This document shows positions 1-64,000 of a DNA stretch of 64,000 nucleotides, in pieces. A program made the position numbers and the translations under genes. The notes beneath the pieces were generated by a model. It had not been told where the DNA came from and searched no databases. It saw only the letters and a list, made by a program, of their open reading frames with translations. Every line of letters begins with the position of its first letter. The first letter of the stretch is position 1. Source of the stretch: Mesorhizobium sp. C432A (lineage in GTDB: Bacteria > Pseudomonadota > Alphaproteobacteria > Rhizobiales > Rhizobiaceae); the NCBI RefSeq assembly GCF_030323145.1, contig NZ_CP100470.1, positions 1,612,001-1,676,000 of the forward strand. The letters are read 5' to 3'.

Positions 1-234
1 GTCGCCACGGGCACTGTCGATTTCGCCGGATTGCAGAAGATTTGCCACAGTACGTGGGTTGGGCATGGGCAAGTGCTTTGCGATGCGGGCTTCCGCCCAT
101 TCGCGCATAGCCGACGCGGCATCGGCTATCGCTTCAGCCGGGTTTGCGCCGGCCCCGTGGCAGCCGGCGAGATCGGGCATCCGCACTCCCCAAACGCCGT
201 CACTGCCATCCAGGATTCCGACATAGCGGATCAT
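1..234 (-). CDS. HicB-like antitoxin-family protein, 3' end cut by window edge
   Basis: The reading frame is open from an ATG at 234 to base 1, giving 78 codons without a stop, so the C-terminus lies outside the window. The start has a good ribosome site (AAGGAG, 6 bases upstream). The protein begins MIRYVGILDG, continues with VWGVRMPDLAGCHGAG and then a helix AEAIADAASAMREWAE. This is the pattern of the partly degraded RNase H-like fold of HicB antitoxins, in which a strand-rich start is followed by the D-x-P-G-C motif and a helix. HicB normally pairs with the mRNA interferase HicA, usually encoded just upstream. No HicA gene lies upstream on this strand, where a GNAT gene sits 35 bp away, so a partner would have to be beyond the left edge, or this is a solitary HicB. 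Confidence 0.75.
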   Translation of the reverse strand, partial: MIRYVGILDGSDGVWGVRMPDLAGCHGAGANPAEAIADAASAMREWAEARIAKHLPMPNPRTVANLLQSGEIDSARGD

Positions 235-269
235 TCGGCTCCTTCCGCGTTATTTCGATCGCGCTCGCA

Positions 270-716
270 TCATAGCAGATCATACTCGATAAACCCTGTC
301 CGCCGCGCGACATGGTCGTAGAGCTTGCGCGCTGTGGCGTTGGTTTCGTGGGTCATCCAATAGACGTTCTTGACGCCGATCTTGCCGGCTTCCTGCTTGA
401 CCGCTTCAATGAGGGCCGCACCGATGCCCTTGCCGCGCACATCAGGGTCGGCGAACAGGTCCTGCAGGTAGCAGTTGTTTTTCTCCGACCAGCCGGAGCG
501 GTGATAGAGATAATGGGTCAGGCCGACCGCCTTGCCGTCAAGCGTGGCGATAAACCCCTTCGGTTCGAATTCACCTTCCGTGAACAGTCGTTTCCAGGTG
601 ATGTCGTAGACCTCGTCCGGCAGCTTGGTCTCGTAGAAGGTGAGGTAGGCAGTCCACAGCCGCCGCCAGTCGGCATGGTCGGCCAGCGCCAGCGGGCGGA
701 CGGTGATCTCGGTCAT
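270..716 (-). CDS. GNAT family N-acetyltransferase
   Basis: 148 residues, the usual size of a single-domain GCN5-related acetyltransferase, which moves the acetyl group of acetyl-CoA to an amine. The acetyl-CoA pyrophosphate loop is visible as VRGKGIGAALIEAV near residues 93-106, preceded by the strand NCYLQDLFADP, and the C-terminal part has the common N-ATARKLYDHVARRTGF element. The start at 716 is supported by GGAGGAA 5 bases upstream. The substrate cannot be told from sequence. The gene stands alone between the HicB-like gene and a LysR gene on the same strand, with no clear operon partner. Confidence 0.88.
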   Translation of the reverse strand: MTEITVRPLALADHADWRRLWTAYLTFYETKLPDEVYDITWKRLFTEGEFEPKGFIATLDGKAVGLTHYLYHRSGWSEKNNCYLQDLFADPDVRGKGIGAALIEAVKQEAGKIGVKNVYWMTHETNATARKLYDHVARRTGFIEYDLL

Positions 717-773
717 TTCGGTTCCTCCAAAGCATGACCCGTTCCGGCGGAATCAGATCAGGTGCAGCTTCGC

Positions 774-1637
774 CTATACCACCGGCGAACTGTACTCGCG
801 AAATGCGGTCGCCAGCATCTGCAGCGCGTCGCGCGCGCGCGGCGCCAGATTGTGCGAATGCAGCACCACTTCGGAAGGGTCAAGCGATGGAAGACCAAGT
901 TTGCGGCCAACCTCGATCAGGCCGGGCGGAGCGACGCAGTGAGCCAGCGCCGAAACGGCAAAGCCCGCCGATATCGCAATGTTGACGGCCGCGCCGCCGC
1001 CGCCGACGAAGGCCTCCTCCCAGGCGATGCCTGCTTTGTCCAGCGCCTCGACCGCCCGCACGCGGTCCGGACAGTTGCACACGGTGCTTAAGAGCGCGAG
1101 GCGCAACGGCGTTCCGCGCTGCCACTCGAAGGAAGGTGCTGCGAACCAGCCATAGTGGTTGCGCGACAAGGTCCGGCCAGGACGGCTGTCGCCTTCGCGG
1201 TGCACGATGACTGCATCGAGCTCGCCGTGATCGAAAGCTTCCTTGAGCACCGTGCTGGTGTCGATCCTCAAACTGAGCGTCAGCGATGGATCGTGCGCAT
1301 GGAGCTGGGCAATCAGAATGGACAGCGCCGGACCGGCGGCATGATCGACAAAGCCGAGCGCAAGCCGGCATGGTGCTGACGCAAACTCCGCCATGGCGCG
1401 CTCGTGCGCGGCAAGGAAGTCGCGCGCGGCGGGGAGGAAGACGGCGCCTCGTGCCGACAGGCTGACGCGGCGCGGCGTTCTTTCGATCAATCGCGCGCCG
1501 AGCTTCTCCTCGAGACGGCGCAGCTTGACGCTGATCGTCGCCTGCGTGCTGCCCAGCGCCAATGCCGCCTGGGTGAAGCTCTGCAGATCGGCCACCATCA
1601 CGAAGGTTCGTACGGCGTCCACATCAAGACTGGTCAT
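774..1637 (-). CDS. LysR family transcriptional regulator
   Basis: About 287 residues, typical for LysR regulators. An N-terminal winged helix-turn-helix runs from MTSLDVDAVRTFVMVADLQS through QAALALGSTQATISVKLRRLEEKLG and ERTPRRVSLSARG (about residues 1-65), followed by the substrate-binding-like effector domain. I place the start at the ATG at 1637 because MTSLDVDAVRTF is the normal LysR beginning; an in-frame ATG 7 codons earlier is possible. It is divergent from an MFS exporter gene with about 140 bp between the two starts, the usual arrangement of a LysR gene with its target. It probably controls that transporter in response to a transported compound; the ligand is unknown. Confidence 0.9.
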   Translation of the reverse strand: MTSLDVDAVRTFVMVADLQSFTQAALALGSTQATISVKLRRLEEKLGARLIERTPRRVSLSARGAVFLPAARDFLAAHERAMAEFASAPCRLALGFVDHAAGPALSILIAQLHAHDPSLTLSLRIDTSTVLKEAFDHGELDAVIVHREGDSRPGRTLSRNHYGWFAAPSFEWQRGTPLRLALLSTVCNCPDRVRAVEALDKAGIAWEEAFVGGGGAAVNIAISAGFAVSALAHCVAPPGLIEVGRKLGLPSLDPSEVVLHSHNLAPRARDALQMLATAFREYSSPVV

Positions 1638-1779
1638 CGCAGCACTCCATTGGGCCAATCATTCCGTTTTGTCATTTCTGATATAGCCGAGCATAGTCTT
1701 TTTTCATGGTCAAGTCTCCTCTATGTCAAACTGGTCGCGGTTTGAAGAGCGCCTCCTGCTCGGATGGAAAGAGATCGAT

Positions 1780-3318
1780 ATGCCAATTCAACGAAACACC
1801 ATCGCGCTCACCGGCGTGTGCTTGGCGTCGCTCTTGTTCGGGCTCGAAATCTCCAGCGTGCCGGTGATCCTGCCGAAACTGGAAAGCGTGCTCGCCGCCA
1901 ATTTTAGGGATTTGCAGTGGATCATGAATGCCTACACCATCGCCTGCACGACGGTGCTTATGGCGACGGGGACATTGGCCGACCGTTTCGGCCGCAAGAG
2001 CGTGATGGTGATCACCACCGTCGCCTTCGGCCTCGCCTCGCTGCTGTGCGGCCTAGCGCCGAGTGCGGCGCTGCTGATCGCCGCCCGCTTCCTGCAAGGT
2101 CTCGCCGGCGGCGCGATGCTGACCTGCAGCGTCGCCGTGCTGTCGCATCAGTTCCAGGACGGCCGCGAACGCGGCAAGGCTTTCGTCGCCTGGAGCGTCG
2201 TCTCAGGCATCGGGCTCGGTTTCGGGCCCGCCATCGGTGGCTTGATCGTGGCGCTGTCGAACTGGCAATGGGTGTTCCTCATCCACGTGCCGCTGGCGAT
2301 CCTGGCGCTCGCCTTTATCGGCGCCGGCGTCACGCAATCGCGCGATCACAATGCCCAGAAACTCGACTGGGCCGGCATGCTGACGCTGTCGGCTTCTGTC
2401 TTCGGCTTCTCCTATCTGATCACGCAGGGTGCGGATCTCGGGACCAGCGCCCGCATCGGCGTGATATCAGCCTCCGTGGCTGCGTTCATCGCTTTCCTTG
2501 TCGCCGAGAGGGTCAATCCCTATCCGATGTTCGATTTCTCCGTGTTCCGCATCCGCCAGTTTTCCGGCGCGATCATGGGCGCCATCGGCATGAATTTCAG
2601 CTACTGGCCATTCATCATCTATCTGCCGATCTATTATTCGGGCGTGCTTGGCTATGACAGCACGACGACCGGCCTGCTGCTGCTCGTCTACACGCTGCCC
2701 TTCATGGTGATGCCGCCGATCGCCGAGCGGCTGCGCGCGCGCTATCAAGCGCGGACTGCCATCCCGCTCGGCCTTTTGACATTGGGGATCGGGTTCATCG
2801 CCATGTGGATCGGCTCCGGGCTCGAGGGCGCCACCTGGCTGACCATGCTGCCCGGCACGCTGATTGCCGGCATCGGCATCGGTCTCACCAATTCGCCGAC
2901 CACCAACACCACGACCGGCGCGGTGTCGCCGGATCGCGCCGGCATGGCGTCCGGCATCGATATCAGCGCACGCCTGATCACGCTCGCCATCAACATTGCG
3001 GTGCTCGGCCTGTTGCTGACGCAGGGGATCGTTTCCCACCTGCGGACCACACTCGGCGCGGCTTTGGAGCCGAACGAGTTGCGGGCGCTGGCGGAAAGGA
3101 TCGCCACCGGCAATCTGGAGGGCCTTGCGCAGAGGACACCGAAGCTCGCAACCCTCGACCCATCCGGCGCCATCGTGCATGCCGCCCTGGTCAATGGCTT
3201 CGGCTGGGTCATGCTCTATTGCGGGATCGGCGTTCTTGCCCTGTCGGTCATCGGTTTCGTCATCTTCGGACCGAAACGCGTCGCGCCGCAGGAGAGAGGG
3301 TTTGCTCCCGCCGAGTAA
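1780..3318 (+). CDS. MFS drug/metabolite exporter, DHA2-like
   Basis: 512-residue integral membrane protein. The length and about 14 hydrophobic segments fit the DHA2 (EmrB/QacA type) branch of the major facilitator superfamily, which exports drugs or metabolites in exchange for protons. Motif A after the second helix reads GTLADRFGRKSVM (about residues 66-78), and a motif C-like GIGLGFGPAIGG follows near residues 148-159. The start at 1780 (MPIQRNTIAL) has GGAAAGAG upstream; an upstream frame extension to 1723 lacks a good ribosome site. It is divergently paired with the LysR gene at 774, which probably regulates it. No HlyD/EmrA-type periplasmic adaptor is nearby, so it may work alone in the inner membrane. 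Substrate unknown. Confidence 0.9.
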   Translation: MPIQRNTIALTGVCLASLLFGLEISSVPVILPKLESVLAANFRDLQWIMNAYTIACTTVLMATGTLADRFGRKSVMVITTVAFGLASLLCGLAPSAALLIAARFLQGLAGGAMLTCSVAVLSHQFQDGRERGKAFVAWSVVSGIGLGFGPAIGGLIVALSNWQWVFLIHVPLAILALAFIGAGVTQSRDHNAQKLDWAGMLTLSASVFGFSYLITQGADLGTSARIGVISASVAAFIAFLVAERVNPYPMFDFSVFRIRQFSGAIMGAIGMNFSYWPFIIYLPIYYSGVLGYDSTTTGLLLLVYTLPFMVMPPIAERLRARYQARTAIPLGLLTLGIGFIAMWIGSGLEGATWLTMLPGTLIAGIGIGLTNSPTTNTTTGAVSPDRAGMASGIDISARLITLAINIAVLGLLLTQGIVSHLRTTLGAALEPNELRALAERIATGNLEGLAQRTPKLATLDPSGAIVHAALVNGFGWVMLYCGIGVLALSVIGFVIFGPKRVAPQERGFAPAE

Positions 3319-3360
3319 GCTGCGGAAGCGTGCTCATAGCTGTTAGCTAACCGCCGATCC

Positions 3361-4200
3361 TCACCCCTGCCTTCGCGCCATGAACGCCAGGCGCTCGAAC
3401 AGATGCACATCCTGCTCGTTCTTCAACAGCGCGCCATGCAGCTTGGGCAGCGCGTTCTTCGGATCGGCGCGCAAATCCTCGGGTGCGATGTCGTCGGCGA
3501 CCAGCAGGCGGATCCAGTCGAGCGCCTCGGAGGTCGACGGCTTCTTCTTCAGCCCCGGCACATCGCGGATCTCGTAGAACTGGGTGAGGGCTGCCCGTAC
3601 CAAATTCTGCTTTATGCCGGGATAGTGCACGTCGACGATTTTGTGCAGCGTCTCGACATCGGGAAAGCGGATGTAGTGGAAGAAGCAGCGGCGCAGGAAG
3701 GCGTCGGGCAGTTCCTTCTCATTGTTGGAGGTTATGATGACGATGGGGCGCACAGCGGCGCGGATCGTCTCGCCGGTTTCGTAGACGAAGAACTCCATTC
3801 GATCGAGTTCCTGCAGCAGGTCGTTGGGGAATTCAATATCGGCCTTGTCGATCTCGTCGATCAACAGCACGACCTTCTTGCCAGCCGCGAAGGCGTCCCA
3901 GAGCTTGCCGCGCTTGATGTAGTTTTTGATGTCGTTGAACCTGGCATCGCCGAGCTGGCTGTCGCGCAGCCGCGAGACAGCATCATATTCATACAGTCCC
4001 TGCTGCGCACGGGTGGTCGACTTGACGTGCCATTCGATCAGGTCGAGGCCGAGCGCCGATGCCACCTGGCGGGCAAGCTCGGTCTTGCCGGTGCCCGGCT
4101 CGCCCTTGACCAGCAATGGCCGCTCCAGCGCGATCGCGGCGTTCACCGCCACCATCAGATCCTTGTCGGCGACATAGGCCGCCGTGCCTTCGAAACGCAT
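3361..4200 (-). CDS. MoxR-type AAA+ ATPase
   Basis: 279 residues. The P-loop reads GEPGTGKTELARQ (about residues 34-46), Walker B reads VVLLIDEIDKAD, and the downstream VIITSNNEKELPDAFLRRCFFHYIRFP is the sensor-1 and arginine-finger region typical of MoxR ATPases. These act as chaperone-like remodelling ATPases, often with a von Willebrand factor A partner encoded next door. No such partner lies in the adjacent genes here. The start at 4200 (MRFEGTAAYV) is preceded by GAGGAGC with 5-base spacing; a frame extension to 4254 is less likely. It is convergent with the MFS gene and divergent from the 6S RNA locus. Confidence 0.92.
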   Translation of the reverse strand: MRFEGTAAYVADKDLMVAVNAAIALERPLLVKGEPGTGKTELARQVASALGLDLIEWHVKSTTRAQQGLYEYDAVSRLRDSQLGDARFNDIKNYIKRGKLWDAFAAGKKVVLLIDEIDKADIEFPNDLLQELDRMEFFVYETGETIRAAVRPIVIITSNNEKELPDAFLRRCFFHYIRFPDVETLHKIVDVHYPGIKQNLVRAALTQFYEIRDVPGLKKKPSTSEALDWIRLLVADDIAPEDLRADPKNALPKLHGALLKNEQDVHLFERLAFMARRQG

Positions 4201-4346
4201 ACTTGCTCCTCGGTTGGTGAGCGCGACCGTAAGGACGCTGCTTGACCTGTGCAAGGGCGAGCCGGCTGCGACGCAAGCGTGTGAGATCGAAATGGAAACA
4301 TCGGCTCATGTCACTAGCGCTTGACCGACCAGCCGCCTATATTGGG

Positions 4347-4505
4347 CTTGGCGGTCTGCGCTTCCCGGCAGGAGAACATTTTCCCCGGGGCCTTAACGAT
4401 CCTTAGGGAGCTGTCCCTGGGAAGACCCGTGGGTTTTCTCATACGGCGCCCACCTACTTTGTAGGTTCCCGGGATCGCTCTCTCCACCGGTTGTGTGGAT
4501 CGTCA
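4347..4505 (+). ncRNA. ssrS: 6S RNA (ssrS)
   Basis: About 160 bases directly upstream of fau/ygfA, the conserved location of 6S RNA in proteobacteria. 6S RNA mimics an open promoter and binds sigma-70 RNA polymerase in stationary phase. Visible pieces include GGGA-GCTG-TCCC near 4407-4418, a GTGGG/CCCAC pair enclosing a loop near 4430-4453, and the perfect hairpin ACCTAC-TTT-GTAGGT near 4452-4466. Outside these, CGATCC (about 4397) can pair with GGATCG (about 4471). The assignment rests on synteny, size and the GCGCCCACCT block that I recognise from rhizobial 6S RNAs; the ends are approximate and the fold was not computed. Confidence 0.75.
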
Positions 4506-4514
4506 CTTACCTGT

Positions 4515-4534
4515 ATCCGCCCAGTTTGGCGGAT
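4515..4534 (+). other. Hairpin between 6S RNA and fau
   Basis: ATCCGCC (4515-4521) and GGCGGAT (4528-4534) form a perfect 7-bp stem around a 6-base loop. It lies between the 6S RNA and the cyclo-ligase gene. It has no U-tract, so it is not a classical terminator. It may mark the 3' processing boundary of 6S RNA from a longer ssrS-fau transcript. Confidence 0.5.
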
Positions 4535-4597
4535 GATGTGGTAGAAAACGTCGCTCATGAAACGTCACCCAGATCCGACCTTTTCTATCGTCCGCGC

Positions 4598-5182
4598 ATG
4601 ACATCTCCCAAAGCCCTGAAAAAGCAGCTGCGCCTCGAGGCACTCGGCCGCCGCGATGCGCTCGATCCGCTGTGGCGGGTGGAGATCGCGCTTGAGATGG
4701 CCGAGACGGCGCGCGACCACCTCGCCATCGAGCCGGGTCAGATCGTTTCAGCTTTCTGGCCGATGCGATCGGAAGTCGACATCAGGCCGCTGATGTTCGC
4801 CTTGCGCGAGAAGGGGGCCAGGCTTTGCCTGCCGGCCATCCTCGACAAGACCACCATCGTCTTTCGCGAACTGGTGCGCGGCGCGCCGATGGTCGAGATG
4901 GGTTTTGGCACGGTCGGTCCGCATGCGGAGGCCGAGGTTCTCGATCCCGCGGTGATGCTGGTGCCGCTCGCGGCCTTCGACAGCCGCGGTCATCGCATCG
5001 GGTATGGCGCCGGCTATTACGACCGCGCCATCGCCAAGCTGATCGACAAGGGCCAGCCGCCACGACTGATCGGCATCGCCTTCGATTGCCAGGAGGTGGG
5101 TCTGGTGCCGGATGAGGCGCACGACGTCATCATCCCGGAAATACTGACCGAGAGCGGTTTGCGCCGCTTCGATATCGCTTAA
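4598..5182 (+). CDS. fau: 5-formyltetrahydrofolate cyclo-ligase
   Basis: 194 residues. This enzyme (YgfA/MTHFS) converts 5-formyl-THF to 5,10-methenyl-THF using ATP in the cytoplasm. The start MTSPKALKKQLRLEALGRRDAL carries the K-x-x-L-R family beginning, and the ATP/folate site is seen in GYGAGYYDRAIAKL (about residues 132-145). LIGIAFDCQEVGLVPDEAHDV near the end is the other conserved block. The start at 4598 is chosen by homology; longer readings to 4493 run into the 6S RNA. Its position behind 6S RNA and ahead of a YmdB-type phosphoesterase gene is the usual Rhizobiales arrangement. Confidence 0.93.
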   Translation: MTSPKALKKQLRLEALGRRDALDPLWRVEIALEMAETARDHLAIEPGQIVSAFWPMRSEVDIRPLMFALREKGARLCLPAILDKTTIVFRELVRGAPMVEMGFGTVGPHAEAEVLDPAVMLVPLAAFDSRGHRIGYGAGYYDRAIAKLIDKGQPPRLIGIAFDCQEVGLVPDEAHDVIIPEILTESGLRRFDIA

Positions 5183-5252
5183 AAGACCGCGATCCCGCTT
5201 AACGCGTTTCCAAGACGTGCCGGATAGTATTCCGGCAACACAGTCCGAGCCG

Positions 5253-5792
5253 ATGGCGGCCATCATGTTTGTCTTCGCACGCTTCCTGCTGATGCCGTTC
5301 GTCCTCATAGCGGTGACGCTGTTCGCGATGGCATTGCACATTTCCGGAACGGCCCTGCACCACCAGTTCGCCTGGCATCAGACGGTTGCCACAGTGACGG
5401 ATGTCAGTTCCTACAGCGAAGCCCAGGGTAATGGCCTCACCACGAAAGGCATCAACGTCGCTGTCACCTATGTCGCGAACGATGCACCGATGACGTGGTC
5501 CGGCAAGGGAAAGGACATCGGCCTCTACACGGCGTCGAAAGGCGACGCGGTGGAGTTGTATTACAACCCTGCCAATCCATCGATCCTCGATACCGCGGCG
5601 ATGAAGGGCTGGCGCGGCGGGCTGTTGCTCCTGGCCGCTACTGGTGGGTTCACTGTTTTCTACGTGTGGTTCTTCTGGCTGCGCGGACGCACCGCACCGC
5701 CGGCGTCACCGATGATACCTTCGGCAGTTCGCGTCGCGGGCGCGAGCGCAAAGCCGTCTCAACAGCAGCGTGGTACTTTCGGCCGGCGTTAG
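5253..5792 (+). CDS. DUF3592-type membrane protein
   Basis: About 179 residues with two hydrophobic segments (about residues 3-30 and 125-145) flanking an extracytoplasmic domain. That domain contains GINVAVTYVANDAP, AVELYYNPANPSIL and a preceding TVTDVSSY strand, the arrangement of DUF3592 proteins, whose function is unknown. The start is uncertain: MAAIMFVFARF at 5253 leads directly into the membrane helix, whereas an ATG-type start at 5217 adds 12 polar residues. The last 30 residues are basic and Gln/Ser-rich, probably a cytoplasmic tail. It lies between fau and the phosphoesterase gene and may be cotranscribed with them. Confidence 0.7.
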   Translation: MAAIMFVFARFLLMPFVLIAVTLFAMALHISGTALHHQFAWHQTVATVTDVSSYSEAQGNGLTTKGINVAVTYVANDAPMTWSGKGKDIGLYTASKGDAVELYYNPANPSILDTAAMKGWRGGLLLLAATGGFTVFYVWFFWLRGRTAPPASPMIPSAVRVAGASAKPSQQQRGTFGRR

Positions 5793-5848
5793 CGCCAATC
5801 GCCCGGGTAGCGCTTGCCTAGCGTCCGTGCCTCTGGATAGAAGTGGGC

Positions 5849-6673
5849 ATGAGACTTCTCTTCCTCGGCGACATGGTGGGCAAATCGGGACGTACGGCGG
5901 TGCGGGAACAACTGCCCAGCCTGATCTCGGATTTCAAACTCGACTTCGTCATCGTCAATGGCGAGAACGCCGCCGGCGGCTTCGGCATCACCGAAGACAT
6001 TTTTCGCGACACCATCGCCGCCGGTGCCGATGTCGTCACCACCGGCAACCATGTCTGGGACCAGCGCGACGCACTGATCTTCGCGCCGCGCGAGGAGCGC
6101 TTTTTGCGCCCGTCCAACTTCCCCAAGGGAACGCCGGGGCGCGGCTCCGGCGTCTATATCGCCAAAAACGGTGCGCGCGTGCTGGTCGCCAACATCATGG
6201 GCCGGGTGTTCATGCATCCCGAGCTCGACGATCCGTTCCAGGCTGGCGAGCGCGAGCTGGCCGCCTGTCCGCTGGGCGAGCAGGCCGATGCCGTGGTCAT
6301 CGACTTCCATGCCGAAGCGACCTCGGAGAAAATGTGCTTCGCGCATTTCGTCGACGGCCGCGCCAGCCTCGTCATCGGCACCCATACGCACCAGCCGACG
6401 GCCGACCACCAGATCCTCAATGGCGGCACCGGCTACATGTCCGATGCCGGCATGTGCGGAGACTATGATTCCTCGCTCGGCATGGACAAGGAAGAGCCGC
6501 TCAACCGCTTCCTGTCGAAAGTTCCGAAAGGCCGCTTCGAGGCGGCCACCGGACCGGCGACATTGTGCGGCGTCGGCGTCGACATTTCCGACCGGACGGG
6601 CCTGGCCGAAAAGATCGCGCCGTTTCGCCGCGGGCCTCGGCTTGAAGAAACCGCGCCATCCTTCTGGTCGTGA
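5849..6673 (+). CDS. YmdB/TIGR00282-type metallophosphoesterase
   Basis: 274 residues, the usual length of the YmdB family of calcineurin-like phosphodiesterases. The dimetal-site motifs are all visible: FLGDMVGKSGR (residues 4-14), VNGENAAGGFGIT, TTGNHVWDQRD, VIDFHAEATSEK and GTHTHQPTADHQIL. Bacillus YmdB hydrolyses 2',3'-cyclic nucleotides; the alphaproteobacterial role is not established. I chose the ATG at 5849 over a GTG two codons upstream. It follows fau and the DUF3592 gene, the usual rhizobial neighbourhood. Confidence 0.9.
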   Translation: MRLLFLGDMVGKSGRTAVREQLPSLISDFKLDFVIVNGENAAGGFGITEDIFRDTIAAGADVVTTGNHVWDQRDALIFAPREERFLRPSNFPKGTPGRGSGVYIAKNGARVLVANIMGRVFMHPELDDPFQAGERELAACPLGEQADAVVIDFHAEATSEKMCFAHFVDGRASLVIGTHTHQPTADHQILNGGTGYMSDAGMCGDYDSSLGMDKEEPLNRFLSKVPKGRFEAATGPATLCGVGVDISDRTGLAEKIAPFRRGPRLEETAPSFWS

Positions 6674-6743
6674 CATTGATATGGTGGAATATAGTACCTA
6701 ACTGGCGACGAAACTGCTCTAGATCGTAGAGGGGACGACCTCC

Positions 6744-7505
6744 ATGCAGCTCGTTGAATTCCTGGCGCCGCATTTTCAATTTGTTTCCGATCCAACCGCG
6801 TGGGTCGCGTTGCTGACGCTGATCGTGCTCGAGGTCGTGCTCGGCATCGATAATCTGATCTTCATCTCGATCCTGACCAACAAATTGCCGGAAGCGCAGC
6901 GCGCCCGCGCCCGGCGTCTCGGCATCTCGGCGGCGCTGATCATGCGGCTGGTGCTGCTCGCAACCATCTCCATCATCGTGCAGCTGACGACGCCGGTGTT
7001 CACAGCGTTCGGCCATGGCTTTTCCTGGCGCGACCTGATCCTGATCGCCGGCGGCCTGTTCCTGGTCTGGAAGGCGACCAAGGAAATCCACCACACCGTC
7101 GATCCCGACGACCACAAGGATACGATGATGGGCGAGACGCTGCAGATCTCGCTTGCCGGCGCCATCTTCCAGATCCTGCTGCTCGATCTCGTCTTTTCGA
7201 TCGATTCGATCATCACCGCCGTCGGCATGACCGACGAGATTGCCATCATGTACATCGCCGTGATCGTGGCGGTGAGCGTGATGATGCTGGCGGCCGGGCC
7301 GCTGGCCAATTTCATCGCCAAGAACCCGAGCATCGTCATGCTGGCGCTGGGCTTCCTGCTGATGATCGGCATGACGCTGATCGCCGACGGCATGGGCTAT
7401 CATGTGCCGAAGGGCTACATCTACGCCGCGATGGGCTTTTCCGCCCTGGTCGAGGGCCTCAACATGCTGGCGCGGCGAAGGAAGAAATCCAGCGGTGGGC
7501 ATTGA
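6744..7505 (+). CDS. TerC family integral membrane protein
   Basis: 253 residues with about seven hydrophobic helices. The TerC signatures are clear: [17 protein letters not shown] in helix 1-2 (about residues 28-44) and [19 protein letters not shown] in the second half (about residues 143-161), each carrying the acidic residues thought to bind metal. TerC proteins are linked to tellurite resistance and, in better studied members, to manganese export. The start at 6744 has AGGGGACGACC upstream. No yybP-ykoY manganese riboswitch is visible in the 70-base leader. It is convergent with the SRPBCC gene at 7527. Confidence 0.92.
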
Positions 7506-7526
7506 GGCTGGGCGATCGGGGCGATC

Positions 7527-8009
7527 CTAGCGCCCCGGCACGCCCTTCGGATAACGGTCGCCGATCAGGCCAAGCGACAGGCCCTGTTCCAGCCATGCCT
7601 TTGCGCCGGCAAGAACCAGTGCGAAGCCGTCGGTCGAGCCGACCGCCTGCTTGACCTGCTCGTCGGCGGTGCCGGCGAAGCCGAAATTGCTGACCTCAAG
7701 AAAGGTCGCACCGTCAGGCGTTTCGGCGCCGGGCATCTCCGTGAATGTCCAGACCACAGTGGTCGGCGGATCGCTCCATTGCATGACGATCTTCTTGTTC
7801 TCGACGATCTCGCTGACATTGACCATCGCCGAGGCCCCGTACATGCGCCACTCCCAGTGAACCTCTTTGCGGCTATCCAGCCGGCCGCTACTGTGGGTAA
7901 ACCAGAATTTCGTGGTGATGGCCGGGTCGACGATCGCCTCGAAGACCTCGGCGACCGGCCGCCTGATCAGCATGCCGGCTTCGGCAGTCGGCGTTTTGTG
8001 AATTTCCAT
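7527..8009 (-). CDS. SRPBCC (AHSA1-type) domain protein
   Basis: 160 residues forming one START-like helix-grip domain. Visible are the N-terminal RPVAEVFEAIVDPAITTKFWFTHSSG, the central KEVHWEWRMYG, and ATFLEVSNFGFAG, which match the AHSA1/polyketide-cyclase-like branch that binds hydrophobic ligands. The start at 8009 is fixed by AAGGAG 5 bases upstream. It is the last gene of a run 8910 to 7527 (SRPBCC, VOC, SRPBCC) divergent from an ArsR regulator. Such ArsR-SRPBCC sets are common in rhizobia and actinobacteria; the ligand is not known. Confidence 0.88.
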   Translation of the reverse strand: MEIHKTPTAEAGMLIRRPVAEVFEAIVDPAITTKFWFTHSSGRLDSRKEVHWEWRMYGASAMVNVSEIVENKKIVMQWSDPPTTVVWTFTEMPGAETPDGATFLEVSNFGFAGTADEQVKQAVGSTDGFALVLAGAKAWLEQGLSLGLIGDRYPKGVPGR

Positions 8010-8038
8010 CGATGCTCCTTTCCTTGTCCGGTTTGCGC

Positions 8039-8401
8039 TCACCAGGCGTCAGGCTCGCGCACCATGTCAACGATGCTGGCCGGGTTGGCGATCCAGAAGC
8101 CGCGAAAGCCTTCGCCCAGGGGCTCGACCGCGTCGCAACGGACGACGCCGGCCTTGGCGAGATGATCCGCAATGGCTGCAGAATTGTCGGTGAAAAGCTC
8201 AAGCCAGACTTCGGCCTGGCTCAGCATCGGCGCCTCGTCGATCCACAGACGGTTTGGGCCAAGCTCGAAGCCGATGGCCGGCGTCTTGGCGGTGAATGGA
8301 TTCAAGCCGACGACGTCGCGATAGAAGGCGATCGTCGCCTCGTACTGATGTGACGGGACTTTCATGGCGATGTTGATTCCACCTGTCATTTTCGCGGTCA
8401 T
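8039..8401 (-). CDS. VOC (glyoxalase-like) family protein
   Basis: About 120 residues, one vicinal-oxygen-chelate domain. NIAMKVPSHQYEATIAFYRDVVGL at the start and LWIDEAPMLSQAEVWLELFTDN further on resemble the beta-alpha-beta-beta-beta modules of glyoxalase/bleomycin-resistance proteins, which bind small molecules and often a metal. Two starts are plausible. The ATG at 8401 has CGGAG 7 bases upstream. The ATG at 8425 overlaps the stop of the preceding gene as ATGA and could be translationally coupled. It sits between two SRPBCC genes in the ArsR-linked operon; its reaction is unknown. Confidence 0.85.
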   Translation of the reverse strand: MTAKMTGGINIAMKVPSHQYEATIAFYRDVVGLNPFTAKTPAIGFELGPNRLWIDEAPMLSQAEVWLELFTDNSAAIADHLAKAGVVRCDAVEPLGEGFRGFWIANPASIVDMVREPDAW

Positions 8402-8421
8402 TGCGGGCTCCGTTGCGCGGT

Positions 8422-8910
8422 TCATCTGTTTGTCTCGTTGGCCGGCTCGCCCCTCATCTCGCCGCGGTAGTAGCCGTCGCGCAGGTTGATGCCGTATTCG
8501 ACATAGGCCTTCATGCAAGCCAGCATCTGCGACCAGCCCTCGCAATTGAGGTAGGATTTCTGCAGGCCGACCACGCCTTCCGGCCAGCCGGATTCAGCAA
8601 TGGTCACAAGGGTGCCGCCATCGTCCAGCGGCTCGAAGTTCATCTCGATGCGTGTCTTGTAGGCCGGCCTGTCCTCGGCATCTGTGGCATCCCAGCGCAA
8701 CACGATGCGGCTGTCCTTGACCACTTCATCGACCTCGACCGGCACTTTTCCCCACCAGACGACACCGATGCCGGCTTCCAGCGGGCCGCTGGCGCCGCCG
8801 ATGGTGGTGAAATAGCCGCTGAGCTTCTCCGGATTGACGACTGCGTCGAAGACTTCTGCGACCGGTTTGCCGATGCGTCCGGAAACTCTGAATCCAAGAG
8901 ACATATCCAC
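8422..8910 (-). CDS. SRPBCC (AHSA1-type) domain protein
   Basis: 162 residues. GRIGKPVAEVFDAVVNPEKLSGYF at residues 11-34, WWGKVPVEVDEV, and the C-terminal GWSQMLACMKAYVEYGINL mark an AHSA1-like START fold. In ArsR-linked sets these proteins are thought to bind small hydrophobic compounds; no catalytic residues can be assigned. It is the first gene of the operon running left from the divergent ArsR gene, only 45 bp away. A 20-bp inverted repeat in that gap overlaps the ArsR start codon, so both directions are probably repressed together. Confidence 0.88.
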   Translation of the reverse strand: MDMSLGFRVSGRIGKPVAEVFDAVVNPEKLSGYFTTIGGASGPLEAGIGVVWWGKVPVEVDEVVKDSRIVLRWDATDAEDRPAYKTRIEMNFEPLDDGGTLVTIAESGWPEGVVGLQKSYLNCEGWSQMLACMKAYVEYGINLRDGYYRGEMRGEPANETNR

Positions 8911-8937
8911 AGCTCCTTCCTTGATTGGCTCGACGAT

Positions 8938-8957
8938 ATGTTATAGAAACATAACAT
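8938..8957. promoter_or_regulatory. Candidate ArsR operator (inverted repeat)
   Basis: ATGTTAT (8938-8944) and ATAACAT (8951-8957) form a perfect 7-bp inverted repeat with a 6-base spacer, in the 45-bp gap between the divergent SRPBCC and ArsR genes. Its right arm overlaps the ArsR ATG at 8956. AT-rich 12-2-12-like palindromes overlapping the promoter are typical ArsR sites, so autorepression and shared control are likely. Binding is inferred, not shown. Confidence 0.7.
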
Positions 8958-9279
8958 GTCAAGCCAAACCGCGGACGATCACGTTTTCAAGGCGTTGGCG
9001 CATCCGCGCCGTCGCGAATTGCTGGATCGGCTGAAGGATGCGCCGCAGACGACCGGCATGTTGTGCGAGGCGTTTCCCGACATCGATCGCTGCACCGTCA
9101 TGCTGCATCTCAAGGTGCTGGAAGAAGCCGAACTGGTGGTGGCAAAGCGCCAAGGGCGAGAGCGCTGGAACCATCTCAACGCCCTGCCGATCAAGCACAT
9201 CCACGACCGCTGGATCAGCCAGTATGCCGGCCATGCGCTCAGCATTATCGACCGGCTGAAATCCGATCTGGAGGGCTGA
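8956..9279 (+). CDS. ArsR-type (SmtB-like) winged-helix regulator
   Basis: 107 residues. The fold begins DDHVFKALAHPRRRELLDRLKDAPQ and continues with TGMLCEAFPDIDRCTVMLHLKVLEEAELV (recognition helix) and a wing VAKRQGRERWNHLNALPI. This is the subgroup commonly found beside AHSA1/SRPBCC genes; the metal-binding ELCVCDL cysteine motif of classical ArsR is absent, so the signal is probably not arsenic. The start ATG has no Shine-Dalgarno and lies inside the inverted repeat 8938-8957, which suggests a very short or leaderless transcript. It most likely represses itself and the divergent SRPBCC-VOC-SRPBCC operon. Confidence 0.9.
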   Translation: MSSQTADDHVFKALAHPRRRELLDRLKDAPQTTGMLCEAFPDIDRCTVMLHLKVLEEAELVVAKRQGRERWNHLNALPIKHIHDRWISQYAGHALSIIDRLKSDLEG

Positions 9280-9404
9280 ACCGGCGCGGCTGGACGAATT
9301 GAGCCGATTTATCTATAAGCCGGCCATTCCGACAGAGAACGCCGTGCATCCATCGCGTTGCACCTTAGACGGCTCTGAAATTTGAATTCGAGTACCCGGG
9401 AAGA

Positions 9405-9444
9405 CGAGGTGAGACCACCTCGCTTCGGGATGCTCTAGCCGAAG
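9405..9444 (+). other. Two adjacent hairpins in the yebC leader
   Basis: CGAGGTG (9405-9411) pairs with CACCTCG (9416-9422) across a 4-base loop, and CTTCGG (9423-9428) pairs with CCGAAG (9439-9444). The two stems abut and end 14 bases before the yebC ATG. Neither is followed by a U-tract. They could influence translation or mRNA stability, or belong to an upstream short transcript in the 179-bp gap after the ArsR gene; nothing else is seen in that gap. Confidence 0.5.
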
Positions 9445-9458
9445 ACGACAGGGGTGCC

Positions 9459-10208
9459 ATGGCTGGCCATTCACAGTTCAAGAACATCATGCACCGCAAG
9501 GGCCGCCAGGATGCGGTGCGGTCGAAAATGTTTTCCAAGCTGGCGCGCGAAATCACCGTCGCCGCCAAGAGCGGGACGCCCGACCCATCGATGAACCCGC
9601 GTTTGCGCCTGGCCATCCAGAACGCCAAGGCGGTGTCGATGCCGAAGGACAACATCCAGCGCGCCATCAACAAGGCGTCGATGGGCGATGCCGAGAATTA
9701 CGAAGCGGTGCGCTATGAAGGCTATGGGCCAGGCGGCGTGGCGCTGATCGTCGAGGCGCTGACTGACAACCGCAACCGCTCGGCCTCCAACGTGCGCGCC
9801 GCCTTCACCAAAGCCGGCGGTGCGCTTGGTGAAACCGGCTCGGTGTCGTTCATGTGGAACCGCGCCGGCGAGATTTACTATCCGGCCTCCGCCGGCAGCG
9901 CCGACAAGGTGATGGACGCGGCGATCGAGGCCGGCGCCGATGACGTCGAGTCCGACGAGGAAGGCCACACCATCTACTGCGCGTTCGAGAGTATGGGCGA
10001 AGTGTCTAAGGCGCTGGAAGCCTCGCTTGGCGAGGCCGAATCGGTGAAGCCGATCTGGCAGCCGCAGAACAATGTCCCGGTCGACGAAGAGCGGGCGCAA
10101 TCGCTGATGAAACTGGTGGCAACGCTCGAGGACGATGACGACGTGCAGAGCGTCTACGCCAATTTCGAGGTTGACGACGAGACCATGGCCAAGCTCAGCG
10201 CGGCATGA
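9459..10208 (+). CDS. yebC: YebC/PmpR family protein
   Basis: 249 residues, the exact size of the YebC/TACO1 family. The start [23 protein letters not shown] is the family signature; [29 protein letters not shown] and the C-terminal [19 protein letters not shown] are also conserved. Family members act as transcriptional regulators (PmpR) and, as shown for related proteins, help ribosomes through difficult sequences such as proline stretches. AGGGGTG precedes the ATG. In many proteobacteria yebC lies beside ruvC; here ruvCAB is 22 kb away. The 3' end leads straight into a SelT/SelW-like gene. Confidence 0.96.
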
Positions 10209-10240
10209 TCGACCAGGACATTGGCGGAACTCAATCCGAC

Positions 10241-10546
10241 ATGAGCGAGCTGCACATCATCCGCATCACCTATTGCACGCAGTGCCAGTGGCTGCTGCGG
10301 GCCGGCTGGATGGCGCAGGAGCTGCTCTCCACCTTCGGCACGGATCTCGGTGAAGTGACGCTGGTGCCGGGCACAGGCGGCATCTTCACCGTTTCCTGCA
10401 ACGATGTGCTGATCTGGGACCGCAAGCGCGACGGCGGCTTTCCCGATGCCGCCAGGCTCAAGCAGCTGGTGCGCGACGTCATCGATCCGGACCGGGATCT
10501 AGGCCATTCCGACCACAAGGGTCACACGCAAAACGACCCCGCTTGA
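10241..10546 (+). CDS. SelT/SelW/SelH (Rdx) family thioredoxin-like protein
   Basis: About 101 residues. HIIRITYCTQCQWLLRAGWMAQEL near the start holds the CxxC redox motif (CTQC) in the position where eukaryotic and some bacterial members carry Cys-x-x-Sec, followed by VTLVPGTGGIFTVSCNDVLIWDRK. The family is thioredoxin-like and thought to act in thiol redox reactions; the bacterial substrate is unknown. An alternative start at 10205 overlaps the yebC stop as ATGA and would add 12 residues, pointing to coupled translation either way. The C-terminal HSDHKGHTQ tail is outside the domain. Confidence 0.85.
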   Translation: MSELHIIRITYCTQCQWLLRAGWMAQELLSTFGTDLGEVTLVPGTGGIFTVSCNDVLIWDRKRDGGFPDAARLKQLVRDVIDPDRDLGHSDHKGHTQNDPA

Positions 10547-10555
10547 GGCGAGGTC
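10535..10555. terminator. Bidirectional terminator-like hairpin
   Basis: GACCCCGC (10535-10542) and GCGAGGTC (10548-10555) pair with one mismatch around TTGAG. On the minus strand the stem is followed by GTTTTG, on the plus strand by TTCTG. It overlaps the end of the SelT-like gene and lies between it and the convergent DUF1772 gene. Confidence 0.55.
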
Positions 10556-10579
10556 TTCTGCATTTCGGAGTGCCATTCT

Positions 10580-11056
10580 TCAGAGTAATGCGAAGATGAA
10601 GCTGGCCATCGACACGATGGCGGTGATGGTGCGGACGTGGTTCCACATCACCCATTGATTCAGATGGTTCGCCCACACGGCTGCGCCATCGGCGCCGGCC
10701 GGGTCGACGGCGGCGAGCGCATCGTTGAGCGGCACATTGAAGACCATGGTCACGATCGGGTTGCCGATCAAATAGATCACGGCGCCGGCAAGCAGCCAGT
10801 ATGAGCCGGACTGGCTCCACCCCATGAGAACGGCGGCGATAAGCACCAGACAGAGCAGGCCGGTGCCGAACAGCGCCGTCATGAAGGTGGGCGTGATCAC
10901 CGTGATGTTGATCGAATTCATCGCTGCGATGCCTTGGGGGACCGGCAGCCGGGCAAGCGCCGCCATGATAAAGTTGGAAAAGGCGAAGAACACGCCGCCG
11001 ACGACGCCCGAGCCGATTGCAGCGATGATGGTGAGGGTGGGAAAAAGCTTGATCAT
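10580..11056 (-). CDS. DUF1772 (anthrone oxygenase-like) membrane protein
   Basis: 158 residues with four hydrophobic helices. GSGVVGGVFFAFSNFIMAALARLP near the start, QGIAAMNSINITVITPTFMTALFG and the final WNHVRTITAIVSMASFIFALL are the conserved parts of DUF1772, a family that includes anthrone-oxygenase-like proteins. The exact role here is unknown. The start at 11056 (MIKLFPTLTII) comes 1 base after the stop of the upstream NmrA-like gene, so the two are clearly cotranscribed and probably translationally linked. Both are divergent from, and probably repressed by, the TetR gene at 12004. Confidence 0.85.
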   Translation of the reverse strand: MIKLFPTLTIIAAIGSGVVGGVFFAFSNFIMAALARLPVPQGIAAMNSINITVITPTFMTALFGTGLLCLVLIAAVLMGWSQSGSYWLLAGAVIYLIGNPIVTMVFNVPLNDALAAVDPAGADGAAVWANHLNQWVMWNHVRTITAIVSMASFIFALL

Positions 11057-11057
11057 C

Positions 11058-11885
11058 TCAGTTGCTCCAGATGCCGGTTGCAGCGGTTTCATTTGCGTAG
11101 GCGGAAAAGTCTTTCGGCGCGCGGCCGAGCACACGCTGGACGCCGTCGGTCAGCGTCTCGTTGCGGCCGTCAAGCACTTCGGTGAACAGCTCGTTGAGAA
11201 GCCAGGCGATTTCGGGCGGCAGTTCGTATGCCGCCGTCGCGGCGGTGAATTCGTCATGCGAGCTCTTGATATAGCGGATGTCGCGGCCGGTCGCCTTGGC
11301 GATCTCGGCAACCGCGTCGGCGAAGCTTAGCAGCCGCGGCCCGGTCAGCTCATAGAGCTGGCCGACATGACCCGGTTCGGTCAGCGCAACGAAGGCAGCA
11401 TCGGCGATGTCGTCGACATCGACGAAGGGCTCGCCAACAGGGCCGACAGGCAAAGCCACTTCGCCTTGCCGCAAGGACTCGACGAGAAAACCTTCGCTGA
11501 AATTCTGCGAAAACCAAGCGCAACGCAGGATCGTCCAGTCAGCGCCCGAGGCTTTGACCATCTCTTCGGCGCGCTGGGCTTCGGTCTCGCCGCGGCCGGA
11601 GAGCAGCACTATGCGGGTGACGCCATTTGCCACCGCAAGCCTGGCGAAGGCGCCGACGGTCTCGGCGGCGCCCGGCACGGCGATGTCGGGATAGTAACTG
11701 ATGTACACGGCGCCCAAGCCCTGCATGGCAGGCTCCCAGGTCGCCGGAACCTCCCAGTCGAAGCGGGGGCTGCCGGAACGCGAGCCGATGCGCACGGGAA
11801 TGCCCTGTGAGGTCAGCCGCTCGGCGAGGCGACGGCCGGTCTTGCCAGTGCCACCGAGGATCAGGACTGGTTTGGTGTCGGTCAT
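11058..11885 (-). CDS. NmrA-like NAD(P)-binding oxidoreductase
   Basis: 275 residues. The Rossmann nucleotide loop reads LILGGTGKTGRRLAERL (about residues 7-23), followed by RIVLLSGRGETEAQ, DWTILRCAWFSQNFSEG and PFVDVDDIADAAFVAL, which match atypical short-chain dehydrogenases of the NmrA/quinone-reductase 2 type. Members act as NAD(P)H sensors or quinone reductases. The catalytic Tyr-x-x-x-Lys of classical SDRs is not seen. The start at 11885 has AAAGGAAA upstream. It forms a two-gene operon with the DUF1772 gene and is divergent from a TetR regulator. Confidence 0.9.
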   Translation of the reverse strand: MTDTKPVLILGGTGKTGRRLAERLTSQGIPVRIGSRSGSPRFDWEVPATWEPAMQGLGAVYISYYPDIAVPGAAETVGAFARLAVANGVTRIVLLSGRGETEAQRAEEMVKASGADWTILRCAWFSQNFSEGFLVESLRQGEVALPVGPVGEPFVDVDDIADAAFVALTEPGHVGQLYELTGPRLLSFADAVAEIAKATGRDIRYIKSSHDEFTAATAAYELPPEIAWLLNELFTEVLDGRNETLTDGVQRVLGRAPKDFSAYANETAATGIWSN

Positions 11886-11900
11886 TGTGGGTTTCCTTTG

Positions 11901-11933
11901 TTTACAAACATGAGTAATCCTCACATTTGCAAA
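11901..11933. promoter_or_regulatory. Candidate TetR operator
   Basis: An extended palindrome with core TGAG-TAATC-CTCA (11911-11923) and matching flanks TTTACAAACA and CATTTGCAAA (7 of 10 positions symmetric). It lies in the 118-bp gap between the NmrA-like and TetR genes, 16 bases upstream of the former's ATG. This is the expected place and size for a TetR dimer site controlling both directions; binding is inferred. Confidence 0.65.
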
Positions 11934-12003
11934 ACGTGATAAACCCTCGTATTTTGGGAGTCAAGCCGTTTGTTGGCAGATTTTGTCGAGGCCGGAGGCC
12001 GTC

Positions 12004-12645
12004 ATGGAAGACACAGCAACGCCCGCATCTGCCCAGGAGCAGGTCGCATCGCCGCGACGGGCGCCCACCCAGCAGCGCAGCCGCGAGCGGGTCGAGCGCA
12101 TGCTGGCCGCAGCCTCGGCGCTGATTGCCGAGCAAGGCAGCGACGCCATGCGCATGGGCGAGGTGGCGGAACGGGCCGCGGTGTCGATCGGCTCGCTCTA
12201 CCAGTTCTTTCCCGACAAGCGGGCGATCGTCTGGGCGCTGGCCGAGCGCTACACCGCCGAAAGCCAGGCCTGCATCTCCTCGGCGCTCAAGGATGTCGTC
12301 GACGCCGAGGGCCTGCGGCAGGCGTTTTCGGAGCTGGTCGATATCTACTACCAGCTGTTCCTGGCCGAGCCGGTGATGCGCGACATCTGGTCGGGCACCC
12401 AGGCTGACAAGGCGCTGCGCCAGCTCGAACTTGCCGACAGCCGGGCGAATGCCGAATTCCTGACCACGGTGCTGAAGCGGCTGCATCCCGGTGCCGATCC
12501 GGTGGCGCTGGAGACGACGGCCTTCCTTGTCTGGCAGATGGGCGAGGCTGCCGTGCGGCTGGCGATCTCGGTCGACCGGCAGGAGGGCGACAGGCTGGTC
12601 GCCGCCTACAAGCGCATGGCGCTGCGGGAATTAGTCGGCGCCTGA
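12004..12645 (+). CDS. TetR family transcriptional regulator
   Basis: 213 residues. The DNA-binding part lies at about residues 23-75: QQRSRERVERMLAAASALIAEQG, MRMGEVAERAAVSIGSLYQFFPDKRAI, with the SIGSLYQFF recognition helix. The rest is the variable ligand domain. The start at 12004 has GGAGG 6 bases upstream; a TTG at 11983 is less likely. It is divergent from the NmrA/DUF1772 operon with a strong palindrome between, so it probably represses that operon and itself. Its last 40 bp overlap the convergent AraC gene. Confidence 0.92.
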   Translation: MEDTATPASAQEQVASPRRAPTQQRSRERVERMLAAASALIAEQGSDAMRMGEVAERAAVSIGSLYQFFPDKRAIVWALAERYTAESQACISSALKDVVDAEGLRQAFSELVDIYYQLFLAEPVMRDIWSGTQADKALRQLELADSRANAEFLTTVLKRLHPGADPVALETTAFLVWQMGEAAVRLAISVDRQEGDRLVAAYKRMALRELVGA

Positions 12646-13166
12646 CCGGTGTCGCCCGCCTTCATTTTGTCTCGCCTGGCAACGGCATGGCCGCGAGATT
12701 TCGCTTCGACGGCCCGATGCTCCAGCCGCCAAGCCTTCGGGCTCAAGCCTGTCACGCGCAGGAACTCGCGGTTGACGTTCGATTTGCTGAGAAACCCGGC
12801 GTCGAACATGATGCGGGTGATGGGTTCGTCGCTGGCCGCCAGCAGGCGGCAGGCTTCGCCGATGCGCTGGTCGTTGACATATTGCGACACGCTCGATCCG
12901 TGGATGCGGTTGACCGTCGACGACACTTGCCGCGCCGGCAGGCCGAGGCGCCTGGCGATACGGCCGAGGTTGAGGTCAACGTCCCTGTAGAGTTCTTTTG
13001 ACCGCATCAGCGCGTCGACCGCCGCCGCGACCGCGGAATCCTCGCTCGTCGCCCGTGGCGTAGCTTGCTCGGTGACCGCGTCGGCGTCCTTCGTCGACAG
13101 TTCGCTTGCCAACACTGCCGGCGCCAAACCCTCGATCGTGATCAAAGGCGATTTCGTCCGCGCCAC
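12606..13166 (-). CDS. AraC-type helix-turn-helix regulator
   Basis: 186 residues from a GTG start at 13166. A C-terminal AraC domain is clear: LNLGRIARRLGLPARQVSSTVNRIHG (first helix-turn-helix), SVSQYVNDQRIGEACRLLAASDEPITRIMFDAGFLSKSNVNREFLRVTGLSPKAWR (second), about residues 65-150. There is only a short 60-residue N-terminus with no recognisable sensor domain. No upstream coding is possible because the start lies next to the rpmE terminator, so this is a small stand-alone form or the remnant of a longer regulator. Its 3' end overlaps the TetR gene by 40 bp on the opposite strand. Confidence 0.82.
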   Translation of the reverse strand: MARTKSPLITIEGLAPAVLASELSTKDADAVTEQATPRATSEDSAVAAAVDALMRSKELYRDVDLNLGRIARRLGLPARQVSSTVNRIHGSSVSQYVNDQRIGEACRLLAASDEPITRIMFDAGFLSKSNVNREFLRVTGLSPKAWRLEHRAVEAKSRGHAVARRDKMKAGDTGQAPTNSRSAMRL

Positions 13167-13177
13167 GATCCGCTGAA

Positions 13178-13203
13178 CAAAAAACCCGCCACAAGGGCGG
13201 GTT
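13178..13203 (-). terminator. Rho-independent terminator of rpmE
   Basis: AACCCGCC (13183-13190) and GGCGGGTT (13196-13203) form an 8-bp stem; on the minus strand it is followed by a run of T. It lies 25 bases past the rpmE stop and just before the GTG of the AraC gene. Confidence 0.9.
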
Positions 13204-13227
13204 CCTGATCTGCGAAAGCCGATAGGC

Positions 13228-13449
13228 TTAAAGGCCGAACCCTTCGAAGCGCTTCTTGAACTTCGACAGGCGGCCGCCGCGGTCGAGCAGGGTTTGCTGG
13301 CCGCCGGTCCAGGCCGGGTGCGTGGTCGGGTCGATATCGAGGTTCATCGTATCGCCTTCCTTGCCCCAGGTCGAACGGGTCGAGTATTCTGTGCCATCGG
13401 TCATGACGACCTTGATGGTGTGGTAGTCGGGATGGATATCGGCCTTCAT
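13228..13449 (-). CDS. rpmE: 50S ribosomal protein L31, cysteine-free form
   Basis: 73 residues. [29 protein letters not shown] and [25 protein letters not shown] are the L31 type A sequence. The zinc-binding cysteines of the C+ form (C-x15-C and C-x2-C) are all missing, so this is the zinc-independent form often used when zinc is scarce. Neither Zur-box nor a second L31 gene is visible in the window. It is a monocistronic unit with its own terminator and is divergent from the ABC exporter gene at 13655. Confidence 0.95.
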
Positions 13450-13654
13450 TGTCGTGCTTCCTGGCTTGTGGCGCTACAGACGGGCCCGTGGCCTGCGTCG
13501 ATGCGCCCCTTTTTAAAACTCGAAGCCGCAGCTATTGAAAAGCCACGGCTTCTAAAACGGTCGGCGAGCCTATACATCAGCCGGAATTGAATCACAAGGC
13601 CACGGCAGGCGCATATTGAACGCGCCCACCTGGAAGCGGCCAGAGGAAACGGTC

Positions 13655-15457
<1,803 letters not shown>

Positions 15458-15467
15458 CAACCCGCAA

Positions 15468-16955
15468 TCAGGCGGGACCATACCGCTTGCGGAGATGCTC
15501 GGTGAAATACGCGGCGTTGAGCTTTTCCCCGGTGGCGCGCTCAAGCAGTTCGGGCGTCGACCAGCGGGATCCCTGCGACCAGATATTGTCGCGGCGCCAG
15601 TCATTGATGGCGGCGAAATTGCCCTTGGCGAGGTCGCTGTCGGCTGAAGGATGGTCGCGCGTCAGCGCAGCCCATTGCTGCGCCGCCATCATAGCGCCCA
15701 GCGTATAGGACGGGAAATAGCCGAAGGCGGCGCCTGGCCAATGCACGTCCTGCATCGGTCCGTCGGCTGGATTGTCGATGGTCGAAAGGCCAAGATACTC
15801 CCGCATCTTGGCGTCCCAGGCTTCGGGCAGGTCGGCCGCCTGCAGCCGCCCCGAGACCAGCTCCTGCTCCAACTCGTAGCGCAGGATGACATGCAGCGGG
15901 TAGGTTACCTCGTCGGCGTCGACGCGGATCAGGCCGCGCTCGACCCGGTGCACATGCAGCAGGATGTCGTCCAGCGACCAGGCCTCGCCGAGATGCTTTT
16001 CCACCACCGGCAGCGCCCAGCGCCAGAATTCGGGGTTGCGGCCGATCTGCTTTTCGACGAACAGGCTCTGGCTTTCATGCACCGCCATGCCGCGCGCCTT
16101 GCCCAGCGGCCAGTGCGCCCAGGCCTTCGGCAGGTTCTGCTCGTAGAGCGCGTGGCCGGTCTCGTGCAGCACGCCCATCAAAGCCGACAGGAAATCGGAC
16201 GTTTTGTAGCGGGTGGTGATGCGCACGTCGCTCGGCACGCCGCCGCAGAAGGGATGGTGCGATACGGACAGAGAACCGTGGGTGAGGTCGAAGCCGACCG
16301 AAGCCATCATGGCGAGACCAAGCTCGCGCTGCCGGTCGATCGCATAGCTGCCGGAGAGCGGCTTCACGGGATGCCTGGCCAGGCGCGCTTCCTGCGCGGC
16401 CAGGGCTTCCGGCACGAAGCCCTTCAGGAATGTCTTCAGCTCGGTGAAGACCGGCGTGATGTCGGCGGCGCGGTTGCCAGGATCGTATTGCTCCATCAGC
16501 GCGTCGTAGGGATCGAGGCCGAGCGCGTCGGCGCGCAGGGCGGCTTCCTCGCGCACCAGCGCGATGACACTTTCGAGCGCCGGCAGGAATCCGGCCCAGT
16601 CGTTCTTGGCGCGCAGGTCGCGCCAGAGTTGCTCCGAGCGCATGCGCGCTACCGTCTGGCGCTCGACGAATTCGACCGGCAGGCAGGTCAGGTTGGTGTA
16701 TTGCCGGCGCAACTCCCGAACCGCCGCTTGCTGCTCCTCGTTGAGCGCTTCAGCTTCTGCAGCGGCGAGCCAGTCGGCGATCTCCGGCGCGGTAGCCCTG
16801 ATATGCAGCATGCCGGCAAGCGAAGACATCGCTTCGGCGCGCTTCTCGCCGCCGCCGACGGCCATGTGGGTCGCCTCGTCGGCGCCGAGGATAGCGAGCG
16901 CATGTTCCAGCGCTTCGAGCTTGTGGCCGAGATCATCGAGCTTCTGAAAAGACAT
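15468..16955 (-). CDS. Carboxypeptidase Taq (M32 family metallocarboxypeptidase)
   Basis: 495 residues, the standard length for M32 carboxypeptidases. The zinc site HETGHALYEQNLP and the second motif GMAVHESQSLF with the downstream glutamate are present, together with the family blocks VSHHPFCGGVPSDVRITTRY and EVTYPLHVILRYELEQEL. These cytosolic enzymes remove C-terminal residues with broad specificity. The start at 16955 (MSFQKLDDL) is preceded by GCGGAA; a longer start at 17018 is possible but less typical. It is convergent with the ABC exporter gene, with 10 bp between stops. Confidence 0.94.
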   Translation of the reverse strand: MSFQKLDDLGHKLEALEHALAILGADEATHMAVGGGEKRAEAMSSLAGMLHIRATAPEIADWLAAAEAEALNEEQQAAVRELRRQYTNLTCLPVEFVERQTVARMRSEQLWRDLRAKNDWAGFLPALESVIALVREEAALRADALGLDPYDALMEQYDPGNRAADITPVFTELKTFLKGFVPEALAAQEARLARHPVKPLSGSYAIDRQRELGLAMMASVGFDLTHGSLSVSHHPFCGGVPSDVRITTRYKTSDFLSALMGVLHETGHALYEQNLPKAWAHWPLGKARGMAVHESQSLFVEKQIGRNPEFWRWALPVVEKHLGEAWSLDDILLHVHRVERGLIRVDADEVTYPLHVILRYELEQELVSGRLQAADLPEAWDAKMREYLGLSTIDNPADGPMQDVHWPGAAFGYFPSYTLGAMMAAQQWAALTRDHPSADSDLAKGNFAAINDWRRDNIWSQGSRWSTPELLERATGEKLNAAYFTEHLRKRYGPA

Positions 16956-17101
16956 GACAGGTTCCGCGTTTTGGACCGCGGGAAAAGATACCAACGCGCC
17001 AGGATTGGCAACCCTCAAAGGTGGCTATGCAGCTTGCGCCGGTGAGCTGGTGCGTGGAATGCTGGCTGACGGTGGAACACCGCCATGGAGGGGAGACTAA
17101 G

Positions 17102-17455
17102 ATGATCGGCAATATCCTGGTCGGGCTGGTGGCCCTGATCCACCTCTTTATCGTCTATCTGGAGATGGTGGCGTGGGACACACCGCGCGGGCACAGGGCG
17201 TTCAACCTCAAGCCGGACTTCGCCAGCGCATCGAAGGTGCTCGCCGCCAATCAGGGGCTCTACAACGGCTTCCTTGCTGCGGGGCTGATCTGGGGCCTCT
17301 ATCTCGGCGCGGCGGGATTCCAGATCAAGGTGTTCTTCCTGCTTTGCATCGCCGTCGCCGGCCTCTATGGCGCGGCGACTGCCAGCCGGAAGATCCTCTA
17401 TATTCAGACCGTGCCGGCGGTGCTGGCCCTCGCTGCGCTGTGGCTGGGCTGGTGA
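17102..17455 (+). CDS. DUF1304 family membrane protein
   Basis: 117 residues with four membrane helices. VALIHLFIVYLEMVAWDTPRGHRAFNL at the start, ANQGLYNGFLAAGLIWG in the middle, and AGLYGAATASRKILYIQTVPAVLALAAL at the end are the DUF1304 pattern. The conserved H, E and NQGLYNG residues are all present. Function unknown. A strong ribosome site GGAGGGGAG precedes the start at 17102. It is divergent from the M32 gene and stands alone. Confidence 0.9.
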   Translation: MIGNILVGLVALIHLFIVYLEMVAWDTPRGHRAFNLKPDFASASKVLAANQGLYNGFLAAGLIWGLYLGAAGFQIKVFFLLCIAVAGLYGAATASRKILYIQTVPAVLALAALWLGW

Positions 17456-17493
17456 CAAAAAAGACGCCCTCGGAACCAGATCCCGCGGGCGTC
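17455..17493 (-). terminator. Rho-independent terminator
   Basis: GACGCCC (17463-17469) and GGGCGTC (17487-17493) pair around a 17-base loop; read on the minus strand the stem is followed by TTTTTTG. It lies 41 bases past the stop of the secreted-protein gene at 17535 and may also stop readthrough from the DUF1304 gene. Confidence 0.8.
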
Positions 17494-17534
17494 AGACAGT
17501 CCCTTCCTCATTCCTGGAGATATCAGAGCGGACC

Positions 17535-17960
17535 TCAGCCGTTCGGATAATTCCCACCGTCGGAGCCATCACCGATCATGAAGCCGCTGCCGGTGTCGGA
17601 CATCAGCCTCTGATCGACATTGTCAAGGCGGCGCAGCAGATCGTGATATTGCGCGGCCGGGATCCGGCCATGGTCAGGAGCGGCGACCCGTTCGGCGGCC
17701 TGGCCGATATGCGCCGCACGCAGATGCAGCCGCTGCGCTTCCGAGGTCGAGATGATCTTCGTCTCGCGTGCATCCGTGATGCCCTGTTCGACGCCCTGCA
17801 CCTGCTCGATCAGGCCGGTCACGCGCGGACCGGTCATGTCGGTCGGGTCGCTGGCGTCGAGGGCGCCCTTGTGATGTCCGGCGGCATGGGCGCCGGCGAG
17901 TGGAACAGTGATCAGAAGTGTCGTGAGGGTTGCGGTCCTGAGAGTCTTCAAAGAGCGCAT
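17535..17960 (-). CDS. Secreted small protein of unknown function
   Basis: 141 residues. A Sec signal peptide is clear: MRSLKTLRTATLTTLLITVPLAGAHA then AGHHKG, so cleavage near residue 26. The mature part of about 115 residues is hydrophilic and mostly helical (VTGLIEQVQGVEQGITDARETKII, EAQRLHLRAAHIGQAAERVA, QYHDLLRRLDNVDQRL), with no cysteines, and ends in a Gly/Asp-rich tail. I do not recognise the family; similar short helical secreted proteins occur widely in rhizobia. The start at 17960 has GGAGGAG upstream. It has its own terminator. Confidence 0.75.
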   Translation of the reverse strand: MRSLKTLRTATLTTLLITVPLAGAHAAGHHKGALDASDPTDMTGPRVTGLIEQVQGVEQGITDARETKIISTSEAQRLHLRAAHIGQAAERVAAPDHGRIPAAQYHDLLRRLDNVDQRLMSDTGSGFMIGDGSDGGNYPNG

Positions 17961-18180
17961 GATGTGCGTCTCCTCCTGCTGTGGAAGGGGCAAGCGCTTT
18001 CGCTCCGCCTTCCGGAAGCGGGCCGTCCGGTTCCGTCGCGTCGCGATGGGAGGCATCGCCGGCGGTTCTCGGCCCTGCGCGTCAAAGTAGGAGCCCGGAA
18101 ACGCGAAATGTTTTCAGGCCTTGCCGGCCTGGCGTTGCGCCCTAGAGTTGAGCCGGCAAACAATTTCGCGGGACTGAAAA

Positions 18181-19212
18181 TCACCGTTCGGTGAGCTTCA
18201 GTTCAATGCGTCGGTTCTTGTTGCGGGCGTCTTCGGTGTCGGCGGGGTCGAGCGGCTGGAATTCGCCGAAGCCGGCCGCAACCAGCCGGTTGGCGGGCAC
18301 GCCGTTCTCGATCAGGAACTTGACCACCGAGGTCGAACGCGCCGTCGACAATTCCCAATTGTCGCGATAGCGGCCGGCGCCGGACAGCGGCTTGTTGTCG
18401 GTGTGGCCGTCGACGCGCAGCACCCAGTTGATCTCGGGCGGGATTTCCTTTTGCAACTCGATGATGGCATCGGCGAGCTTCTTCATCTCGACTTTGCCGG
18501 CATCGTTGATCACTTCCGACCCGGTCGGGAACAGAACTTCCGACTGGAAGACGAAGCGGTCGCCGACGATGCGGATGTTCTCGCGGTCGGCGAGGATTTC
18601 GCGCAGGCGGCCGAAGAAGTCGGAGCGATAGCGGTTCAGCTCCTGCACGCGCTGCGCCAGCGCGACGTTGAGCCGACGGCCGAGATCGGCGATCTTGGTG
18701 TTGGAATCGCGGTCGCGCGTTTCAGAGACGTTGAGGGCATCCTCGAGCGCGCCGATCTGCTTGCGCAGCGCCGCGATCTGCTGGTTGAGGATCTCGACCT
18801 GGCTCAGCGCCTGCTGGCTGATCTGGCGCTGGCTGTCGAGTTCGCCGCCGAGTTCCGCGGCGCGCTGGGTGGCGGCGTCGCCGGCGCCGGCACCTTGCGC
18901 CAGCAGCTGCTCGAGCCGGCTCTTCTCAGCTTCGGCGGCCGACAGCGACGCCTGCAGATTGGCCAGCGAATCGTCCTTGTCCTGCGCGCTCGAGCGCTCC
19001 AGCGCCAGCAACTGCGTCAGTTCGTTGATCTGCGAGTTGAGGCGCGTGAGCGCCGTATCCTTGCCGGAGAGTTCGCGTCCGAGCAGGAACTGCGCCAGCA
19101 CGAAAACGGTGAGCAGGAACATGATGGCGAGCAGCAGCGTCGACAGCGCGTCGACGAAGCCCGGCCAATAGTCGATCCGGCGATCGGTGCGCCGGCCCCT
19201 GGCGAGAGCCAT
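18181..19212 (-). CDS. MotB/OmpA-like peptidoglycan-binding membrane protein
   Basis: 343 residues. One membrane helix near residues 21-42 (FVDALSTLLLAIMFLLTVFVLAQFL) is followed by a long coiled coil (about 45-190) and a C-terminal OmpA/MotB domain. VDGHTDNKPLSGAGRYRDNWELSTARSTSVVKFLIENG holds the peptidoglycan-contacting residues. The helix has the MotB-like placement but lacks a proven proton-channel aspartate set. It is paired with the MotA/TolQ-like gene just upstream, with 1 bp between them, and no flagellar genes are near. The two probably make an envelope-spanning proton-driven complex anchored in the cell wall; its job is unknown. Confidence 0.88.
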   Translation of the reverse strand: MALARGRRTDRRIDYWPGFVDALSTLLLAIMFLLTVFVLAQFLLGRELSGKDTALTRLNSQINELTQLLALERSSAQDKDDSLANLQASLSAAEAEKSRLEQLLAQGAGAGDAATQRAAELGGELDSQRQISQQALSQVEILNQQIAALRKQIGALEDALNVSETRDRDSNTKIADLGRRLNVALAQRVQELNRYRSDFFGRLREILADRENIRIVGDRFVFQSEVLFPTGSEVINDAGKVEMKKLADAIIELQKEIPPEINWVLRVDGHTDNKPLSGAGRYRDNWELSTARSTSVVKFLIENGVPANRLVAAGFGEFQPLDPADTEDARNKNRRIELKLTER

Positions 19213-19213
19213 G

Positions 19214-20239
19214 CTAGTGGACCCCGGGTTTCTTCAGCGCGTCGGCGATCTTTTCCAGCGTGTTGCGCATCGCCTTCTGCTCGTCCGACTGGGCCTCGAC
19301 CCAGTCGCGCATGATCTGCTGCTCGGAGCGCATGTTCTTGACCAGGCCGGAAATGCCGTCGGCGAGATTGGCCATGGCGGTGGCGACGCGCGGATTGGAG
19401 CCGCCGCCGCTTTCCTGCATGCTGCGCAGCCGTTCCGACAGGACCCGGATCTCGTCGGAGGATTCAGTCTTGGCCGGGTCGGCGACGGCGATGTCGGAGG
19501 AGAGATCGGTGACCGAGGACAGCCAGTTTTCAAGCTCGGTATAGAAGCGGGTCTGGGCGCGGCCGGCCTGCAGGTCGAGGAAGCCTAGCACCAGCGACCC
19601 GGAAAGGCCGAACAGCGAGGACGAAAAGGCCGTACCCATGCCGGCCAGCGGCGCCGACAGCCCCTGCTTCAGCGAATCGAGCACGGCGGCGGCGTCGCCG
19701 GTGCCGGGATCGAGCGATTCGATGGTTTCGCGGATCGAGCCGATGGTGTTGAGCAGGCCCCAGAAGGTGCCGAGCAAACCGAGGAACACCAGCAGGCCGA
19801 CAAGATAGCGCGACGTGTCGCGGCTTTCGTCGAGGCGGGTGGCGATCGAATCCAGCATGGTGCGCATCGAAGACGTCGAGAAGGCCACCGTCGAGGAGCG
19901 GCCGATCATCGCCTTCATCGGCGCCAGCAGCACCGGCTCGGTGGTTTCGGAACCGGCGCGGAAGGAATTGACCCAGCGCACTTCGCGAAACAGTCGTCCG
20001 ACCTGGGCGAAGGCGAGCAGGATGCCGACCACAAGGACGCCGACGATCAGGCCGTTGAGGCCGGGATTGCTCCCGAAAGCGGTCGAGATCTGGCGGGTGA
20101 GGATGGCGGCGATGAAGGCGACGATGACCAGGAAGATGACCATGGTCAGGAGGAAGACCTGCGGGCTCGACAGTTTGTGCGGATCGTACATCAGGACATC
20201 AGAACGCCTGCCCACGCCGAAGGATCTGAGAAAAGCCAT
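19214..20239 (-). CDS. MotA/TolQ/ExbB-like proton-channel protein
   Basis: 341 residues with about four helices: VFLLTMVIFLVIVAFIAAIL, NGLIVGVLVVGILLAFAQV, YLVGLLVFLGLLGTFWGLLNTIGS and APLAGMGTAFSSSLFGLSGSLVLGFL. The last two carry the conserved small-residue and Thr pattern of MotA/ExbB/TolQ channels. A C-terminal cytoplasmic tail of about 110 residues is helical. Together with the MotB/OmpA-like partner downstream it forms a two-gene operon. This arrangement is conserved in Rhizobiales outside flagellar loci, so annotation as a flagellar motor protein would be misleading. Confidence 0.88.
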   Translation of the reverse strand: MAFLRSFGVGRRSDVLMYDPHKLSSPQVFLLTMVIFLVIVAFIAAILTRQISTAFGSNPGLNGLIVGVLVVGILLAFAQVGRLFREVRWVNSFRAGSETTEPVLLAPMKAMIGRSSTVAFSTSSMRTMLDSIATRLDESRDTSRYLVGLLVFLGLLGTFWGLLNTIGSIRETIESLDPGTGDAAAVLDSLKQGLSAPLAGMGTAFSSSLFGLSGSLVLGFLDLQAGRAQTRFYTELENWLSSVTDLSSDIAVADPAKTESSDEIRVLSERLRSMQESGGGSNPRVATAMANLADGISGLVKNMRSEQQIMRDWVEAQSDEQKAMRNTLEKIADALKKPGVH

Positions 20240-20418
20240 CCGTGCCCCGTTTCCGATGCTCTATTTGCCTTGACGCAATTCCGAACGGGAAGCCGCTCAT
20301 ACTTCCCTGGAACTGCTCCAGTGCCGCCGATCACGTAATTCGCGACTCTAAACGGAATTGTGACCAAATTGAATGGCGCTTGGCAATATTGCCCGACTGT
20401 CGGGCCGCACCACGCCGT

Positions 20419-21135
20419 TCAGAGGCGGTTGACGACCAGGCAGTCGACCATGGCGGCAAGATGCAGCCCGGCGCCGGTGACGACAAAGCCGTGCCAGAGG
20501 GCATTGTGAAAGCGCAGGCGTTTCCAGGCGAAGAAGATGACGCCGCAGGAGTACACGATGCCGCCGGCGACAATCAGCGCGATCGAGGTCGTCGGCAACG
20601 TCGCCACCAGCGGCTTGACCAGGACGACGCCGCTCCAGCCGGTGGCGAGATAGAAGACAATGGCCAGACGATCGAAGCGGCCGGGCAGGAACACTTTCAT
20701 GGCAATGCCGGTCAAAGCAGCGGTCCAGACAAGGACAATCATCGGCAGCGCCAGCGGCGAGCCGTCGAGCTGGGCCAGAAAGGGCGTGTAGGTCGCGGCG
20801 ATCAGGAGATAGATCGCCGCATGATCGAAGCGCCGCAAGATCCACTTCGCCGGCGACGTCACCGGCCACAGATTGTAGGTCAGCGAAATCGACAGCACAG
20901 TCAGCAGCGACACCACGAAGAAGGCGGCGGCGATGTATTCGCCGGGACCGGCATGGAAGGCGGCCAGCGCCAGCAACGCCGAGCCGGCGGCTATCGCCAG
21001 CACGATGCCGACCGCGTGGACGATGCCATCGGCGATCATCTCCGCACGCGAATAGTGCCAACGCCCGACAAAAGGGATTTCAATTGGCTGGTCTGGCTGC
21101 GCTTCTCGCGAGGATAGTGAAGGTATGCTCGTCAT
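20419..21135 (-). CDS. Hemolysin III/PAQR family membrane protein
   Basis: 238 residues with seven helices. SRAEMIADGIVHAVGIVLAIA carries the first conserved Glu/Asp and His, WILRRFDHAAIYLLIAATYTPFL the central FDH motif, and HNALWHGFVVTGAGLHLAAM the C-terminal histidines. These are the residues that form the metal site of progestin and adipoQ receptor-type proteins. Bacterial members are thought to be metal-dependent membrane hydrolases; hemolysis is not their proven role. It is preceded by a 110-bp gap after the suhB-type gene and followed by 180 bp containing no evident feature. Confidence 0.9.
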   Translation of the reverse strand: MTSIPSLSSREAQPDQPIEIPFVGRWHYSRAEMIADGIVHAVGIVLAIAAGSALLALAAFHAGPGEYIAAAFFVVSLLTVLSISLTYNLWPVTSPAKWILRRFDHAAIYLLIAATYTPFLAQLDGSPLALPMIVLVWTAALTGIAMKVFLPGRFDRLAIVFYLATGWSGVVLVKPLVATLPTTSIALIVAGGIVYSCGVIFFAWKRLRFHNALWHGFVVTGAGLHLAAMVDCLVVNRL

Positions 21136-21245
21136 AAAAGATCCTGCGTCACCCTTATCTGGGCGGCCGCCGGGCAGTATTTCAAGCTTTGATTGCGGTT
21201 TTGCGACTGCGGCGCTTCAGCGCGCCGCGCCGGCATGCCAAGTGA

Positions 21246-22046
21246 TCAGCGCGCCGAAAGCGGCTTCTTCACCGCCTTGAGCAGCGCGCGCTGGATGACC
21301 TCGTTGCCAGCGACGAGCGAACCCGCCTCGAGCATATCCTGGCCGCCATCCATGTCGGAGACGAAGCCACCGGCCTCGCGGATCAGCAGCAGGCCGGCGG
21401 CAATGTCCCAGGCCGACAGGCCGGTTTCCCAAAAGCCGTCCATGCGGCCTGCGGCGACATAAGCGAGATCGAGCGCGGCGGAACCCAGGCGGCGCACGCC
21501 CGAGACCTCGGCCATCACATTGCGCAACTCGACGAGGAAATTGCCGTGCTGGCCGCGGCCGAGATGCGGCACGCCGCAGCCGATGACGCAGTCGGTGAGC
21601 TTGCTGCGGCCGGCAACGCGCAGCCGGCGATCGTTCATGAAGGCGCCGCCGCCGCGCTCGGCGGTGTAGAGCTCATCCATTGCCGGATTGTAGATGACGG
21701 CGGCGACCAACTGGCCCTGTCGCTCCAGCGCGATCGAGATGGAAAAGATCGGAATGCCGTGCAGGAAATTGGTGGTGCCGTCGAGCGGGTCGACGATCCA
21801 ACGGTGCTGGTCGTCGTCCCCTGCGATCATGCCGCGCTCTTCCATAAGGAAGGCATAGCCCGGCCGTGCCTTCGACAGTTCGGCAAACAGGATGTCCTCG
21901 GCCTTGCGGTCGGCTTGGCTGACATAGTCGCCCGGTCCCTTCATCGACACCTGCAGGTTCTGCACCTCGCCGAAATCGCGCGACAGCGAGCGGCCGGCCT
22001 TCATGGCGGCCTGGACCATGACATTGAGAAGTGCGGAGCGTGCCAT
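21246..22046 (-). CDS. suhB: Inositol monophosphatase family protein (SuhB-like)
   Basis: 266 residues, matching the SuhB/IMPase family of magnesium-dependent, lithium-sensitive phosphatases. The metal sites are visible: LMEERGMI (Glu), WIVDPLDGTTNFLHGIP (Asp-Pro-x-Asp-Gly-Thr), and AWDIAAGLLLIREAGG near the C-terminus (about residues 205-220). Members hydrolyse inositol phosphates and related sugars in the cytoplasm; SuhB also helps rRNA transcription in E. coli. It starts 23 bp after the efp stop codon on the same strand, so efp and suhB are probably one operon. Confidence 0.93.
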   Translation of the reverse strand: MARSALLNVMVQAAMKAGRSLSRDFGEVQNLQVSMKGPGDYVSQADRKAEDILFAELSKARPGYAFLMEERGMIAGDDDQHRWIVDPLDGTTNFLHGIPIFSISIALERQGQLVAAVIYNPAMDELYTAERGGGAFMNDRRLRVAGRSKLTDCVIGCGVPHLGRGQHGNFLVELRNVMAEVSGVRRLGSAALDLAYVAAGRMDGFWETGLSAWDIAAGLLLIREAGGFVSDMDGGQDMLEAGSLVAGNEVIQRALLKAVKKPLSAR

Positions 22047-22068
22047 CGTATCTGTTCCTGCCTACGCG

Positions 22069-22635
22069 TCAGTCTGCGCGGCGCATGTAGGTGAGTTCGT
22101 TGGTGTCGACGACGATGCGTTCGCCGGCGCCGATGAATGGCGGCACCAGCACGCGGATGCCGTTTTCCAGCACCGCCGGCTTGTACGAGGACGCGGCCGT
22201 CTGGCCCTTCACCACCGGGTCGGCCTCGGTGATGGTCAGCGTCACCTGGTCGGGCAGCGAAATGCCGATCGGCCTGTCCTCATAGAGCTGGACCGTCACC
22301 ATCATGCCGTCCTGCAGGAAGGCGGCGCGGTCGCCGACGAAATCCTTCGCCAGCTCGAGCTGCTCGTAGCTCTGCGTGTCCATGAACACCAGCGCGTCGT
22401 CCTGGGCGTAGAGGAAGGAAAAATCCTTCAGATCGAGCCGGATCTGCTCGACGGTCTCGGCCGAGCGGAAGCGCTCGTTGAGCTTGGTGCCGTTGATCAG
22501 GTTCTTCAGTTCGACCTGGTTGTAGGCACCGCCCTTGCCGGGCTTGACGGTGTTGGTCCTGACCGCCACCCAAAGGCCGCCATCGTGCTCGATGACATAG
22601 CCGGGACGGATTTCGTTGCCATTGATCTTGGCCAT
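22069..22635 (-). CDS. efp: Translation elongation factor P
   Basis: 188 residues. EF-P binds ribosomes stalled at consecutive prolines. The start [22 protein letters not shown] leads to [18 protein letters not shown], where Lys34 sits at the tip of domain I, the site that is beta-lysylated by EpmA in organisms with that system. Neither EpmA nor EpmB is encoded in the window. The end [45 protein letters not shown] is the conserved domain III. The start at 22635 is set by homology. suhB follows closely. Confidence 0.97.
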
Positions 22636-22776
22636 GATGAGATTGATCCGGGATGCTACCAACGGCTTGGCCGTTGGTATGGGGATGGTCGCTGGACAAG
22701 CGATTTCGGGCCCCCAAGACCACAAATCGGCAGGAGAGGCAAGGGATGCCAGATCGCCCGACAGCGGCTGGTAGCC

Positions 22777-23640
22777 TCAAACCTGGGCTGCAATGACTTT
22801 GCCGACGGCCTCGACTATGGCATCCGCAGCCTCAGTCAGCCGGTTGAGATGAGGCGAACGAAGTGCGGCGACCTGCAAGGAAAGGTCGACATCTTCCGTG
22901 TTGACCAGCATGAGGCCGTCGGGAAGTCCGCGCCTTGCAAGACGCAACGGCACTAGCCCAAGGCCGTGCCCCCGACGGACCCATTCCATCTGCAAGGCCG
23001 GATCCTGTATCTCCGCCGCGATCTCGAAATAACGCCTTCCGCCGACCAGAACGGACATGAGTTTCTGGCGCGCGTCGCAAGGGGCCGGACTAAGCACCCA
23101 CGGCATGGGTGTCCGGCCACCGTCTTCCGGATCGGGGACGGTGGACGCAGCTATGACGCCAAGACGTTCAGTGCCAAGCGCTTCCGGAACTGGCTTATCC
23201 GACGATCGCAGAACAATCGTCACATCGAGCTCGCCGCGTTCGAATTGATCGATCAGTTCGGCGCTCCAGCCGGTCTTGAGCCGTAGCGACACTTTCGGGA
23301 ACGCCGCCGCGGCGTTGGCGATGGCCCCGGCGATGTCGCGGTCCGAGAGGCCATGGGCGAGACCCAGGCGGAACAGTCCTTCCGGCTCGGTCTTTCCGGC
23401 GAAGGATTTCAGCGCTTCTACGGAAGCGATGATATCGCGGCCGCGCGCCAGCACTTCCAGCCCCGTCGGCGTCAGTCGCGGCGGCTTTTGCCGGCGGTCG
23501 AGCAGCGTCGTGCCAAGCATGTCCTCCAGCCGCTGGATTTGCCGGGTCACAGCCGGCTGGGTCAGCGGCAGGCGCCGGGCGACCTTCTGGATCGAGCCCT
23601 CCTCGGCAAACAGGGCGAGCGTGCGCAATTCCTCAAGCAT
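22777..23640 (-). CDS. LysR family transcriptional regulator
   Basis: About 287 residues. The winged helix-turn-helix reads LEELRTLALFAEEGSIQKVARRLPLTQPAVTRQIQRLEDMLG and LLDRRQKPPRLTPTG, followed by an effector domain ending in AADAIVEAVGKVI. The start at 23640 gives the usual LysR beginning; an ATG four codons upstream (23652) is also possible. It is divergent from the quinone-oxidoreductase-like gene at 23742 with a 22-bp inverted repeat between them, so it probably regulates that gene. Inducer unknown. Confidence 0.9.
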   Translation of the reverse strand: MLEELRTLALFAEEGSIQKVARRLPLTQPAVTRQIQRLEDMLGTTLLDRRQKPPRLTPTGLEVLARGRDIIASVEALKSFAGKTEPEGLFRLGLAHGLSDRDIAGAIANAAAAFPKVSLRLKTGWSAELIDQFERGELDVTIVLRSSDKPVPEALGTERLGVIAASTVPDPEDGGRTPMPWVLSPAPCDARQKLMSVLVGGRRYFEIAAEIQDPALQMEWVRRGHGLGLVPLRLARRGLPDGLMLVNTEDVDLSLQVAALRSPHLNRLTEAADAIVEAVGKVIAAQV

Positions 23641-23662
23641 AGCCAGAACCATGTCTCGTAGG

Positions 23663-23684
23663 CATAATCATTGTAAACATTATG
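23663..23684. promoter_or_regulatory. Candidate LysR-type operator
   Basis: CATAAT (23663-23668) and ATTATG (23679-23684) form a perfect inverted repeat with a 10-base spacer. It lies in the gap between the LysR gene and the oxidoreductase gene, 57 bases upstream of the latter's ATG. The AT-rich dyad fits a LysR recognition site; the assignment is inferred from position and symmetry. Confidence 0.6.
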
Positions 23685-23741
23685 AATTTAAAATCCATCG
23701 CCTGGCAAGCAATTTTCCTTTCAAACGAAAGGAGGACGACA

Positions 23742-24758
23742 ATGAAGGCAATCGAACTGCAGAGCCCAGGCGGCATCGACAATCTCAAGATGGTCGAACG
23801 GCCAATGCCGGAACCCGGCCGCCAGGAGATGATCGTCAAGGTCAGGGCCACGGCGCTCAACTACCGCGATGTCGAGATCGCGCGCGGCAGCTATCACACG
23901 ACATTCCCCTTGCCGCTGGTGCCGCTTTCCGACGGCGTCGGCGAGGTCGTTGCGCTTGGCTCCGAGGTCAGCCGCTTCAAGGTCGGCGACCGGGTCTGCG
24001 GCACGTTCTGGCAGCGATGGGTCGGCGGCAGCTTCGCCATGGCCGAACCCTCATACCAGCGCGGTGGCCCCATCGATGGGCTGCTAAGCGAATTCGCCCG
24101 GCTGGACGAACAGGCGGCGGTCATCGCCCCGGCGCAGCTCAGCGATGTCGAGGCGGCGACGTTGCCTTGCGCCGCGGTCACTGCCTGGCATGCGTTGTTC
24201 ACCGAGGGCAAGCTCAAGCCAGGCGAAACCGTGCTCAGCCTCGGCACCGGCGGCGTGTCGCTGTTTGCCGTGCAGTTGGCAAGGGCGGCCGGCGCGCGCG
24301 TCATTGTTACGTCGAGCAGCGATGAGAAGCTTGCCCGGGCGAAGGGGCTTGGCGCGCATGATGGCGTCAACTACCGCGACAATCCGGATTGGTCGTCGGC
24401 CGTGCTGGCGCTGACCGATGGCCGCGGCGCGGACCACATCATCGAAGTCGGTGGTCCCCAAAGTTTCGCGCAGTCGCTCAAGGCGTCGGCGCGCGGCGCC
24501 CAGATCAACGTCATCGGCTATCTCGGCGGCAGCGAAGGGGTGATTAATCCGCTCGACATCTTCCGCCGCCAGGTGAAAGCACGCGGCATACCGGTCGGCT
24601 CGCGCGAGTCCTTCGAAGCGATGAACCGGGCGCTCGCCGTCAATCGGCTGCGGCCGGTGATCGACCGGGTCTTCCCATGGGCAGAGGCAGCGCAGGCCTT
24701 TCGCCATCTCGAACACGGCTCTCCCTTCGGCAAGGTCGTGCTGGATCATACACAGTGA
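23742..24758 (+). CDS. Zinc-free alcohol dehydrogenase/quinone oxidoreductase-like (MDR superfamily)
   Basis: 338 residues of the medium-chain dehydrogenase/reductase type. The catalytic domain starts MKAIELQSPGGIDNLKMVERP and holds RATALNYRDVEIARG and PLSDGVGEVVALGSEV. The NAD(P)H loop is LSLGTGGVSLFAVQLARAAGA (about residues 165-185), followed by SSSDEKLARAKGLGAHDGVNYRD. The catalytic zinc Cys at the usual position is replaced (ALNYRD rather than GICGSD), as in zinc-independent reductases. AAAGGAGG precedes the start. The divergent LysR gene probably controls it. Substrate unknown. Confidence 0.9.
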   Translation: MKAIELQSPGGIDNLKMVERPMPEPGRQEMIVKVRATALNYRDVEIARGSYHTTFPLPLVPLSDGVGEVVALGSEVSRFKVGDRVCGTFWQRWVGGSFAMAEPSYQRGGPIDGLLSEFARLDEQAAVIAPAQLSDVEAATLPCAAVTAWHALFTEGKLKPGETVLSLGTGGVSLFAVQLARAAGARVIVTSSSDEKLARAKGLGAHDGVNYRDNPDWSSAVLALTDGRGADHIIEVGGPQSFAQSLKASARGAQINVIGYLGGSEGVINPLDIFRRQVKARGIPVGSRESFEAMNRALAVNRLRPVIDRVFPWAEAAQAFRHLEHGSPFGKVVLDHTQ

Positions 24759-24767
24759 CGTTGCGTG

Positions 24768-25877
24768 TCAGGGCAGGCGGTTGGCCTTCTGCAAGGCTTG
24801 CTTTGTCTGATCGTCGGTCAGCCCTTGCAGGAAATCGTCCATCTCCGGATCGATAAGGCCGGCGCGGCGGGCGACCACATACCAGGCCCCGGCCAGGATC
24901 AGGTCGGGGTCGGTTCCGATGCCGCCCATATAGAGCTTTGCCAACCGGTTCTGGGCAGCGACATTGCCGCCTTCAGCTGCCTGCTTCATCCAGTTGAAGC
25001 CGGATTTCAGGTCGCGAACACCGCCCCGGCCCTCGATCATCCAGGCGGCAAGATCGATCTGCGCGGTGTCGTAGTTCTGCCTGGCAGCCTGTGCCAGCAA
25101 GCTGCGGGCCTTTGCATCGTCGCGGGTCTTGCCGCCGACGCCATTGGCATAGACCTGCGCCATCGCATACTGGGCGTCGGCAAGCCCTGTCGCCGCGGCA
25201 CGCTCATAATAAGGCACAGCCCTGGCGATGCCGGCATCGCCCGGATCCTGCTGCACGAGCAATTGCGCGAAGTTGAACTGCGCCAGCCGGTTGCCGGCCT
25301 CGGCGGCGGCCTGCATCAGCGCATAAGCTCCCTTCTCGTCCTTCTTGACGTAGCGGCCGTCGAGCAGCATCAGCGCATACTGGAACTGCGATTCAGGAAT
25401 CCCCTGCTCGGCGGCCTGCGCATACCATTTGGCGGCTTCCGCTGGGTTGAGCGGCACGCCCAACCCGCGCGACAGGATCTCGGCCACCAGCGTTTGCGCC
25501 GCCGGGTCGCCATTCTGAGCCCGCACCAACGCCAGATTGTAGGCCGTCTTGTAAAGGCCGCGCTGGAAAGCGCCATAGGCGGGGTCCGCCGGCTTGGCGC
25601 CGAAACGTTCGGGGTTGATCGCGTCGGCCGACGGCAGCGGCGCGGTTGTCGCCGGCTGCGGCAGCGGGGTGTCGATCGGCTTGTCGATATGGACGCCGGA
25701 ATCCGTGGCACCGGCTTTTGGGGCACCCGCATCGGGGGCGACCGCATCCGGCACGCTGAGGGCGGGTGCGCTGGTGTCCGGCCTCGGCTGCGGCAGCGGA
25801 ACGGTCTCCGCCGCGATCGCTGCCCCGCTCATCAACGCCGCAACGAGAACCGCGAGAGGAAGTCCATGTCGGCGCAC
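24768..25877 (-). CDS. Exported Sel1-like repeat protein
   Basis: 369 residues from a GTG start at 25877. It has a signal peptide (RRHGLPLAVLVAALMSGAAIAA), a proline-rich linker (residues 25-85), then Sel1-type tetratricopeptide repeats up to the C-terminus, seen as NGDPAAQTLVAEILSRGLGVPLNPAEAAKWYAQAAEQGIPESQ and further copies (about 36 residues each). Such repeats bind other proteins. The GTG start has GAGGG 7 bases upstream and lies 1 base after the TGA of the ThiE-like gene, so the two are linked. The family includes ExoR-like regulators, but the repeat number alone does not make this ExoR. Confidence 0.82.
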   Translation of the reverse strand: MRRHGLPLAVLVAALMSGAAIAAETVPLPQPRPDTSAPALSVPDAVAPDAGAPKAGATDSGVHIDKPIDTPLPQPATTAPLPSADAINPERFGAKPADPAYGAFQRGLYKTAYNLALVRAQNGDPAAQTLVAEILSRGLGVPLNPAEAAKWYAQAAEQGIPESQFQYALMLLDGRYVKKDEKGAYALMQAAAEAGNRLAQFNFAQLLVQQDPGDAGIARAVPYYERAAATGLADAQYAMAQVYANGVGGKTRDDAKARSLLAQAARQNYDTAQIDLAAWMIEGRGGVRDLKSGFNWMKQAAEGGNVAAQNRLAKLYMGGIGTDPDLILAGAWYVVARRAGLIDPEMDDFLQGLTDDQTKQALQKANRLP

Positions 25878-25878
25878 G

Positions 25879-26526
25879 TCAGCCCTCGAAGCGCGGCGCG
25901 GTTTGGTCGAGCAGCGCATTGGCGGCGGCAATCGCCGCCTTCGGATCGGCGCCTTCGGCAAAGACGGCGCTGGACAGCGCCACGAACTCGGCGCCAGTGG
26001 CGGCCACCGCTTCTACCGAGGCGATGGCGGAACCGGCCATGACAATGCAAGGGATCTCAATCACGTCCGCCCACCATTGCCCGAGCGACAGGTTGCGCGG
26101 ATGCGGTTCCGGCTTGTTGTCGTAGCCGAAGCGGCCGAAGAAGATGTAGTCGGGTCTGGTTTCGCCGAGTTCCAGCGCGTCGTCGCGCGTCTTGGCGCCA
26201 CCGGCGCCGACCATCATCTTGCCCTGGAAGTGTTCGATGGTCTCGGCGAGCGCGTCCTTGGAAACCTCGACATGAATGCCGTCGGCCTGGACACGGCCGG
26301 CAATGCGGGTATCGCCGGCGATGATGACGGCGATGCCGGCCGCTTGCGCGGCCGGTACGATCTGTTCTGCAAAAGCCTGGAAGGCAGCCTCGTCCATGCC
26401 GTTTTCAGGCAGGATCAGCGAAGCGATATCACCGCCGTCGAAGGCAGCCGCAATGCGGCGCGCCGGAGCGTCCCTGGGTGCGATCAGCACGATGCGGCAG
26501 CGGTTGGGGGGTGTTGCGTCGTTCAT
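25879..26526 (-). CDS. Thiamine phosphate synthase (ThiE)-like protein
   Basis: 215 residues resembling the TenI/ThiE TIM barrel. AGIAVIIAGDTRIAGRVQADGIHVEVSK, MMVGAGGAKTRDDALELGETRPDYIFFGRFGYD and PCIVMAGSAIASVEAVAATGAEFVALSSAVF show the phosphate-binding strands. The key motif of genuine ThiE (a DGVHLGQ-D-x element) appears only as DGIHVEVSK, so enzyme activity is uncertain and thiamine biosynthesis neighbours are absent. In Rhizobiales this is a conserved thiamine-phosphate-synthase-like protein encoded beside the Sel1-repeat protein, as here. The start at 26526 (MNDATPPNR) is inferred. Confidence 0.75.
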   Translation of the reverse strand: MNDATPPNRCRIVLIAPRDAPARRIAAAFDGGDIASLILPENGMDEAAFQAFAEQIVPAAQAAGIAVIIAGDTRIAGRVQADGIHVEVSKDALAETIEHFQGKMMVGAGGAKTRDDALELGETRPDYIFFGRFGYDNKPEPHPRNLSLGQWWADVIEIPCIVMAGSAIASVEAVAATGAEFVALSSAVFAEGADPKAAIAAANALLDQTAPRFEG

Positions 26527-26591
26527 TGGCTTTCGATCCCGGGTTTCGCCTATGCCGGGCGAAGATGGTTGCATTGCGGCATAGAACAAAG

Positions 26592-26614
26592 CGCCCGCCT
26601 TGAACAGGCGGGCG
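26592..26614 (-). terminator. Terminator-like hairpin after the DMT gene
   Basis: CGCCCGCC (26592-26599) and GGCGGGCG (26607-26614) form a strong 8-bp stem with a 7-base loop. On the minus strand it is followed by CTTTG, a weak U-tract. It separates the DMT exporter gene from the ThiE-like gene. Confidence 0.6.
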
Positions 26615-26669
26615 GGGATCGATGCGATGGCTTTGGTTTACGATCGCCGGCGAGCCGACGCTCTGCGGC

Positions 26670-27587
26670 TCATTTGACGGCTTGCGGGCTTTCGGCCGGC
26701 GATTTGGCCCTCCACAAAGTCCAGCCGAGATTCATGCCGGCGGCGGCGATCAGGATGGCGGCTGCGCCGACGAACTGGGCCGGATGCAGCCGGTGGCCGA
26801 AGGCCATCACATCGACCAGGATCGCAACGACAGGATAGATGAAGGACAGCGACCCCTGCAGATGCGTCGGCAGTTTCTGGATGGCGGCGTACATCAATAT
26901 GTACACCAGGCCGGTGTGAACGACGCCAAGCGTGGCCAGCATGGCCCAGCTCCAGGCATCGGCGGGCAAATGCGAGAGGTTGGCAAAGGGCGCCAGCATG
27001 ACGACGCCGACGCAGACCTGGATCAGCGCGATCAGATGCGGCGGGGTGCCCTTGAGCTTCTTGGCGACGATTGCCGCGACAGCCCAGAAGAAGGCCGCTC
27101 CGAGCGCCATGACGATGCCGATGACATAATCTGTGCCGGTTATGCCGGAACCGACACCCGCATCGGGCCCTGTCTGCACGATTAGCAGCATGCCGGCGAA
27201 GGCGATGCCGAGCCAGGTCAGCTTGGCCAGTGTCAGCCGCTCGCCGAAGAACAGCGCGCCGAAGCCGACCAGCATGAAGGGCTGCGTGTTGTAGACCGCC
27301 GTGGCAATCGAGATCGAGGCGCGGGAGAAGGCGCTGAACAGCAACAGCCAGTTGATGACGATAGCCGCGCCGCCAAGAGCGGCGATGGCAACAATGCGCA
27401 GCGTCAGCCTGCCGCGCAGCAGCCCGAGTGCCGCGCAGGTGATCAGCAGCGCCACCGCGCCGAAGGCGCAGCGCCAGAACACCACGTCCATAACGGGCTG
27501 GCCCGACATGACGACAAACCAGCCGATCGTGCCGACAATCGTCATCGCCGCCGTCATCTCGATCGTGCCGCGTACCGTGTTGTCCAT
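26670..27587 (-). CDS. EamA/DMT family membrane transporter
   Basis: 305 residues with about ten helices in two EamA halves. GTIGWFVVMSGQPVMDVVFWRCAFGA and the second-half FIYPVVAILVDVMAFGHRLHPAQFVGAAAILIAAAGM are typical of 10-TMS drug/metabolite exporters such as RhtA or YdcZ-like amino-acid or metabolite exporters. Divergent pairing with an Lrp/AsnC regulator suggests amino-acid export. GAGGT lies 9 bases before the start at 27587. Substrate unknown. Confidence 0.9.
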   Translation of the reverse strand: MDNTVRGTIEMTAAMTIVGTIGWFVVMSGQPVMDVVFWRCAFGAVALLITCAALGLLRGRLTLRIVAIAALGGAAIVINWLLLFSAFSRASISIATAVYNTQPFMLVGFGALFFGERLTLAKLTWLGIAFAGMLLIVQTGPDAGVGSGITGTDYVIGIVMALGAAFFWAVAAIVAKKLKGTPPHLIALIQVCVGVVMLAPFANLSHLPADAWSWAMLATLGVVHTGLVYILMYAAIQKLPTHLQGSLSFIYPVVAILVDVMAFGHRLHPAQFVGAAAILIAAAGMNLGWTLWRAKSPAESPQAVK

Positions 27588-27632
27588 GACAATACCTCTA
27601 TCTGTTGAGGCCATAATCTCATGCCGTCTTGA

Positions 27633-27646
27633 GGGTTTATATACCC
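27633..27646. promoter_or_regulatory. Inverted repeat in the DMT/Lrp intergenic region
   Basis: GGGT (27633-27636) and ACCC (27643-27646) flank an AT-only core TTATAT. Together with a second dyad at 27672 it sits in the 129-bp gap between the DMT exporter and Lrp genes. Lrp-type regulators bind loosely palindromic AT-centred sites, so this is a plausible but weak candidate. Confidence 0.45.
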
Positions 27647-27671
27647 TATGAAAGGTGATATGGGGGCAGGA

Positions 27672-27686
27672 CCTTATTTAATAAGG
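27672..27686. promoter_or_regulatory. Perfect 15-bp dyad upstream of the Lrp gene
   Basis: CCTTAT (27672-27677) and ATAAGG (27681-27686) are perfect inverted arms around TTA. It lies 30 bases before the ATG of the Lrp gene. It suits an autoregulatory Lrp/AsnC site, though it could also be a simple stem in the leader. Confidence 0.55.
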
Positions 27687-27716
27687 CGCGCGCTGCCCTT
27701 TTGCGAGGAGATGAAA

Positions 27717-28154
27717 ATGCTGGACGAGTTGGACAGAAAGCTTCTCGACATCCTGATCCTGGATTCGCGGACTTCGTTGAAGGATCTGGCGCAGCAGGTC
27801 GGGCTGTCATCGCCGAGCGTCTCGGAACGACTGCGGCGGCTCGAGGAACGCGGCGTCATCCGCGCCTTCACCATCGAGATCGACCCGGAGGCGCTGGGGT
27901 TTCCGTTGCAGGCGATCGTGCGGGTGCGGCCACTGCCGGGCAAGCTGCACATCGTGCAGAAGCTGATCGAGGAGATCCCGGAATTCGGCGAATGCGACAA
28001 GGTCACCGGCGACGACTGTTTCGTGGCCCGGCTCTACGTGCGCTCCATCGGCGAGCTCGACAAGCTTCTCGACCGCATCGCCGACAAGGCGGAAACCAGC
28101 ACCGCCATCATCAAGGCGCAGCCGATCCGGCGCCGTCCTCCACCGCTGAACTAA
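27717..28154 (+). CDS. Lrp/AsnC family transcriptional regulator
   Basis: 145 residues. The helix-turn-helix is LDRKLLDILILDSRTSLKDLAQQVGLSSPSVSERLRRLEERGVI and the C-terminal RAM domain runs from TIEIDPEALGFPLQAIVRVRPLPGKL to TGDDCFVARLYVRSIGELDKLLDRI (about residues 65-135). The start at 27717 has GAGGAG with 6-base spacing, while the in-frame ATG two codons earlier overlaps that site. Divergent from an EamA exporter, it probably activates or represses amino-acid export in response to an amino acid. Its stop overlaps the GNAT gene stop by 4 bases on the opposite strand. Confidence 0.92.
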   Translation: MLDELDRKLLDILILDSRTSLKDLAQQVGLSSPSVSERLRRLEERGVIRAFTIEIDPEALGFPLQAIVRVRPLPGKLHIVQKLIEEIPEFGECDKVTGDDCFVARLYVRSIGELDKLLDRIADKAETSTAIIKAQPIRRRPPPLN

Positions 28155-28609
28155 AGCTCCAATTTGTAACCGATGTGGCTGGCCTTGAAGCCGAGCCGGT
28201 CATAGAAGCGATGCGCGTCCTGGCGGCTCTTGTTGGTGGTCAGCTGGATAATCTTGCAGCCGCGTTCACGGCACTGTTCGATCGCCCATTCCAGCAGACG
28301 CTGTCCCAGCCGTTCGCCGCGGCGGTCTGCGACGACGCGCACAGCCTCGATCTGGCCGCGCAAGGCGCCCTGCAGCGACAGCCCGGCGAGATAGCTGATC
28401 TGCAACGTGCCGATGACGCGGCCGCTATCCGTCATCACGGCAAGAAACTGGTTGGGGTCGGCGTCGATGGCGGCAAAGGCGTCGCGATAGGCCTTGGCGA
28501 GTGGCTCGGTCGCATCCTCGCGGCTGCGGCCAAGCGGATCGTCGGCGAGCATGGCTACGATGGCAGGCAGGTCGGCCGCTTCGGCGCGGCGGATGTGGGG
28601 TTCGCTCAT
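28151..28609 (-). CDS. GNAT family N-acetyltransferase
   Basis: 152 residues. The acetyl-CoA loop is RRGERLGQRLLEWAIEQCRERG (about residues 96-117), preceded by IGTLQISYLAGLSLQGALRGQIEAVRV and followed by LTTNKSRQDAHRFYDRLGFKASHIGYKLEL, a full single GCN5 domain. Substrate unknown. The start could be the ATG at 28609 or at 28615. A 13-14 bp tandem repeat begins right at this point (28611-28689) and would form the 5' leader of its mRNA. Its end is convergent with the Lrp gene. Confidence 0.88.
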   Translation of the reverse strand: MSEPHIRRAEAADLPAIVAMLADDPLGRSREDATEPLAKAYRDAFAAIDADPNQFLAVMTDSGRVIGTLQISYLAGLSLQGALRGQIEAVRVVADRRGERLGQRLLEWAIEQCRERGCKIIQLTTNKSRQDAHRFYDRLGFKASHIGYKLEL

Positions 28610-28610
28610 T

Positions 28611-28689
28611 GTCAAAAACCTGGGGTCAAAAACCTGGGGTCAAAACCTGGGGTCAAAACCTGGGGCCAAAACCTGGGGCCAAAACCTGA
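28611..28689. repeat. Tandem repeat (minisatellite), six 13-14 bp units
   Basis: Six head-to-tail copies of GGTCAAAACCTGG: 28611-28623, 28624-28637 (one extra A), 28638-28650, 28651-28663, 28664-28676 and 28677-28689. The first two have five A, the last two read GGCC instead of GGTC, so the array shows both unit length and base variation. It abuts the GNAT start codon and lies between two divergent genes. Such arrays change copy number by slippage and could alter GNAT expression. Confidence 0.95.
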
Positions 28690-28851
28690 TGCATCGGACG
28701 GCGCCCTTATGCATCGGCGGCGATCTTGCCGTAAATCCGGAACCGTCGCTTTACGCACAGTTGATCGACACGGCCGGCATTTTCCCGGTCGCGGCGCAAG
28801 GGTTTCTGGGCTATTGCAGGGCAACCGTCTTCCCTCCAGCATTTCCAGTTC

Positions 28852-29622
28852 ATGTCAGGTCTGCTCGCCGATCCGTGGTTTTATGCCGCCGCCATTCCGG
28901 CGGTGATACTTGTCGGGCTGTCGAAAGGCGGCTTCGGCGGCGCTGTCGGCTTCGTTGGCGTGCCTTTGATGGCGCTGGCCATGCCGCCGGTGCAGGCGGC
29001 GGCCATCCTGCTGCCGATCCTGTGCCTGATGGACATCGTTTCGGTGTGGACGTGGTGGGGTGTGTATGACAGAAAGATGCTGGTCGACATGATGCCGGGC
29101 GCGGTGATCGGCATTGGGCTCGGCTGGCTGACGGCAGCGCTCGTCACCGAAGAGATGGTGCGGCTGATCGTCGGCGCTGTCGCGCTGATCTTCGTGCTGC
29201 GCTGGCTCTATCTCCAGTTCCGCCACGGTTCCGACCATGCGGCGGCGCCCAACCGCATCGCCGCCGCCTTCTGGGGCACCGTCGCCGGCTTCACCAGCTT
29301 CGTCGCCCATGTCGGCGGGCCCCCCTTCCAGGTCTATGCGCTGCCGATCCGGCTCGATCCGAAGGTGCTGTCAGGGACATCGGCGATCTTCTTTGCCGCC
29401 ACCAACGCGCTGAAGCTGATCCCCTACTTCGCGCTTGGCCAGTTCGACACCGCCAACCTGACGGCGTCGGCCGTGCTGATGCCGCTGGCGCCGCTGGCCA
29501 CCATCGCCGGCGCCTGGCTGGTGCGGCGCATGCGGCCGGAGATTTTTTATCCCTTCACCTACGCGACCGTGGCCGTGGTCGCGGTCAAGCTGCTTTGGGA
29601 CGGGATCGCCGGCCTGCTCTAA
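28852..29622 (+). CDS. TSUP/TauE-SafE family permease
   Basis: 256 residues with about eight helices. AVILVGLSKGGFGGAVGFVGVPLMALAMPPVQAAAILLPIL and TSFVAHVGGPPFQVYALPIRLDPKVLSGTSAIFFAATNALKLIPYF are the two TauE/SafE domains. The family moves sulfur-containing anions such as sulfite or sulfonates. No sulfur genes are adjacent, so the substrate is open. The start at 28852 lies about 160 bp after the minisatellite; no strong ribosome site is visible upstream. Confidence 0.9.
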   Translation: MSGLLADPWFYAAAIPAVILVGLSKGGFGGAVGFVGVPLMALAMPPVQAAAILLPILCLMDIVSVWTWWGVYDRKMLVDMMPGAVIGIGLGWLTAALVTEEMVRLIVGAVALIFVLRWLYLQFRHGSDHAAAPNRIAAAFWGTVAGFTSFVAHVGGPPFQVYALPIRLDPKVLSGTSAIFFAATNALKLIPYFALGQFDTANLTASAVLMPLAPLATIAGAWLVRRMRPEIFYPFTYATVAVVAVKLLWDGIAGLL

Positions 29623-29629
29623 ATCCCGC

Positions 29630-30181
29630 TCAGGCGGCTGCCGGTTTGGTTCGCGGGGCGCTCGCAAAGGTCAGCGATGCACCACCAACGACCACGACCG
29701 CCATGGCGCCGAGAGTGGCGATGTCGTGCGCGGTCGGCTTCAGCACCATGTCGGCGACGACGACGATCATGATGACGAAATCGAACTTGACGATCCGTAT
29801 CATGCGGCGCCCAAACGCTATGGCAGCCGGGGTCATGCCGTCCGCGGCAAGCATTGTGGCAAGCTTTTCGAACGAAGGCTTCAGCACGAGGATACCGGTC
29901 AGAAACGCGGCGGCGTAGCCGCAAAGGCCGATGACGACCCAAAGGTCGGAGAAGCCGGTCCATAGCGAAGTCAGCACCAGACCAGAAGCCAGGGTCGCGA
30001 TAGACGCCGGCACGAACAGACGCAAGCCGAGTTTGTCCGTCGTTCTCAGCATGACCATCAGCGTCTCGTCGTCGCCGTCGCGATCGGCGAGTATCGAAAC
30101 CAGCAGCATGGCGAAACCGCCGCCGAGCCAGAGGATCGCTGCCATGACATGCAGGAATTTGAAGAGAGAATACCAGTCCAT
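29630..30181 (-). CDS. DUF2269-type (CopD-like) membrane protein
   Basis: 183 residues with four to five helices. It starts FKFLHVMAAILWLGGGFAMLLV, with the His of the CopD/DUF2269 family, and continues with IGLCGYAAAFLTGILVLKPSFEKL and FDFVIMIVVVADMVLKPT. The family is poorly understood; related proteins are tied to copper or heme in membranes. It is convergent with the TSUP gene (7 bp between stops) and divergent from the heme-copper oxidase-like gene at 30493. Confidence 0.75.
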   Translation of the reverse strand: MDWYSLFKFLHVMAAILWLGGGFAMLLVSILADRDGDDETLMVMLRTTDKLGLRLFVPASIATLASGLVLTSLWTGFSDLWVVIGLCGYAAAFLTGILVLKPSFEKLATMLAADGMTPAAIAFGRRMIRIVKFDFVIMIVVVADMVLKPTAHDIATLGAMAVVVVGGASLTFASAPRTKPAAA

Positions 30182-30492
30182 TGCCGCTCCTTGTGCATCG
30201 TTCCGGGGGTAAACGCTGCTTTCGCGCGTCTGCTTCCGAAGGAGGGCGGATTATCTCCGTACATGTATCCAGAAGATGCCGCGTGGGTGCCGGCTTGTTG
30301 CGGTGGCGCCGTCGCCGGATTTTACCGCCAGCCCGCACAATACCCGGCATTTGCCGGATAGACGCCGTGTCGGCATTGGCTGGTTTCGCGGCATGATCCT
30401 GAAACCTGCGGGGACTAAGCCGCTCGCGACCGACGCTCCATTTTGGCCGCGCGCGGTCGGACCAAGTCTGCAACAACCAACGAGGGTATCCC
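30182..30492. other. 311-bp intergenic region
   Basis: No reading frame with coding character is seen between the divergent DUF2269 and oxidase-like genes. It contains a small perfect dyad, CCGGCA-TT-TGCCGG (30344-30357), and presumably the promoters of both genes. Nothing else is supported. Confidence 0.5.
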
Positions 30493-30873
30493 ATGCAAGG
30501 CGTAGCACGAAATTTCTTCACCCTGGCCGTCATCTATTCCCTGTGCGGCATGGCGCTCGGCCTGCATATGGCGATCTCCAATGACCATGGGCAGATGCCG
30601 ACCCACGCGCACACCATGGTGGCGGGCTGGCTGATGTCGGCGGTGTTTGCCTTCTTCTACCACCTGTTTCCAGCGGTCGGGCAAAAGACGATTGCCGTCG
30701 TGCATTTCTGGCTGACGGCAATCTGCGGCATCGCACTGATGATTGGGCTTTACTTTGAACTTGCCGGCCATCCGGAGATCGAGCCGGTGCTGGCTTCCTC
30801 CTCGATGGGGTTTTATGCGGCAATGCTGCTGTTCGCCTTCATTTCCTTGCCGGCTGTGTGGAAGAAGGCATGA
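30493..30873 (+). CDS. Small heme-copper oxidase subunit I-like membrane protein
   Basis: 126 residues with four helices. After the first helix (FFTLAVIYSLCGMALGLHMAI) it has THAHTMVAGWLMSAVFAFFYHLFPAVGQ, the histidine-containing pattern of the heme/copper region of cbb3- and NO-reductase-type subunit I. The full catalytic set of a 12-helix oxidase is missing, so it is at most a heme-binding relative, not an oxidase. GAGGGT precedes the start. Function unknown. It ends shortly before the CtrA-box-carrying small-RNA promoter. Confidence 0.72.
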   Translation: MQGVARNFFTLAVIYSLCGMALGLHMAISNDHGQMPTHAHTMVAGWLMSAVFAFFYHLFPAVGQKTIAVVHFWLTAICGIALMIGLYFELAGHPEIEPVLASSSMGFYAAMLLFAFISLPAVWKKA

Positions 30874-30955
30874 ACAAGCCGACGATCAGGCTTAGGGCAC
30901 CGTTGTGCTGATACGGCACAGAAGGGCAGCGGTCGATCAAGAAATATCCGCGCCG

Positions 30956-30970
30956 TTAAGGGTTCATTAA
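30956..30970 (+). promoter_or_regulatory. Candidate CtrA box at the small-RNA promoter
   Basis: TTAA-GGGTTCA-TTAA followed by G: both half sites of TTAA-N7-TTAAC match except the last C. The site lies about 15 bases upstream of a -10-like TACTAT (30985-30990), so it covers the -35 position, where CtrA sits at activated promoters. Confidence 0.6.
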
Positions 30971-30997
30971 GCTTTACAGGTGTTTACTATGTCCATC

Positions 30998-31092
30998 CAG
31001 TGATCTGGATTCTTACCGAGTGGTTGGAGCCACTTCGTTTGACGCCTCCCTGTTAAACTCCTGAGAGCCGCCTTATCCGCGGCTCTTTTTTT
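30998..31092 (+). ncRNA. MmgR/suhB-like trans-acting small RNA with anti-Shine-Dalgarno loop
   Basis: An independent transcript of about 95 bases is suggested by a -10-like TACTAT (30985-30990) and a strong terminator. Three stems are visible: AGTGG/CCACT (31019-31034); GTTTGAC (31037-31043) with GTTAAAC (31052-31058), one G-U pair, whose 8-base loop holds CCTCCC; and the terminator at 31064-31092. A C/U-rich CCUCCC loop that can pair with Shine-Dalgarno sequences is the hallmark of alphaproteobacterial Hfq-type sRNAs such as MmgR (suhB RNA motif) and AbcR. I recognise the sequence type, but the family name should be confirmed. A CtrA-like box overlaps its promoter. Confidence 0.65.
31064..31092 (+). 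terminator. Rho-independent terminator of the small RNA
   Basis: AGAGCCGC (31064-31071) pairs with GCGGCTCT (31079-31086) around a 7-base loop, followed by seven T. It is one of the strongest terminators in the window and has no protein gene immediately upstream, which supports a small RNA transcript. Confidence 0.92.
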
Positions 31093-31129
31093 GTCTGCTT
31101 TTGGTCCGCTTGGCGCCCCTGCGCAGGCG

Positions 31130-31145
31130 TTAACCGTTTGTTAAA
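31130..31145 (+). promoter_or_regulatory. Candidate CtrA box upstream of rcdA
   Basis: TTAA-CCGTTTG-TTAAA lies 114 bases before the rcdA ATG. It has both TTAA halves at the correct 7-base spacing; only the final C of the consensus is replaced. In Caulobacter rcdA is itself a CtrA target, so the position makes sense. Confidence 0.65.
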
Positions 31146-31258
31146 CATGTGCTTGCCTTCGCCGGCGGCGAAGCGCATTTTCAAGCTTCAGTCATCTAGG
31201 GTGCCGGCGTGACGGCGAGAAGCCGAATCAGCCGACGGGGCAGTGCAGGGGCGTATCG

Positions 31259-31789
31259 ATGAACGAGCCTTCGAAGGGCATCGCGAAAACCATCAAGCTG
31301 GCGGAACGCCGGGTTTTCTCCCAATCCTTCAAACCGCTCTACCAGGAAGGCATGGGCCTGGTCGAACAGGCAGCCGAGTATCTTGACGGCAAGGGCCGGG
31401 CCGAGGCCAAGAAGCTGTCCAGGCTGGCGGCGACGCTCTATGCGGCCGAATCGATGCGGCTGACCACAAGGTTGATGCAAGTCGCCTCCTGGCTGCTTTT
31501 GCAGCGGGCGGCAAATTCCGGCGAGATGACCCGCGACCAGGTCGCTTCGGAAAAATCCAAGGTGCGTCTCGACACCGCCTCGGCGCATGACGAAGCGGTC
31601 GGCTGGGGCGAACTGCCGAAGGATTTCCTCGACCTCGTCACCCGCTCGCTGCGCCTGCAGGCGCTGGTGCGCCGCATGGACGAAGAGATCTATGGCGGCG
31701 CGTTTGCCGAGACGCCTGCCGCCGCCCGCCGCGCCAATCCGGTTTCCGACCAGATCACGCTGCTGAACACGGCTTTCGCTCGAGGTTAA
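31259..31789 (+). CDS. rcdA: RcdA/DUF1465 family protein (regulator of CtrA degradation)
   Basis: 176 residues matching DUF1465, the family of Caulobacter RcdA. It is an all-helical protein: LAERRVFSQSFKPLYQEGMGLVEQAAEYLDG, AKKLSRLAATLYAAESMRLTTRLMQVASWLLLQRA and ELPKDFLDLVTRSLRLQALVRRMDEEIYG. In Caulobacter RcdA works with CpdR and PopA as an adaptor that lets ClpXP degrade CtrA at the G1-S step. No cpdR, popA or clpX is in the window. It lies directly upstream of ruvCAB and just downstream of the small RNA. A CtrA-like box at 31130 suggests a feedback loop. Confidence 0.87.
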   Translation: MNEPSKGIAKTIKLAERRVFSQSFKPLYQEGMGLVEQAAEYLDGKGRAEAKKLSRLAATLYAAESMRLTTRLMQVASWLLLQRAANSGEMTRDQVASEKSKVRLDTASAHDEAVGWGELPKDFLDLVTRSLRLQALVRRMDEEIYGGAFAETPAAARRANPVSDQITLLNTAFARG

Positions 31790-31855
31790 ACGCCTCCGTT
31801 TCCGGTTTGTTCACATTTCGCTGACATCGCTGTGCGCCGGAGGTAGACTTCGCGC

Positions 31856-32362
31856 ATGAGGGAAGCGATTCGCATTATCGGTATCGATCCGGGGCTGAGG
31901 CGCACCGGCTGGGGCATCGTCGAGAGCCTCGGCAACTCGCTGCGCTTTATCAGCTCCGGCACTGTACGCTCCGACGACAAGGCGGCGCTGGCGACACGGC
32001 TCTGCCAATTGCATGACGGGCTGGCCGAGATCCTGCATGCGGCCATGCCCCAGGAAGCGGCCGTCGAGCAAACCTTCGTCAACAAGGATGCGGTGGCGAC
32101 ACTGAAGCTCGGCCAGGCGCGCGGCATAGCCATGCTGGTGCCGGCGCGCGCCGGCCTTGTTGTGGCCGAATATGCCCCCAATGCCGTCAAAAAGGCGGTG
32201 ATCGGCGTTGGCCATGGCGACAAGAAGCAGATCCACATGATGGTAAAGGTGCTGTTGCCGAAAGCCGTTTTCGACACCGAACATGCCGCAGACGCGTTGG
32301 CTATCGCCATCTGCCACGCGCATCACCGGCAAAGCGTCGCCTACAGGATGGCGCTGGCATGA
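31856..32362 (+). CDS. ruvC: Crossover junction endodeoxyribonuclease RuvC
   Basis: 168 residues. RuvC cuts Holliday junctions as a dimer together with RuvAB. The catalytic acids are visible in [14 protein letters not shown] (Asp11), [22 protein letters not shown] (Glu), and the C-terminal [14 protein letters not shown]. The family block [23 protein letters not shown] is also present. GGAGG lies upstream of the ATG. ruvA follows after 10 bp. A weak LexA-like GTTC-N7-GCTG lies at 31809-31823, well below the alphaproteobacterial consensus. Confidence 0.97.
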
Positions 32363-32372
32363 GGGATCACGC

Positions 32373-32993
32373 ATGATCGGCAAATTGAAAGGCACGCTGG
32401 ACGAGATCGAGGAGGATTTCTGCCTCGTCGATGTGCACGGCGTCGGCTATGTCGCCTATTGCTCGGCGCGCACGCTGGCCGCGCTGCCTTCGCCCGGCGA
32501 GGCGGTGGTGCTGTTCATCGAGACCTATGTGCGCGAGGACATGATCCGGCTCTACGGTTTCCAGTCGGTGCTTGAGCGCGAATGGTTCCGGCTGTTGATG
32601 AGCAATGTGCAAGGCGTCGGCGCCAAGGTGGCGCTGGCCATCCTGTCGACGCTGGCGCCGGCAGACCTCGCCAATGCGATCGCGCTGCGCGACATCGCCA
32701 TGGTCAGCCGCGCGCCCGGCGTCGGCAAGAAGGTGGCCGAGCGCATCGTCACCGAGTTGAAGAACAAGGCGCCGGCCTATGCCGGAACCGCCTCCGGCAC
32801 CATCGGCCTTAAGCAGGAGCTCGGCGAAGGCGTGGCGCCGGCGCCGATTACCGACGCCGTCTCGGCGCTGGTCAATCTCGGCTATTCGCGCGACACAGCA
32901 GCCAATGCTGTCGCGGCGGCGCTGAAGACGGCCGGCGAGGACGCCGATGCCTCGAAGCTCATTCGTTTCGGGCTGAAGGAACTGGCGCGGTGA
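32373..32993 (+). CDS. ruvA: Holliday junction branch migration protein RuvA
   Basis: 206 residues. RuvA forms tetramers that hold the four-way junction for Ruv[32 protein letters not shown] is the N-terminal OB-fold; [21 protein letters not shown] and [23 protein letters not shown] are the two helix-hairpin-helix DNA-binding motifs, and [20 protein letters not shown] near the end is the domain III that contacts RuvB. The start at 32373 is fixed by homology. Middle gene of ruvCAB. Confidence 0.97.
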
Positions 32994-33036
32994 GTGATTG
33001 CTTGTCCGGTCCTTTGCCCTGTGCGAGGAAGGCCGC

Positions 33037-34074
33037 ATGAGCCTTTCACCCCGCCTCATTGCCCCGGAAAAGCGCGGCGAGGATGCTGAGCAGACCTTGC
33101 GGCCGCAGACGCTCGCCGATTTCGTCGGCCAGGCCGCAGTGCGGGCCAATCTCAAAGTCTTCATCGAGGCCGCCAAGGGCCGCAGCGAGGCGCTTGACCA
33201 TGTGCTGTTCGTCGGGCCGCCGGGGCTTGGCAAGACAACGCTGGCGCAGATCATGGCGCGCGAGCTCGGCGTCAATTTCCGCTCGACCTCCGGTCCGGTG
33301 ATCGCCAAGGCCGGCGATCTCGCCGCACTTCTCACCAATCTCGAAGACCGCGATGTGCTGTTCATCGATGAGATCCACCGGCTCAATCCGGCAGTCGAGG
33401 AGATCCTTTACCCGGCGATGGAGGATTTCCAGCTCGACCTGATCATCGGCGAAGGTCCGGCGGCACGCTCGGTCAAGATCGATCTTGCCCGCTTCACGCT
33501 CGTCGCCGCCACCACCAGGCTCGGCCTTTTGACCAACCCGCTGCGCGACCGTTTCGGCATTCCGGTGCGGCTCAATTTCTATTCTGTCGAGGAACTGGAG
33601 CAGATCGTGCGGCGCGGCGCCCGCATCCTGCAAATGCCGCTTGGCGACGATGGCGCGCTGGAGATCGCACGTCGCGCCCGCGGCACGCCGCGCATCGCCG
33701 GCCGGCTGCTGCGCCGGGTGCGCGACTTCGCCTCCGTTGCCGGCGACGGTCACGTCGACAAGCAGGTTGCCGACGAAGCCCTGACGCGGCTGGAGGTCGA
33801 CGCGCTCGGCCTCGACGCGCTCGACCGCCGCTATCTCTCGATGATCGCGCGCAATTTCGGTGGTGGGCCGGTCGGCATCGAAACCATCGCCGCCGGCCTG
33901 TCCGAGCCGCGCGACGCCATCGAGGACATTATCGAGCCCTATCTGATCCAGCAGGGTTTCATCCAACGCACGCCACGCGGCCGCGTGATGACCGCCAATG
34001 CCTGGCGCCATCTCGGCCTCGACGCACCGAAGGATCTGGCGCAGCAGCAGATCAACCTGTTCCAGGAAGAGTAA
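33037..34074 (+). CDS. ruvB: Holliday junction helicase subunit RuvB
   Basis: 345 residues. The AAA+ motor drives branch migration. Walker A is [13 protein letters not shown] (about residues 59-71), Walker [11 protein letters not shown], sensor-1 and arginine-finger region [19 protein letters not shown], and the C-terminal winged helix [29 protein letters not shown]. The N-terminus [31 protein letters not shown] is standard. The start at 33037 has GAGGAAGG upstream. It completes ruvCAB. Confidence 0.98.
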
Positions 34075-34165
34075 CGGACATTTGTTCTTCGGAACGGATT
34101 CTGTGCAGAATCTCCTCAAACCTGCCAGCGTGAAGGCGCATTCCTCGATTGTATCGGGCGTCGCA

Positions 34166-35110
34166 ATGTCGGCGCGAACTGCTCCGATCAAGGTCGGAGC
34201 CAGAAAAGTGATCACCAGACGCGGGTTCCTGAAATTCGCCGGAGGTTCGTTCCTCTCGCTGGCGTCGCTCAGTGCCTATGCGGTCGGCATCGAGCCGATG
34301 CTGTTGACCCATGTGAAGCGCTACCGGCTGACGCCGCCGCATTGGCCGGCGAGCTTGAAGCTGCGCGTTGTAGCACTTGCCGATATTCACGCCTGCCGCC
34401 CCTGGATGACGCCTGAGCGGATCGCTTCGCTCGTCGAGGGTGCGAACGTGCTGCAGCCCGATCTGATCGTACTGCTCGGCGACTATATCTCAGGCATGTC
34501 CCTGGTGACGAACCGGGTGGAGGCCCATGAATGGGCGCCGGCCTTGTCAGGACTGAAGGCGCCGCTTGGTGTCCTGTCGATCCTCGGCAATCACGACTGG
34601 TGGCACGATCCTTTCGCGCAGCAGGCCGGAGCGGGGCCGACTGTGGCGCGCAAGGCATTGGAGGAAGCCGGCATCTCGGTTCTGGAGAACGACGCTGTGC
34701 GTCTGGAAAAGAATGGATACGGCTTCTGGATCGCCGGACTCGCCGACCAGCTGGCCCTGTTACCGAACAAGGCCGCAGGCCGCGACAAATTTGAAGGCCT
34801 CGACGATCTCGACGGCACGCTGGCCAAGATCACCGATCAGGCACCGATCATCCTGCTTGCGCATGAGCCTGACATTTTCCCGAAAGTGCCGTGGCGGGTT
34901 TCGCTGACGCTGTCGGGCCACACACATGGCGGGCAGGTCAGGCTGTTCGGCTATTCACCGGTGGTGCCGTCCCGCTTCGGCAACCGCTTTGCCTATGGCC
35001 ATGTCGTCGAGAATGACCGCAATTTGATCGTGTCAGGCGGGCTCGGCTTCAGCATCGCGCCGGTGCGCTTTGGCATGCGGCCGGAGATCCTGCAGATCGA
35101 CCTCGGTTAG
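34166..35110 (+). CDS. Tat-exported metallophosphoesterase (YkuE-like)
   Basis: 314 residues. It has a twin-arginine signal peptide: VITRRGFLKFAGGSFLSLASLSAYA (about residues 16-40), so the enzyme folds and loads metal before export to the periplasm. The phosphoesterase motifs are VVALADIHACRPWM, LIVLLGDYISG, LGNHDWWHD, LLAHEPDIF and LSGHTHGGQ, a complete dimetal site, as in YkuE/UDP-2,3-diacylglucosamine hydrolase-like enzymes. The start at 34166 is chosen to place the Tat motif near the N-terminus. It lies 91 bp after ruvB. Substrate unknown. Confidence 0.9.
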   Translation: MSARTAPIKVGARKVITRRGFLKFAGGSFLSLASLSAYAVGIEPMLLTHVKRYRLTPPHWPASLKLRVVALADIHACRPWMTPERIASLVEGANVLQPDLIVLLGDYISGMSLVTNRVEAHEWAPALSGLKAPLGVLSILGNHDWWHDPFAQQAGAGPTVARKALEEAGISVLENDAVRLEKNGYGFWIAGLADQLALLPNKAAGRDKFEGLDDLDGTLAKITDQAPIILLAHEPDIFPKVPWRVSLTLSGHTHGGQVRLFGYSPVVPSRFGNRFAYGHVVENDRNLIVSGGLGFSIAPVRFGMRPEILQIDLG

Positions 35111-35253
35111 GGCATGCCGGTATTCAGGTGATGCCGGCCTGCAAATGAGGTGTTCCTGCGCTTCCGGTAGTCACGGACCAAAGTCCGCTCCCTTCCGGTT
35201 CTCGGAACCCCTCGTTTCCGACTCGGCCTGACCTGAAATCTCGACATGCCCTA
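35108..35253. repeat. 146-bp palindromic intergenic element (rhizobial RIME/RPE type)
   Basis: The whole gap is an imperfect palindrome. TAGGGCATG (35108-35116) matches CATGCCCTA (35245-35253) inverted; inward of these, the arms keep matching (CAGGT/ACCTG, then GAGG/CCTC and GTTCC/GGAAC parts). The centre is a perfect hairpin CGGAC-CAAA-GTCCG (35174-35187), and the midpoint of the arms and of the hairpin coincide at 35180.5. This resembles the families of mosaic palindromic elements found many times in Rhizobium and Mesorhizobium genomes. It has no coding capacity and sits between the phosphoesterase and GH5 genes. Confidence 0.75.
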
Positions 35254-35256
35254 GGG

Positions 35257-36489
35257 CTAATGGAGCGAGCGGATTGCATCCATCACGGCGGGTTCGGCCT
35301 TTTCGCCGTTGAAGGCATCGACGATGCCGAAGGCGCCGCCAAAACTCCACACCGACCATGAGAAGCCATGCGCCTCGGCGCGCGCGATCATGTCCTTGAC
35401 ATAGGCGGCGCGGTATTTGGGCGGCATCACATAGGGGTTGCCATACTCCTGGCGGATCATGCCGAACTCGCCCAGCGTGATGTTTTCCGGCTTGATGGCG
35501 TTGGCCTTCGCCCAGGCCTCGACCTTTTCGAACGGCGCATCCATGACGCCGAGCAGCTTTTCGTCCGTGTCCATGCTGGCGGCTTGTTCATCGAGATAGG
35601 CGAGCAGGCCGTTCCGTCTGGTCCATGGCGCCTCGGCTTTTATCTTGGCGCGGATCGCATCCAGCGTCGCATCGAGCTCGGCGCGCGGCACCGCGGTCAG
35701 CGGATAGGGCAGCCCGGTAACATAAAGAATGAAATCGCCGGCCCAGGTCGCGCCCTGATGCGTCAGCAGGAACGGGTCGTAGGAGTGGAAGGTCCAGATG
35801 AGGTTGTCGTCGGGGATCGACTTTGGGTCGATCCTGACCAGCGAAGCCGCATTCGAATAACAGGCGCCGGTCAGGATCAGCGTCAGCCTGGTGGCCGAGG
35901 CGCGCGCGGCCGCGAACAGCTTTTGCTGACGCTCCGGCCACAGGCTGGTGCCATCGCTGTCGCAGTCGACGATAGGCTCGTTCATCGGCTCGAAAGCGAC
36001 CTGCGCCGGGTCCTCAGTGGCAAGCGTGTGCGCCATTTTGCGGACGACCTCGACATAGGCGTCGAAGGTTGCGGGATCGTCCATCACCTGGCCCATGCCG
36101 ATCTCGCGGCCGCCGCCGGCCGGGATCAGGTGCATGTCGACGATCACTTTCAGACCGGCCCGGTTGATCATGCGCGCCGAGTCCCGCACGCTGGCATAAA
36201 GGTCGTCACGCAGCGCCAGTGTCTGATCCGACATAAACGGCGTGGGATCGACCGGCATGCGCAGAAAGTCGAAACCGGCGGCCTTCAGCGCCTTGAGGTC
36301 ACCCTCGTCGAGGAACTTGCGCCATTCCGGGTAGGGCAGGATGGCTTGTCGGTCGTTCCATTTGTCTTCCCCGACCCAGGTCGTCCACTGGTCGAGGTTG
36401 AGGCCGCGCTTCATCGAAAAGGTCGCGGCCTGACCGGGAAGCGCAGACGCCGCCAGCACCAGCAGCGCTGCCATCACGGTCTTGATCAT
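35257..36489 (-). CDS. Secreted glycoside hydrolase family 5 protein
   Basis: About 410 residues. A signal peptide (MIKTVMAALLVLAASALPGQA) precedes a TIM barrel typical of GH5. GVNLDQW-type start RGLNLDQWTTWVG, FLRMPVDPTPF, VIVDMHLIPAGGG, VAFEPMNEPIVDCD with the acid/base Glu, WTFHSYDPF, and ITLGEFGMIRQ with the nucleophile Glu are all present. It probably cleaves a beta-glucan or cellulose-like chain in the periplasm or outside. Rhizobia use such enzymes for exopolysaccharide trimming; no polysaccharide genes are adjacent. An ATG six codons upstream (36507) is also possible. Confidence 0.87.
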   Translation of the reverse strand: MIKTVMAALLVLAASALPGQAATFSMKRGLNLDQWTTWVGEDKWNDRQAILPYPEWRKFLDEGDLKALKAAGFDFLRMPVDPTPFMSDQTLALRDDLYASVRDSARMINRAGLKVIVDMHLIPAGGGREIGMGQVMDDPATFDAYVEVVRKMAHTLATEDPAQVAFEPMNEPIVDCDSDGTSLWPERQQKLFAAARASATRLTLILTGACYSNAASLVRIDPKSIPDDNLIWTFHSYDPFLLTHQGATWAGDFILYVTGLPYPLTAVPRAELDATLDAIRAKIKAEAPWTRRNGLLAYLDEQAASMDTDEKLLGVMDAPFEKVEAWAKANAIKPENITLGEFGMIRQEYGNPYVMPPKYRAAYVKDMIARAEAHGFSWSVWSFGGAFGIVDAFNGEKAEPAVMDAIRSLH

Positions 36490-36572
36490 CGCCGTCAACA
36501 GTGCCATCCGGTTTGCTGCGCTGGTGATTTTGGCAAGACAGGTGCCCCGCCGGGGGCAAAAAGGAAAGCGCG

Positions 36573-37043
36573 ATGGACGATCATGGTGAATCGGCGGCGC
36601 TTGCTGCCGGGCTTTCCGGAGCCTTGACGGAATTCGGCCATCGGCTGATGGCGCGAGTCTATTATGCCGACACCGATTTTTCCGGCGTCGTCTACCATGC
36701 GCGCTATCTCGAATTCTTCGAGCGTGGGCGCTCGGACTATCTCAGGCTGGCGGGCGTCCACCACACAGAACTTCACGAAGGCAAGCACGGCGAACGGATC
36801 GTCTGGGTGGTGCGGCGCATGGAGATCGACTTCCGCTCGCCTGCCCGCATGGACGACATCCTGACCATCGACACATCGACGCAGGATATTTCCGGCGCCC
36901 GCATCGTCATGGCGCAGCAATTGAAACGCGGGACAGAGGTACTGGTCGAAGCAAAGGTCGAGGCGGCGATCATCGGCGACAACGGCCGGCCGAAACGCTT
37001 TCCGAAAGAATGGATCGCGGCCTTTCTACCAGGAGCAAGCTGA
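36573..37043 (+). CDS. ybgC: YbgC-type acyl-CoA thioesterase
   Basis: 156 residues, one hot-dog domain. RVYYADTDFSGVVYHARYLEFFERGRSDYLRLAG (about residues 28-61) includes the catalytic Asp and the family YHARYLEFFE block. In tol-pal clusters YbgC hydrolyses acyl-CoA or acyl carrier protein substrates and is linked to phospholipid metabolism. It lies 313 bp upstream of tolQ on the same strand, the usual order, but here separated by a long gap with its own CtrA-like box. Confidence 0.93.
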   Translation: MDDHGESAALAAGLSGALTEFGHRLMARVYYADTDFSGVVYHARYLEFFERGRSDYLRLAGVHHTELHEGKHGERIVWVVRRMEIDFRSPARMDDILTIDTSTQDISGARIVMAQQLKRGTEVLVEAKVEAAIIGDNGRPKRFPKEWIAAFLPGAS

Positions 37044-37355
37044 TATCCAGGCCTGCCGGCCGGCAACGAGCGGCCAATCGGCAGCGCATTCGATTGTGGA
37101 TGGATGGCCCGCGTCGTGCCTTGGCGCGGCAATGCGCCGCGCCATATTTCCTAACCCATCCTTAACCATAACGGTTCATGAAGAGATCGGTGAAGATTGG
37201 AAGAATCCGCGCGCCTTCCTTTCACCAATATTTGCCCTGAAAAGGCCGCCAACGGTGCATTTTGGGGTTAATCCGGAAGCCAAGCGCGAACGGACCACAA
37301 GGGATGCCCATGGGCCAGCCGCCAGCGATGCCCGGAAAATCTTAAGGACTGAAGC
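37044..37355. other. 312-bp tolQ upstream region
   Basis: No coding frame is seen. It contains the CtrA-like box at 37151 and several TTAA half sites (for instance near 37263), then AAGGA before the tolQ ATG at 37356. The length shows that tolQRAB has its own promoter separate from ybgC. Confidence 0.6.
37151..37166 (+). promoter_or_regulatory. Candidate CtrA box upstream of tolQ
   Basis: CTAA-CCCATCC-TTAAC: one mismatch to TTAA-N7-TTAAC. It lies 190 bases before the tolQ ATG, inside the long gap after ybgC. Confidence 0.5.
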
Positions 37356-38066
37356 ATGGAAACTACCGCACTCGCCGATCCGGCAGCGCAATTGTCGATT
37401 TGGGCGCTGTTCACACAGGCCAGCTGGGTGGTCAAGCTGGTCATGATCGGTCTGCTCTGCGCCTCGGTCTGGACCTGGGCGATCATCGTCGACAAGCTGG
37501 TCAGCTATGCCCGCATGCGTCTGTCGCTCAATCGCTTCGAACAGGTGTTCTGGTCGGGGCAGTCGCTGGAAGAGCTCTATCGCACGCTTGCCGACCGCAA
37601 GACCACGGGCATGGGTGCGATCTTCGTTGCGGCCATGCGCGAATGGAAGAAGAGCTTCGAGAAGGGGGCCAAATCGCCGCTCGGCCTGCAGACCCGCATC
37701 GACAAGGCGATGGACCTGGCGTTGACGCGCGAGATGGAGAAGCTGGAGGGCCGTCTCGGCTTTCTCGCCACCACTGGTTCGGCCGCACCCTTCATCGGCC
37801 TGTTCGGCACCGTCATCGGCATCATGACCTCGTTCCAGGCGATTGCCGGTTCGAAGAACACCAGTCTCGCGGTTGTTGCACCCGGCATTGCCGAAGCGCT
37901 GCTGGCGACGGCCATCGGTCTTCTCGCCGCCATACCGGCGGTTATCGCCTACAACAAGCTGTCATCCGACGCGAACAAGATCGCGGTGCGGATGGAAGGG
38001 TTCTCGGATGAGTTCTCCGCCATACTCTCGCGCCAAATCGATGAAAAAGTAGCGCCTAAGGGCTGA
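37356..38066 (+). CDS. tolQ: Tol-Pal system proton channel TolQ
   Basis: 236 residues with three helices: WVVKLVMIGLLCASVWTWAIIVDKL, then LGFLATTGSAAPFIGLFGTVIGIMTSFQAI and VVAPGIAEALLATAIGLLAAIPAVIAYNKL. TolQ forms a pentameric channel around TolR that uses the proton gradient to pull TolA across the periplasm during division. A Thr/Gly-rich channel pattern is present. AAGGA precedes the ATG. It is the first gene of tolQRAB. Confidence 0.97.
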   Translation: METTALADPAAQLSIWALFTQASWVVKLVMIGLLCASVWTWAIIVDKLVSYARMRLSLNRFEQVFWSGQSLEELYRTLADRKTTGMGAIFVAAMREWKKSFEKGAKSPLGLQTRIDKAMDLALTREMEKLEGRLGFLATTGSAAPFIGLFGTVIGIMTSFQAIAGSKNTSLAVVAPGIAEALLATAIGLLAAIPAVIAYNKLSSDANKIAVRMEGFSDEFSAILSRQIDEKVAPKG

Positions 38067-38075
38067 GGTAAGAAG

Positions 38076-38528
38076 ATGGGTATGTCGGTTGGCATGGCAG
38101 GACGCGGCGGGCGCGGACACAGGCGGCGCGGCCGCCACCATGCATTGATGTCGGAAATCAACGTCACGCCGATGGTCGACGTGATGCTGGTGCTCTTGAT
38201 CATCTTCATGGTCGCCGCACCTATGTTGACGGTCGGAGTGCCGGTCGACCTGCCGGAGACGAAGGCCAAGGCTATGAACGCCGACACCCAGCCGATCACC
38301 GTTTCGATCGACGCGGCCGGCAAGATTTTCCTGCAGGAGACCGAAATCCCAAGGGAAGAGCTGGTCGCCAAACTGCAGGCGATTTCCAAGACCGGCTACG
38401 AAGAGCGCATCTTCATCCGCGGCGACAAGGCGACCAACTATGGCGCCGCGATGGAGGTCATGGCCCTCATCCAGGCCGCCGGCTACAAGAATATCGGCCT
38501 AATTTCACTGCAGCAACAGGATCAGTAG
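38076..38528 (+). CDS. tolR: Tol-Pal system protein TolR
   Basis: 150 residues. One membrane helix, EINVTPMVDVMLVLLIIFMVAAPML (about residues 26-50), carries the essential proton-responsive Asp34, followed by a periplasmic domain (VPVDLPETKAKAMN, PITVSIDAAGKIFLQETEI, ERIFIRGDKATNYGAAMEVMALIQAAGYKNIGLI). It starts 9 bp after tolQ with GAGGTAAGAAG as ribosome site. It pairs with TolQ. Confidence 0.97.
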   Translation: MGMSVGMAGRGGRGHRRRGRHHALMSEINVTPMVDVMLVLLIIFMVAAPMLTVGVPVDLPETKAKAMNADTQPITVSIDAAGKIFLQETEIPREELVAKLQAISKTGYEERIFIRGDKATNYGAAMEVMALIQAAGYKNIGLISLQQQDQ

Positions 38529-38535
38529 ACGCACG

Positions 38536-39693
38536 ATGAAGACCGGCCTCACCACATCGGTGATACTGCATACGGTGGCACTGGCTTTCGGCCTGTTCAC
38601 CCTGTCGGCGCCGGCCGCGCTGCCGTCCACGGATGTGGAGTCGATAGCGGTCGACATCGTTCACATGGAAGCCATTGCGCAGACGCTGCAGGGCGACAAG
38701 AAGGCGGTGATGCACGAAAAGCCGGCGCCGATGCCGACCAAGCGTCCCGACATCGTGCCAGATGCACAGAAAATCGGCGAGAACAGCGTTGATACCGACA
38801 AGCCGGTGACGGACGAGCCCAAGCCGAAGCCGGTGGAGAAAACAGCGACGGCTGCTCCGGCGCCGACCCCGACCGAAAAGCCGAAGACCGAGGACACGCC
38901 GAAGCCAAAGGAAGCGCCGAAGCCGACACCTGCGACGGAGGTGGCGCCGGAGCCGCAGCCGAAGGAAGAGGTCAAGCCCGAGCCGGTGAAGCAGGTTGAA
39001 CCGAAGCCGACCCCGGTGAAGGAGCCTGCACCAACACCGCAGCCGGACACGACCGCCGCCATAGAGCCGAAGCCACGCGTGAAGCCCGATGCGGTCGCCG
39101 AAGCCATATCGGATCAGCAGCCTCTGGAAGAAGCGCAGCTTCCGACTTCCGCTCCTGCTCCCGAAGCACGGCCGAAGCCGCAGCCGGCGCAGGCCGAAAG
39201 CGCGAAGGCTCCGGACCGCAAGGACACCGACAAGCCGGTCAAGGAAGCCTCGTCGAAGCCGAAGTCGGATGACAAGCAGTTCAATGAGGCTGACATCAAG
39301 GCTTTGCTCGACAAGCAGAAGCCATCCGGCGGCGGCGCCAAGCGCTCGACCCAGCAGGCATCGCTAGGCGGCGACAAGGATCAAGGCCAGAAGCTGTCGA
39401 AGTCCGAGCAAGGGGCATTGGAAGAACAGCTCGGTGGCTGCTGGACCCTCCCGGTTGGGCTTGAGGGTTCTGAGGATTTCACCGTGGTGATCCGTTTCAG
39501 CCTGGATGCCTCCGGCAAGCTGGAGGGCCGTCCGACCGTCGAGAAGTCCAGCGGCAACCCCCAATTCGACAGCAGCGCGGTTCGCGCTGTGCAGAAATGC
39601 GATGTCGTCGGCCTGCAGGTGCCCGCCGGAAAGCATGACATTTGGTCCGACGTTCGCGTCAACTTCGATCCCAGAGCGATGCTTGGCCTGTAG
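38536..39693 (+). CDS. tolA: TolA-like envelope-spanning protein
   Basis: 385 residues. A membrane anchor at residues 1-33 (VILHTVALAFGLFTLSAPAAL) is followed by a long proline, lysine and glutamate rich low-complexity stretch (about 55-240), and a C-terminal domain (about residues 285-385): LEEQLGGCWTLPVGLEGSEDFTVVIRFSLDASGKLEGRPTVEKSSGNP. The domain has the TonB/TolA-like strand-helix pattern. In alphaproteobacteria TolA diverges strongly and the linker is Pro-rich rather than helical, as here. It contacts TolQR inside and TolB/Pal outside. Confidence 0.9.
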   Translation: MKTGLTTSVILHTVALAFGLFTLSAPAALPSTDVESIAVDIVHMEAIAQTLQGDKKAVMHEKPAPMPTKRPDIVPDAQKIGENSVDTDKPVTDEPKPKPVEKTATAAPAPTPTEKPKTEDTPKPKEAPKPTPATEVAPEPQPKEEVKPEPVKQVEPKPTPVKEPAPTPQPDTTAAIEPKPRVKPDAVAEAISDQQPLEEAQLPTSAPAPEARPKPQPAQAESAKAPDRKDTDKPVKEASSKPKSDDKQFNEADIKALLDKQKPSGGGAKRSTQQASLGGDKDQGQKLSKSEQGALEEQLGGCWTLPVGLEGSEDFTVVIRFSLDASGKLEGRPTVEKSSGNPQFDSSAVRAVQKCDVVGLQVPAGKHDIWSDVRVNFDPRAMLGL

Positions 39694-39731
39694 CCTGAGC
39701 ACCCAGAAATCAGCAAGAGAAGCGAGAAGAC

Positions 39732-41036
39732 ATGAAATCCATCCTCAAGCCGCTCCTGATGGTCGCCGCGATGGCGATGGGCATGAACGCCGTCGTCACC
39801 TTGCCTGCTCGAGCAACCCTCGAGCTCAACGTCAACAAAGGCAATGTCGAACCGATGCCGATCGCCATCCCAGATTTCCAGGGAGGGCTCGGCGCGCAGA
39901 TTTCCGAGATCGTCACCGCCGACCTGAAGCGCTCCGGTCTCTTCGCACCGATAGACAAGAACGCCTTCATCGAGAAGATCGCCAATCCGGATGCGCAGCC
40001 CCGTTTCGACGACTGGAAGGTGATCAATGCGCAGGCGCTGGTCACCGGCAGCGTGAGCAAGGAGGCGGACGGCCGAATCCGCGCCCAGTACCGACTATGG
40101 GATATTTTTGGCAACCAGCAGATAGCCGGGGAGCAGTTTTTCGCCAACGACGCAAATCAACGCCGTGTCGCCCACATCATCGCCGATGCGATCTATGAGA
40201 AGCTCACCGGCGAGAAGGGCTATTTCGACACACGCGTCGTCTTCATCGACGAATCCGGCGCCAAGAATGCGCGTAAGAAGCGGCTCGCCATCATGGACCA
40301 GGACGGCGCCAATGTGCGCTATCTCTCCGATGGCCGCTCGATCGTGCTGACGCCGCGTTTCTCGCCGAATCGGCAGGAAATCACTTACATGTCGTATGAA
40401 AGCGGCCAGCCGCGGGTCTATCTGCTGCAGATCGAGACCGGACAGCGCGAACTGGTCGGCAACTTTCCCGGCATGACCTTTGCGCCGCGCTTCTCGCCCG
40501 ACGGCCAGAAGGTGATCATGAGCCTGCTGCGCGATGACGGCAATTCCAACATCTTCGCCATGGACCTGCGAAGCCGCTCGACCACCCGGCTGACCAACTC
40601 GACCGCCATCGACACCTCGCCCTCTTATTCGCCCGACGGCAGCAAGGTGGTATTCACTTCCGATCGTGGCGGCCGTGCGCAGATTTATGTGATGGGCGCC
40701 GACGGCTCGGGCCAGACCCGCATTTCGTTCGGCGACGGCGTCTATTCGACGCCGGTGTGGTCGCCGCGCGGCGACCTCGTCGCCTTCACCAAGCAGACCG
40801 GCGGCGAATTCCAGATCGGCGTCATGAAGACCGACGGTTCGGGCGAGCGCATCCTCTCCTCGGGCTTCCAGCAGGAGGGACCGACCTGGGCGCCCAACGG
40901 CCGCGTGCTGATGTTCTTCCGCGACTCCGCCGGCGGCCCAAAACTGGTTTCCGTCGATCTCACCGGCCGCAACGAACAGTCGATCCCGACCGCGAATTTC
41001 GCGTCGGATCCCGCCTGGTCGCCGCTGCTGGAGTAG
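39732..41036 (+). CDS. tolB: Tol-Pal system beta-propeller protein TolB
   Basis: 434 residues. A signal peptide (residues 1-28) precedes the N-terminal domain ([22 protein letters not shown]) and a six-bladed propeller with repeats of S-PDG-x-K-V-type strands: [84 protein letters not shown]. TolB binds Pal and TolA in the periplasm. It starts 38 bp after tolA. A terminator-like stem follows at 41063. Confidence 0.97.
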
Positions 41037-41062
41037 GTTCGGCCGAATTGCCACACCTGCTA

Positions 41063-41087
41063 AAAAGGGGCCCGTTTGGCCCCTTTT
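41063..41087 (+). terminator. Terminator after tolB
   Basis: AAAAGGGGCC (41063-41072) and GGCCCCTTTT (41078-41087) make a perfect 10-bp stem with a 5-base loop. It lies 27 bases past the tolB stop and ends tolQRAB before the separate pal promoter. Confidence 0.9.
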
Positions 41088-41198
41088 CCATTCATTAGTC
41101 GCGTTTCGGCCGCATTTCCGCCTAGGGTCCGCGCCAACTGTGACCGTGGATTTGAAGGTCGTGGACGGACGATCGAAACCAAACATTAACCGTATTTC

Positions 41199-41214
41199 TT
41201 GAATGCCGGTTAAC
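41199..41214 (+). promoter_or_regulatory. Candidate CtrA box upstream of pal
   Basis: TTGA-ATGCCGG-TTAAC: one mismatch to TTAA-N7-TTAAC. Another half site (TTAACC) lies at 41186. It is 72 bases before the pal ATG, downstream of the tolB terminator, so it would serve a pal-specific promoter. Confidence 0.55.
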
Positions 41215-41285
41215 CCAAACGTGGTTACTGGGTGATCAACGAAATCACTCGAAATACGATCACTCGAATACGAAGGAGAGGCGGC

Positions 41286-41792
41286 ATGGGCCGTATCGCA
41301 GCACTTACCAGAAACCCGGCGATGATCGCCCTGATCGCAATGCTCGCCATCACCGGTTGCGCCTCGAAGAAAACCCCGAACAGCGCTGAAGAGCTCGGCC
41401 TCAACGGCGCGGGTGCGGCAACGCCCGGCTCGGCGAAGGACTTCACCGTCAACATTGGCGACCGCATCTTCTTCGACACGGACTCGACCGCGATCCGCGC
41501 CGATGCGCAGACGACGCTGTCGCGCCAGGCGCAGTGGCTCAACCAGTACAAGCAGTACGCCATCGTCGTCGAAGGCCATGCCGACGAACGCGGCACGCGT
41601 GAATACAATCTGGCTCTCGGCGCCCGCCGCGCCGCCGCCACCCGCGACTTCCTGGTCGCCAGGGGCGTTTCGGCGAGCCGCCTGAAGACCATTTCCTACG
41701 GCAAGGAACGTCCGGTCGCGGTCTGCGACGACATCTCCTGCTGGTCGCAGAATCGCCGCGCCGTCACCACGCTCTCCGGCGCCGGCTCCTGA
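41286..41792 (+). CDS. pal: Peptidoglycan-associated lipoprotein Pal
   Basis: 168 residues. The lipobox ends in AITGC at residue 25, so the mature protein is lipid-anchored to the outer membrane. The OmpA-type domain binds peptidoglycan: FDTDSTAIRADAQTTLSRQAQWLNQY, VVEGHADERGTREYNLALGARRAAATRDFLVARGV. The start at 41286 has AAGGAGAGG upstream. A separate promoter is suggested by the terminator at 41063 and the CtrA-like box at 41199. Pal, TolB and TolA draw in the outer membrane at division. Confidence 0.97.
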   Translation: MGRIAALTRNPAMIALIAMLAITGCASKKTPNSAEELGLNGAGAATPGSAKDFTVNIGDRIFFDTDSTAIRADAQTTLSRQAQWLNQYKQYAIVVEGHADERGTREYNLALGARRAAATRDFLVARGVSASRLKTISYGKERPVAVCDDISCWSQNRRAVTTLSGAGS

Positions 41793-41840
41793 TGAGTAAG
41801 ACGGCGGCCTTAGTCGCATAATTGCAACACTTCCATGCGA

Positions 41841-41865
41841 AAGGCGGCCTTGTGGCCGCCTTTTT
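41841..41865 (+). terminator. Terminator after pal
   Basis: AAGGCGGCC (41841-41849) and GGCCGCCTT (41854-41862) form a perfect 9-bp stem with loop TTGT, followed by TTT. It lies 49 bases past the pal stop. Confidence 0.9.
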
Positions 41866-42003
41866 CAGTTTCGGTCCCGGAAACAAACCCGGAAACAAAA
41901 TTTGGCCGAAGTCTCGCCTCCTGCTAAGAGCCGAGGGCGTCGTGCCGGTCCCACTGTGATCGGAAGGCGCGAACAGGCTCACGATATTCACGGCGAGAGG
42001 CAC

Positions 42004-43086
42004 ATGCATTTCAGATCGGTCTTGAGCGGCACGCTTGCGCTGCTGCTCGTATCAGGCTTCGCGGCTTCTGCGAGCGGCACCGGACAACCCGCGGATAGCG
42101 GCTTTTCCTTCCATCTGCCGACGCTCGGCATTTTCGGCAAGAAGGAGAAGCCGGAGCAGCAACAGATCGCGCAGCAGCAGGACGGCACCGCCGCCGCGGG
42201 GCTGGAAGATCAGCTCCGGCAGATGAACGGCAAGCTCGAGGAACTCAACTTCCAGATCCTGCAGATGCAGGAGCAGATGCGCAAGCAGCAGGAAGACAAC
42301 GAGTTCCGCTTCCAGCAGTTGGAAGGCGGCTCCAGCGGGCAGCCGCCGGCCCAGAAGAAATCGGAGGCCGCGCCGCAGGACGGTGGCGCGGGCACCGGCG
42401 TCGCCGAGGCCCCGGCAGACCAGGCGCCGGCCGATGCCGGCGCGCAGCCGGATGGCGGCCAGAGCGTCGGCGAGGTCATCGTCGAATCGCAGACCGGCGA
42501 TCCCGGCAAGGTGATCAACGGCACGCCGCCCAAGACCTTCGGCACCATTACCGTCGACAAGAACGGCAATGTAATCGACGCCGGCGGCAACACGCAGGCA
42601 GCGGCGCCGGCGGAAGGTGCGGCTCCCGCCGCCGAGGCGCCGGCTGCCGGGGCTAAGACCGGCAAGTCGGACGGCACGGTGGTGGCGGCGCTGCCTGCCA
42701 CCAACAACCCGGAAGAGATCTACCGCAACTCCTACCAGTTCATCCTGTCGGGCGACTACAGCACCGCCGAGCAGGGTTTTCGCGACCACATCGCCCGCTT
42801 CCCGAAGGACGCCAAGGCGGCGGACGCGCATTACTGGCTTGGCGAATCGCTGCTTGGCCAGCAGAAGTATCATGACGCTGCCGAGGTTTTCCTCTCCGCC
42901 AGCAAGGACTATCCGAAGGCCAAGAAGGCGCCTGACATGCTCCTGAAGCTTGGCGTGTCGCTGGTCGGCCTCAAGCAGAAGGATGTCGCCTGCGCCACCT
43001 TCGGCGAGATCGGCAAGCGCTATCCCGATATTTCGGCCGCGCTCAAGGAACGCGTCAAGCAGGAGAGGGCGCTGGCGGCGTGCTAG
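42004..43086 (+). CDS. cpoB: Cell division coordinator CpoB (YbgF)
   Basis: 360 residues. A signal peptide (MHFRSVLSGTLALLLVSGFAASA) is followed by a coiled coil (LEDQLRQMNGKLEELNFQILQMQEQMRKQQE, about residues 62-100), an Ala/Pro/Gly-rich linker, and C-terminal TPR-like repeats (NPEEIYRNSYQFILSGDYSTAEQGFRDHIARFPKDAKAADAHYWLGESLLGQQKYHDAAEVFLSASKDYPK). CpoB links the Tol complex with peptidoglycan synthesis in E. coli. The start at 42004 has GAGAGG upstream. The gene order pal-cpoB is standard. Confidence 0.94.
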   Translation: MHFRSVLSGTLALLLVSGFAASASGTGQPADSGFSFHLPTLGIFGKKEKPEQQQIAQQQDGTAAAGLEDQLRQMNGKLEELNFQILQMQEQMRKQQEDNEFRFQQLEGGSSGQPPAQKKSEAAPQDGGAGTGVAEAPADQAPADAGAQPDGGQSVGEVIVESQTGDPGKVINGTPPKTFGTITVDKNGNVIDAGGNTQAAAPAEGAAPAAEAPAAGAKTGKSDGTVVAALPATNNPEEIYRNSYQFILSGDYSTAEQGFRDHIARFPKDAKAADAHYWLGESLLGQQKYHDAAEVFLSASKDYPKAKKAPDMLLKLGVSLVGLKQKDVACATFGEIGKRYPDISAALKERVKQERALAAC

Positions 43087-43137
43087 TCTTTGCCGTGTTG
43101 TCCCAGAACCGGGACCACTTTTGCGCGACATGCATTG

Positions 43138-44544
43138 ATGCTCGATACCGAGCCTGACCTTTCGAATTTTTCGCAGATCGACTTTACCAACGGCGCGCTT
43201 GCGGCCGTGTCCGGCGGCAGCGACTCGACCGCCCTCCTTCTTCTCCTCAAGGCTCACCTCGACCGCAGCGCCCCGACAGCCCGGCTGCTGGCGGTGACGA
43301 TCGACCACGGCCTGCGTCCGGAAGCAGCAGCCGAAGCGCGCAGCGTGGCAAAGCTTTGTGCCGAGCGCGGCATCGCGCACCGGGCGCTCAACTGGTCCGG
43401 CGCCAAGCCGTCGGCCGGCCTGCCCGCGGCGGCGCGCGAGGCGCGCTACCGGTTGCTGGCCGAGGCAGCGCAGGCGCAAGGCATTGGTGTGATCGTGACC
43501 GGCCACACCGCCGACGACCAGGCCGAGACCGTCCTGATGCGAGCCGCGCGGAATGACGGGCGAGAGCTTGCAGGCCGAGGTCTCGCCGGCATGGCGCCTG
43601 CCACCCTCTATGACTGGCGGATCTGGATCGCGCGGCCGCTGCTCGGCGCTCGGCGCGCGGCGTTGCGCGCCTTCCTGCAGCGCGAACATGTCGGCTGGGC
43701 GGAGGATCCGACCAACATCGACACGAATTTCGAACGCCCGCGCATCCGGGCCGTGCTCGGCGAAGACCGGAGCAGGCAGCGTTTTGCCGAAGCGATCGGC
43801 CTGGCCAGGCGGGCCGCCGGCGAGCGCGAACAACTCGGTCGCCGCGCCGCCGCCCTGATCGGTGAATTTGCCAGCCGGCCGGCGAGGGGTCTCATCCGTC
43901 TCGATCCCGGTCTTGCCGAAGCTGACGACACGCGAGCCGCGGTCTATGCGCTGCGTGTCCTGCTGGCGGCGACGGGCGGCACCGCCTTGTTGCCGGACCA
44001 GGCGCGCAGCGAAGCGCTGTTCGAGCAAATGCGGGCCGGTCGGCTTTGCGCCACATTGTCGCGGGCGGTCGTCGATATCAGGCGAAACGGCATCTTCCTG
44101 CGCCGTGAATCGCGCGACCTGCCGCGTTCCGCGCCGGTAGCTGGCGCTCTGCTTTGGGACGGTCGCCGGCGGATCACGCCACACATCGAAGCCGGGGCGA
44201 TCACATTGGACGACAGTCCGGGTGCATGGTTGATCGCGCCGCTTGGCGCCGCTGCCGCCGCCAAAACGCCGATTGCCGGGGATGGCGCGCCGCCAAGCCT
44301 TGTGCGCGCCGCCCTGGCTGCGGAACCGGCGCTGTGGCGCGGCGGCGAATGCCGTGGTTTTGCAGGGGATGTAGCGGCGGCGCCGGCAATCGCCGTCAGC
44401 CCGGTCGTTGCGCCCTTTGCCCGTTTCCTGCCGTGCTTCGATCTGGTGTTGGCGCAGGCCGTGGCCGAGTTGATCGGCGCACCGCCTGTCCCGGCTTGCC
44501 CTTTGGCCGCCACAGTGCCGGTTGATCATGGCGCGAAAGCTTAA
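43138..44544 (+). CDS. tilS: tRNA(Ile)-lysidine synthase TilS
   Basis: 468 residues. TilS converts C34 of tRNA-Ile(CAU) to lysidine so that it reads AUA. The PP-loop is AAVSGGSDSTALLLLL (about residues 22-37), followed by VTIDHGLRPEAAAEA, AARYRLLAEAAQAQGIGVIVTGHTADDQAETVLMRAARNDG and RPLLGARRAALRAFL. The C-terminal half is poorly conserved, as in most alphaproteobacteria. The start at 43138 is chosen from family alignment. It lies between cpoB and ftsH; the tilS-ftsH order is widely conserved. Confidence 0.93.
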   Translation: MLDTEPDLSNFSQIDFTNGALAAVSGGSDSTALLLLLKAHLDRSAPTARLLAVTIDHGLRPEAAAEARSVAKLCAERGIAHRALNWSGAKPSAGLPAAAREARYRLLAEAAQAQGIGVIVTGHTADDQAETVLMRAARNDGRELAGRGLAGMAPATLYDWRIWIARPLLGARRAALRAFLQREHVGWAEDPTNIDTNFERPRIRAVLGEDRSRQRFAEAIGLARRAAGEREQLGRRAAALIGEFASRPARGLIRLDPGLAEADDTRAAVYALRVLLAATGGTALLPDQARSEALFEQMRAGRLCATLSRAVVDIRRNGIFLRRESRDLPRSAPVAGALLWDGRRRITPHIEAGAITLDDSPGAWLIAPLGAAAAAKTPIAGDGAPPSLVRAALAAEPALWRGGECRGFAGDVAAAPAIAVSPVVAPFARFLPCFDLVLAQAVAELIGAPPVPACPLAATVPVDHGAKA

Positions 44545-44647
44545 CCCAGACGTGCTGTTATGCTTGGCAAGGGGGGGCGCTCTCCCTATGTTAGGCGCAA
44601 GTTTCCTCTCATGACGCGTGTCCCAGCGGGCACCAACGGGACAATTG

Positions 44648-46573
<1,926 letters not shown>

Positions 46574-46594
46574 GCTGACATCACTTGATGCAAG

Positions 46595-46624
46595 AAAACG
46601 CCGCGGCTCAATCCGCGGCGTTTT
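46595..46624 (+). terminator. Terminator after ftsH
   Basis: AAAACGCCGCGG (46595-46606) and CCGCGGCGTTTT (46613-46624) form a perfect 12-bp stem with a 6-base loop, 21 bases past the ftsH stop. It separates ftsH from the convergent HxlR gene. Confidence 0.93.
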
Positions 46625-46639
46625 GCTATTCAGGGTCTC

Positions 46640-47008
46640 TCAAAGAGCATGCGGGACGGATGCATTTGCTTTGCCGGGGCGCACACCGTCAGTCCGGCCA
46701 GCATGTTGCTTGCCCCATCTGGCCAGCGGGATCAGGGCATTGTCCAGCTCGATGCCGAATTCGGTAATCGAGTATTCGACCCTCGGCGGCACCTCGGGAA
46801 AGATTTCGCGATGGACGATGCCGTCGGCCTCCATTTCGCGCAGCTGTTGGATCAGCATCTTTTCGCTGATGTCAGGCACCAGCCGCTTCAGCTCACCGAA
46901 TCGTGCCGGCGCCTTGTGAATCTGCCAGAGCAGTAGCGCCTTCCATTTGCCGCTGATGACCTCCAGCGCCGGCCCCAATCCGCAACTATCTGGCTGTTTC
47001 TTTCCCAT
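46640..47008 (-). CDS. HxlR family transcriptional regulator
   Basis: 122 residues. The winged helix reads CGLGPALEVISGKWKALLLWQIHKAPARFGELKRLVPDISEKMLIQQLREMEADGIVHREIFPEVPPRVEYSITEFG, with the conserved first cysteine (Cys9) that senses electrophiles or oxidants in several HxlR members such as HypR and QorR. It is divergent from an SDR gene with a 185-bp gap, so it probably controls the SDR and the following dehydrogenase gene in response to reactive carbonyl or quinone stress. Confidence 0.92.
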   Translation of the reverse strand: MGKKQPDSCGLGPALEVISGKWKALLLWQIHKAPARFGELKRLVPDISEKMLIQQLREMEADGIVHREIFPEVPPRVEYSITEFGIELDNALIPLARWGKQHAGRTDGVRPGKANASVPHAL

Positions 47009-47193
47009 GTTTCATCCAATTCTGAGCAATCGGTGGGTAGCTTACATTTTTGTCGGTACTTGAGAAAAACCAAGCCGGTCCATAGCTTCAAACCAGCTCG
47101 CCGGCATCGGCGAACACCACAACATCATATCGGTACCTCGCTTCGACCTGCAAAGGCCGTCGGCGGCCGGATTTTGTCAAAAAGGGATGGATC

Positions 47194-47958
47194 ATGACAC
47201 GATACGCAAACAAGAAGGCCGTTGTCATCGGCGGGACGCACGGCATGGGGCTCGCCGTTGCCGAAGCCCTGATCGAAAGCGGCGCCGAGGTCCTGGTCAC
47301 CGGCCGCGACCAGCGCAACATCAAGGCCGCGCGAGCCAAGCTGCTTTCGCGAGCTCATGTCGTGCGGTCCGATATCTCAGACATGGCCGATATCGTCACG
47401 CTCGGTGCCGAAGTGGGGCAGAAGCTTGGCCAGATCGACTTCCTTCACGTCAATGCCGGGGTGGCCAATCTCGAACCCGTGGAGCGGGTCACCGAGGACA
47501 GTTACGATCGCACCTTCGACATCAACACCAAAGGCGCTTTCTTCACCGCGCAGCGCCTGCTGCCCCTCATCAGGGATGGTGGCGCCATAGTCTTCACCTC
47601 GTCGATCGCCGACGAATCCGGCACCGGCGGCATGAGCGTCTATTCCGGATCGAAGGCGGCACTGCGCGCCTTCGCCAAGGTCCTGGCCGCCGAGCTTCTG
47701 CCGCGCCGCATCCGCGTGAATGTGGTCAGCCCTGGTTTCATCGATACGCCGACGATGGGTGTGGCCGACGCCTCGGCCGAGGAGCGGGCCGCCTTCATGG
47801 CGATCGGCGACGCGGTCACGCCGATGAAGCGCCACGGCACGATGGAGGAGGTGGCGCGCGCAGTGCTGTTCCTGGCGTTCGACGCGACCTTCACCACGGG
47901 CGCGCGGCTGACCGTGGACGGTGGCCTTGGCCAGGACCTGAGCCCGACACCGGCGTAA
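47194..47958 (+). CDS. SDR family oxidoreductase
   Basis: 254 residues, a classical short-chain dehydrogenase. The nucleotide loop is [21 protein letters not shown] (about residues 11-31), [10 protein letters not shown] the NAG motif, and the catalytic set [37 protein letters not shown] contains Ser, Tyr and Lys (Tyr-x3-Lys). The C-terminus [16 protein letters not shown] and [26 protein letters not shown] is standard. NAD(P)H use and substrate are unknown. GGG-type ribosome site upstream. The next gene lies 28 bp downstream. Confidence 0.93.
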
Positions 47959-47986
47959 CCGCGCAACGAAACCAAGGAGAAGCAGA

Positions 47987-48862
47987 ATGAGCGACATAAC
48001 AGTGATCGGTCTCGGCGCCATGGGCACGGCGCTTGCCGAAGCCTTTCTGAACCAGGGACATGCGGTGACGGTGTGGAACCGTTCTCCGGCAAAGGCTGAG
48101 GCTTTGGCAGCCAAGGGCGCCACTGTGGCCAAGAGTGTCGAGGAAGCCGTCAGATCGAGTCCACTGATCGTGGCGTGCCTGCTTGTCTATGACACCGTTC
48201 GTGAGGTGCTCGGCCCAAGCCGAGACGCGCTGTCGGGCCGCACATTGGTCAATCTCACCAACGGCACGCCCGAGCAGGCGCGGGCGATGTCGGCCTGGGC
48301 GGTGAGCCAGGGCGCCAGCTACATCGACGGCGGCATCATGGCGGTGCCGCCGATGATCGGCGGGCCGCACGCCTTGATTCTCTACAGCGGTTCGCGCCAG
48401 GCGTTCGATGCCTGTTCGGGGCAGCTCGGAGCGCTCGGCACCAGCAAATTCCTCGGTGAGGATGCTTGCCTCGCGCCGCTCTATGATATCTCGCTTCTGA
48501 GCGGCATGTACGGCATGTTCGCGGGCGTTCTGCAGGCGTTGGCATTGACGGGCGCAGCAGGGATCCCGGCCGGCGAGTTCATGCCGCTGCTGGCCTCCTG
48601 GCTTCAGTCGATGCAAGGCCTGCTGCCGAAGTGGGCGGAACAGATCGACAGTGGCGATCACACCAGCAATGTCGTTTCCAACCTGGGCATGCAGGCTGAT
48701 GCCTACGTCAATCTCATCGATGCCAGCAGGTCGGCTGATGTCAGCACCGAACTCGTCTTGCCGATGCAAAGCCTGATGAAGCGCGGGGTGGCTGCCGGCC
48801 AGGCCAATGCCGATCTTACAAGCCTGGTCGCACTGCTCCAGCTCTCGAAACAAGGCGCTTGA
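47987..48862 (+). CDS. 6PGDH-like NAD(P)-binding oxidoreductase (imine reductase-like)
   Basis: 291 residues. The Rossmann loop ITVIGLGAMGTALAEAFLNQGHAVTVWNRSPAKA (residues 4-37) with Arg in NRS fits NADPH. IVACLLVYDTVREVLG, GRTLVNLTNGTPEQARAM, and SYIDGGIMAVPPMIGGPHALILYSGSRQAF are the beta-hydroxyacid dehydrogenase pattern; the variant NLTNGTPEQA and GGIMAVPPMIG is typical of imine reductases. The usual Lys of the hydroxyacid enzymes is not seen, supporting that branch. AAGGAG precedes the start. It is the second gene of the HxlR-controlled pair. Confidence 0.88.
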   Translation: MSDITVIGLGAMGTALAEAFLNQGHAVTVWNRSPAKAEALAAKGATVAKSVEEAVRSSPLIVACLLVYDTVREVLGPSRDALSGRTLVNLTNGTPEQARAMSAWAVSQGASYIDGGIMAVPPMIGGPHALILYSGSRQAFDACSGQLGALGTSKFLGEDACLAPLYDISLLSGMYGMFAGVLQALALTGAAGIPAGEFMPLLASWLQSMQGLLPKWAEQIDSGDHTSNVVSNLGMQADAYVNLIDASRSADVSTELVLPMQSLMKRGVAAGQANADLTSLVALLQLSKQGA

Positions 48863-48879
48863 CGGGGCAAGACCCAAGA

Positions 48880-48912
48880 GAAGGCCCGCCAACCTTGCGG
48901 TTGGGGGCCTTC
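48880..48912. terminator. Bidirectional terminator
   Basis: GAAGGCCC (48880-48887) pairs with GGGCCTTC (48905-48912), and CCAACC (48889-48894) with GGTTGG (48899-48904) around TTGC, with one bulged G. It lies between the convergent 6PGDH-like and cysteine-repeat protein genes and suits both. Confidence 0.75.
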
Positions 48913-48935
48913 GATCTTCAAACGCTGCTGGTCGA

Positions 48936-49388
48936 TCAGCTCTTCAGCTTGGCGTTGCAGAGGCTGTAATAGCCGCCGCCCTTCTGGATCCAGCGAAGGC
49001 CGTTCAACGTACCCGCGTCCTTGTTGCCGTGGTAGCCCTGCAGGCAGGTCTTCATACGCGCCTTCGAGGGCTTCTCGGTCTTGAATTCGGCGGCGAGGGT
49101 GGTCGGGAATGTCACGCCCGTCGGCGCTACAGCGGGGGCGACCGCCGCGCTGGTTTCCTTCTGCGACTGCGGCTCGGTTTTGACCGCATCCGCATTGGCA
49201 CTCTCCGCAGCTGACGTCGCGCATTTCTCGGTGCGGAAAGCGGTCCAATCCATGCCGTTCAGAGTGCCGCCTTCCTTGGCTGTGCGATAGGCCTCGCCGC
49301 ATTCCTTCATCGTCAGTGCGCTTGCAGGGGCGACGTTCCACGCAATCCATGCCGTCACAGCCAATGCCGCCAATTTCAATCTGGACAT
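48936..49388 (-). CDS. Secreted two-module cysteine-pair protein (short paralogue)
   Basis: 150 residues. A signal peptide (LKLAALAVTAWIAWNVAPASA) precedes two modules. Module 1, residues 30-56, runs from Cys30 to Cys56 with Y-x-x-AK and TLNG-x-x-W. The C-terminal module, Cys115 to Cys144, contains NKDAGTLNGLRWIQKGGGYY and ends SLCNAKLKS. Between them is a flexible Ala/Thr/Glu-rich stretch. The same two module types occur in the neighbouring longer gene at 49629, whose last 20 residues are nearly identical. The start at 49388 has AGGAGGG 4 bases upstream. I cannot assign a function; the module resembles PsiF-type repeats only in its Cys-Cys helical layout. Confidence 0.85.
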   Translation of the reverse strand: MSRLKLAALAVTAWIAWNVAPASALTMKECGEAYRTAKEGGTLNGMDWTAFRTEKCATSAAESANADAVKTEPQSQKETSAAVAPAVAPTGVTFPTTLAAEFKTEKPSKARMKTCLQGYHGNKDAGTLNGLRWIQKGGGYYSLCNAKLKS

Positions 49389-49567
49389 AAGACCCTCCTG
49401 GTTGACAAAAGTTCGATGTCCTTTTGTATACCATTTGTTCTGCATATGTCCAACTGGAATCTTTGCGAACCACCGATATGTCTGGGGTGGGCAGTGTGGG
49501 CGAATAGATGATGCCGACAGCTTCCGCGATATGGAAACGCGATCAACGCCGGGTGTGTTCGAGCGCA

Positions 49568-49605
49568 ATAAAAAGGCCCGCGCATGCTGCGATGCGCGGG
49601 CCTTT
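49568..49605 (-). terminator. Strong terminator of the long cysteine-repeat gene
   Basis: AAAGGCCCGCGCAT (49572-49585) and ATGCGCGGGCCTTT (49592-49605) make a perfect 14-bp stem with a 6-base loop. On the minus strand it is followed by TTATT. It ends the transcript of the gene at 49629 before the shorter paralogue. Confidence 0.92.
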
Positions 49606-49628
49606 GTCTGGAGAATATGGCTACGCGA

Positions 49629-50633
49629 TCAGCTCTTCAGCTTGGCATTGCAGAGGCTGTAGAAGCCGCCGCCCTTCTGGATCCAGCGCAGGCCATTGAG
49701 CGTGTTGGCGTCCTTGTTGGCATAATACACCTCGAGGCAGGTATGCATGCGGCCCTTGGCCGGCGTCTCGCCGGCGTATTTCTTCGAGATCGCGGCCGGG
49801 AACTTCACGCCCTTGGGAGCGGTGACCGAGGGCTTCTCGGGCTCGCTGGTATAGGTCGCCTCGCTCGGAGCGGGCACGGTGTCGTCGTCATCTGCGCCTG
49901 CGCCGCATTCGGCCTTGCGGAAGTCGTTCCACTTCTTGCCGCCCAGCGTATTGGCAGACTTGGCAGCCTGGTACTTGGCGCTGCAATCGGCCATGCTCAG
50001 GCCCTTGCCGCTGCTGTCGGCAGCTGCCTTGGTGGTTGCCTTGGCGGGTGCTGCCGCGGCCGAGGCCCCGGCGGCGCATTCGGTCTTGCGGAAGTCGTTC
50101 CACTTTGCGCCATTGAGCGTACCGGCGGCCTTTGCCGCCTGGTACTTGGTGCTGCATTCCTTGGCCGTCAGGCCCTTGGCGCCATCGTCGGTTGTGGCTG
50201 CGGCCTTGGTCGTGGCCTTGGCGGGTTCTGCCGCGGCGGATGCGCCGGCGGCGCATTCGGTCTTGCGGAAGTCGTTCCACTTTGCGCCATTGAGCGTACC
50301 GGCGGCCTTGGCAGCCTGGTATTTAGCGCTGCATTCCTTGGCCGTCAGACCCTTGGCGCCGTCATCAGCAGCGGCGGCGGCCTTGGTCGTGTCCGTCTTG
50401 GCCGCAGCGGCCTTCTTGGCCGCCGGCTTTGCGGTCTCGGTGGTGGCCGCCGCGTCGGTGCCGCACTCGGCCTTCCGATACTGATTCCAGGTCTGCCCGT
50501 TCAGCGTGCCGGCGTCCTTGGCGGCATTATACTTGGTACTACACTGGGCCATGGTCAGCGCGCTGGCGGGCGCCGCCATGAACAAGGTTGCGACGGCAAG
50601 ACCCGTCAAAGTTGCAAGTCGGTGGATGAGCAT
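49629..50633 (-). CDS. Secreted multi-repeat cysteine-pair protein (four TLNG/W modules plus terminal module)
   Basis: 334 residues. A signal peptide (residues 1-25, ending AAPASA) is followed by four copies of a 27-residue module bounded by cysteines: 31-57, 101-127, 160-186 and 217-243. Each has C-S-x-KY-x-AAK-x-x-x-TL-x-G-x-x-W-N-x-(F/Y)-RK-x-EC. Linkers are Ala/Lys/Thr-rich. A fifth, diverged module, Cys299 to Cys328, ends the protein with NTLNGLRWIQKGGGF and SLCNAKLKS. Modules 2 and 3 repeat at a 59-residue (177-bp) period and are almost identical in DNA. Each cysteine pair probably forms a disulfide after export. The neighbouring shorter gene encodes the same module types. Function unknown. 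Confidence 0.88.
   Translation of the reverse strand: MLIHRLATLTGLAVATLFMAAPASALTMAQCSTKYNAAKDAGTLNGQTWNQYRKAECGTDAAATTETAKPAAKKAAAAKTDTTKAAAAADDGAKGLTAKECSAKYQAAKAAGTLNGAKWNDFRKTECAAGASAAAEPAKATTKAAATTDDGAKGLTAKECSTKYQAAKAAGTLNGAKWNDFRKTECAAGASAAAAPAKATTKAAADSSGKGLSMADCSAKYQAAKSANTLGGKKWNDFRKAECGAGADDDDTVPAPSEATYTSEPEKPSVTAPKGVKFPAAISKKYAGETPAKGRMHTCLEVYYANKDANTLNGLRWIQKGGGFYSLCNAKLKS
49980..50333 (-). repeat. Two 177-bp near-identical direct repeats within the gene
   Basis: Codons 101-159 and 160-218 form two units of 177 bp; for example GCGCATTCGGTCTTGCGGAA starts at 50074 and again at 50251. The near identity at DNA level, including silent positions, indicates a recent internal duplication or ongoing homogenisation, and predicts copy-number variation between strains. 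Confidence 0.85.
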
Positions 50634-50976
50634 GGCGTTCTCCCGTTGCTGCGCCCATAGGTTGTACCTGTGTCAATCAATAGTTCTCAACGCTAGGCTG
50701 CGCCAGATGCTAAACGGCGTTCTCCCGATAAGGTGATGGACCCTTGCGATCTGCCCCTCCAACAGTCCGGCTTACCGGCCCAATCTGCGCAGTGTGGCCC
50801 AGTGTGAATGCTATATTGCGGCAACACCGTGTCATGATACGCTGCCAACGCTCCGAACAGCCTGCTACAATGATTTTCTAAGAATTGGTAATATACAATC
50901 ACACAATGTGATAGTCGGGCTCGGACCAATTGTGGCATTACGAGCCGGCTGAAAACCGACGGGGATTCTGGCAAGC
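50634..50976. other. 343-bp region between the cysteine-repeat gene and glmM
   Basis: Divergent promoter region. No convincing reading frame is seen. It has an AT-rich stretch near 50871-50915 with ATATACAA and the dyad at 50898, which probably belong to the glmM promoter. Nothing else is supported. Confidence 0.5.
50898..50912. promoter_or_regulatory. Perfect dyad upstream of glmM
   Basis: ATCACA (50898-50903) and TGTGAT (50907-50912) are perfect inverted arms around CAA, 65 bases before the glmM ATG and beside AT-rich promoter-like sequence. It may be an operator; the regulator is unknown. The half sites resemble CRP/FNR-type TGTGA but in the opposite order and at short spacing. Confidence 0.5.
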
Positions 50977-52329
50977 ATGGCAGGACGTTATTTTGGCACC
51001 GACGGCATTCGCGGGCGCGCCAACAAGTTTCCGATGACGGCTGAGATTGCGATGCGGGTCGGCATGGCCGCCGGCCTGTCGTTCCAGCGCGGCAGCCATC
51101 GCCACCGCGTCGTGCTCGGCAAGGACACCAGGCTGTCCGGCTACATGATCGAAAACGCCATGGTGTCCGGCCTGTGCGCGGCCGGCATGGATGTGTTCCT
51201 GCTCGGCCCGATCCCGACACCGGCGGTCGCCATGCTGGTACGCTCGCTGCGCGCCGATATCGGCGTCATGATCTCGGCCTCGCACAACCCTTATTACGAC
51301 AACGGCATCAAGCTGTTCGGTCCCGATGGCTACAAGCTCTCCGACGAGATCGAGGAGCGCATCGAGAGCATGCTCGACAAGGATATCGAACTGGCGCTCG
51401 CCGATTCCGACGGGCTCGGCCGCGCCAAGCGCGTCGACGGCGTGCATGACCGCTACATCGAATTCGCCAAGCGCACGCTGCCGCGCTCGATGTCGCTGTC
51501 GGGTCTCAGGATCGTCGTCGATTGCGCCAATGGCGCAGCCTACAAGGTGGCGCCTGCCGCACTTTGGGAACTGGGCGCCGAGGTCATTGCCATCAATGTC
51601 GATCCGAACGGTTTCAACATCAACAAGGAATGCGGCTCGACCCATCCGGCCGGCCTGCAGAAGAAGGTGCATGAAGTGCGCGCCGATATCGGCATCGCAC
51701 TCGACGGCGATGCCGACCGTGTCGTCATCGTCGACGAGAACGGCACCATCGTCGACGGTGACCAGATCATGGCGCTGATCGCCGAGTCCTGGCACCAGAG
51801 CGGGCGACTGGCCGGCGGCGGCGTCGTCTCGACGGTGATGTCCAATCTCGGCCTCGAACGCTTCCTTGGCGACATGAAGTTGCAGCTGCATCGCACCAAG
51901 GTCGGCGACCGCTATGTCGTTGAGCATATGCGCGCCCATGGGTTGAATGTCGGCGGCGAGCAGTCGGGCCACATTGTGCTGTCCGATTTCTCGACCACTG
52001 GCGACGGGCTGGTCTCGGCGCTGCAGGTGCTGGCCTGCATCAAGCGGCAGAACCGGCCGGTCAGCGAATTGTCGAAGAAATTCGAGCCGGTGCCGCAGCT
52101 GTTGAAGAATGTCCGCATCGCCGGCGGCAAGCCGCTTGAAGAAGCCTTGGTCAAGGCGGCGATCGAAGATGCGCGCAACCGTCTTGGCAAGGCCGGCCGC
52201 CTGGTTATCCGGCCCTCGGGCACCGAGCCGCTGATCCGCGTCATGGCCGAGGGCGACGACCCACAGCTGGTCGAGGCCGTGGTCAACGACATCGTCGACA
52301 TCATCTCGGAAACGCGCAGCGCCGCCTGA
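50977..52329 (+). CDS. glmM: Phosphoglucosamine mutase GlmM
   Basis: 450 residues. GlmM converts glucosamine-6-phosphate to glucosamine-1-phosphate for peptidoglycan and lipopolysaccharide. [16 protein letters not shown] is the family start. The phosphoserine site is [18 protein letters not shown] with Ser102, the metal loop [11 protein letters not shown], and the sugar loop [10 protein letters not shown]; the phosphate-binding end [17 protein letters not shown] is complete. In many alphaproteobacteria glmM follows ftsH; here about 4.4 kb of extra genes separate them. Confidence 0.98.
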
Positions 52330-52375
52330 TTGCGCTGCCTCCGACGGGAGGGGCGAACTGCCGGCTCAAGACTTC

Positions 52376-52400
52376 AAGCCCGCCTGCAGGCGGGCTTTTT
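52376..52400 (+). terminator. Terminator after glmM
   Basis: AAGCCCGCC (52376-52384) and GGCGGGCTT (52389-52397) form a perfect 9-bp stem with loop TGCA, followed by T residues. It lies 46 bases past the glmM stop. Confidence 0.92.
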
Positions 52401-52482
52401 GTTTCGGCCAGGGTTGGTCCCAGCGTCATGGCGGCGGAGGCCGTTTGCTAAAATGTCGAGAATTCGTGGTTAATCGACAGGG

Positions 52483-52498
52483 TTAAACGCCTTTTAAC
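52483..52498 (+). promoter_or_regulatory. Candidate CtrA box, first outer-membrane protein gene
   Basis: TTAA-ACGCCTT-TTAAC: an exact match to TTAA-N7-TTAAC, 82 bases upstream of the ATG at 52581. A further TTAA lies 9 bases earlier (52470). In Brucella CtrA is reported to control outer-membrane proteins of this family. Confidence 0.72.
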
Positions 52499-52580
52499 TT
52501 TTGCAATTCATTATCCACAACTGAGGTCAAACACATTCGAGCGGATTCAAAGTTCCGACGGGTTCTCAGGGGTGACAAAC

Positions 52581-53426
52581 ATGTTCAATGCAGCAAAAAT
52601 GGCTTTCCTTGCCGCGCTGTTCGCAGGCGTGGCCGGGCCAGTATTCGCCGCCGATCTGGCGGAGCCGCCAGTGGTCGAAGAGGCGCCGGCGCCGATCGCC
52701 TATGAACAGCCGGCCGATTTCGGCGGCTGGTACATCCGCGGCGATATCGACTATCACTGGTCGAAGTTCCGCGGTGGTGACTACACCACCTACAGCCCGG
52801 CACCGCCCCAACTCCCCGGTTCGTTCGCCTCCGGCAAGTTGAAGAGTTCCTTTTCGGCCGGCGCCGGTGTCGGTTACCAGGTCAACCGGTACTTCCGCAC
52901 CGATCTGACCTTCGACTGGATGGGCAAGTCCAATTTCCGCGGCTCGACCAATGGTTTCTGCGGCGGCGGCATAGCTTGTACCTCCGTCGACACATCGTCC
53001 TATTCGGCGATGCTGCTCCTGGCCAATGCCTATGTCGATATCGGCACCTGGCACGGCGTGACGCCCTATGTCGGCGCCGGCATCGGTGGTGCCTGGGTCA
53101 AGTGGGATACGCTGCACAATACCGATCTCGATGGCTCCTTCGAGCACAGCGGCGGCAAGGGCTGGCGCTTTGCCTATGCCCTCATGGCCGGCGCCTCCTA
53201 CTGCCTGACCGACCGGGTCAAGCTCGATCTCGGCTATCGCTACAGCCACATCAATGGTGGCAAGATGTTCAACTACGCCTCCGACAGCGATGTCGGCCCG
53301 GGCTTCGATCGCGGCATCAACGTGCACGAAGTGCGCGGCGGCCTGCGCTACCAGTTCGGCCGGTCGGACTGCGCCCCGCCGCCGGAGCCCTACGTTCCCG
53401 AACCGGAGCCGGTCTACACCAAGTAG
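52581..53426 (+). CDS. Outer-membrane beta-barrel protein (Omp25/Omp31-like), copy 1
   Basis: 281 residues. A signal peptide (MFNAAKMAFLAALFAGVAGPVFAADL) precedes an eight-stranded-type barrel rich in alternating aromatic strands: GGWYIRGDIDYHWSKFRGG, FSAGAGVGYQVNRYFRTDLTFDWMG, YSAMLLLANAYVDIGTWHGVTPYVGAGIGGAWVKW, RFAYALMAGASYCLTDRVKLDLGYRYSHINGG and INVHEVRGGLRYQFG. This matches the rhizobial/Brucella Omp25/Omp31 family. The proline-rich tail PPPEPYVPEPEPVYTK is unusual after the last strand. AGGGGTG precedes the start. A related gene follows at 53655. Confidence 0.9.
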   Translation: MFNAAKMAFLAALFAGVAGPVFAADLAEPPVVEEAPAPIAYEQPADFGGWYIRGDIDYHWSKFRGGDYTTYSPAPPQLPGSFASGKLKSSFSAGAGVGYQVNRYFRTDLTFDWMGKSNFRGSTNGFCGGGIACTSVDTSSYSAMLLLANAYVDIGTWHGVTPYVGAGIGGAWVKWDTLHNTDLDGSFEHSGGKGWRFAYALMAGASYCLTDRVKLDLGYRYSHINGGKMFNYASDSDVGPGFDRGINVHEVRGGLRYQFGRSDCAPPPEPYVPEPEPVYTK

Positions 53427-53451
53427 TCGCTTCGAAATCCAGGAATTTGCG

Positions 53452-53479
53452 AACCGCCCGGCCATGCCGGGCGGTTTTT
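53452..53479 (+). terminator. Terminator after the first outer-membrane protein gene
   Basis: AACCGCCCGG (53452-53461) and CCGGGCGGTT (53467-53476) form a perfect 10-bp stem with loop CCATG followed by TTT, 25 bases past the stop. It shows the two barrel genes are separate transcripts. Confidence 0.93.
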
Positions 53480-53561
53480 GTTTGCCGATTGCGGTGCACT
53501 TCCAGCCGCGGCGTGCGGAGAGAAAGCCTATCGAAATCAAATCGGTAACGTCGCGTTATCC

Positions 53562-53577
53562 TTAACCCGCACTTAAC
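53562..53577 (+). promoter_or_regulatory. Candidate CtrA box, second outer-membrane protein gene
   Basis: TTAA-CCCGCAC-TTAAC: exact match to TTAA-N7-TTAAC, followed by C, 77 bases upstream of the ATG at 53655. A further TTAAC lies at 53585. The spacing to the start is nearly the same as in the first gene (82 bases). Confidence 0.75.
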
Positions 53578-53654
53578 CACTATGGTTAACAATGCCTACT
53601 GAAACGGCGCTTGCGATCAAAATGAAGAGCGCCAATTTCAGGAGCCGGGGACCC

Positions 53655-54425
53655 ATGAATTTCAAATTGCTGACAGCGCCGGCACTTGCCGCACTCGCGC
53701 TTGCGCTGCTGACGCCGGCGCAAGCCGCGGACTACGATCCGCCGATCTATGTCGATCAGGCGCCGGACTATCAACCGGTCGAGGTCGGCTCGGGCTGGTA
53801 TCTGCGCGGCGATGTCTCTTATCTGGCGCAGAAGAGCTACGAGGATCAGGATTTCACCTTCGCCCCCGCGAGCTTCAGCGAGAAGCAGGATCCGGCCTTT
53901 GCCAGCATCGGCTTCGGCTACCACTTCAACGACTATCTGCGCGGCGACGTCAATCTTGGCTATCTGCCCGGCAACAAGATCGGCGTCGGCTTTGACGATT
54001 CGGCGACGCCGCCGCCGGGTGGTGCGACCATCGCGTCGGCATCGCTGCAAAATTATTCCCTGTCGGGCATGGTCAATGGCTATGTCGATCTCGGCACTTA
54101 TGTCGGGATCACGCCCTACCTCGGCGCCGGCATTGGGCTGGTCCGGAGCAAATACAAGCTGTCGGCGAGTTACTTCACCGACAATGTCGACCCTACGGAT
54201 GATTTCGTCCGGAACGACAACAAGACCCAGTATTCCCTCGCCTACACGCTGGATGCGGGCCTGGCCTATCAGGTGACCAAGAATGTTTCTGTAGATCTCG
54301 GCTACCAGTACTTCTCCGCGCCGGATGCCGAATATGTCACGGCCGAGAGCCTGACCTCCTATCCGATCCGCAAGGGCATCAGCAATCATCAGGTCAAGCT
54401 CGGCCTGCGCTACGACCTCTGGTAG
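53655..54425 (+). CDS. Outer-membrane beta-barrel protein (Omp25/Omp31-like), copy 2
   Basis: 256 residues. Signal peptide NFKLLTAPALAALALALLTPAQAADY, then barrel strands GSGWYLRGDVSYLAQKSYEDQDF, FASIGFGYHFNDYLRGDVNLGYLPG, YSLSGMVNGYVDLGTYVGITPYLGAGIGLVRSKY, YSLAYTLDAGLAYQVTKNVSVDLGYQYFSAPD and NHQVKLGLRYDLW, ending in an aromatic residue as required for barrel insertion. It is a paralogue of the gene at 52581, with the same strand motifs (SGWYLRGD, DLGYRY/QY). AGGAG lies upstream. It has its own terminator and CtrA-like box. Confidence 0.9.
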   Translation: MNFKLLTAPALAALALALLTPAQAADYDPPIYVDQAPDYQPVEVGSGWYLRGDVSYLAQKSYEDQDFTFAPASFSEKQDPAFASIGFGYHFNDYLRGDVNLGYLPGNKIGVGFDDSATPPPGGATIASASLQNYSLSGMVNGYVDLGTYVGITPYLGAGIGLVRSKYKLSASYFTDNVDPTDDFVRNDNKTQYSLAYTLDAGLAYQVTKNVSVDLGYQYFSAPDAEYVTAESLTSYPIRKGISNHQVKLGLRYDLW

Positions 54426-54448
54426 GCTGGCTGCAGATACGAAACCCG

Positions 54449-54475
54449 ACGGCGGATCTCTTCGATCCGCCGTTT
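54449..54475 (+). terminator. Terminator after the second outer-membrane protein gene
   Basis: ACGGCGGATC (54449-54458) and GATCCGCCGT (54464-54473) form a perfect 10-bp stem with loop TCTTC, followed by TTGCGTTT. It lies 24 bases past the stop. Confidence 0.9.
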
Positions 54476-54576
54476 GCGTTTGGGCTCACGACATCCTGAT
54501 CCCGGACTGCTTCTATCTTGTCAGCGACAAAAACTTTCCTCTTGACGCCTGAGGGCTGAACGCATATCGCCGTTCG

Positions 54577-54620
54577 TGGGCCACCCCTCCCCAACGAGGG
54601 GCCACTATCTGGAAGGATAG
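54577..54620 (+). promoter_or_regulatory. serC-type RNA leader, possible translational control
   Basis: The leader before serC holds CCCCTC (54584-54589) pairing with GAGGGG (54596-54601) around CCCAAC, and CTATC (54605-54609) pairing with GATAG (54616-54620) around TGGAAG. The second stem hides the Shine-Dalgarno GGAAGGA in its loop and right arm, 6 bases before the ATG. A conserved serC leader motif with hairpins at the ribosome site was described upstream of serC-serA in alphaproteobacteria; this agrees in position and layout. Its signal is not known. Confidence 0.65.
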
Positions 54621-54626
54621 ACCACG

Positions 54627-55802
54627 ATGACGATGCATACGAAGCCCGGACTCCGTCCGGCAAACCCCAATTTCTCCTCAGGTCCCTGCGCAAAACGCCC
54701 CGGCTGGTCGGTCGAGGCGCTGAAGAATGCCGCGCTCGGCCGTTCCCACCGCGCCAAGATCGGCAAGACCAAGCTCGAACAGGCGATCGAGCTGACGCGC
54801 GAAATTCTCCAGGTTCCGGCGGATTACCGTATCGGCATCGTGCCGGCGTCGGACACGGGTGCTGTCGAGATGGCGCTGTGGTCGCTGCTCGGCGAACGCG
54901 GCGTCGACATGGTGGCATGGGAAAGCTTTGGCTCGGGCTGGGTGACCGATGTCGTCAAGCAGCTGAAGCTCGCCGGTATCAGAAAGATCGAGGCAGGCTA
55001 TGGCGAACTGCCGGATCTCACCAAGATCGATTTCGACCGCGATGTGGTCTTCACCTGGAACGGCACGACCTCAGGCGTGCGCGTGCCGAATGGCGATTTC
55101 ATCCCGGCGGATCGCAAGGGCCTGACCATCTGCGATGCCACCTCAGCGGCATTCGCGCAAAAGCTCGATTTCCAGAAGCTCGATGTCGTCACCTTCTCCT
55201 GGCAGAAAGTGCTGGGCGGCGAGGGCGCACACGGCATGCTGATCCTGTCGCCTCGCGCCGTCGAGCGACTGGAAACCTACAAGCCGGCGTGGCCGTTGCC
55301 GAAAATCTTCCGCCTGACCTCGGGCGGCAAGCTGATCGAAGGCATCTTCAAGGGCGAGACCATCAACACGCCGTCGATGCTGTGCGTCGAGGACTATCTC
55401 GATGCGCTTCATTGGGCGAAGTCGATCGGCGGTCTCGATGCGTTGATTGCCAGAGCCGATGCCAATGCCGCCGTGCTCGATGGGTTTGTCGACAAGTCGT
55501 CCTGGCTCGGCCATCTCGCGGTCGATGCGGCGACACGTTCCAACACGTCCGTATGTCTGTCCTTCACCGACGCCGATGTCGCGGCGCTCGACGCCGACGG
55601 GCAGGCGGCTTTCGCCAAGGCGATCGTCTCTGTGCTCGACAAGGAAGGCGTCGCGTTCGACATTGGATCCTATCGCGATGCACCTTCCGGCCTGCGCATC
55701 TGGTGCGGTGCCACCGTCGAGACATCCGATCTCGAGGCGCTGCTGCCTTGGCTCGACTGGGCCTTCGCCACGCAGAAGGCTTCGCTGAAGGCCGCAGCCT
55801 GA
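54627..55802 (+). CDS. serC: Phosphoserine transaminase SerC
   Basis: 391 residues. SerC makes 3-phosphoserine from 3-phosphohydroxypyruvate with glutamate, using pyridoxal phosphate. [19 protein letters not shown] is the alphaproteobacterial family start. The cofactor region reads [18 protein letters not shown], with the Lys in [22 protein letters not shown] (about residues 185-206). It is the alphaproteobacterial branch (390 residues against about 360 in E. coli). The start at 54627 is preceded by GGAAGGA inside a hairpin. serA follows 58 bp downstream. Confidence 0.95.
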
Positions 55803-55860
55803 GATTTCGTGGTGGCCTGCGGGCCGCCCTTTCCCGACAATCCAGTTCAAGGAGGCCGCC

Positions 55861-57462
55861 ATGGCGCCCCGCGTTCTCGTCTCTGACAAACTCTCCACCA
55901 CCGCCGTCCAGATATTCAAGGACCGCGGTATCGAGGTCGACTATTTGCCCGATCTCGGCAAGGACAAGGAAAAGCTGCTCGAAGTCATCGGCCAGTATGA
56001 TGGCCTTGCCATCCGCTCGGCGACCAAGGTCACGGAAAAACTGATCAACGCCGCGACAAGACTCAAGGTCGTCGGCCGCGCCGGCATCGGTGTCGACAAT
56101 GTCGACATCCCCGCGGCGAGCCGCAAGGGCATCATCGTGATGAACACGCCTTTCGGCAATTCGATCACCACGGCCGAACATGCGGTGGCGATGATCTTTG
56201 CACTCGCACGGCAGATCCCGGAGGCCAATGCCTCGACCCATGCCGGCAAATGGGAAAAGAACCGTTTCATGGGCGTCGAGATCACCGGCAAGACGCTGGG
56301 TGTCATCGGCTGCGGCAATATCGGCTCGATCGTCGCCACGCGCGGCGTCGGCCTGAAGATGCATGTCGTTGCCTTCGACCCGTTCCTGTCGGACAAGCGC
56401 GCCGAGGAACTCGGCGTCGACAAGGTCGAGCTGGACGAGCTTTTCGCCCGCGCCGATTTCATCACGCTGCACACGCCGCTGACCGACAAGACGCGCAACA
56501 TCATCGACGCGGCGGCGATCGCCAAAATGAAGAACGGCGTGCGCATCATCAATTGCGCGCGTGGCGGGCTCATCGTCGAAGCCGACCTGGTCGCGGCGCT
56601 GAAGAGCGGCAAGGTGGCGGGCGCCGGCGTCGATGTGTTCGAGGTCGAACCGGCGGAGAACAACGCGCTGTTCGGCATGGAGAATGTGGTGGCAACGCCG
56701 CATCTCGGCGCCTCGACAGCGGAAGCGCAGGAAAATGTCGCGCTCCAGGTGGCCGAGCAGATGGCCGACTATCTGATCAAGGGCGCGGTTTCGAATGCCA
56801 TCAACATGCCCTCGATCACGGCCGAGGAAGCACCGCGGCTGAAGCCGTTCGTCAAGCTCGCCGAAGTGCTCGGCGCCTTTGTCGGCCAAGTCACCGAGGA
56901 CCCGATCAACGAGGTCGAGATCCTGTTCGACGGCTCGACCGCGACGATGAACACGCGTGCCCTGATCAGTGCCGCGCTTGCCGGACTGATCCGGCCGCAG
57001 GTCGCCGACGTCAATATGGTGTCGGCGCCGATCATGGTGAAGGAGCGCGGCATCATCGTCGCCGAGGTCAAGCGCGACAAGTCGGGCGTGTTCGACGGCT
57101 ACATCAAGCTGACGGTGAAGACCGAGCACATGACGCGCTCGATCGCCGGCACCTGCTTCTCCGACGGCAAGCCGCGCTTCATCCAGATCAAGGGCATCAA
57201 TCTCGACGCCGAGGTCGGCCAGCACATGCTCTACACAACCAATGCCGATGCGCCCGGCATTATCGGCCTGCTCGGCACGGTGTGCGGTGAGAACGGCGTC
57301 AACATCGCCAACTTCCAGCTCGGACGCAACCGGCCGGGCGGCGACGCCATCGCGCTGCTCTATCTCGACGCGCCGTTCCCGGAGAAAGTGCTGGAACAGG
57401 TCAAGGCGCACAAGTCCATCGACTCGGCCAAGCGGCTGCAGTTCGACGTCAACGCAATGTAG
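55861..57462 (+). CDS. serA: D-3-phosphoglycerate dehydrogenase SerA
   Basis: 533 residues, the long type. It catalyses the first step of serine synthesis. The N-terminal catalytic and Rossmann parts hold VGRAGIGVDNVDIPAASRKGIIVMNTPFGNS, LGVIGCGNIGSIVATRGVGLKMHVVAFDPF, NCARGGLIVEADL and VATPHLGASTAEAQ with the catalytic His. After a C-terminal intervening domain (about residues 330-450) an ACT domain ends the protein: DADAPGIIGLLGTVCGENGVNIANFQLGR, suited to serine feedback. It forms an operon with serC, together with an RNA leader upstream. Confidence 0.97.
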   Translation: MAPRVLVSDKLSTTAVQIFKDRGIEVDYLPDLGKDKEKLLEVIGQYDGLAIRSATKVTEKLINAATRLKVVGRAGIGVDNVDIPAASRKGIIVMNTPFGNSITTAEHAVAMIFALARQIPEANASTHAGKWEKNRFMGVEITGKTLGVIGCGNIGSIVATRGVGLKMHVVAFDPFLSDKRAEELGVDKVELDELFARADFITLHTPLTDKTRNIIDAAAIAKMKNGVRIINCARGGLIVEADLVAALKSGKVAGAGVDVFEVEPAENNALFGMENVVATPHLGASTAEAQENVALQVAEQMADYLIKGAVSNAINMPSITAEEAPRLKPFVKLAEVLGAFVGQVTEDPINEVEILFDGSTATMNTRALISAALAGLIRPQVADVNMVSAPIMVKERGIIVAEVKRDKSGVFDGYIKLTVKTEHMTRSIAGTCFSDGKPRFIQIKGINLDAEVGQHMLYTTNADAPGIIGLLGTVCGENGVNIANFQLGRNRPGGDAIALLYLDAPFPEKVLEQVKAHKSIDSAKRLQFDVNAM

Positions 57463-57526
57463 TTGACGGCGTGGCGGATGCGGCGGTCCTCCCCCCATCA
57501 TTGGGGCGGCCGCCGCACAGGCCGGT

Positions 57527-57991
57527 TCAGGTCAATTCATCTGAGCCGTCGGAGACGCCCACGCGATGCCGATAGACCAATTCCCAGCCCTTCCAGCCTG
57601 TAAACAGCAGGACCAGAACCACGATCAGCGATAAGATAAAGCCGGTCGGGATCACAGCCGCCGCTCCACCGACATAACGCGAGTACCAGTTATAAAGCTC
57701 GATCAGCACGACGAGCACGTTGCCGCCGGCATGGAGCCATGCCGTCGTGAGATTGCGGATCTGAACATCGCCGAGAACGTCCGTCAGGCCGGTAAGAGCG
57801 GCCAAGGCGCCCATGATCAGGCCGGCGCCGAGAAGCCAAAGCGATCCGGTGACCCACCCGGGATCGGCTGTTTGCCAGAAAATCAGATCGCAAACGAAGG
57901 TGCCGACAAAGAAGGCGATCGGAAACGGAATCAGCATTGGATGAATGGGGTGACCGGCAATGCTTGCCGTGCTGCGAGGGTTATGGCTCAT
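57527..57991 (-). CDS. DUF2231 family membrane protein
   Basis: 154 residues with four helices. SIAGHPIHPMLIPFPIAFFVGTFVCDL is the DUF2231 start with the conserved HPIHPML; GSLWLLGAGLIMGALAALTGLTDVLG and LHAGGNVLVVLIELYNWYSRY follow. Function unknown. The start at 57991 has GGGAGGC upstream. It lies between serA (convergent) and a DMT exporter gene on the same strand, which are not obviously functionally linked. Confidence 0.88.
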   Translation of the reverse strand: MSHNPRSTASIAGHPIHPMLIPFPIAFFVGTFVCDLIFWQTADPGWVTGSLWLLGAGLIMGALAALTGLTDVLGDVQIRNLTTAWLHAGGNVLVVLIELYNWYSRYVGGAAAVIPTGFILSLIVVLVLLFTGWKGWELVYRHRVGVSDGSDELT

Positions 57992-58096
57992 CTTGTTGCC
58001 TCCCACGCAAGCAAACTCCGCCAGAGGTAAAATGTTCCAGGTCGGCGCGCGGCAGCAGTTATCGCGACGGCGGCGCAGCGCGGCAGCAGCCAAATG

Positions 58097-59002
58097 TTAT
58101 CCGCGGCGGTTCGGTGCCGCCATCTTGCGCCCGCTGTATTCGGCGAGCGAAATGCCGCCCAGCACCAGGACGAGCGCCAGCGCCTGGTAGAGCTGGAATG
58201 TCTCGCCGACGATCAGCACTGACAGCAGCGTGCCGAAGATCGGCACCAGATTGATGAACAGCCCGGCACGGTTGGCGCCGATCAGTTCGTTGCCCCTGAT
58301 GTAAGTGATCTGCGAAATGACCGAAGCGCCGATCGCGGTATAGACGATGACCACCCAGCCGCTGATATCGGGGACGATAACCTTGCCGGCGGCGACCTCC
58401 CACAGGAAGAACGGCAGCGAGGTGATGAGGGCAGCGATCGCCAGGGACAACATCAGGCTCTGCCAGCGCATCACCGGCTTCAGCCGCAGCCCGACCGAAT
58501 AACCGCTGTAGAGGACGACCGCGACCAGCATGATGGCGTCGCCGAAATTGAGTTCCAATGTGAGCAGCCGGCGCGGATCGCCGTGGCAGGCAGTCAAGAT
58601 GACACCGAAGATGGTCAGCACCACGCCCGCAATCTGCGCCCAACTCACGCGCAGGCGGAAGAAGAAGAAATTGGCAATGATGATCAAGACCGGCATCGCC
58701 GCCTGTTCGATCGAGACATTGATCGCCGTCGTGTAGTTGAGCGCGGTGTAGAAAATGGTGTTGAACAGAGTGAAGCCGCTGGCGCCAAGTGCAGCCAGGA
58801 CGAACCAGTGTTTGCGCACCACCGGCCAGTCCTCCCTGATCGTGCGCCAGCCGATCGGCAGCAGGATCGCGACGGCCAGCACCCAGCGCAGGAAGACCAG
58901 CGTCATGGGCGAGACGTGACCGACCGCCAGCTTGCCGGCGACGGAATTGCCGCCCCACAGCAAGGTGGTCAGCAGCAGGAACAGGTAGGCGCTTCGATGC
59001 AT
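58097..59002 (-). CDS. EamA/DMT family transporter
   Basis: 301 residues with about ten helices in two EamA halves: LLLTTLLWGGNSVAGKLAVGHVSPMTLVFLRWVLAVAILLPIG and the second half GWVVIVYTAIGASVISQITYIRGNELIGANRAGLFINLVPIFGTLLSVLIVGETFQLYQALALVLVLGGI. The family exports small metabolites. No local regulator is linked to it. It is divergent from purA, with a 208-bp gap holding no clear other feature. Substrate unknown. Confidence 0.92.
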   Translation of the reverse strand: MHRSAYLFLLLTTLLWGGNSVAGKLAVGHVSPMTLVFLRWVLAVAILLPIGWRTIREDWPVVRKHWFVLAALGASGFTLFNTIFYTALNYTTAINVSIEQAAMPVLIIIANFFFFRLRVSWAQIAGVVLTIFGVILTACHGDPRRLLTLELNFGDAIMLVAVVLYSGYSVGLRLKPVMRWQSLMLSLAIAALITSLPFFLWEVAAGKVIVPDISGWVVIVYTAIGASVISQITYIRGNELIGANRAGLFINLVPIFGTLLSVLIVGETFQLYQALALVLVLGGISLAEYSGRKMAAPNRRG

Positions 59003-59210
59003 GCGGGATTCCGGCCGCCTGGGAAGTTGTGTTTGCCGGCCTATTGCCCCCGCCGACGCAAGTAAATGTTGTCAAAGCCGAAAATTGTTGTGCCTCAGGG
59101 CATTTTCGACGGCAAAGAAAGGTCGCGCTTGCGAGGTCTTGACGCTATAGAGGCCTGTCGTTTCGAACCATATCCAGGCCGCCAGGGCGGCATCTCAAGG
59201 GAAAAGAAAC

Positions 59211-60509
59211 ATGGCCAATGTGGTGGTCGTCGGCTCGCAATGGGGCGACGAAGGCAAGGGCAAGATCGTCGACTGGTTGTCGGAGCGCGCCGACGTGGTC
59301 GTGCGCTTCCAGGGCGGCCACAATGCCGGCCATACGCTGGTCGTCGACGGCAAGGTCTACAAACTGTCGCTGCTGCCGTCGGGCGTGGTGCGGCAAGGCA
59401 AGCTGTCGATCATCGGCAATGGCGTCGTCTTCGACCCGCACGCCTTTGTCGCGGAAGTGGCAAAACTCAAGGCGCAAGGCGTCGAGGTCACGCCGGACCG
59501 CCTGAAAATAGCCGAAAACACCGCGCTTATCCTGTCGCTGCACCGGGAGCTGGACGGATTCCGCGAGGACGCCGCCTCCAATTCCGGGACGAAAATTGGC
59601 ACGACGCGTCGTGGCATCGGCCCCGCCTATGAGGACAAGGTGGGCCGGCGCGCGGTTCGGGTGATGGATCTGGCGGATTTGGAAACGCTGCCCCTCAAGG
59701 TCGACAGGCTGCTGACGCATCACAATGCGCTGCGTCGCGGGCTTGGCCATGGCGAAGTCACGCATGAGGCGATCATGACCGAGCTGACCTCGGTCGCCGA
59801 TGAGATCCTGCCCTATATGGACCGCGTCTGGAAAATCCTCGACGACAAGCGCCGCGCCGGCGAACGCATCCTGTTCGAGGGCGCGCAAGGCACGCTGCTC
59901 GACATCGACCACGGCACATATCCGTTCGTCACCTCGTCCAACACCGTTGCCGGCCAGGCAGCCGCCGGCTCGGGGGTGGGCCCCGGCGCCATCGGCTATG
60001 TCCTGGGCATCACCAAGGCCTATACGACGCGTGTCGGCGAAGGCCCGTTCCCGACCGAGCAGAAGAACGAGATCGGCGAATTTCTCGGTACGCGTGGCCA
60101 CGAATTCGGCGTCGTCACCGGGCGCAAACGCCGTTGCGGCTGGTTCGACGCCGTGCTGGTGCGCCAGGCCGTCGCCGTCAACGGCATCAAGGGCATCGCG
60201 TTGACCAAGCTCGACGTGCTCGACGGGCTGGATGAGATCAAGGTCTGCACCGGCTACCGTCTCGACGGCGAAACGATCGACTATCTGCCGGCCAGCCAGG
60301 GCGCGCAGGCGCGTGTCGAGCCGGTCTACGAGACGCTCGAAGGCTGGAAAGGCACCACCGCCGGCGCGCGCAGCTGGAACGACCTTCCGGCGCAGGCCGT
60401 CAAATACGTCCGTTACATCGAGGAGCTAATCGGCGCACCCGTCGCGCTCCTTTCCACCAGCCCGGAACGGGACGACACGATACTTGTGACCGATCCGTTT
60501 CAAGACTAG
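59211..60509 (+). CDS. purA: Adenylosuccinate synthetase PurA
   Basis: 432 residues. PurA joins aspartate to IMP with GTP in AMP synthesis. [43 protein letters not shown] includes the GTP/IMP loop (GDEGKGK); [23 protein letters not shown] and [13 protein letters not shown] are also diagnostic. AAGGGA lies upstream of the ATG. It is followed by the long membrane protein gene at 60585 after 75 bp, which may be cotranscribed. Confidence 0.98.
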
Positions 60510-60584
60510 TTTTCTGAAGCCTTTCCGGGCATCGCGGCCGATTTGCGGGGGCCGGCGCGGAAACAAATACAGGTCGACTGAAGC

Positions 60585-62243
60585 ATGGCAGATTTCGTTG
60601 CTATTCTGAAAAAGGCGCTCGACAAGCACGGCGACGAAACGCCCGAAAAGCGTACGCGGATCTATGAAAGCGTTCGTACCATGCTGGCGAAGAAGCTTGC
60701 GGAGTATTCGCCGCCGCTGGCCGCCGAAGCCATAAGCACGCAGAAGCGATCCCTGGAAGATGCCATCTCGAGCGTCGAGCGCGACTATGCCAGGGCACTG
60801 CCGGCATCCGATCCGCTGGCGGAGCTGGAGCACATCTTCTCCTCCATAGACCGCAACAAGAACCAGTCCAGTCATGTAAAGCCTTCCGCCACGCCTGCGC
60901 CGGCCTGGCAGCCGGCGAAACCCGTGCAGCCGGCGCCGACCACCAGGACAGAGCCGAGCTGGCAGAGGCCCGCTCCGACACCGCCTCCGCCTGTGGCGCG
61001 TGCAGAAACCATCGACAAGCAAGCCGCGGAGCTGGACGCCGACGACGATAGCGCCGATGTCTTTGCCAATGACGAGCAGCCGGCGGCGGACACGTTCCAA
61101 CGCCTGCGCCCCGCCGAGCGCAGGCGCAGCTATGGCGGGTTGATCGCGGCTGTCGTCGCGCTTTTGGTGGTGGCCGGCGGTGGCTATGGCATCTGGCTGA
61201 ACAAGGATGCCTTTGGCTCGATGCTGGGCCTCGGCGGCGACACCAAGACGGTCTCGACCGAACCGCTGGTAAAGCCGGCGCCGGCCAAGCCCGCGGCCGA
61301 TGCACCCGCACCGGCTCCTGCCGGCGAGGGAACGAAGTTCACCCAGCGCCTGTCGCCCGAAGGCGGTGAGACCGATCCCGGTCCCGCGGCCGGTCAAAGC
61401 GGCATCGGCGAGGGCGAGTCCGTCGCCGCGCTGACCACACCGCCACCCCCGGCTCCAGCGCCACCTGCGGCTCCAGCGCCTGCGACCCCGCCGGCCGGCG
61501 ACGCCGCAGCCACGGGCGCGCCCGCCACGCCGGCGCCCGACGCTTCCGCCACGCCACCGGCAACGCCGCGCGCCGATGGCGTCGCTCCGCCGGCCAACGG
61601 GGCAGCACCGGCTGATGCCGCCGCCACGCCGCCCGCGGCCGGCACGCCGCCCGCTGCGCCGGCGGCCGCCGCTCCCGCGCCGACCGTTGCGGTCGGCCAG
61701 AAGGCGATCTTCTACGAGGAACGCACCTCGACCGCGCAAGGTTCGGCCGAACCCGGCAGCATCGTCTGGTCGCTGGTGCAGGAATCGCCCGGCGGCGACC
61801 TGCCGCCCGAGCCGGCGATCCGCGCCGAGGCGACCATTCCCGGCAAGGACATCCAGCTGCGCATGACCATCCGCCGCAATACCGACCAGACGCTGCCGGC
61901 CAGCCACATCATCGAGATGATCTTCCTGACGCCCGAGGGCTTTGACGGCGGTGGCGTCGACAACATCCTGCGCGTCGCCATGAAGAGTTCGGAACAGGAT
62001 GCCGGCAGCCCGCTGATCGGCATTCCGGCCAAGATCGCCGACGGCTTCTTCCTGGTGGCGCTCAACGACACCAAGGCCGACGAGGACGCCAATATGACCT
62101 TGCTTCGAGGCCAGGACTGGATCGACGTGCCGGTGGTCTACAAGACCGGACGCCGGGCGTTGCTGACCATGGAAAAGGGCATTCCGGGCGAGAAGGTGTT
62201 CGACGAGGCGCTGAAGGCCTGGCAGGCCAAGACGGCAGGTTGA
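60585..62243 (+). CDS. Single-pass membrane protein with Pro/Ala-rich linker, function unknown
   Basis: 552 residues. An N-terminal helical domain (about 1-85, MADFVAILKKALDKHGDETPEKRTRIYESVRTMLAKKLAEY) is cytoplasmic and followed by a Pro-rich segment. One membrane helix lies near residues 184-204 (GLIAAVVALLVVAGGGYGIWL). A long extracytoplasmic Ala/Pro-rich linker (to about 365) leads to a C-terminal beta-rich domain: AIFYEERTSTAQGSAEPGSIVWSLVQ, RAEATIPGKDIQLRMTIRRNTDQTLPASHIIEMIF, LRVAMKSSEQDAGSPLIGIPAKIADGFFLVAL. Conserved in Rhizobiales behind purA, as far as I recall; no function can be given. Confidence 0.8.
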   Translation: MADFVAILKKALDKHGDETPEKRTRIYESVRTMLAKKLAEYSPPLAAEAISTQKRSLEDAISSVERDYARALPASDPLAELEHIFSSIDRNKNQSSHVKPSATPAPAWQPAKPVQPAPTTRTEPSWQRPAPTPPPPVARAETIDKQAAELDADDDSADVFANDEQPAADTFQRLRPAERRRSYGGLIAAVVALLVVAGGGYGIWLNKDAFGSMLGLGGDTKTVSTEPLVKPAPAKPAADAPAPAPAGEGTKFTQRLSPEGGETDPGPAAGQSGIGEGESVAALTTPPPPAPAPPAAPAPATPPAGDAAATGAPATPAPDASATPPATPRADGVAPPANGAAPADAAATPPAAGTPPAAPAAAAPAPTVAVGQKAIFYEERTSTAQGSAEPGSIVWSLVQESPGGDLPPEPAIRAEATIPGKDIQLRMTIRRNTDQTLPASHIIEMIFLTPEGFDGGGVDNILRVAMKSSEQDAGSPLIGIPAKIADGFFLVALNDTKADEDANMTLLRGQDWIDVPVVYKTGRRALLTMEKGIPGEKVFDEALKAWQAKTAG

Positions 62244-62269
62244 CGGGCGGCAGTAGCGGCTGCCTTCGC

Positions 62270-62569
62270 TCAGAAGCCCTGGAACAGCATGTCGAGCGCG
62301 GCGACGATGTCGTCGTGATGTCTAGAAAGGTTTCCCTCTGGCATCCGCAATTCGGACGCGCTGAAGGCCGACACAAACTGTGTGACCATCACAAGATCTT
62401 TGCCGTTTATAGCGAAGGTCGGGTTTAGGCGGCGGCCAGGAAGCGGGGCAATCTCGGGCGGCATCAAAGGAACGACCACCGTCGTGCTCAGCCCTTCAAG
62501 CATATCTGACTGCACGTCGAGAAGATAACCGTCGCTCTCGGTACTCCGATAGAAATCGTAACGCGCCAT
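62270..62569 (-). CDS. ccdB: CcdB family toxin (DNA gyrase inhibitor-like)
   Basis: 99 residues. The sequence follows CcdB: MARYDFYRSTESDGYLLDVQSDMLEGLSTTVVVPLMPPEIAP, LNPTFAINGKDLVMVTQFVSAFSASELR and the end DDIVAALDMLFQGF. F-plasmid CcdB poisons gyrase through its C-terminal Trp99-Gly100-Ile101; here the same place reads Gln-Gly-Phe, so the key Trp is replaced while Gly is kept. Whether it still poisons gyrase is open. Its ATG overlaps the ccdA stop as TGATG, the usual coupling. Confidence 0.9.
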   Translation of the reverse strand: MARYDFYRSTESDGYLLDVQSDMLEGLSTTVVVPLMPPEIAPLPGRRLNPTFAINGKDLVMVTQFVSAFSASELRMPEGNLSRHHDDIVAALDMLFQGF

Positions 62570-62811
62570 CAGAACGGCCGGTGTTTAGCCAATGGCAGTC
62601 CGTTCTTTCGGACATATTCGTTGGAGCTTTCGATGGCTTCCCTGTTTTCTTCTTGCCATCGACGCGTTTTCTCCGCCGCAATCGCTTTCGCGATCCCTGC
62701 TTCGGCAGCGCGGGAGATGTTGATGCCCAACGCTTTGGCGTCCTTGATCAACTGAGAGTCAATGGACGTGTTGACAGAGGCCCGCTGAGTTTTTGGCGTC
62801 GATTGAAGCAC
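62569..62811 (-). CDS. ccdA: CcdA family antitoxin
   Basis: About 80 residues from a GTG at 62811. The N-terminus QRASVNTSIDSQLIKDAKALGINISRAAEAGIAKAIAAEK is a ribbon-helix-helix DNA-binding domain, and the C-terminal RRWQEENREAIESSNEYVRKNGLPLAKHRPF is the CcdB-binding tail, matching RWKAENQEGMAEVARFIEMNG of F-plasmid CcdA. The GTG is chosen because AAAGGAGG lies 7 bases before it; the ATG at 62829 would put that ribosome site inside the gene. The dyad at 62828 is its likely operator. Confidence 0.87.
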   Translation of the reverse strand: MLQSTPKTQRASVNTSIDSQLIKDAKALGINISRAAEAGIAKAIAAEKTRRWQEENREAIESSNEYVRKNGLPLAKHRPF

Positions 62812-62827
62812 GGAGATGCCTCCTTTC

Positions 62828-62848
62828 ATGCGCACAATATACGCGCAT
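62828..62848. promoter_or_regulatory. Candidate CcdA operator/promoter
   Basis: ATGCGC (62828-62833) and GCGCAT (62843-62848) are perfect inverted arms around a 9-base AT-rich core. Read on the minus strand the core contains TATATT, a -10-like element. It lies 17 bases upstream of the ccdA GTG, so repression by a CcdA-CcdB complex would cover the promoter. Confidence 0.65.
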
Positions 62849-62866
62849 AAAAGACCGCAGGCAATG

Positions 62867-64000
62867 CTACCCCTCCATCTCCTCACGCAGCATTTCCAGC
62901 TCCAGCCACTCTTCCTCGAGTGCGGCCAGCGTGGCGCGTTCCTTGTCGAGGGCGGCGATGGTCTTTTGGAACGAGGCCGGGTCGCGCTCGTAATAGGCGG
63001 GATCGGCAATGTTGTTTTCCAACCGCGAGATCGAGGCCATTACCGCCTCGATCTTCTTGGGCAAGGATTCCAGGGCGAATTTCTGCTTGAACGACAGTTT
63101 CTTCGACGGCCCTTTCGGCGCTGCCGGCTCGCTCTTGCCCGGCGCCGGCGCATCGCTGGCTTCGGCCTTGGCGCGCGCCTTGCGGTCGTCGAGCCGGGTG
63201 CCGCCGCGCTGCGCCAGCATGTCGGAATAGCCACCGGCATATTCGATCCAGCGGCCGCCTCCGTCCGGGGCGATGATGCTGGTGACGGTGCGGTCGAGGA
63301 AGTCGCGGTCGTGGCTGACCAGGATGACCGTGCCGGCAAAGCCGGCGACAAGTTCCTGCAACAGTTCCAGCGTCTCCATGTCGAGATCGTTGGTCGGCTC
63401 GTCGAGCACCAGAAGGTTGGCCGGCCGCGCCAGAACACGCGCCAGGAGCAGCCGCGCCCGTTCGCCGCCGGACAGCTCGCGCACCGGGGTGCGCGCCTGT
63501 TCCGGCTTGAACAGGAAATCCTTCATGTAGGACACGACATGGCGCTGCTCGCCATTGATGACGAGGTTTTCGCCGCGCCCGTCCGTGAGATACTGCGCCA
63601 GGGTCTCGGCCGGATCGACCGCCTCGCGCTTCTGGTCGAGCGTGGCGATTTCCAGATTGGTGCCGAGCCGCACTGAGCCGGCGTCGGGCTTCATCTCGCC
63701 GGTAAGCATCTTCAACAGCGTCGTCTTGCCGGCGCCGTTCGGCCCGACAAGGCCGACGCGATCGCCGCGCTGGATGCGGGTCGAGAAGCTTTTGACCACG
63801 GTGAGGTCGCCAAAGCTCTTTTCGATGTTCTTGGCCTCAATCACCAGCTTGCCGGATTCGGCGGCGTCGCTGGCCACCATGGTGGCCGAGCCCTCGGCGC
63901 CGCGATGGCCGCGAAAACGCTGGCGCATGGTCTGCAGTTCGCCCAGGCGGCGCATGTTGCGTTTGCGGCGAGCCGTCACGCCATAGCGCAGCCAATGCTC
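62867..64000 (-). CDS. uup: ABC-F ATPase, Uup-like, 5' part beyond the window
   Basis: 377 residues are present and the frame runs off the right edge without a start, so this is the second half of a protein of about 600 residues. Before the second ABC domain it reads EHWLRYGVTARRKRNMRRLGELQ, the linker (P-site tRNA interaction motif region) of Uup/ABC-F proteins. The second domain has Walker A LVGPNGAGKTTLLKML, signature LSGGERARLLLARVLA, and Walker B LLVLDEPTNDLD. A C-terminal coiled coil (KKIEAVMASISRLENNIADPAYYE, ATLAALEEEWLELEMLREEMEG) is the DNA/ribosome-binding tail of Uup. Uup acts at ribosomes and in DNA repair-related roles. Confidence 0.92.
   Translation of the reverse strand, partial: EHWLRYGVTARRKRNMRRLGELQTMRQRFRGHRGAEGSATMVASDAAESGKLVIEAKNIEKSFGDLTVVKSFSTRIQRGDRVGLVGPNGAGKTTLLKMLTGEMKPDAGSVRLGTNLEIATLDQKREAVDPAETLAQYLTDGRGENLVINGEQRHVVSYMKDFLFKPEQARTPVRELSGGERARLLLARVLARPANLLVLDEPTNDLDMETLELLQELVAGFAGTVILVSHDRDFLDRTVTSIIAPDGGGRWIEYAGGYSDMLAQRGGTRLDDRKARAKAEASDAPAPGKSEPAAPKGPSKKLSFKQKFALESLPKKIEAVMASISRLENNIADPAYYERDPASFQKTIAALDKERATLAALEEEWLELEMLREEMEG

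Follow-up and report, generated by a model that had tools for sequence, protein, structure and literature searches.

Exported two-cysteine hairpin proteins of Mesorhizobium and a short paralogue behind a putative LexA-controlled promoter

Introduction

Two adjacent genes of Mesorhizobium sp. C432A encode proteins that are assembled from a small two-cysteine module and begin with a signal peptide, which raises the question of what these proteins are, how they are controlled and what they might do in the cell envelope. The window analyzed here (the whole stretch of 64,000 nucleotides, to which unprefixed coordinates refer) contains pal, cpoB/ybgF, a tilS-like PP-loop gene, ftsH, a trio of genes, the short gene, the long gene and glmM, in that order. 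The trio (46640-48862, between ftsH and the short gene) comprises genes for an HxlR regulator, an SDR oxidoreductase and a reductive-aminase-like reductase. An earlier description made from the nucleotide sequence alone (the sequence-only reading) placed the long and short genes side by side and gave each a signal peptide, and this is borne out: both open reading frames (ORFs) are present and both signals can be read by eye. Their features are listed below, with c standing for a core module and T for the terminal domain.

49629..50633, minus strand: long gene (ccccT), 334 aa; a signal peptide precedes four core modules and the terminal domain
50559..50633, minus strand: signal peptide of the long protein, aa 1-25, ...APASA/LTMAQC (by eye; residues 1-22 have low pLDDT)
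50463..50543, minus strand: core module 1 of the long protein, C31-C57 (AlphaFold helices 28-41, 49-56)
50253..50333, minus strand: core module 2 of the long protein, C101-C127 (AlphaFold helices 98-111, 119-126)
50076..50156, minus strand: core module 3 of the long protein, C160-C186 (AlphaFold helices 157-170, 178-185)
49905..49985, minus strand: core module 4 of the long protein, C217-C243 (AlphaFold helices 214-226, 235-242)
49632..49835, minus strand: terminal domain of the long protein, 68 aa, C299-C328, WIQKGGGFYSLCNAKLKS (homologous to the core)
49575..49602, minus strand: GC-rich hairpin followed by TTTTT, the likely terminator of the long gene, between the two transcripts (read by eye)
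49425..49453, minus strand: promoter-like TTGGAC - 17 nt - TATACA, overlapping the LexA-like site (by eye)
49437..49451, minus strand: site resembling the LexA box, GGACATATGCAGAAC, which departs from GAAC-N7-GAAC at one position, 63 nt 5′ of the short-gene ATG (upstream alignment, box search)
48936..49388, minus strand: short gene (cT), 150 aa with the start ATG at 49388; a signal peptide precedes one core and the terminal domain
49317..49388, minus strand: signal peptide of the short protein, aa 1-24, ...APASA/LTMKEC (by eye)
49221..49301, minus strand: core module of the short protein, C30-C56 (cysteine pattern, AlphaFold model)
48939..49142, minus strand: terminal domain of the short protein, C115-C144 (cysteine pattern, AlphaFold model)

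A longer frame of 210 aa with a TTG start is also present for the short gene. A scan for such elements returned just a weaker, plus-strand version of the hairpin between the genes (49587-49599); it requires a T at the last -10 position, and the promoter-like TTGGAC/TATACA of the short gene was not returned.

Results and Discussion

Spacing, history and predicted fold of the module

In both window proteins, the two cysteines are offset by 26 in the core modules and by 29 in the terminal domain. The values of 26 and 29 had been noted before as residues between the cysteines, for which the correct figures are 25 and 28; they stand as offsets. The core cysteine pairs and their spacing in the previously proposed motif likewise hold, with its start corrected from C-x4-Y to C-x3-Y, and the special terminal module seen in both proteins is indeed there (cysteine pairs 299-328 and 115-144). 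A looser pattern (two cysteines, offset 24-32, around L-x-G/A-x-x-W) yields solely offsets of 26 and 29 when applied to family ORFs from the retrieved loci, whereas its chance matches in other ORFs have different offsets; the spacing of the module is thus not due to chance. Wider alignments give a core offset of 26 in 20/20 rows and a terminal offset of 29 in 26/29, with 28 in two rows and 30 in one. Among 116 proteins recognized by pattern in 78 loci and the window, the number of cysteines, counted from the first recognized module, is twice that of the recognized modules in 109; the remaining seven have additional cysteines, always in even number, in keeping with a pattern that misses diverged modules.

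Comparison of the core and terminal profiles by hhalign matches 24 columns with a probability of 95 and an E value of 1.9e-8. By this measure, the terminal domain is a homologue of the core, a diverged copy in which the second half has been rebuilt around WIQKGGG-Y/F-YSLCN-x-x-LK. It is a basic hairpin rich in Trp, Tyr and Gly, is more conserved than the core and holds the most invariant columns. 

The proposal that the module forms a helical hairpin agrees with the AlphaFold2 models, in which two-helix hairpins containing one cysteine pair each are predicted on flexible linkers. For the short protein (60 aligned sequences), a helix-turn-helix is obtained for each module (27-40/48-55 and 107-125/140-149), with block pLDDT values that lie at 83-86 for most of the core, drop to 68 where it ends and reach 87-95 in the terminal domain; the linkers are unfolded, and the relative placement of the modules is not given by the model, the pTM of which is just 0.42. 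The model of the long protein contains the core hairpin four times and the terminal hairpin once (mean pLDDT 69, pTM 0.30). Dsb enzymes close pairs of cysteines in the periplasm, and the genome of this strain encodes DsbB. From the conserved, paired cysteines, the export signals and the presence of DsbB, we infer a disulfide in each module, and the modules are very probably exported disulfide hairpins.

The long protein had been portrayed as a string of identical modules, a description that fits cores 2 and 3 (93% DNA identity, 97% protein identity) and fails for the remaining core pairs (61-74% DNA, 58-69% protein identity). Judged from these identities, cores 2 and 3 are a recent duplication, and since the number of cores also differs among related species, the array of modules evidently grows and shrinks. 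Relative to 47 relatives, the pooled pN/pS of the long gene is 0.21 in the cores, 0.38 in the terminal domain, 0.39 in the linkers and 0.28 in the signal peptide, ratios by which the whole gene is under purifying selection, most strongly in the cores. The charge of the long protein is unevenly distributed, with +1.7 to +2.7 in each core, +8 in the terminal domain and -6.2 in linker 4. In one Mesorhizobium tianshanense record (L022:5950-6980), the long gene is split across two frames.

Distribution of the family and searches of known families

The module had been called undescribed, and searches of Pfam and NCBIfam with both window proteins accordingly found nothing above cut-off. In the Pfam scan, the long protein matched no family and the short protein solely DUF4195, below cut-off at E 0.058; 60 aligned members or pieces also gave nothing above cut-off (best E 0.024), and the PDB contained neither a sequence match nor a fold match for the module. 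The domain is nonetheless widespread. With the terminal-domain profile, 41 of the 297 genomes from the order are positive; they belong to ten families and to 14 of 122 genera, so that the family clearly extends outside this strain. Across the phylum, 23 of 299 genomes are positive. A wider terminal profile finds 8 of 385 genomes across the class, including four that come from a single family outside the order (f58), and the core profile finds 7 of 385, all seven of which are also positive for the terminal domain. We therefore appear to be dealing with a widespread protein domain that lacks a description in Pfam and NCBIfam as searched.

Relatives of the long protein are encoded in 173 stretches of the genome collection; the best 80, which represent 79 distinct loci, come from Mesorhizobium, Phyllobacterium, Pseudaminobacter, Taklimakanibacter, Brucella/Ochrobactrum, Falsochrobactrum and records without a genus name. 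The 116 proteins comprise 52 of architecture cccT, 40 cT, 12 ccccT, 6 ccT, 3 T, 2 cccccT and 1 cc, by a pattern that fixes the cysteine spacing; the looser pattern gave identical offsets in family ORFs. In many Mesorhizobium, a long form with two to five cores resides beside a short paralogue with one or two, the pair being flanked by ftsH and glmM and close to pal and cpoB/ybgF. Among the proteins of other families that were inspected, the usual form consists of a signal peptide, one core, an Ala/Pro/Lys linker and the terminal domain. Within the genome of the window strain, no further protein clearly has the module (next match E 0.09).

A PsiF-repeat gene adjoins the single family gene divergently in two genomes of a single family (L127:6213-6635 in G047; G123:C170:67041-67115), which we take to be kin of Bradyrhizobium. 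These are the only two of 16 PsiF-positive genomes that are also listed with the family, and the PsiF assignment in G047 is confirmed by Pfam; in the same L127 locus, a DsbB gene lies near the pair.

A LexA-box-like repeat upstream of the short gene

Alignment of upstream sequences reveals a repeated GAAC 5′ of the short gene. In alphaproteobacteria, the LexA box is given as GTTCN7GTTC and GAACN7GAAC, and the Caulobacter box as GTTCN7GTTC (PMC3091678, PMC12700426). Within 200 nt upstream, an exact GAAC-N7-GAAC is present in 36 of 37 short genes of the Mesorhizobium type, all of which come from related species, and in 0 of 66 long-type genes; one-mismatch sites occur by chance in 4 of the 66. 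Forty upstream sequences were first sorted as short, and four of these have no exact box, namely the window and L021, L077 and L079, of which the latter three belong to other genera, represent the single-gene or the long type, and are excluded from the 37. The exact boxes all reside at -51 to -68. GAAC repeats with spacings of 3-6 or 8-12 are found in 0 of 37 short upstreams, mononucleotide shuffles leave an average of 0.11 of 37 with a box, and there are 23 different spacers among the 37.

The one exception is the window itself, where a single base change turns the left half-site into GGAC (GGACATATGCAGAAC); the second GAAC is intact in 37/37. In the short-gene upstreams, the box overlaps a promoter-like TTGAAC-17-TATACA, which places the second half-site within the promoter spacer. 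Conservation is not confined to the half-sites and extends over the entire promoter region, about -14 to +29 around the box. Directly 5′ of the LexA box, at 49454-49470 in the window and at the equivalent place in short-gene upstreams, there is a further conserved block, AAAGATTC. Outside Mesorhizobium, the exact box was not seen upstream of the family genes looked at. Nine family genes from non-Mesorhizobium records (L101-L105, L107, L108, L110 and L111) have GAAC-N7-GAAT, one mismatch to the LexA box, 130-147 nt upstream.

The same repeat can be followed elsewhere in the genome of the window strain, which has 47 places with GAACN7GAACA, compared with 21 for the reversed control. One of the 47 lies 77 nt upstream of lexA. 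In addition to lexA, we inspected 12 stretches with 14 of the 47 boxes between them, selected by eye and in most cases for an AT-rich spacer. Boxes are found, in either orientation, ahead of ssb, two dinB genes, a yifB/comM gene, a gene for a RecD2-like helicase and an ImuA-like gene, the last of which falls below its NCBIfam cut-off (E 1.9e-14). Five of these stretches have no SOS-type gene; besides the repair genes, the stretches yielded a 28-aa ORF that is conserved, a gene resembling glyoxalase, two proteins with no Pfam family and, in the remainder, nothing clear. Based on its position before lexA and repair genes, GAAC-N7-GAAC is very probably the LexA box of this genome. It follows that the short gene is very probably a member of the LexA regulon in most Mesorhizobium that carry it. 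In the window strain, LexA control is uncertain because of the GGAC change in the left half-site, and the short gene there looks like one placed behind a putative DNA-damage (SOS) switch.

The 28-aa ORF (MSDLVQDVVSLVCMSAFLVSMAVWIGAM) encodes a hydrophobic peptide and has two overlapping LexA boxes directly 5′ (C1:3443345-3443371 of the same genome; L237:1546-1571, L248). Its DNA is conserved in 41/41 genomes of the genus that were searched, and among 20 loci opened, the peptide is present in 14, each with at least one exact box, the other six not matching the pattern. In size and setting it resembles the 29-aa SidA of Caulobacter, and by this analogy it is a candidate SOS division inhibitor.

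Neighborhood and origin of the gene pair

A family gene identified by the gene caller adjoins the glmM cluster in 63 of 83 sources. Among these 63, the gene is flanked on its opposite side by the ftsH cluster in 49 and by a member of the trio in 7. The co-occurrence with a neighbor that the sequence-only reading proposed to check is found with the glmM cluster in these sources; in the other genera looked at, the neighborhood differs from that of Mesorhizobium. For this reason, the gene order is a hint rather than proof of a role in the cell wall or in division. Two records labeled only “Alphaproteobacteria bacterium” and “Hyphomicrobiales bacterium” (L023 and L025) have the long-short pair beside the glmM and ftsH clusters, as in Mesorhizobium.

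In a tree of 61 rows that rests on only 100 columns, a branch (91/80) that recurs in 90% of 200 bootstrap trees separates the 24 short rows from the others. The short rows were recognized by a motif in their terminal domain, and all 24 are either the second gene behind a long gene or the short gene of the window. Where records bear a genus name, the short genes all belong to Mesorhizobium; the scan covers the best 80 of 173 long-protein relatives, and absence of short genes elsewhere is thus not proved. Among 60 long-gene loci with at least 1.5 kb of sequence beyond, a short gene is present in 36 and absent in 24, in none of which was a remnant found, indicating that the short gene is dispensable. 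The short gene is a distinct paralogue whose promoter, in related strains, contains a LexA box of its own. This arrangement, the descent of the terminal domain from a core and the variation in module number between species are the points that the sequence-only reading had missed.

Possible function and alternative explanations

The features described above suggest that DNA damage may change the cell envelope via the short gene. Both proteins would stay in the periplasm, where the terminal domain would bind a component of the wall or the outer envelope. Because it contains the most invariant columns and accompanies the cores, this basic, aromatic hairpin could be the main binding part; the cores would tune valency, adding avidity or a second surface. 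The long form might thereby serve as a constitutive, multivalent linker of the envelope. LexA is cleaved upon DNA damage, and the genes that it represses are then derepressed. Under such conditions the short form would be made, with a terminal domain shared with the long form and few cores, and could compete with or cap the long form, altering assembly of the wall or septum until repair is done. This picture of a constitutive long protein as a multivalent binder in the envelope, with the short form as its SOS-induced, low-core counterpart, is a tentative reading, which may well prove wrong; the multivalent periplasmic binding protein of the sequence-only reading is likewise a suggestion. The genes nearby and the charge of the proteins give a hint of a wall or septum role. 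An extended version, in which the pair makes up an envelope arm of the Mesorhizobium SOS response, with the LexA-controlled few-core paralogue displacing or capping a long protein that ties wall, septum or outer-membrane components together and so delaying constriction from the periplasmic side, is unlikely as a whole. Were it true, it would constitute a new kind of soluble, exported, SOS-induced modulator of division or envelope, working through the reduced valency of a resident protein.

Conceivably, these are instead periplasmic stress or polyanion-binding proteins without a role in division, the SOS copy being one more damage-inducible envelope protein that protects, for example, against DNA-damaging or membrane-active agents. 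This is an appreciable possibility, if short of an even chance: the modules are basic and Lys-rich, and the single-gene form in other families, among those looked at, has neither an exact LexA box nor shared neighbors, which implies that the ancestral function is not tied to SOS. Set against it are the wall and division genes that surround the pair in Mesorhizobium, a weak argument, and the invariant columns of the core and terminal alignments, in which no conserved metal ligands were seen beyond the paired cysteines. Action outside the cell, on plant hosts or competing bacteria, would be another way to account for signal peptides, variation in repeat number and a damage-inducible paralogue, all of which also occur in proteins of secreted antagonism or host-directed function. 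Such a role seems very improbable, as members also occur in records of Pseudaminobacter and Brucella/Ochrobactrum and in a different taxonomic family of the class, and no secretion or lysis gene is present among the window neighbors tested.

Two further alternatives concern the identity of the box and of the module. The GAAC repeat could be a mere part of a conserved sigma-70 promoter and no LexA site, leaving the short gene outside damage control; the first GAAC does overlap the -35-like TTGAAC, the promoter stretch is conserved as a whole among relatives, and the window copy of the box has a mismatch. Sigma-70 needs no fixed sequence in the promoter spacer, yet the second GAAC, which resides there, has been retained throughout and at a spacing of 7 only, and in this genome the repeat is also found ahead of lexA and of repair genes, making the pure promoter explanation improbable. 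The module, for its part, might be a diverged PsiF repeat and the family a PsiF variant, in view of the short Cys-Cys units common to both, with L-x-G-x-x-(R/W)-x-x-F before the second cysteine, and of the adjoining PsiF-repeat genes in G047 and G123. Alignment by hhalign of the core or terminal profile with 16 PsiF repeats gives E values of only 0.4-0.6 and scores of 3.2-4.4, inside the column-shuffle null (mean 3.4, sd 2.6), as against 1.9e-8 for core with terminal domain. PF07769 matches neither window protein and is found in 0 of 21 genomes (that of the window strain and 20 relatives). PsiF kinship is accordingly quite improbable, and the distinction from PsiF drawn in the sequence-only reading stands.

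Comparison with known systems

Several known families and systems resemble parts of what is described here. The PsiF repeat (PF07769) is likewise a small Cys-Cys unit that occurs repeatedly in exported proteins and has L-x-G and an aromatic residue before the second cysteine, but the full-length repeats compared here have a cysteine offset of 21 rather than 26 or 29, and it has neither the conserved W nor a terminal domain. The CHCH/Cmc1 fold (PF08583) also consists of two helices linked by disulfide chemistry, although it does so through twin CX9C motifs and two disulfides, in contrast to the single cysteine pair here; the best match to PF08583 has an E value of 0.063, and the matches, in 7 of 60 members, are not significant.

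At the level of regulation, the direct repeat, its spacing and its overlap with a promoter match what is described for the alphaproteobacterial LexA regulon, whereas the portions of those accounts that we consulted mention no exported repeat protein (PMC3091678, PMC12700426). The short paralogue thus offers a regulatory handle on the family, as a candidate DNA-damage-inducible exported protein. SidA of Caulobacter is an SOS-induced membrane protein of 29 aa that inhibits division (PMC4211646), YneA of Bacillus is an SOS-induced division inhibitor with a transmembrane segment and a wall-binding LysM domain (PMC13396833), and the two illustrate that the septal wall machinery can be a site of action for products of the SOS response (PMC4211646, PMC13396833). 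Like them, the short gene is small and putatively LexA-controlled, and its product, like theirs, would work in or outside the inner membrane. The SidA/YneA type is marked by a membrane segment that reaches FtsW, whereas the short protein, which has a signal peptide and no Pfam match and is known here from sequence alone, contains no further hydrophobic segment past that signal when its translation is judged by eye; an uncleaved signal peptide could still anchor it. SidA and YneA are membrane-anchored, and a soluble periplasmic inhibitor derived from a cut-down repeat protein would have no known precedent.
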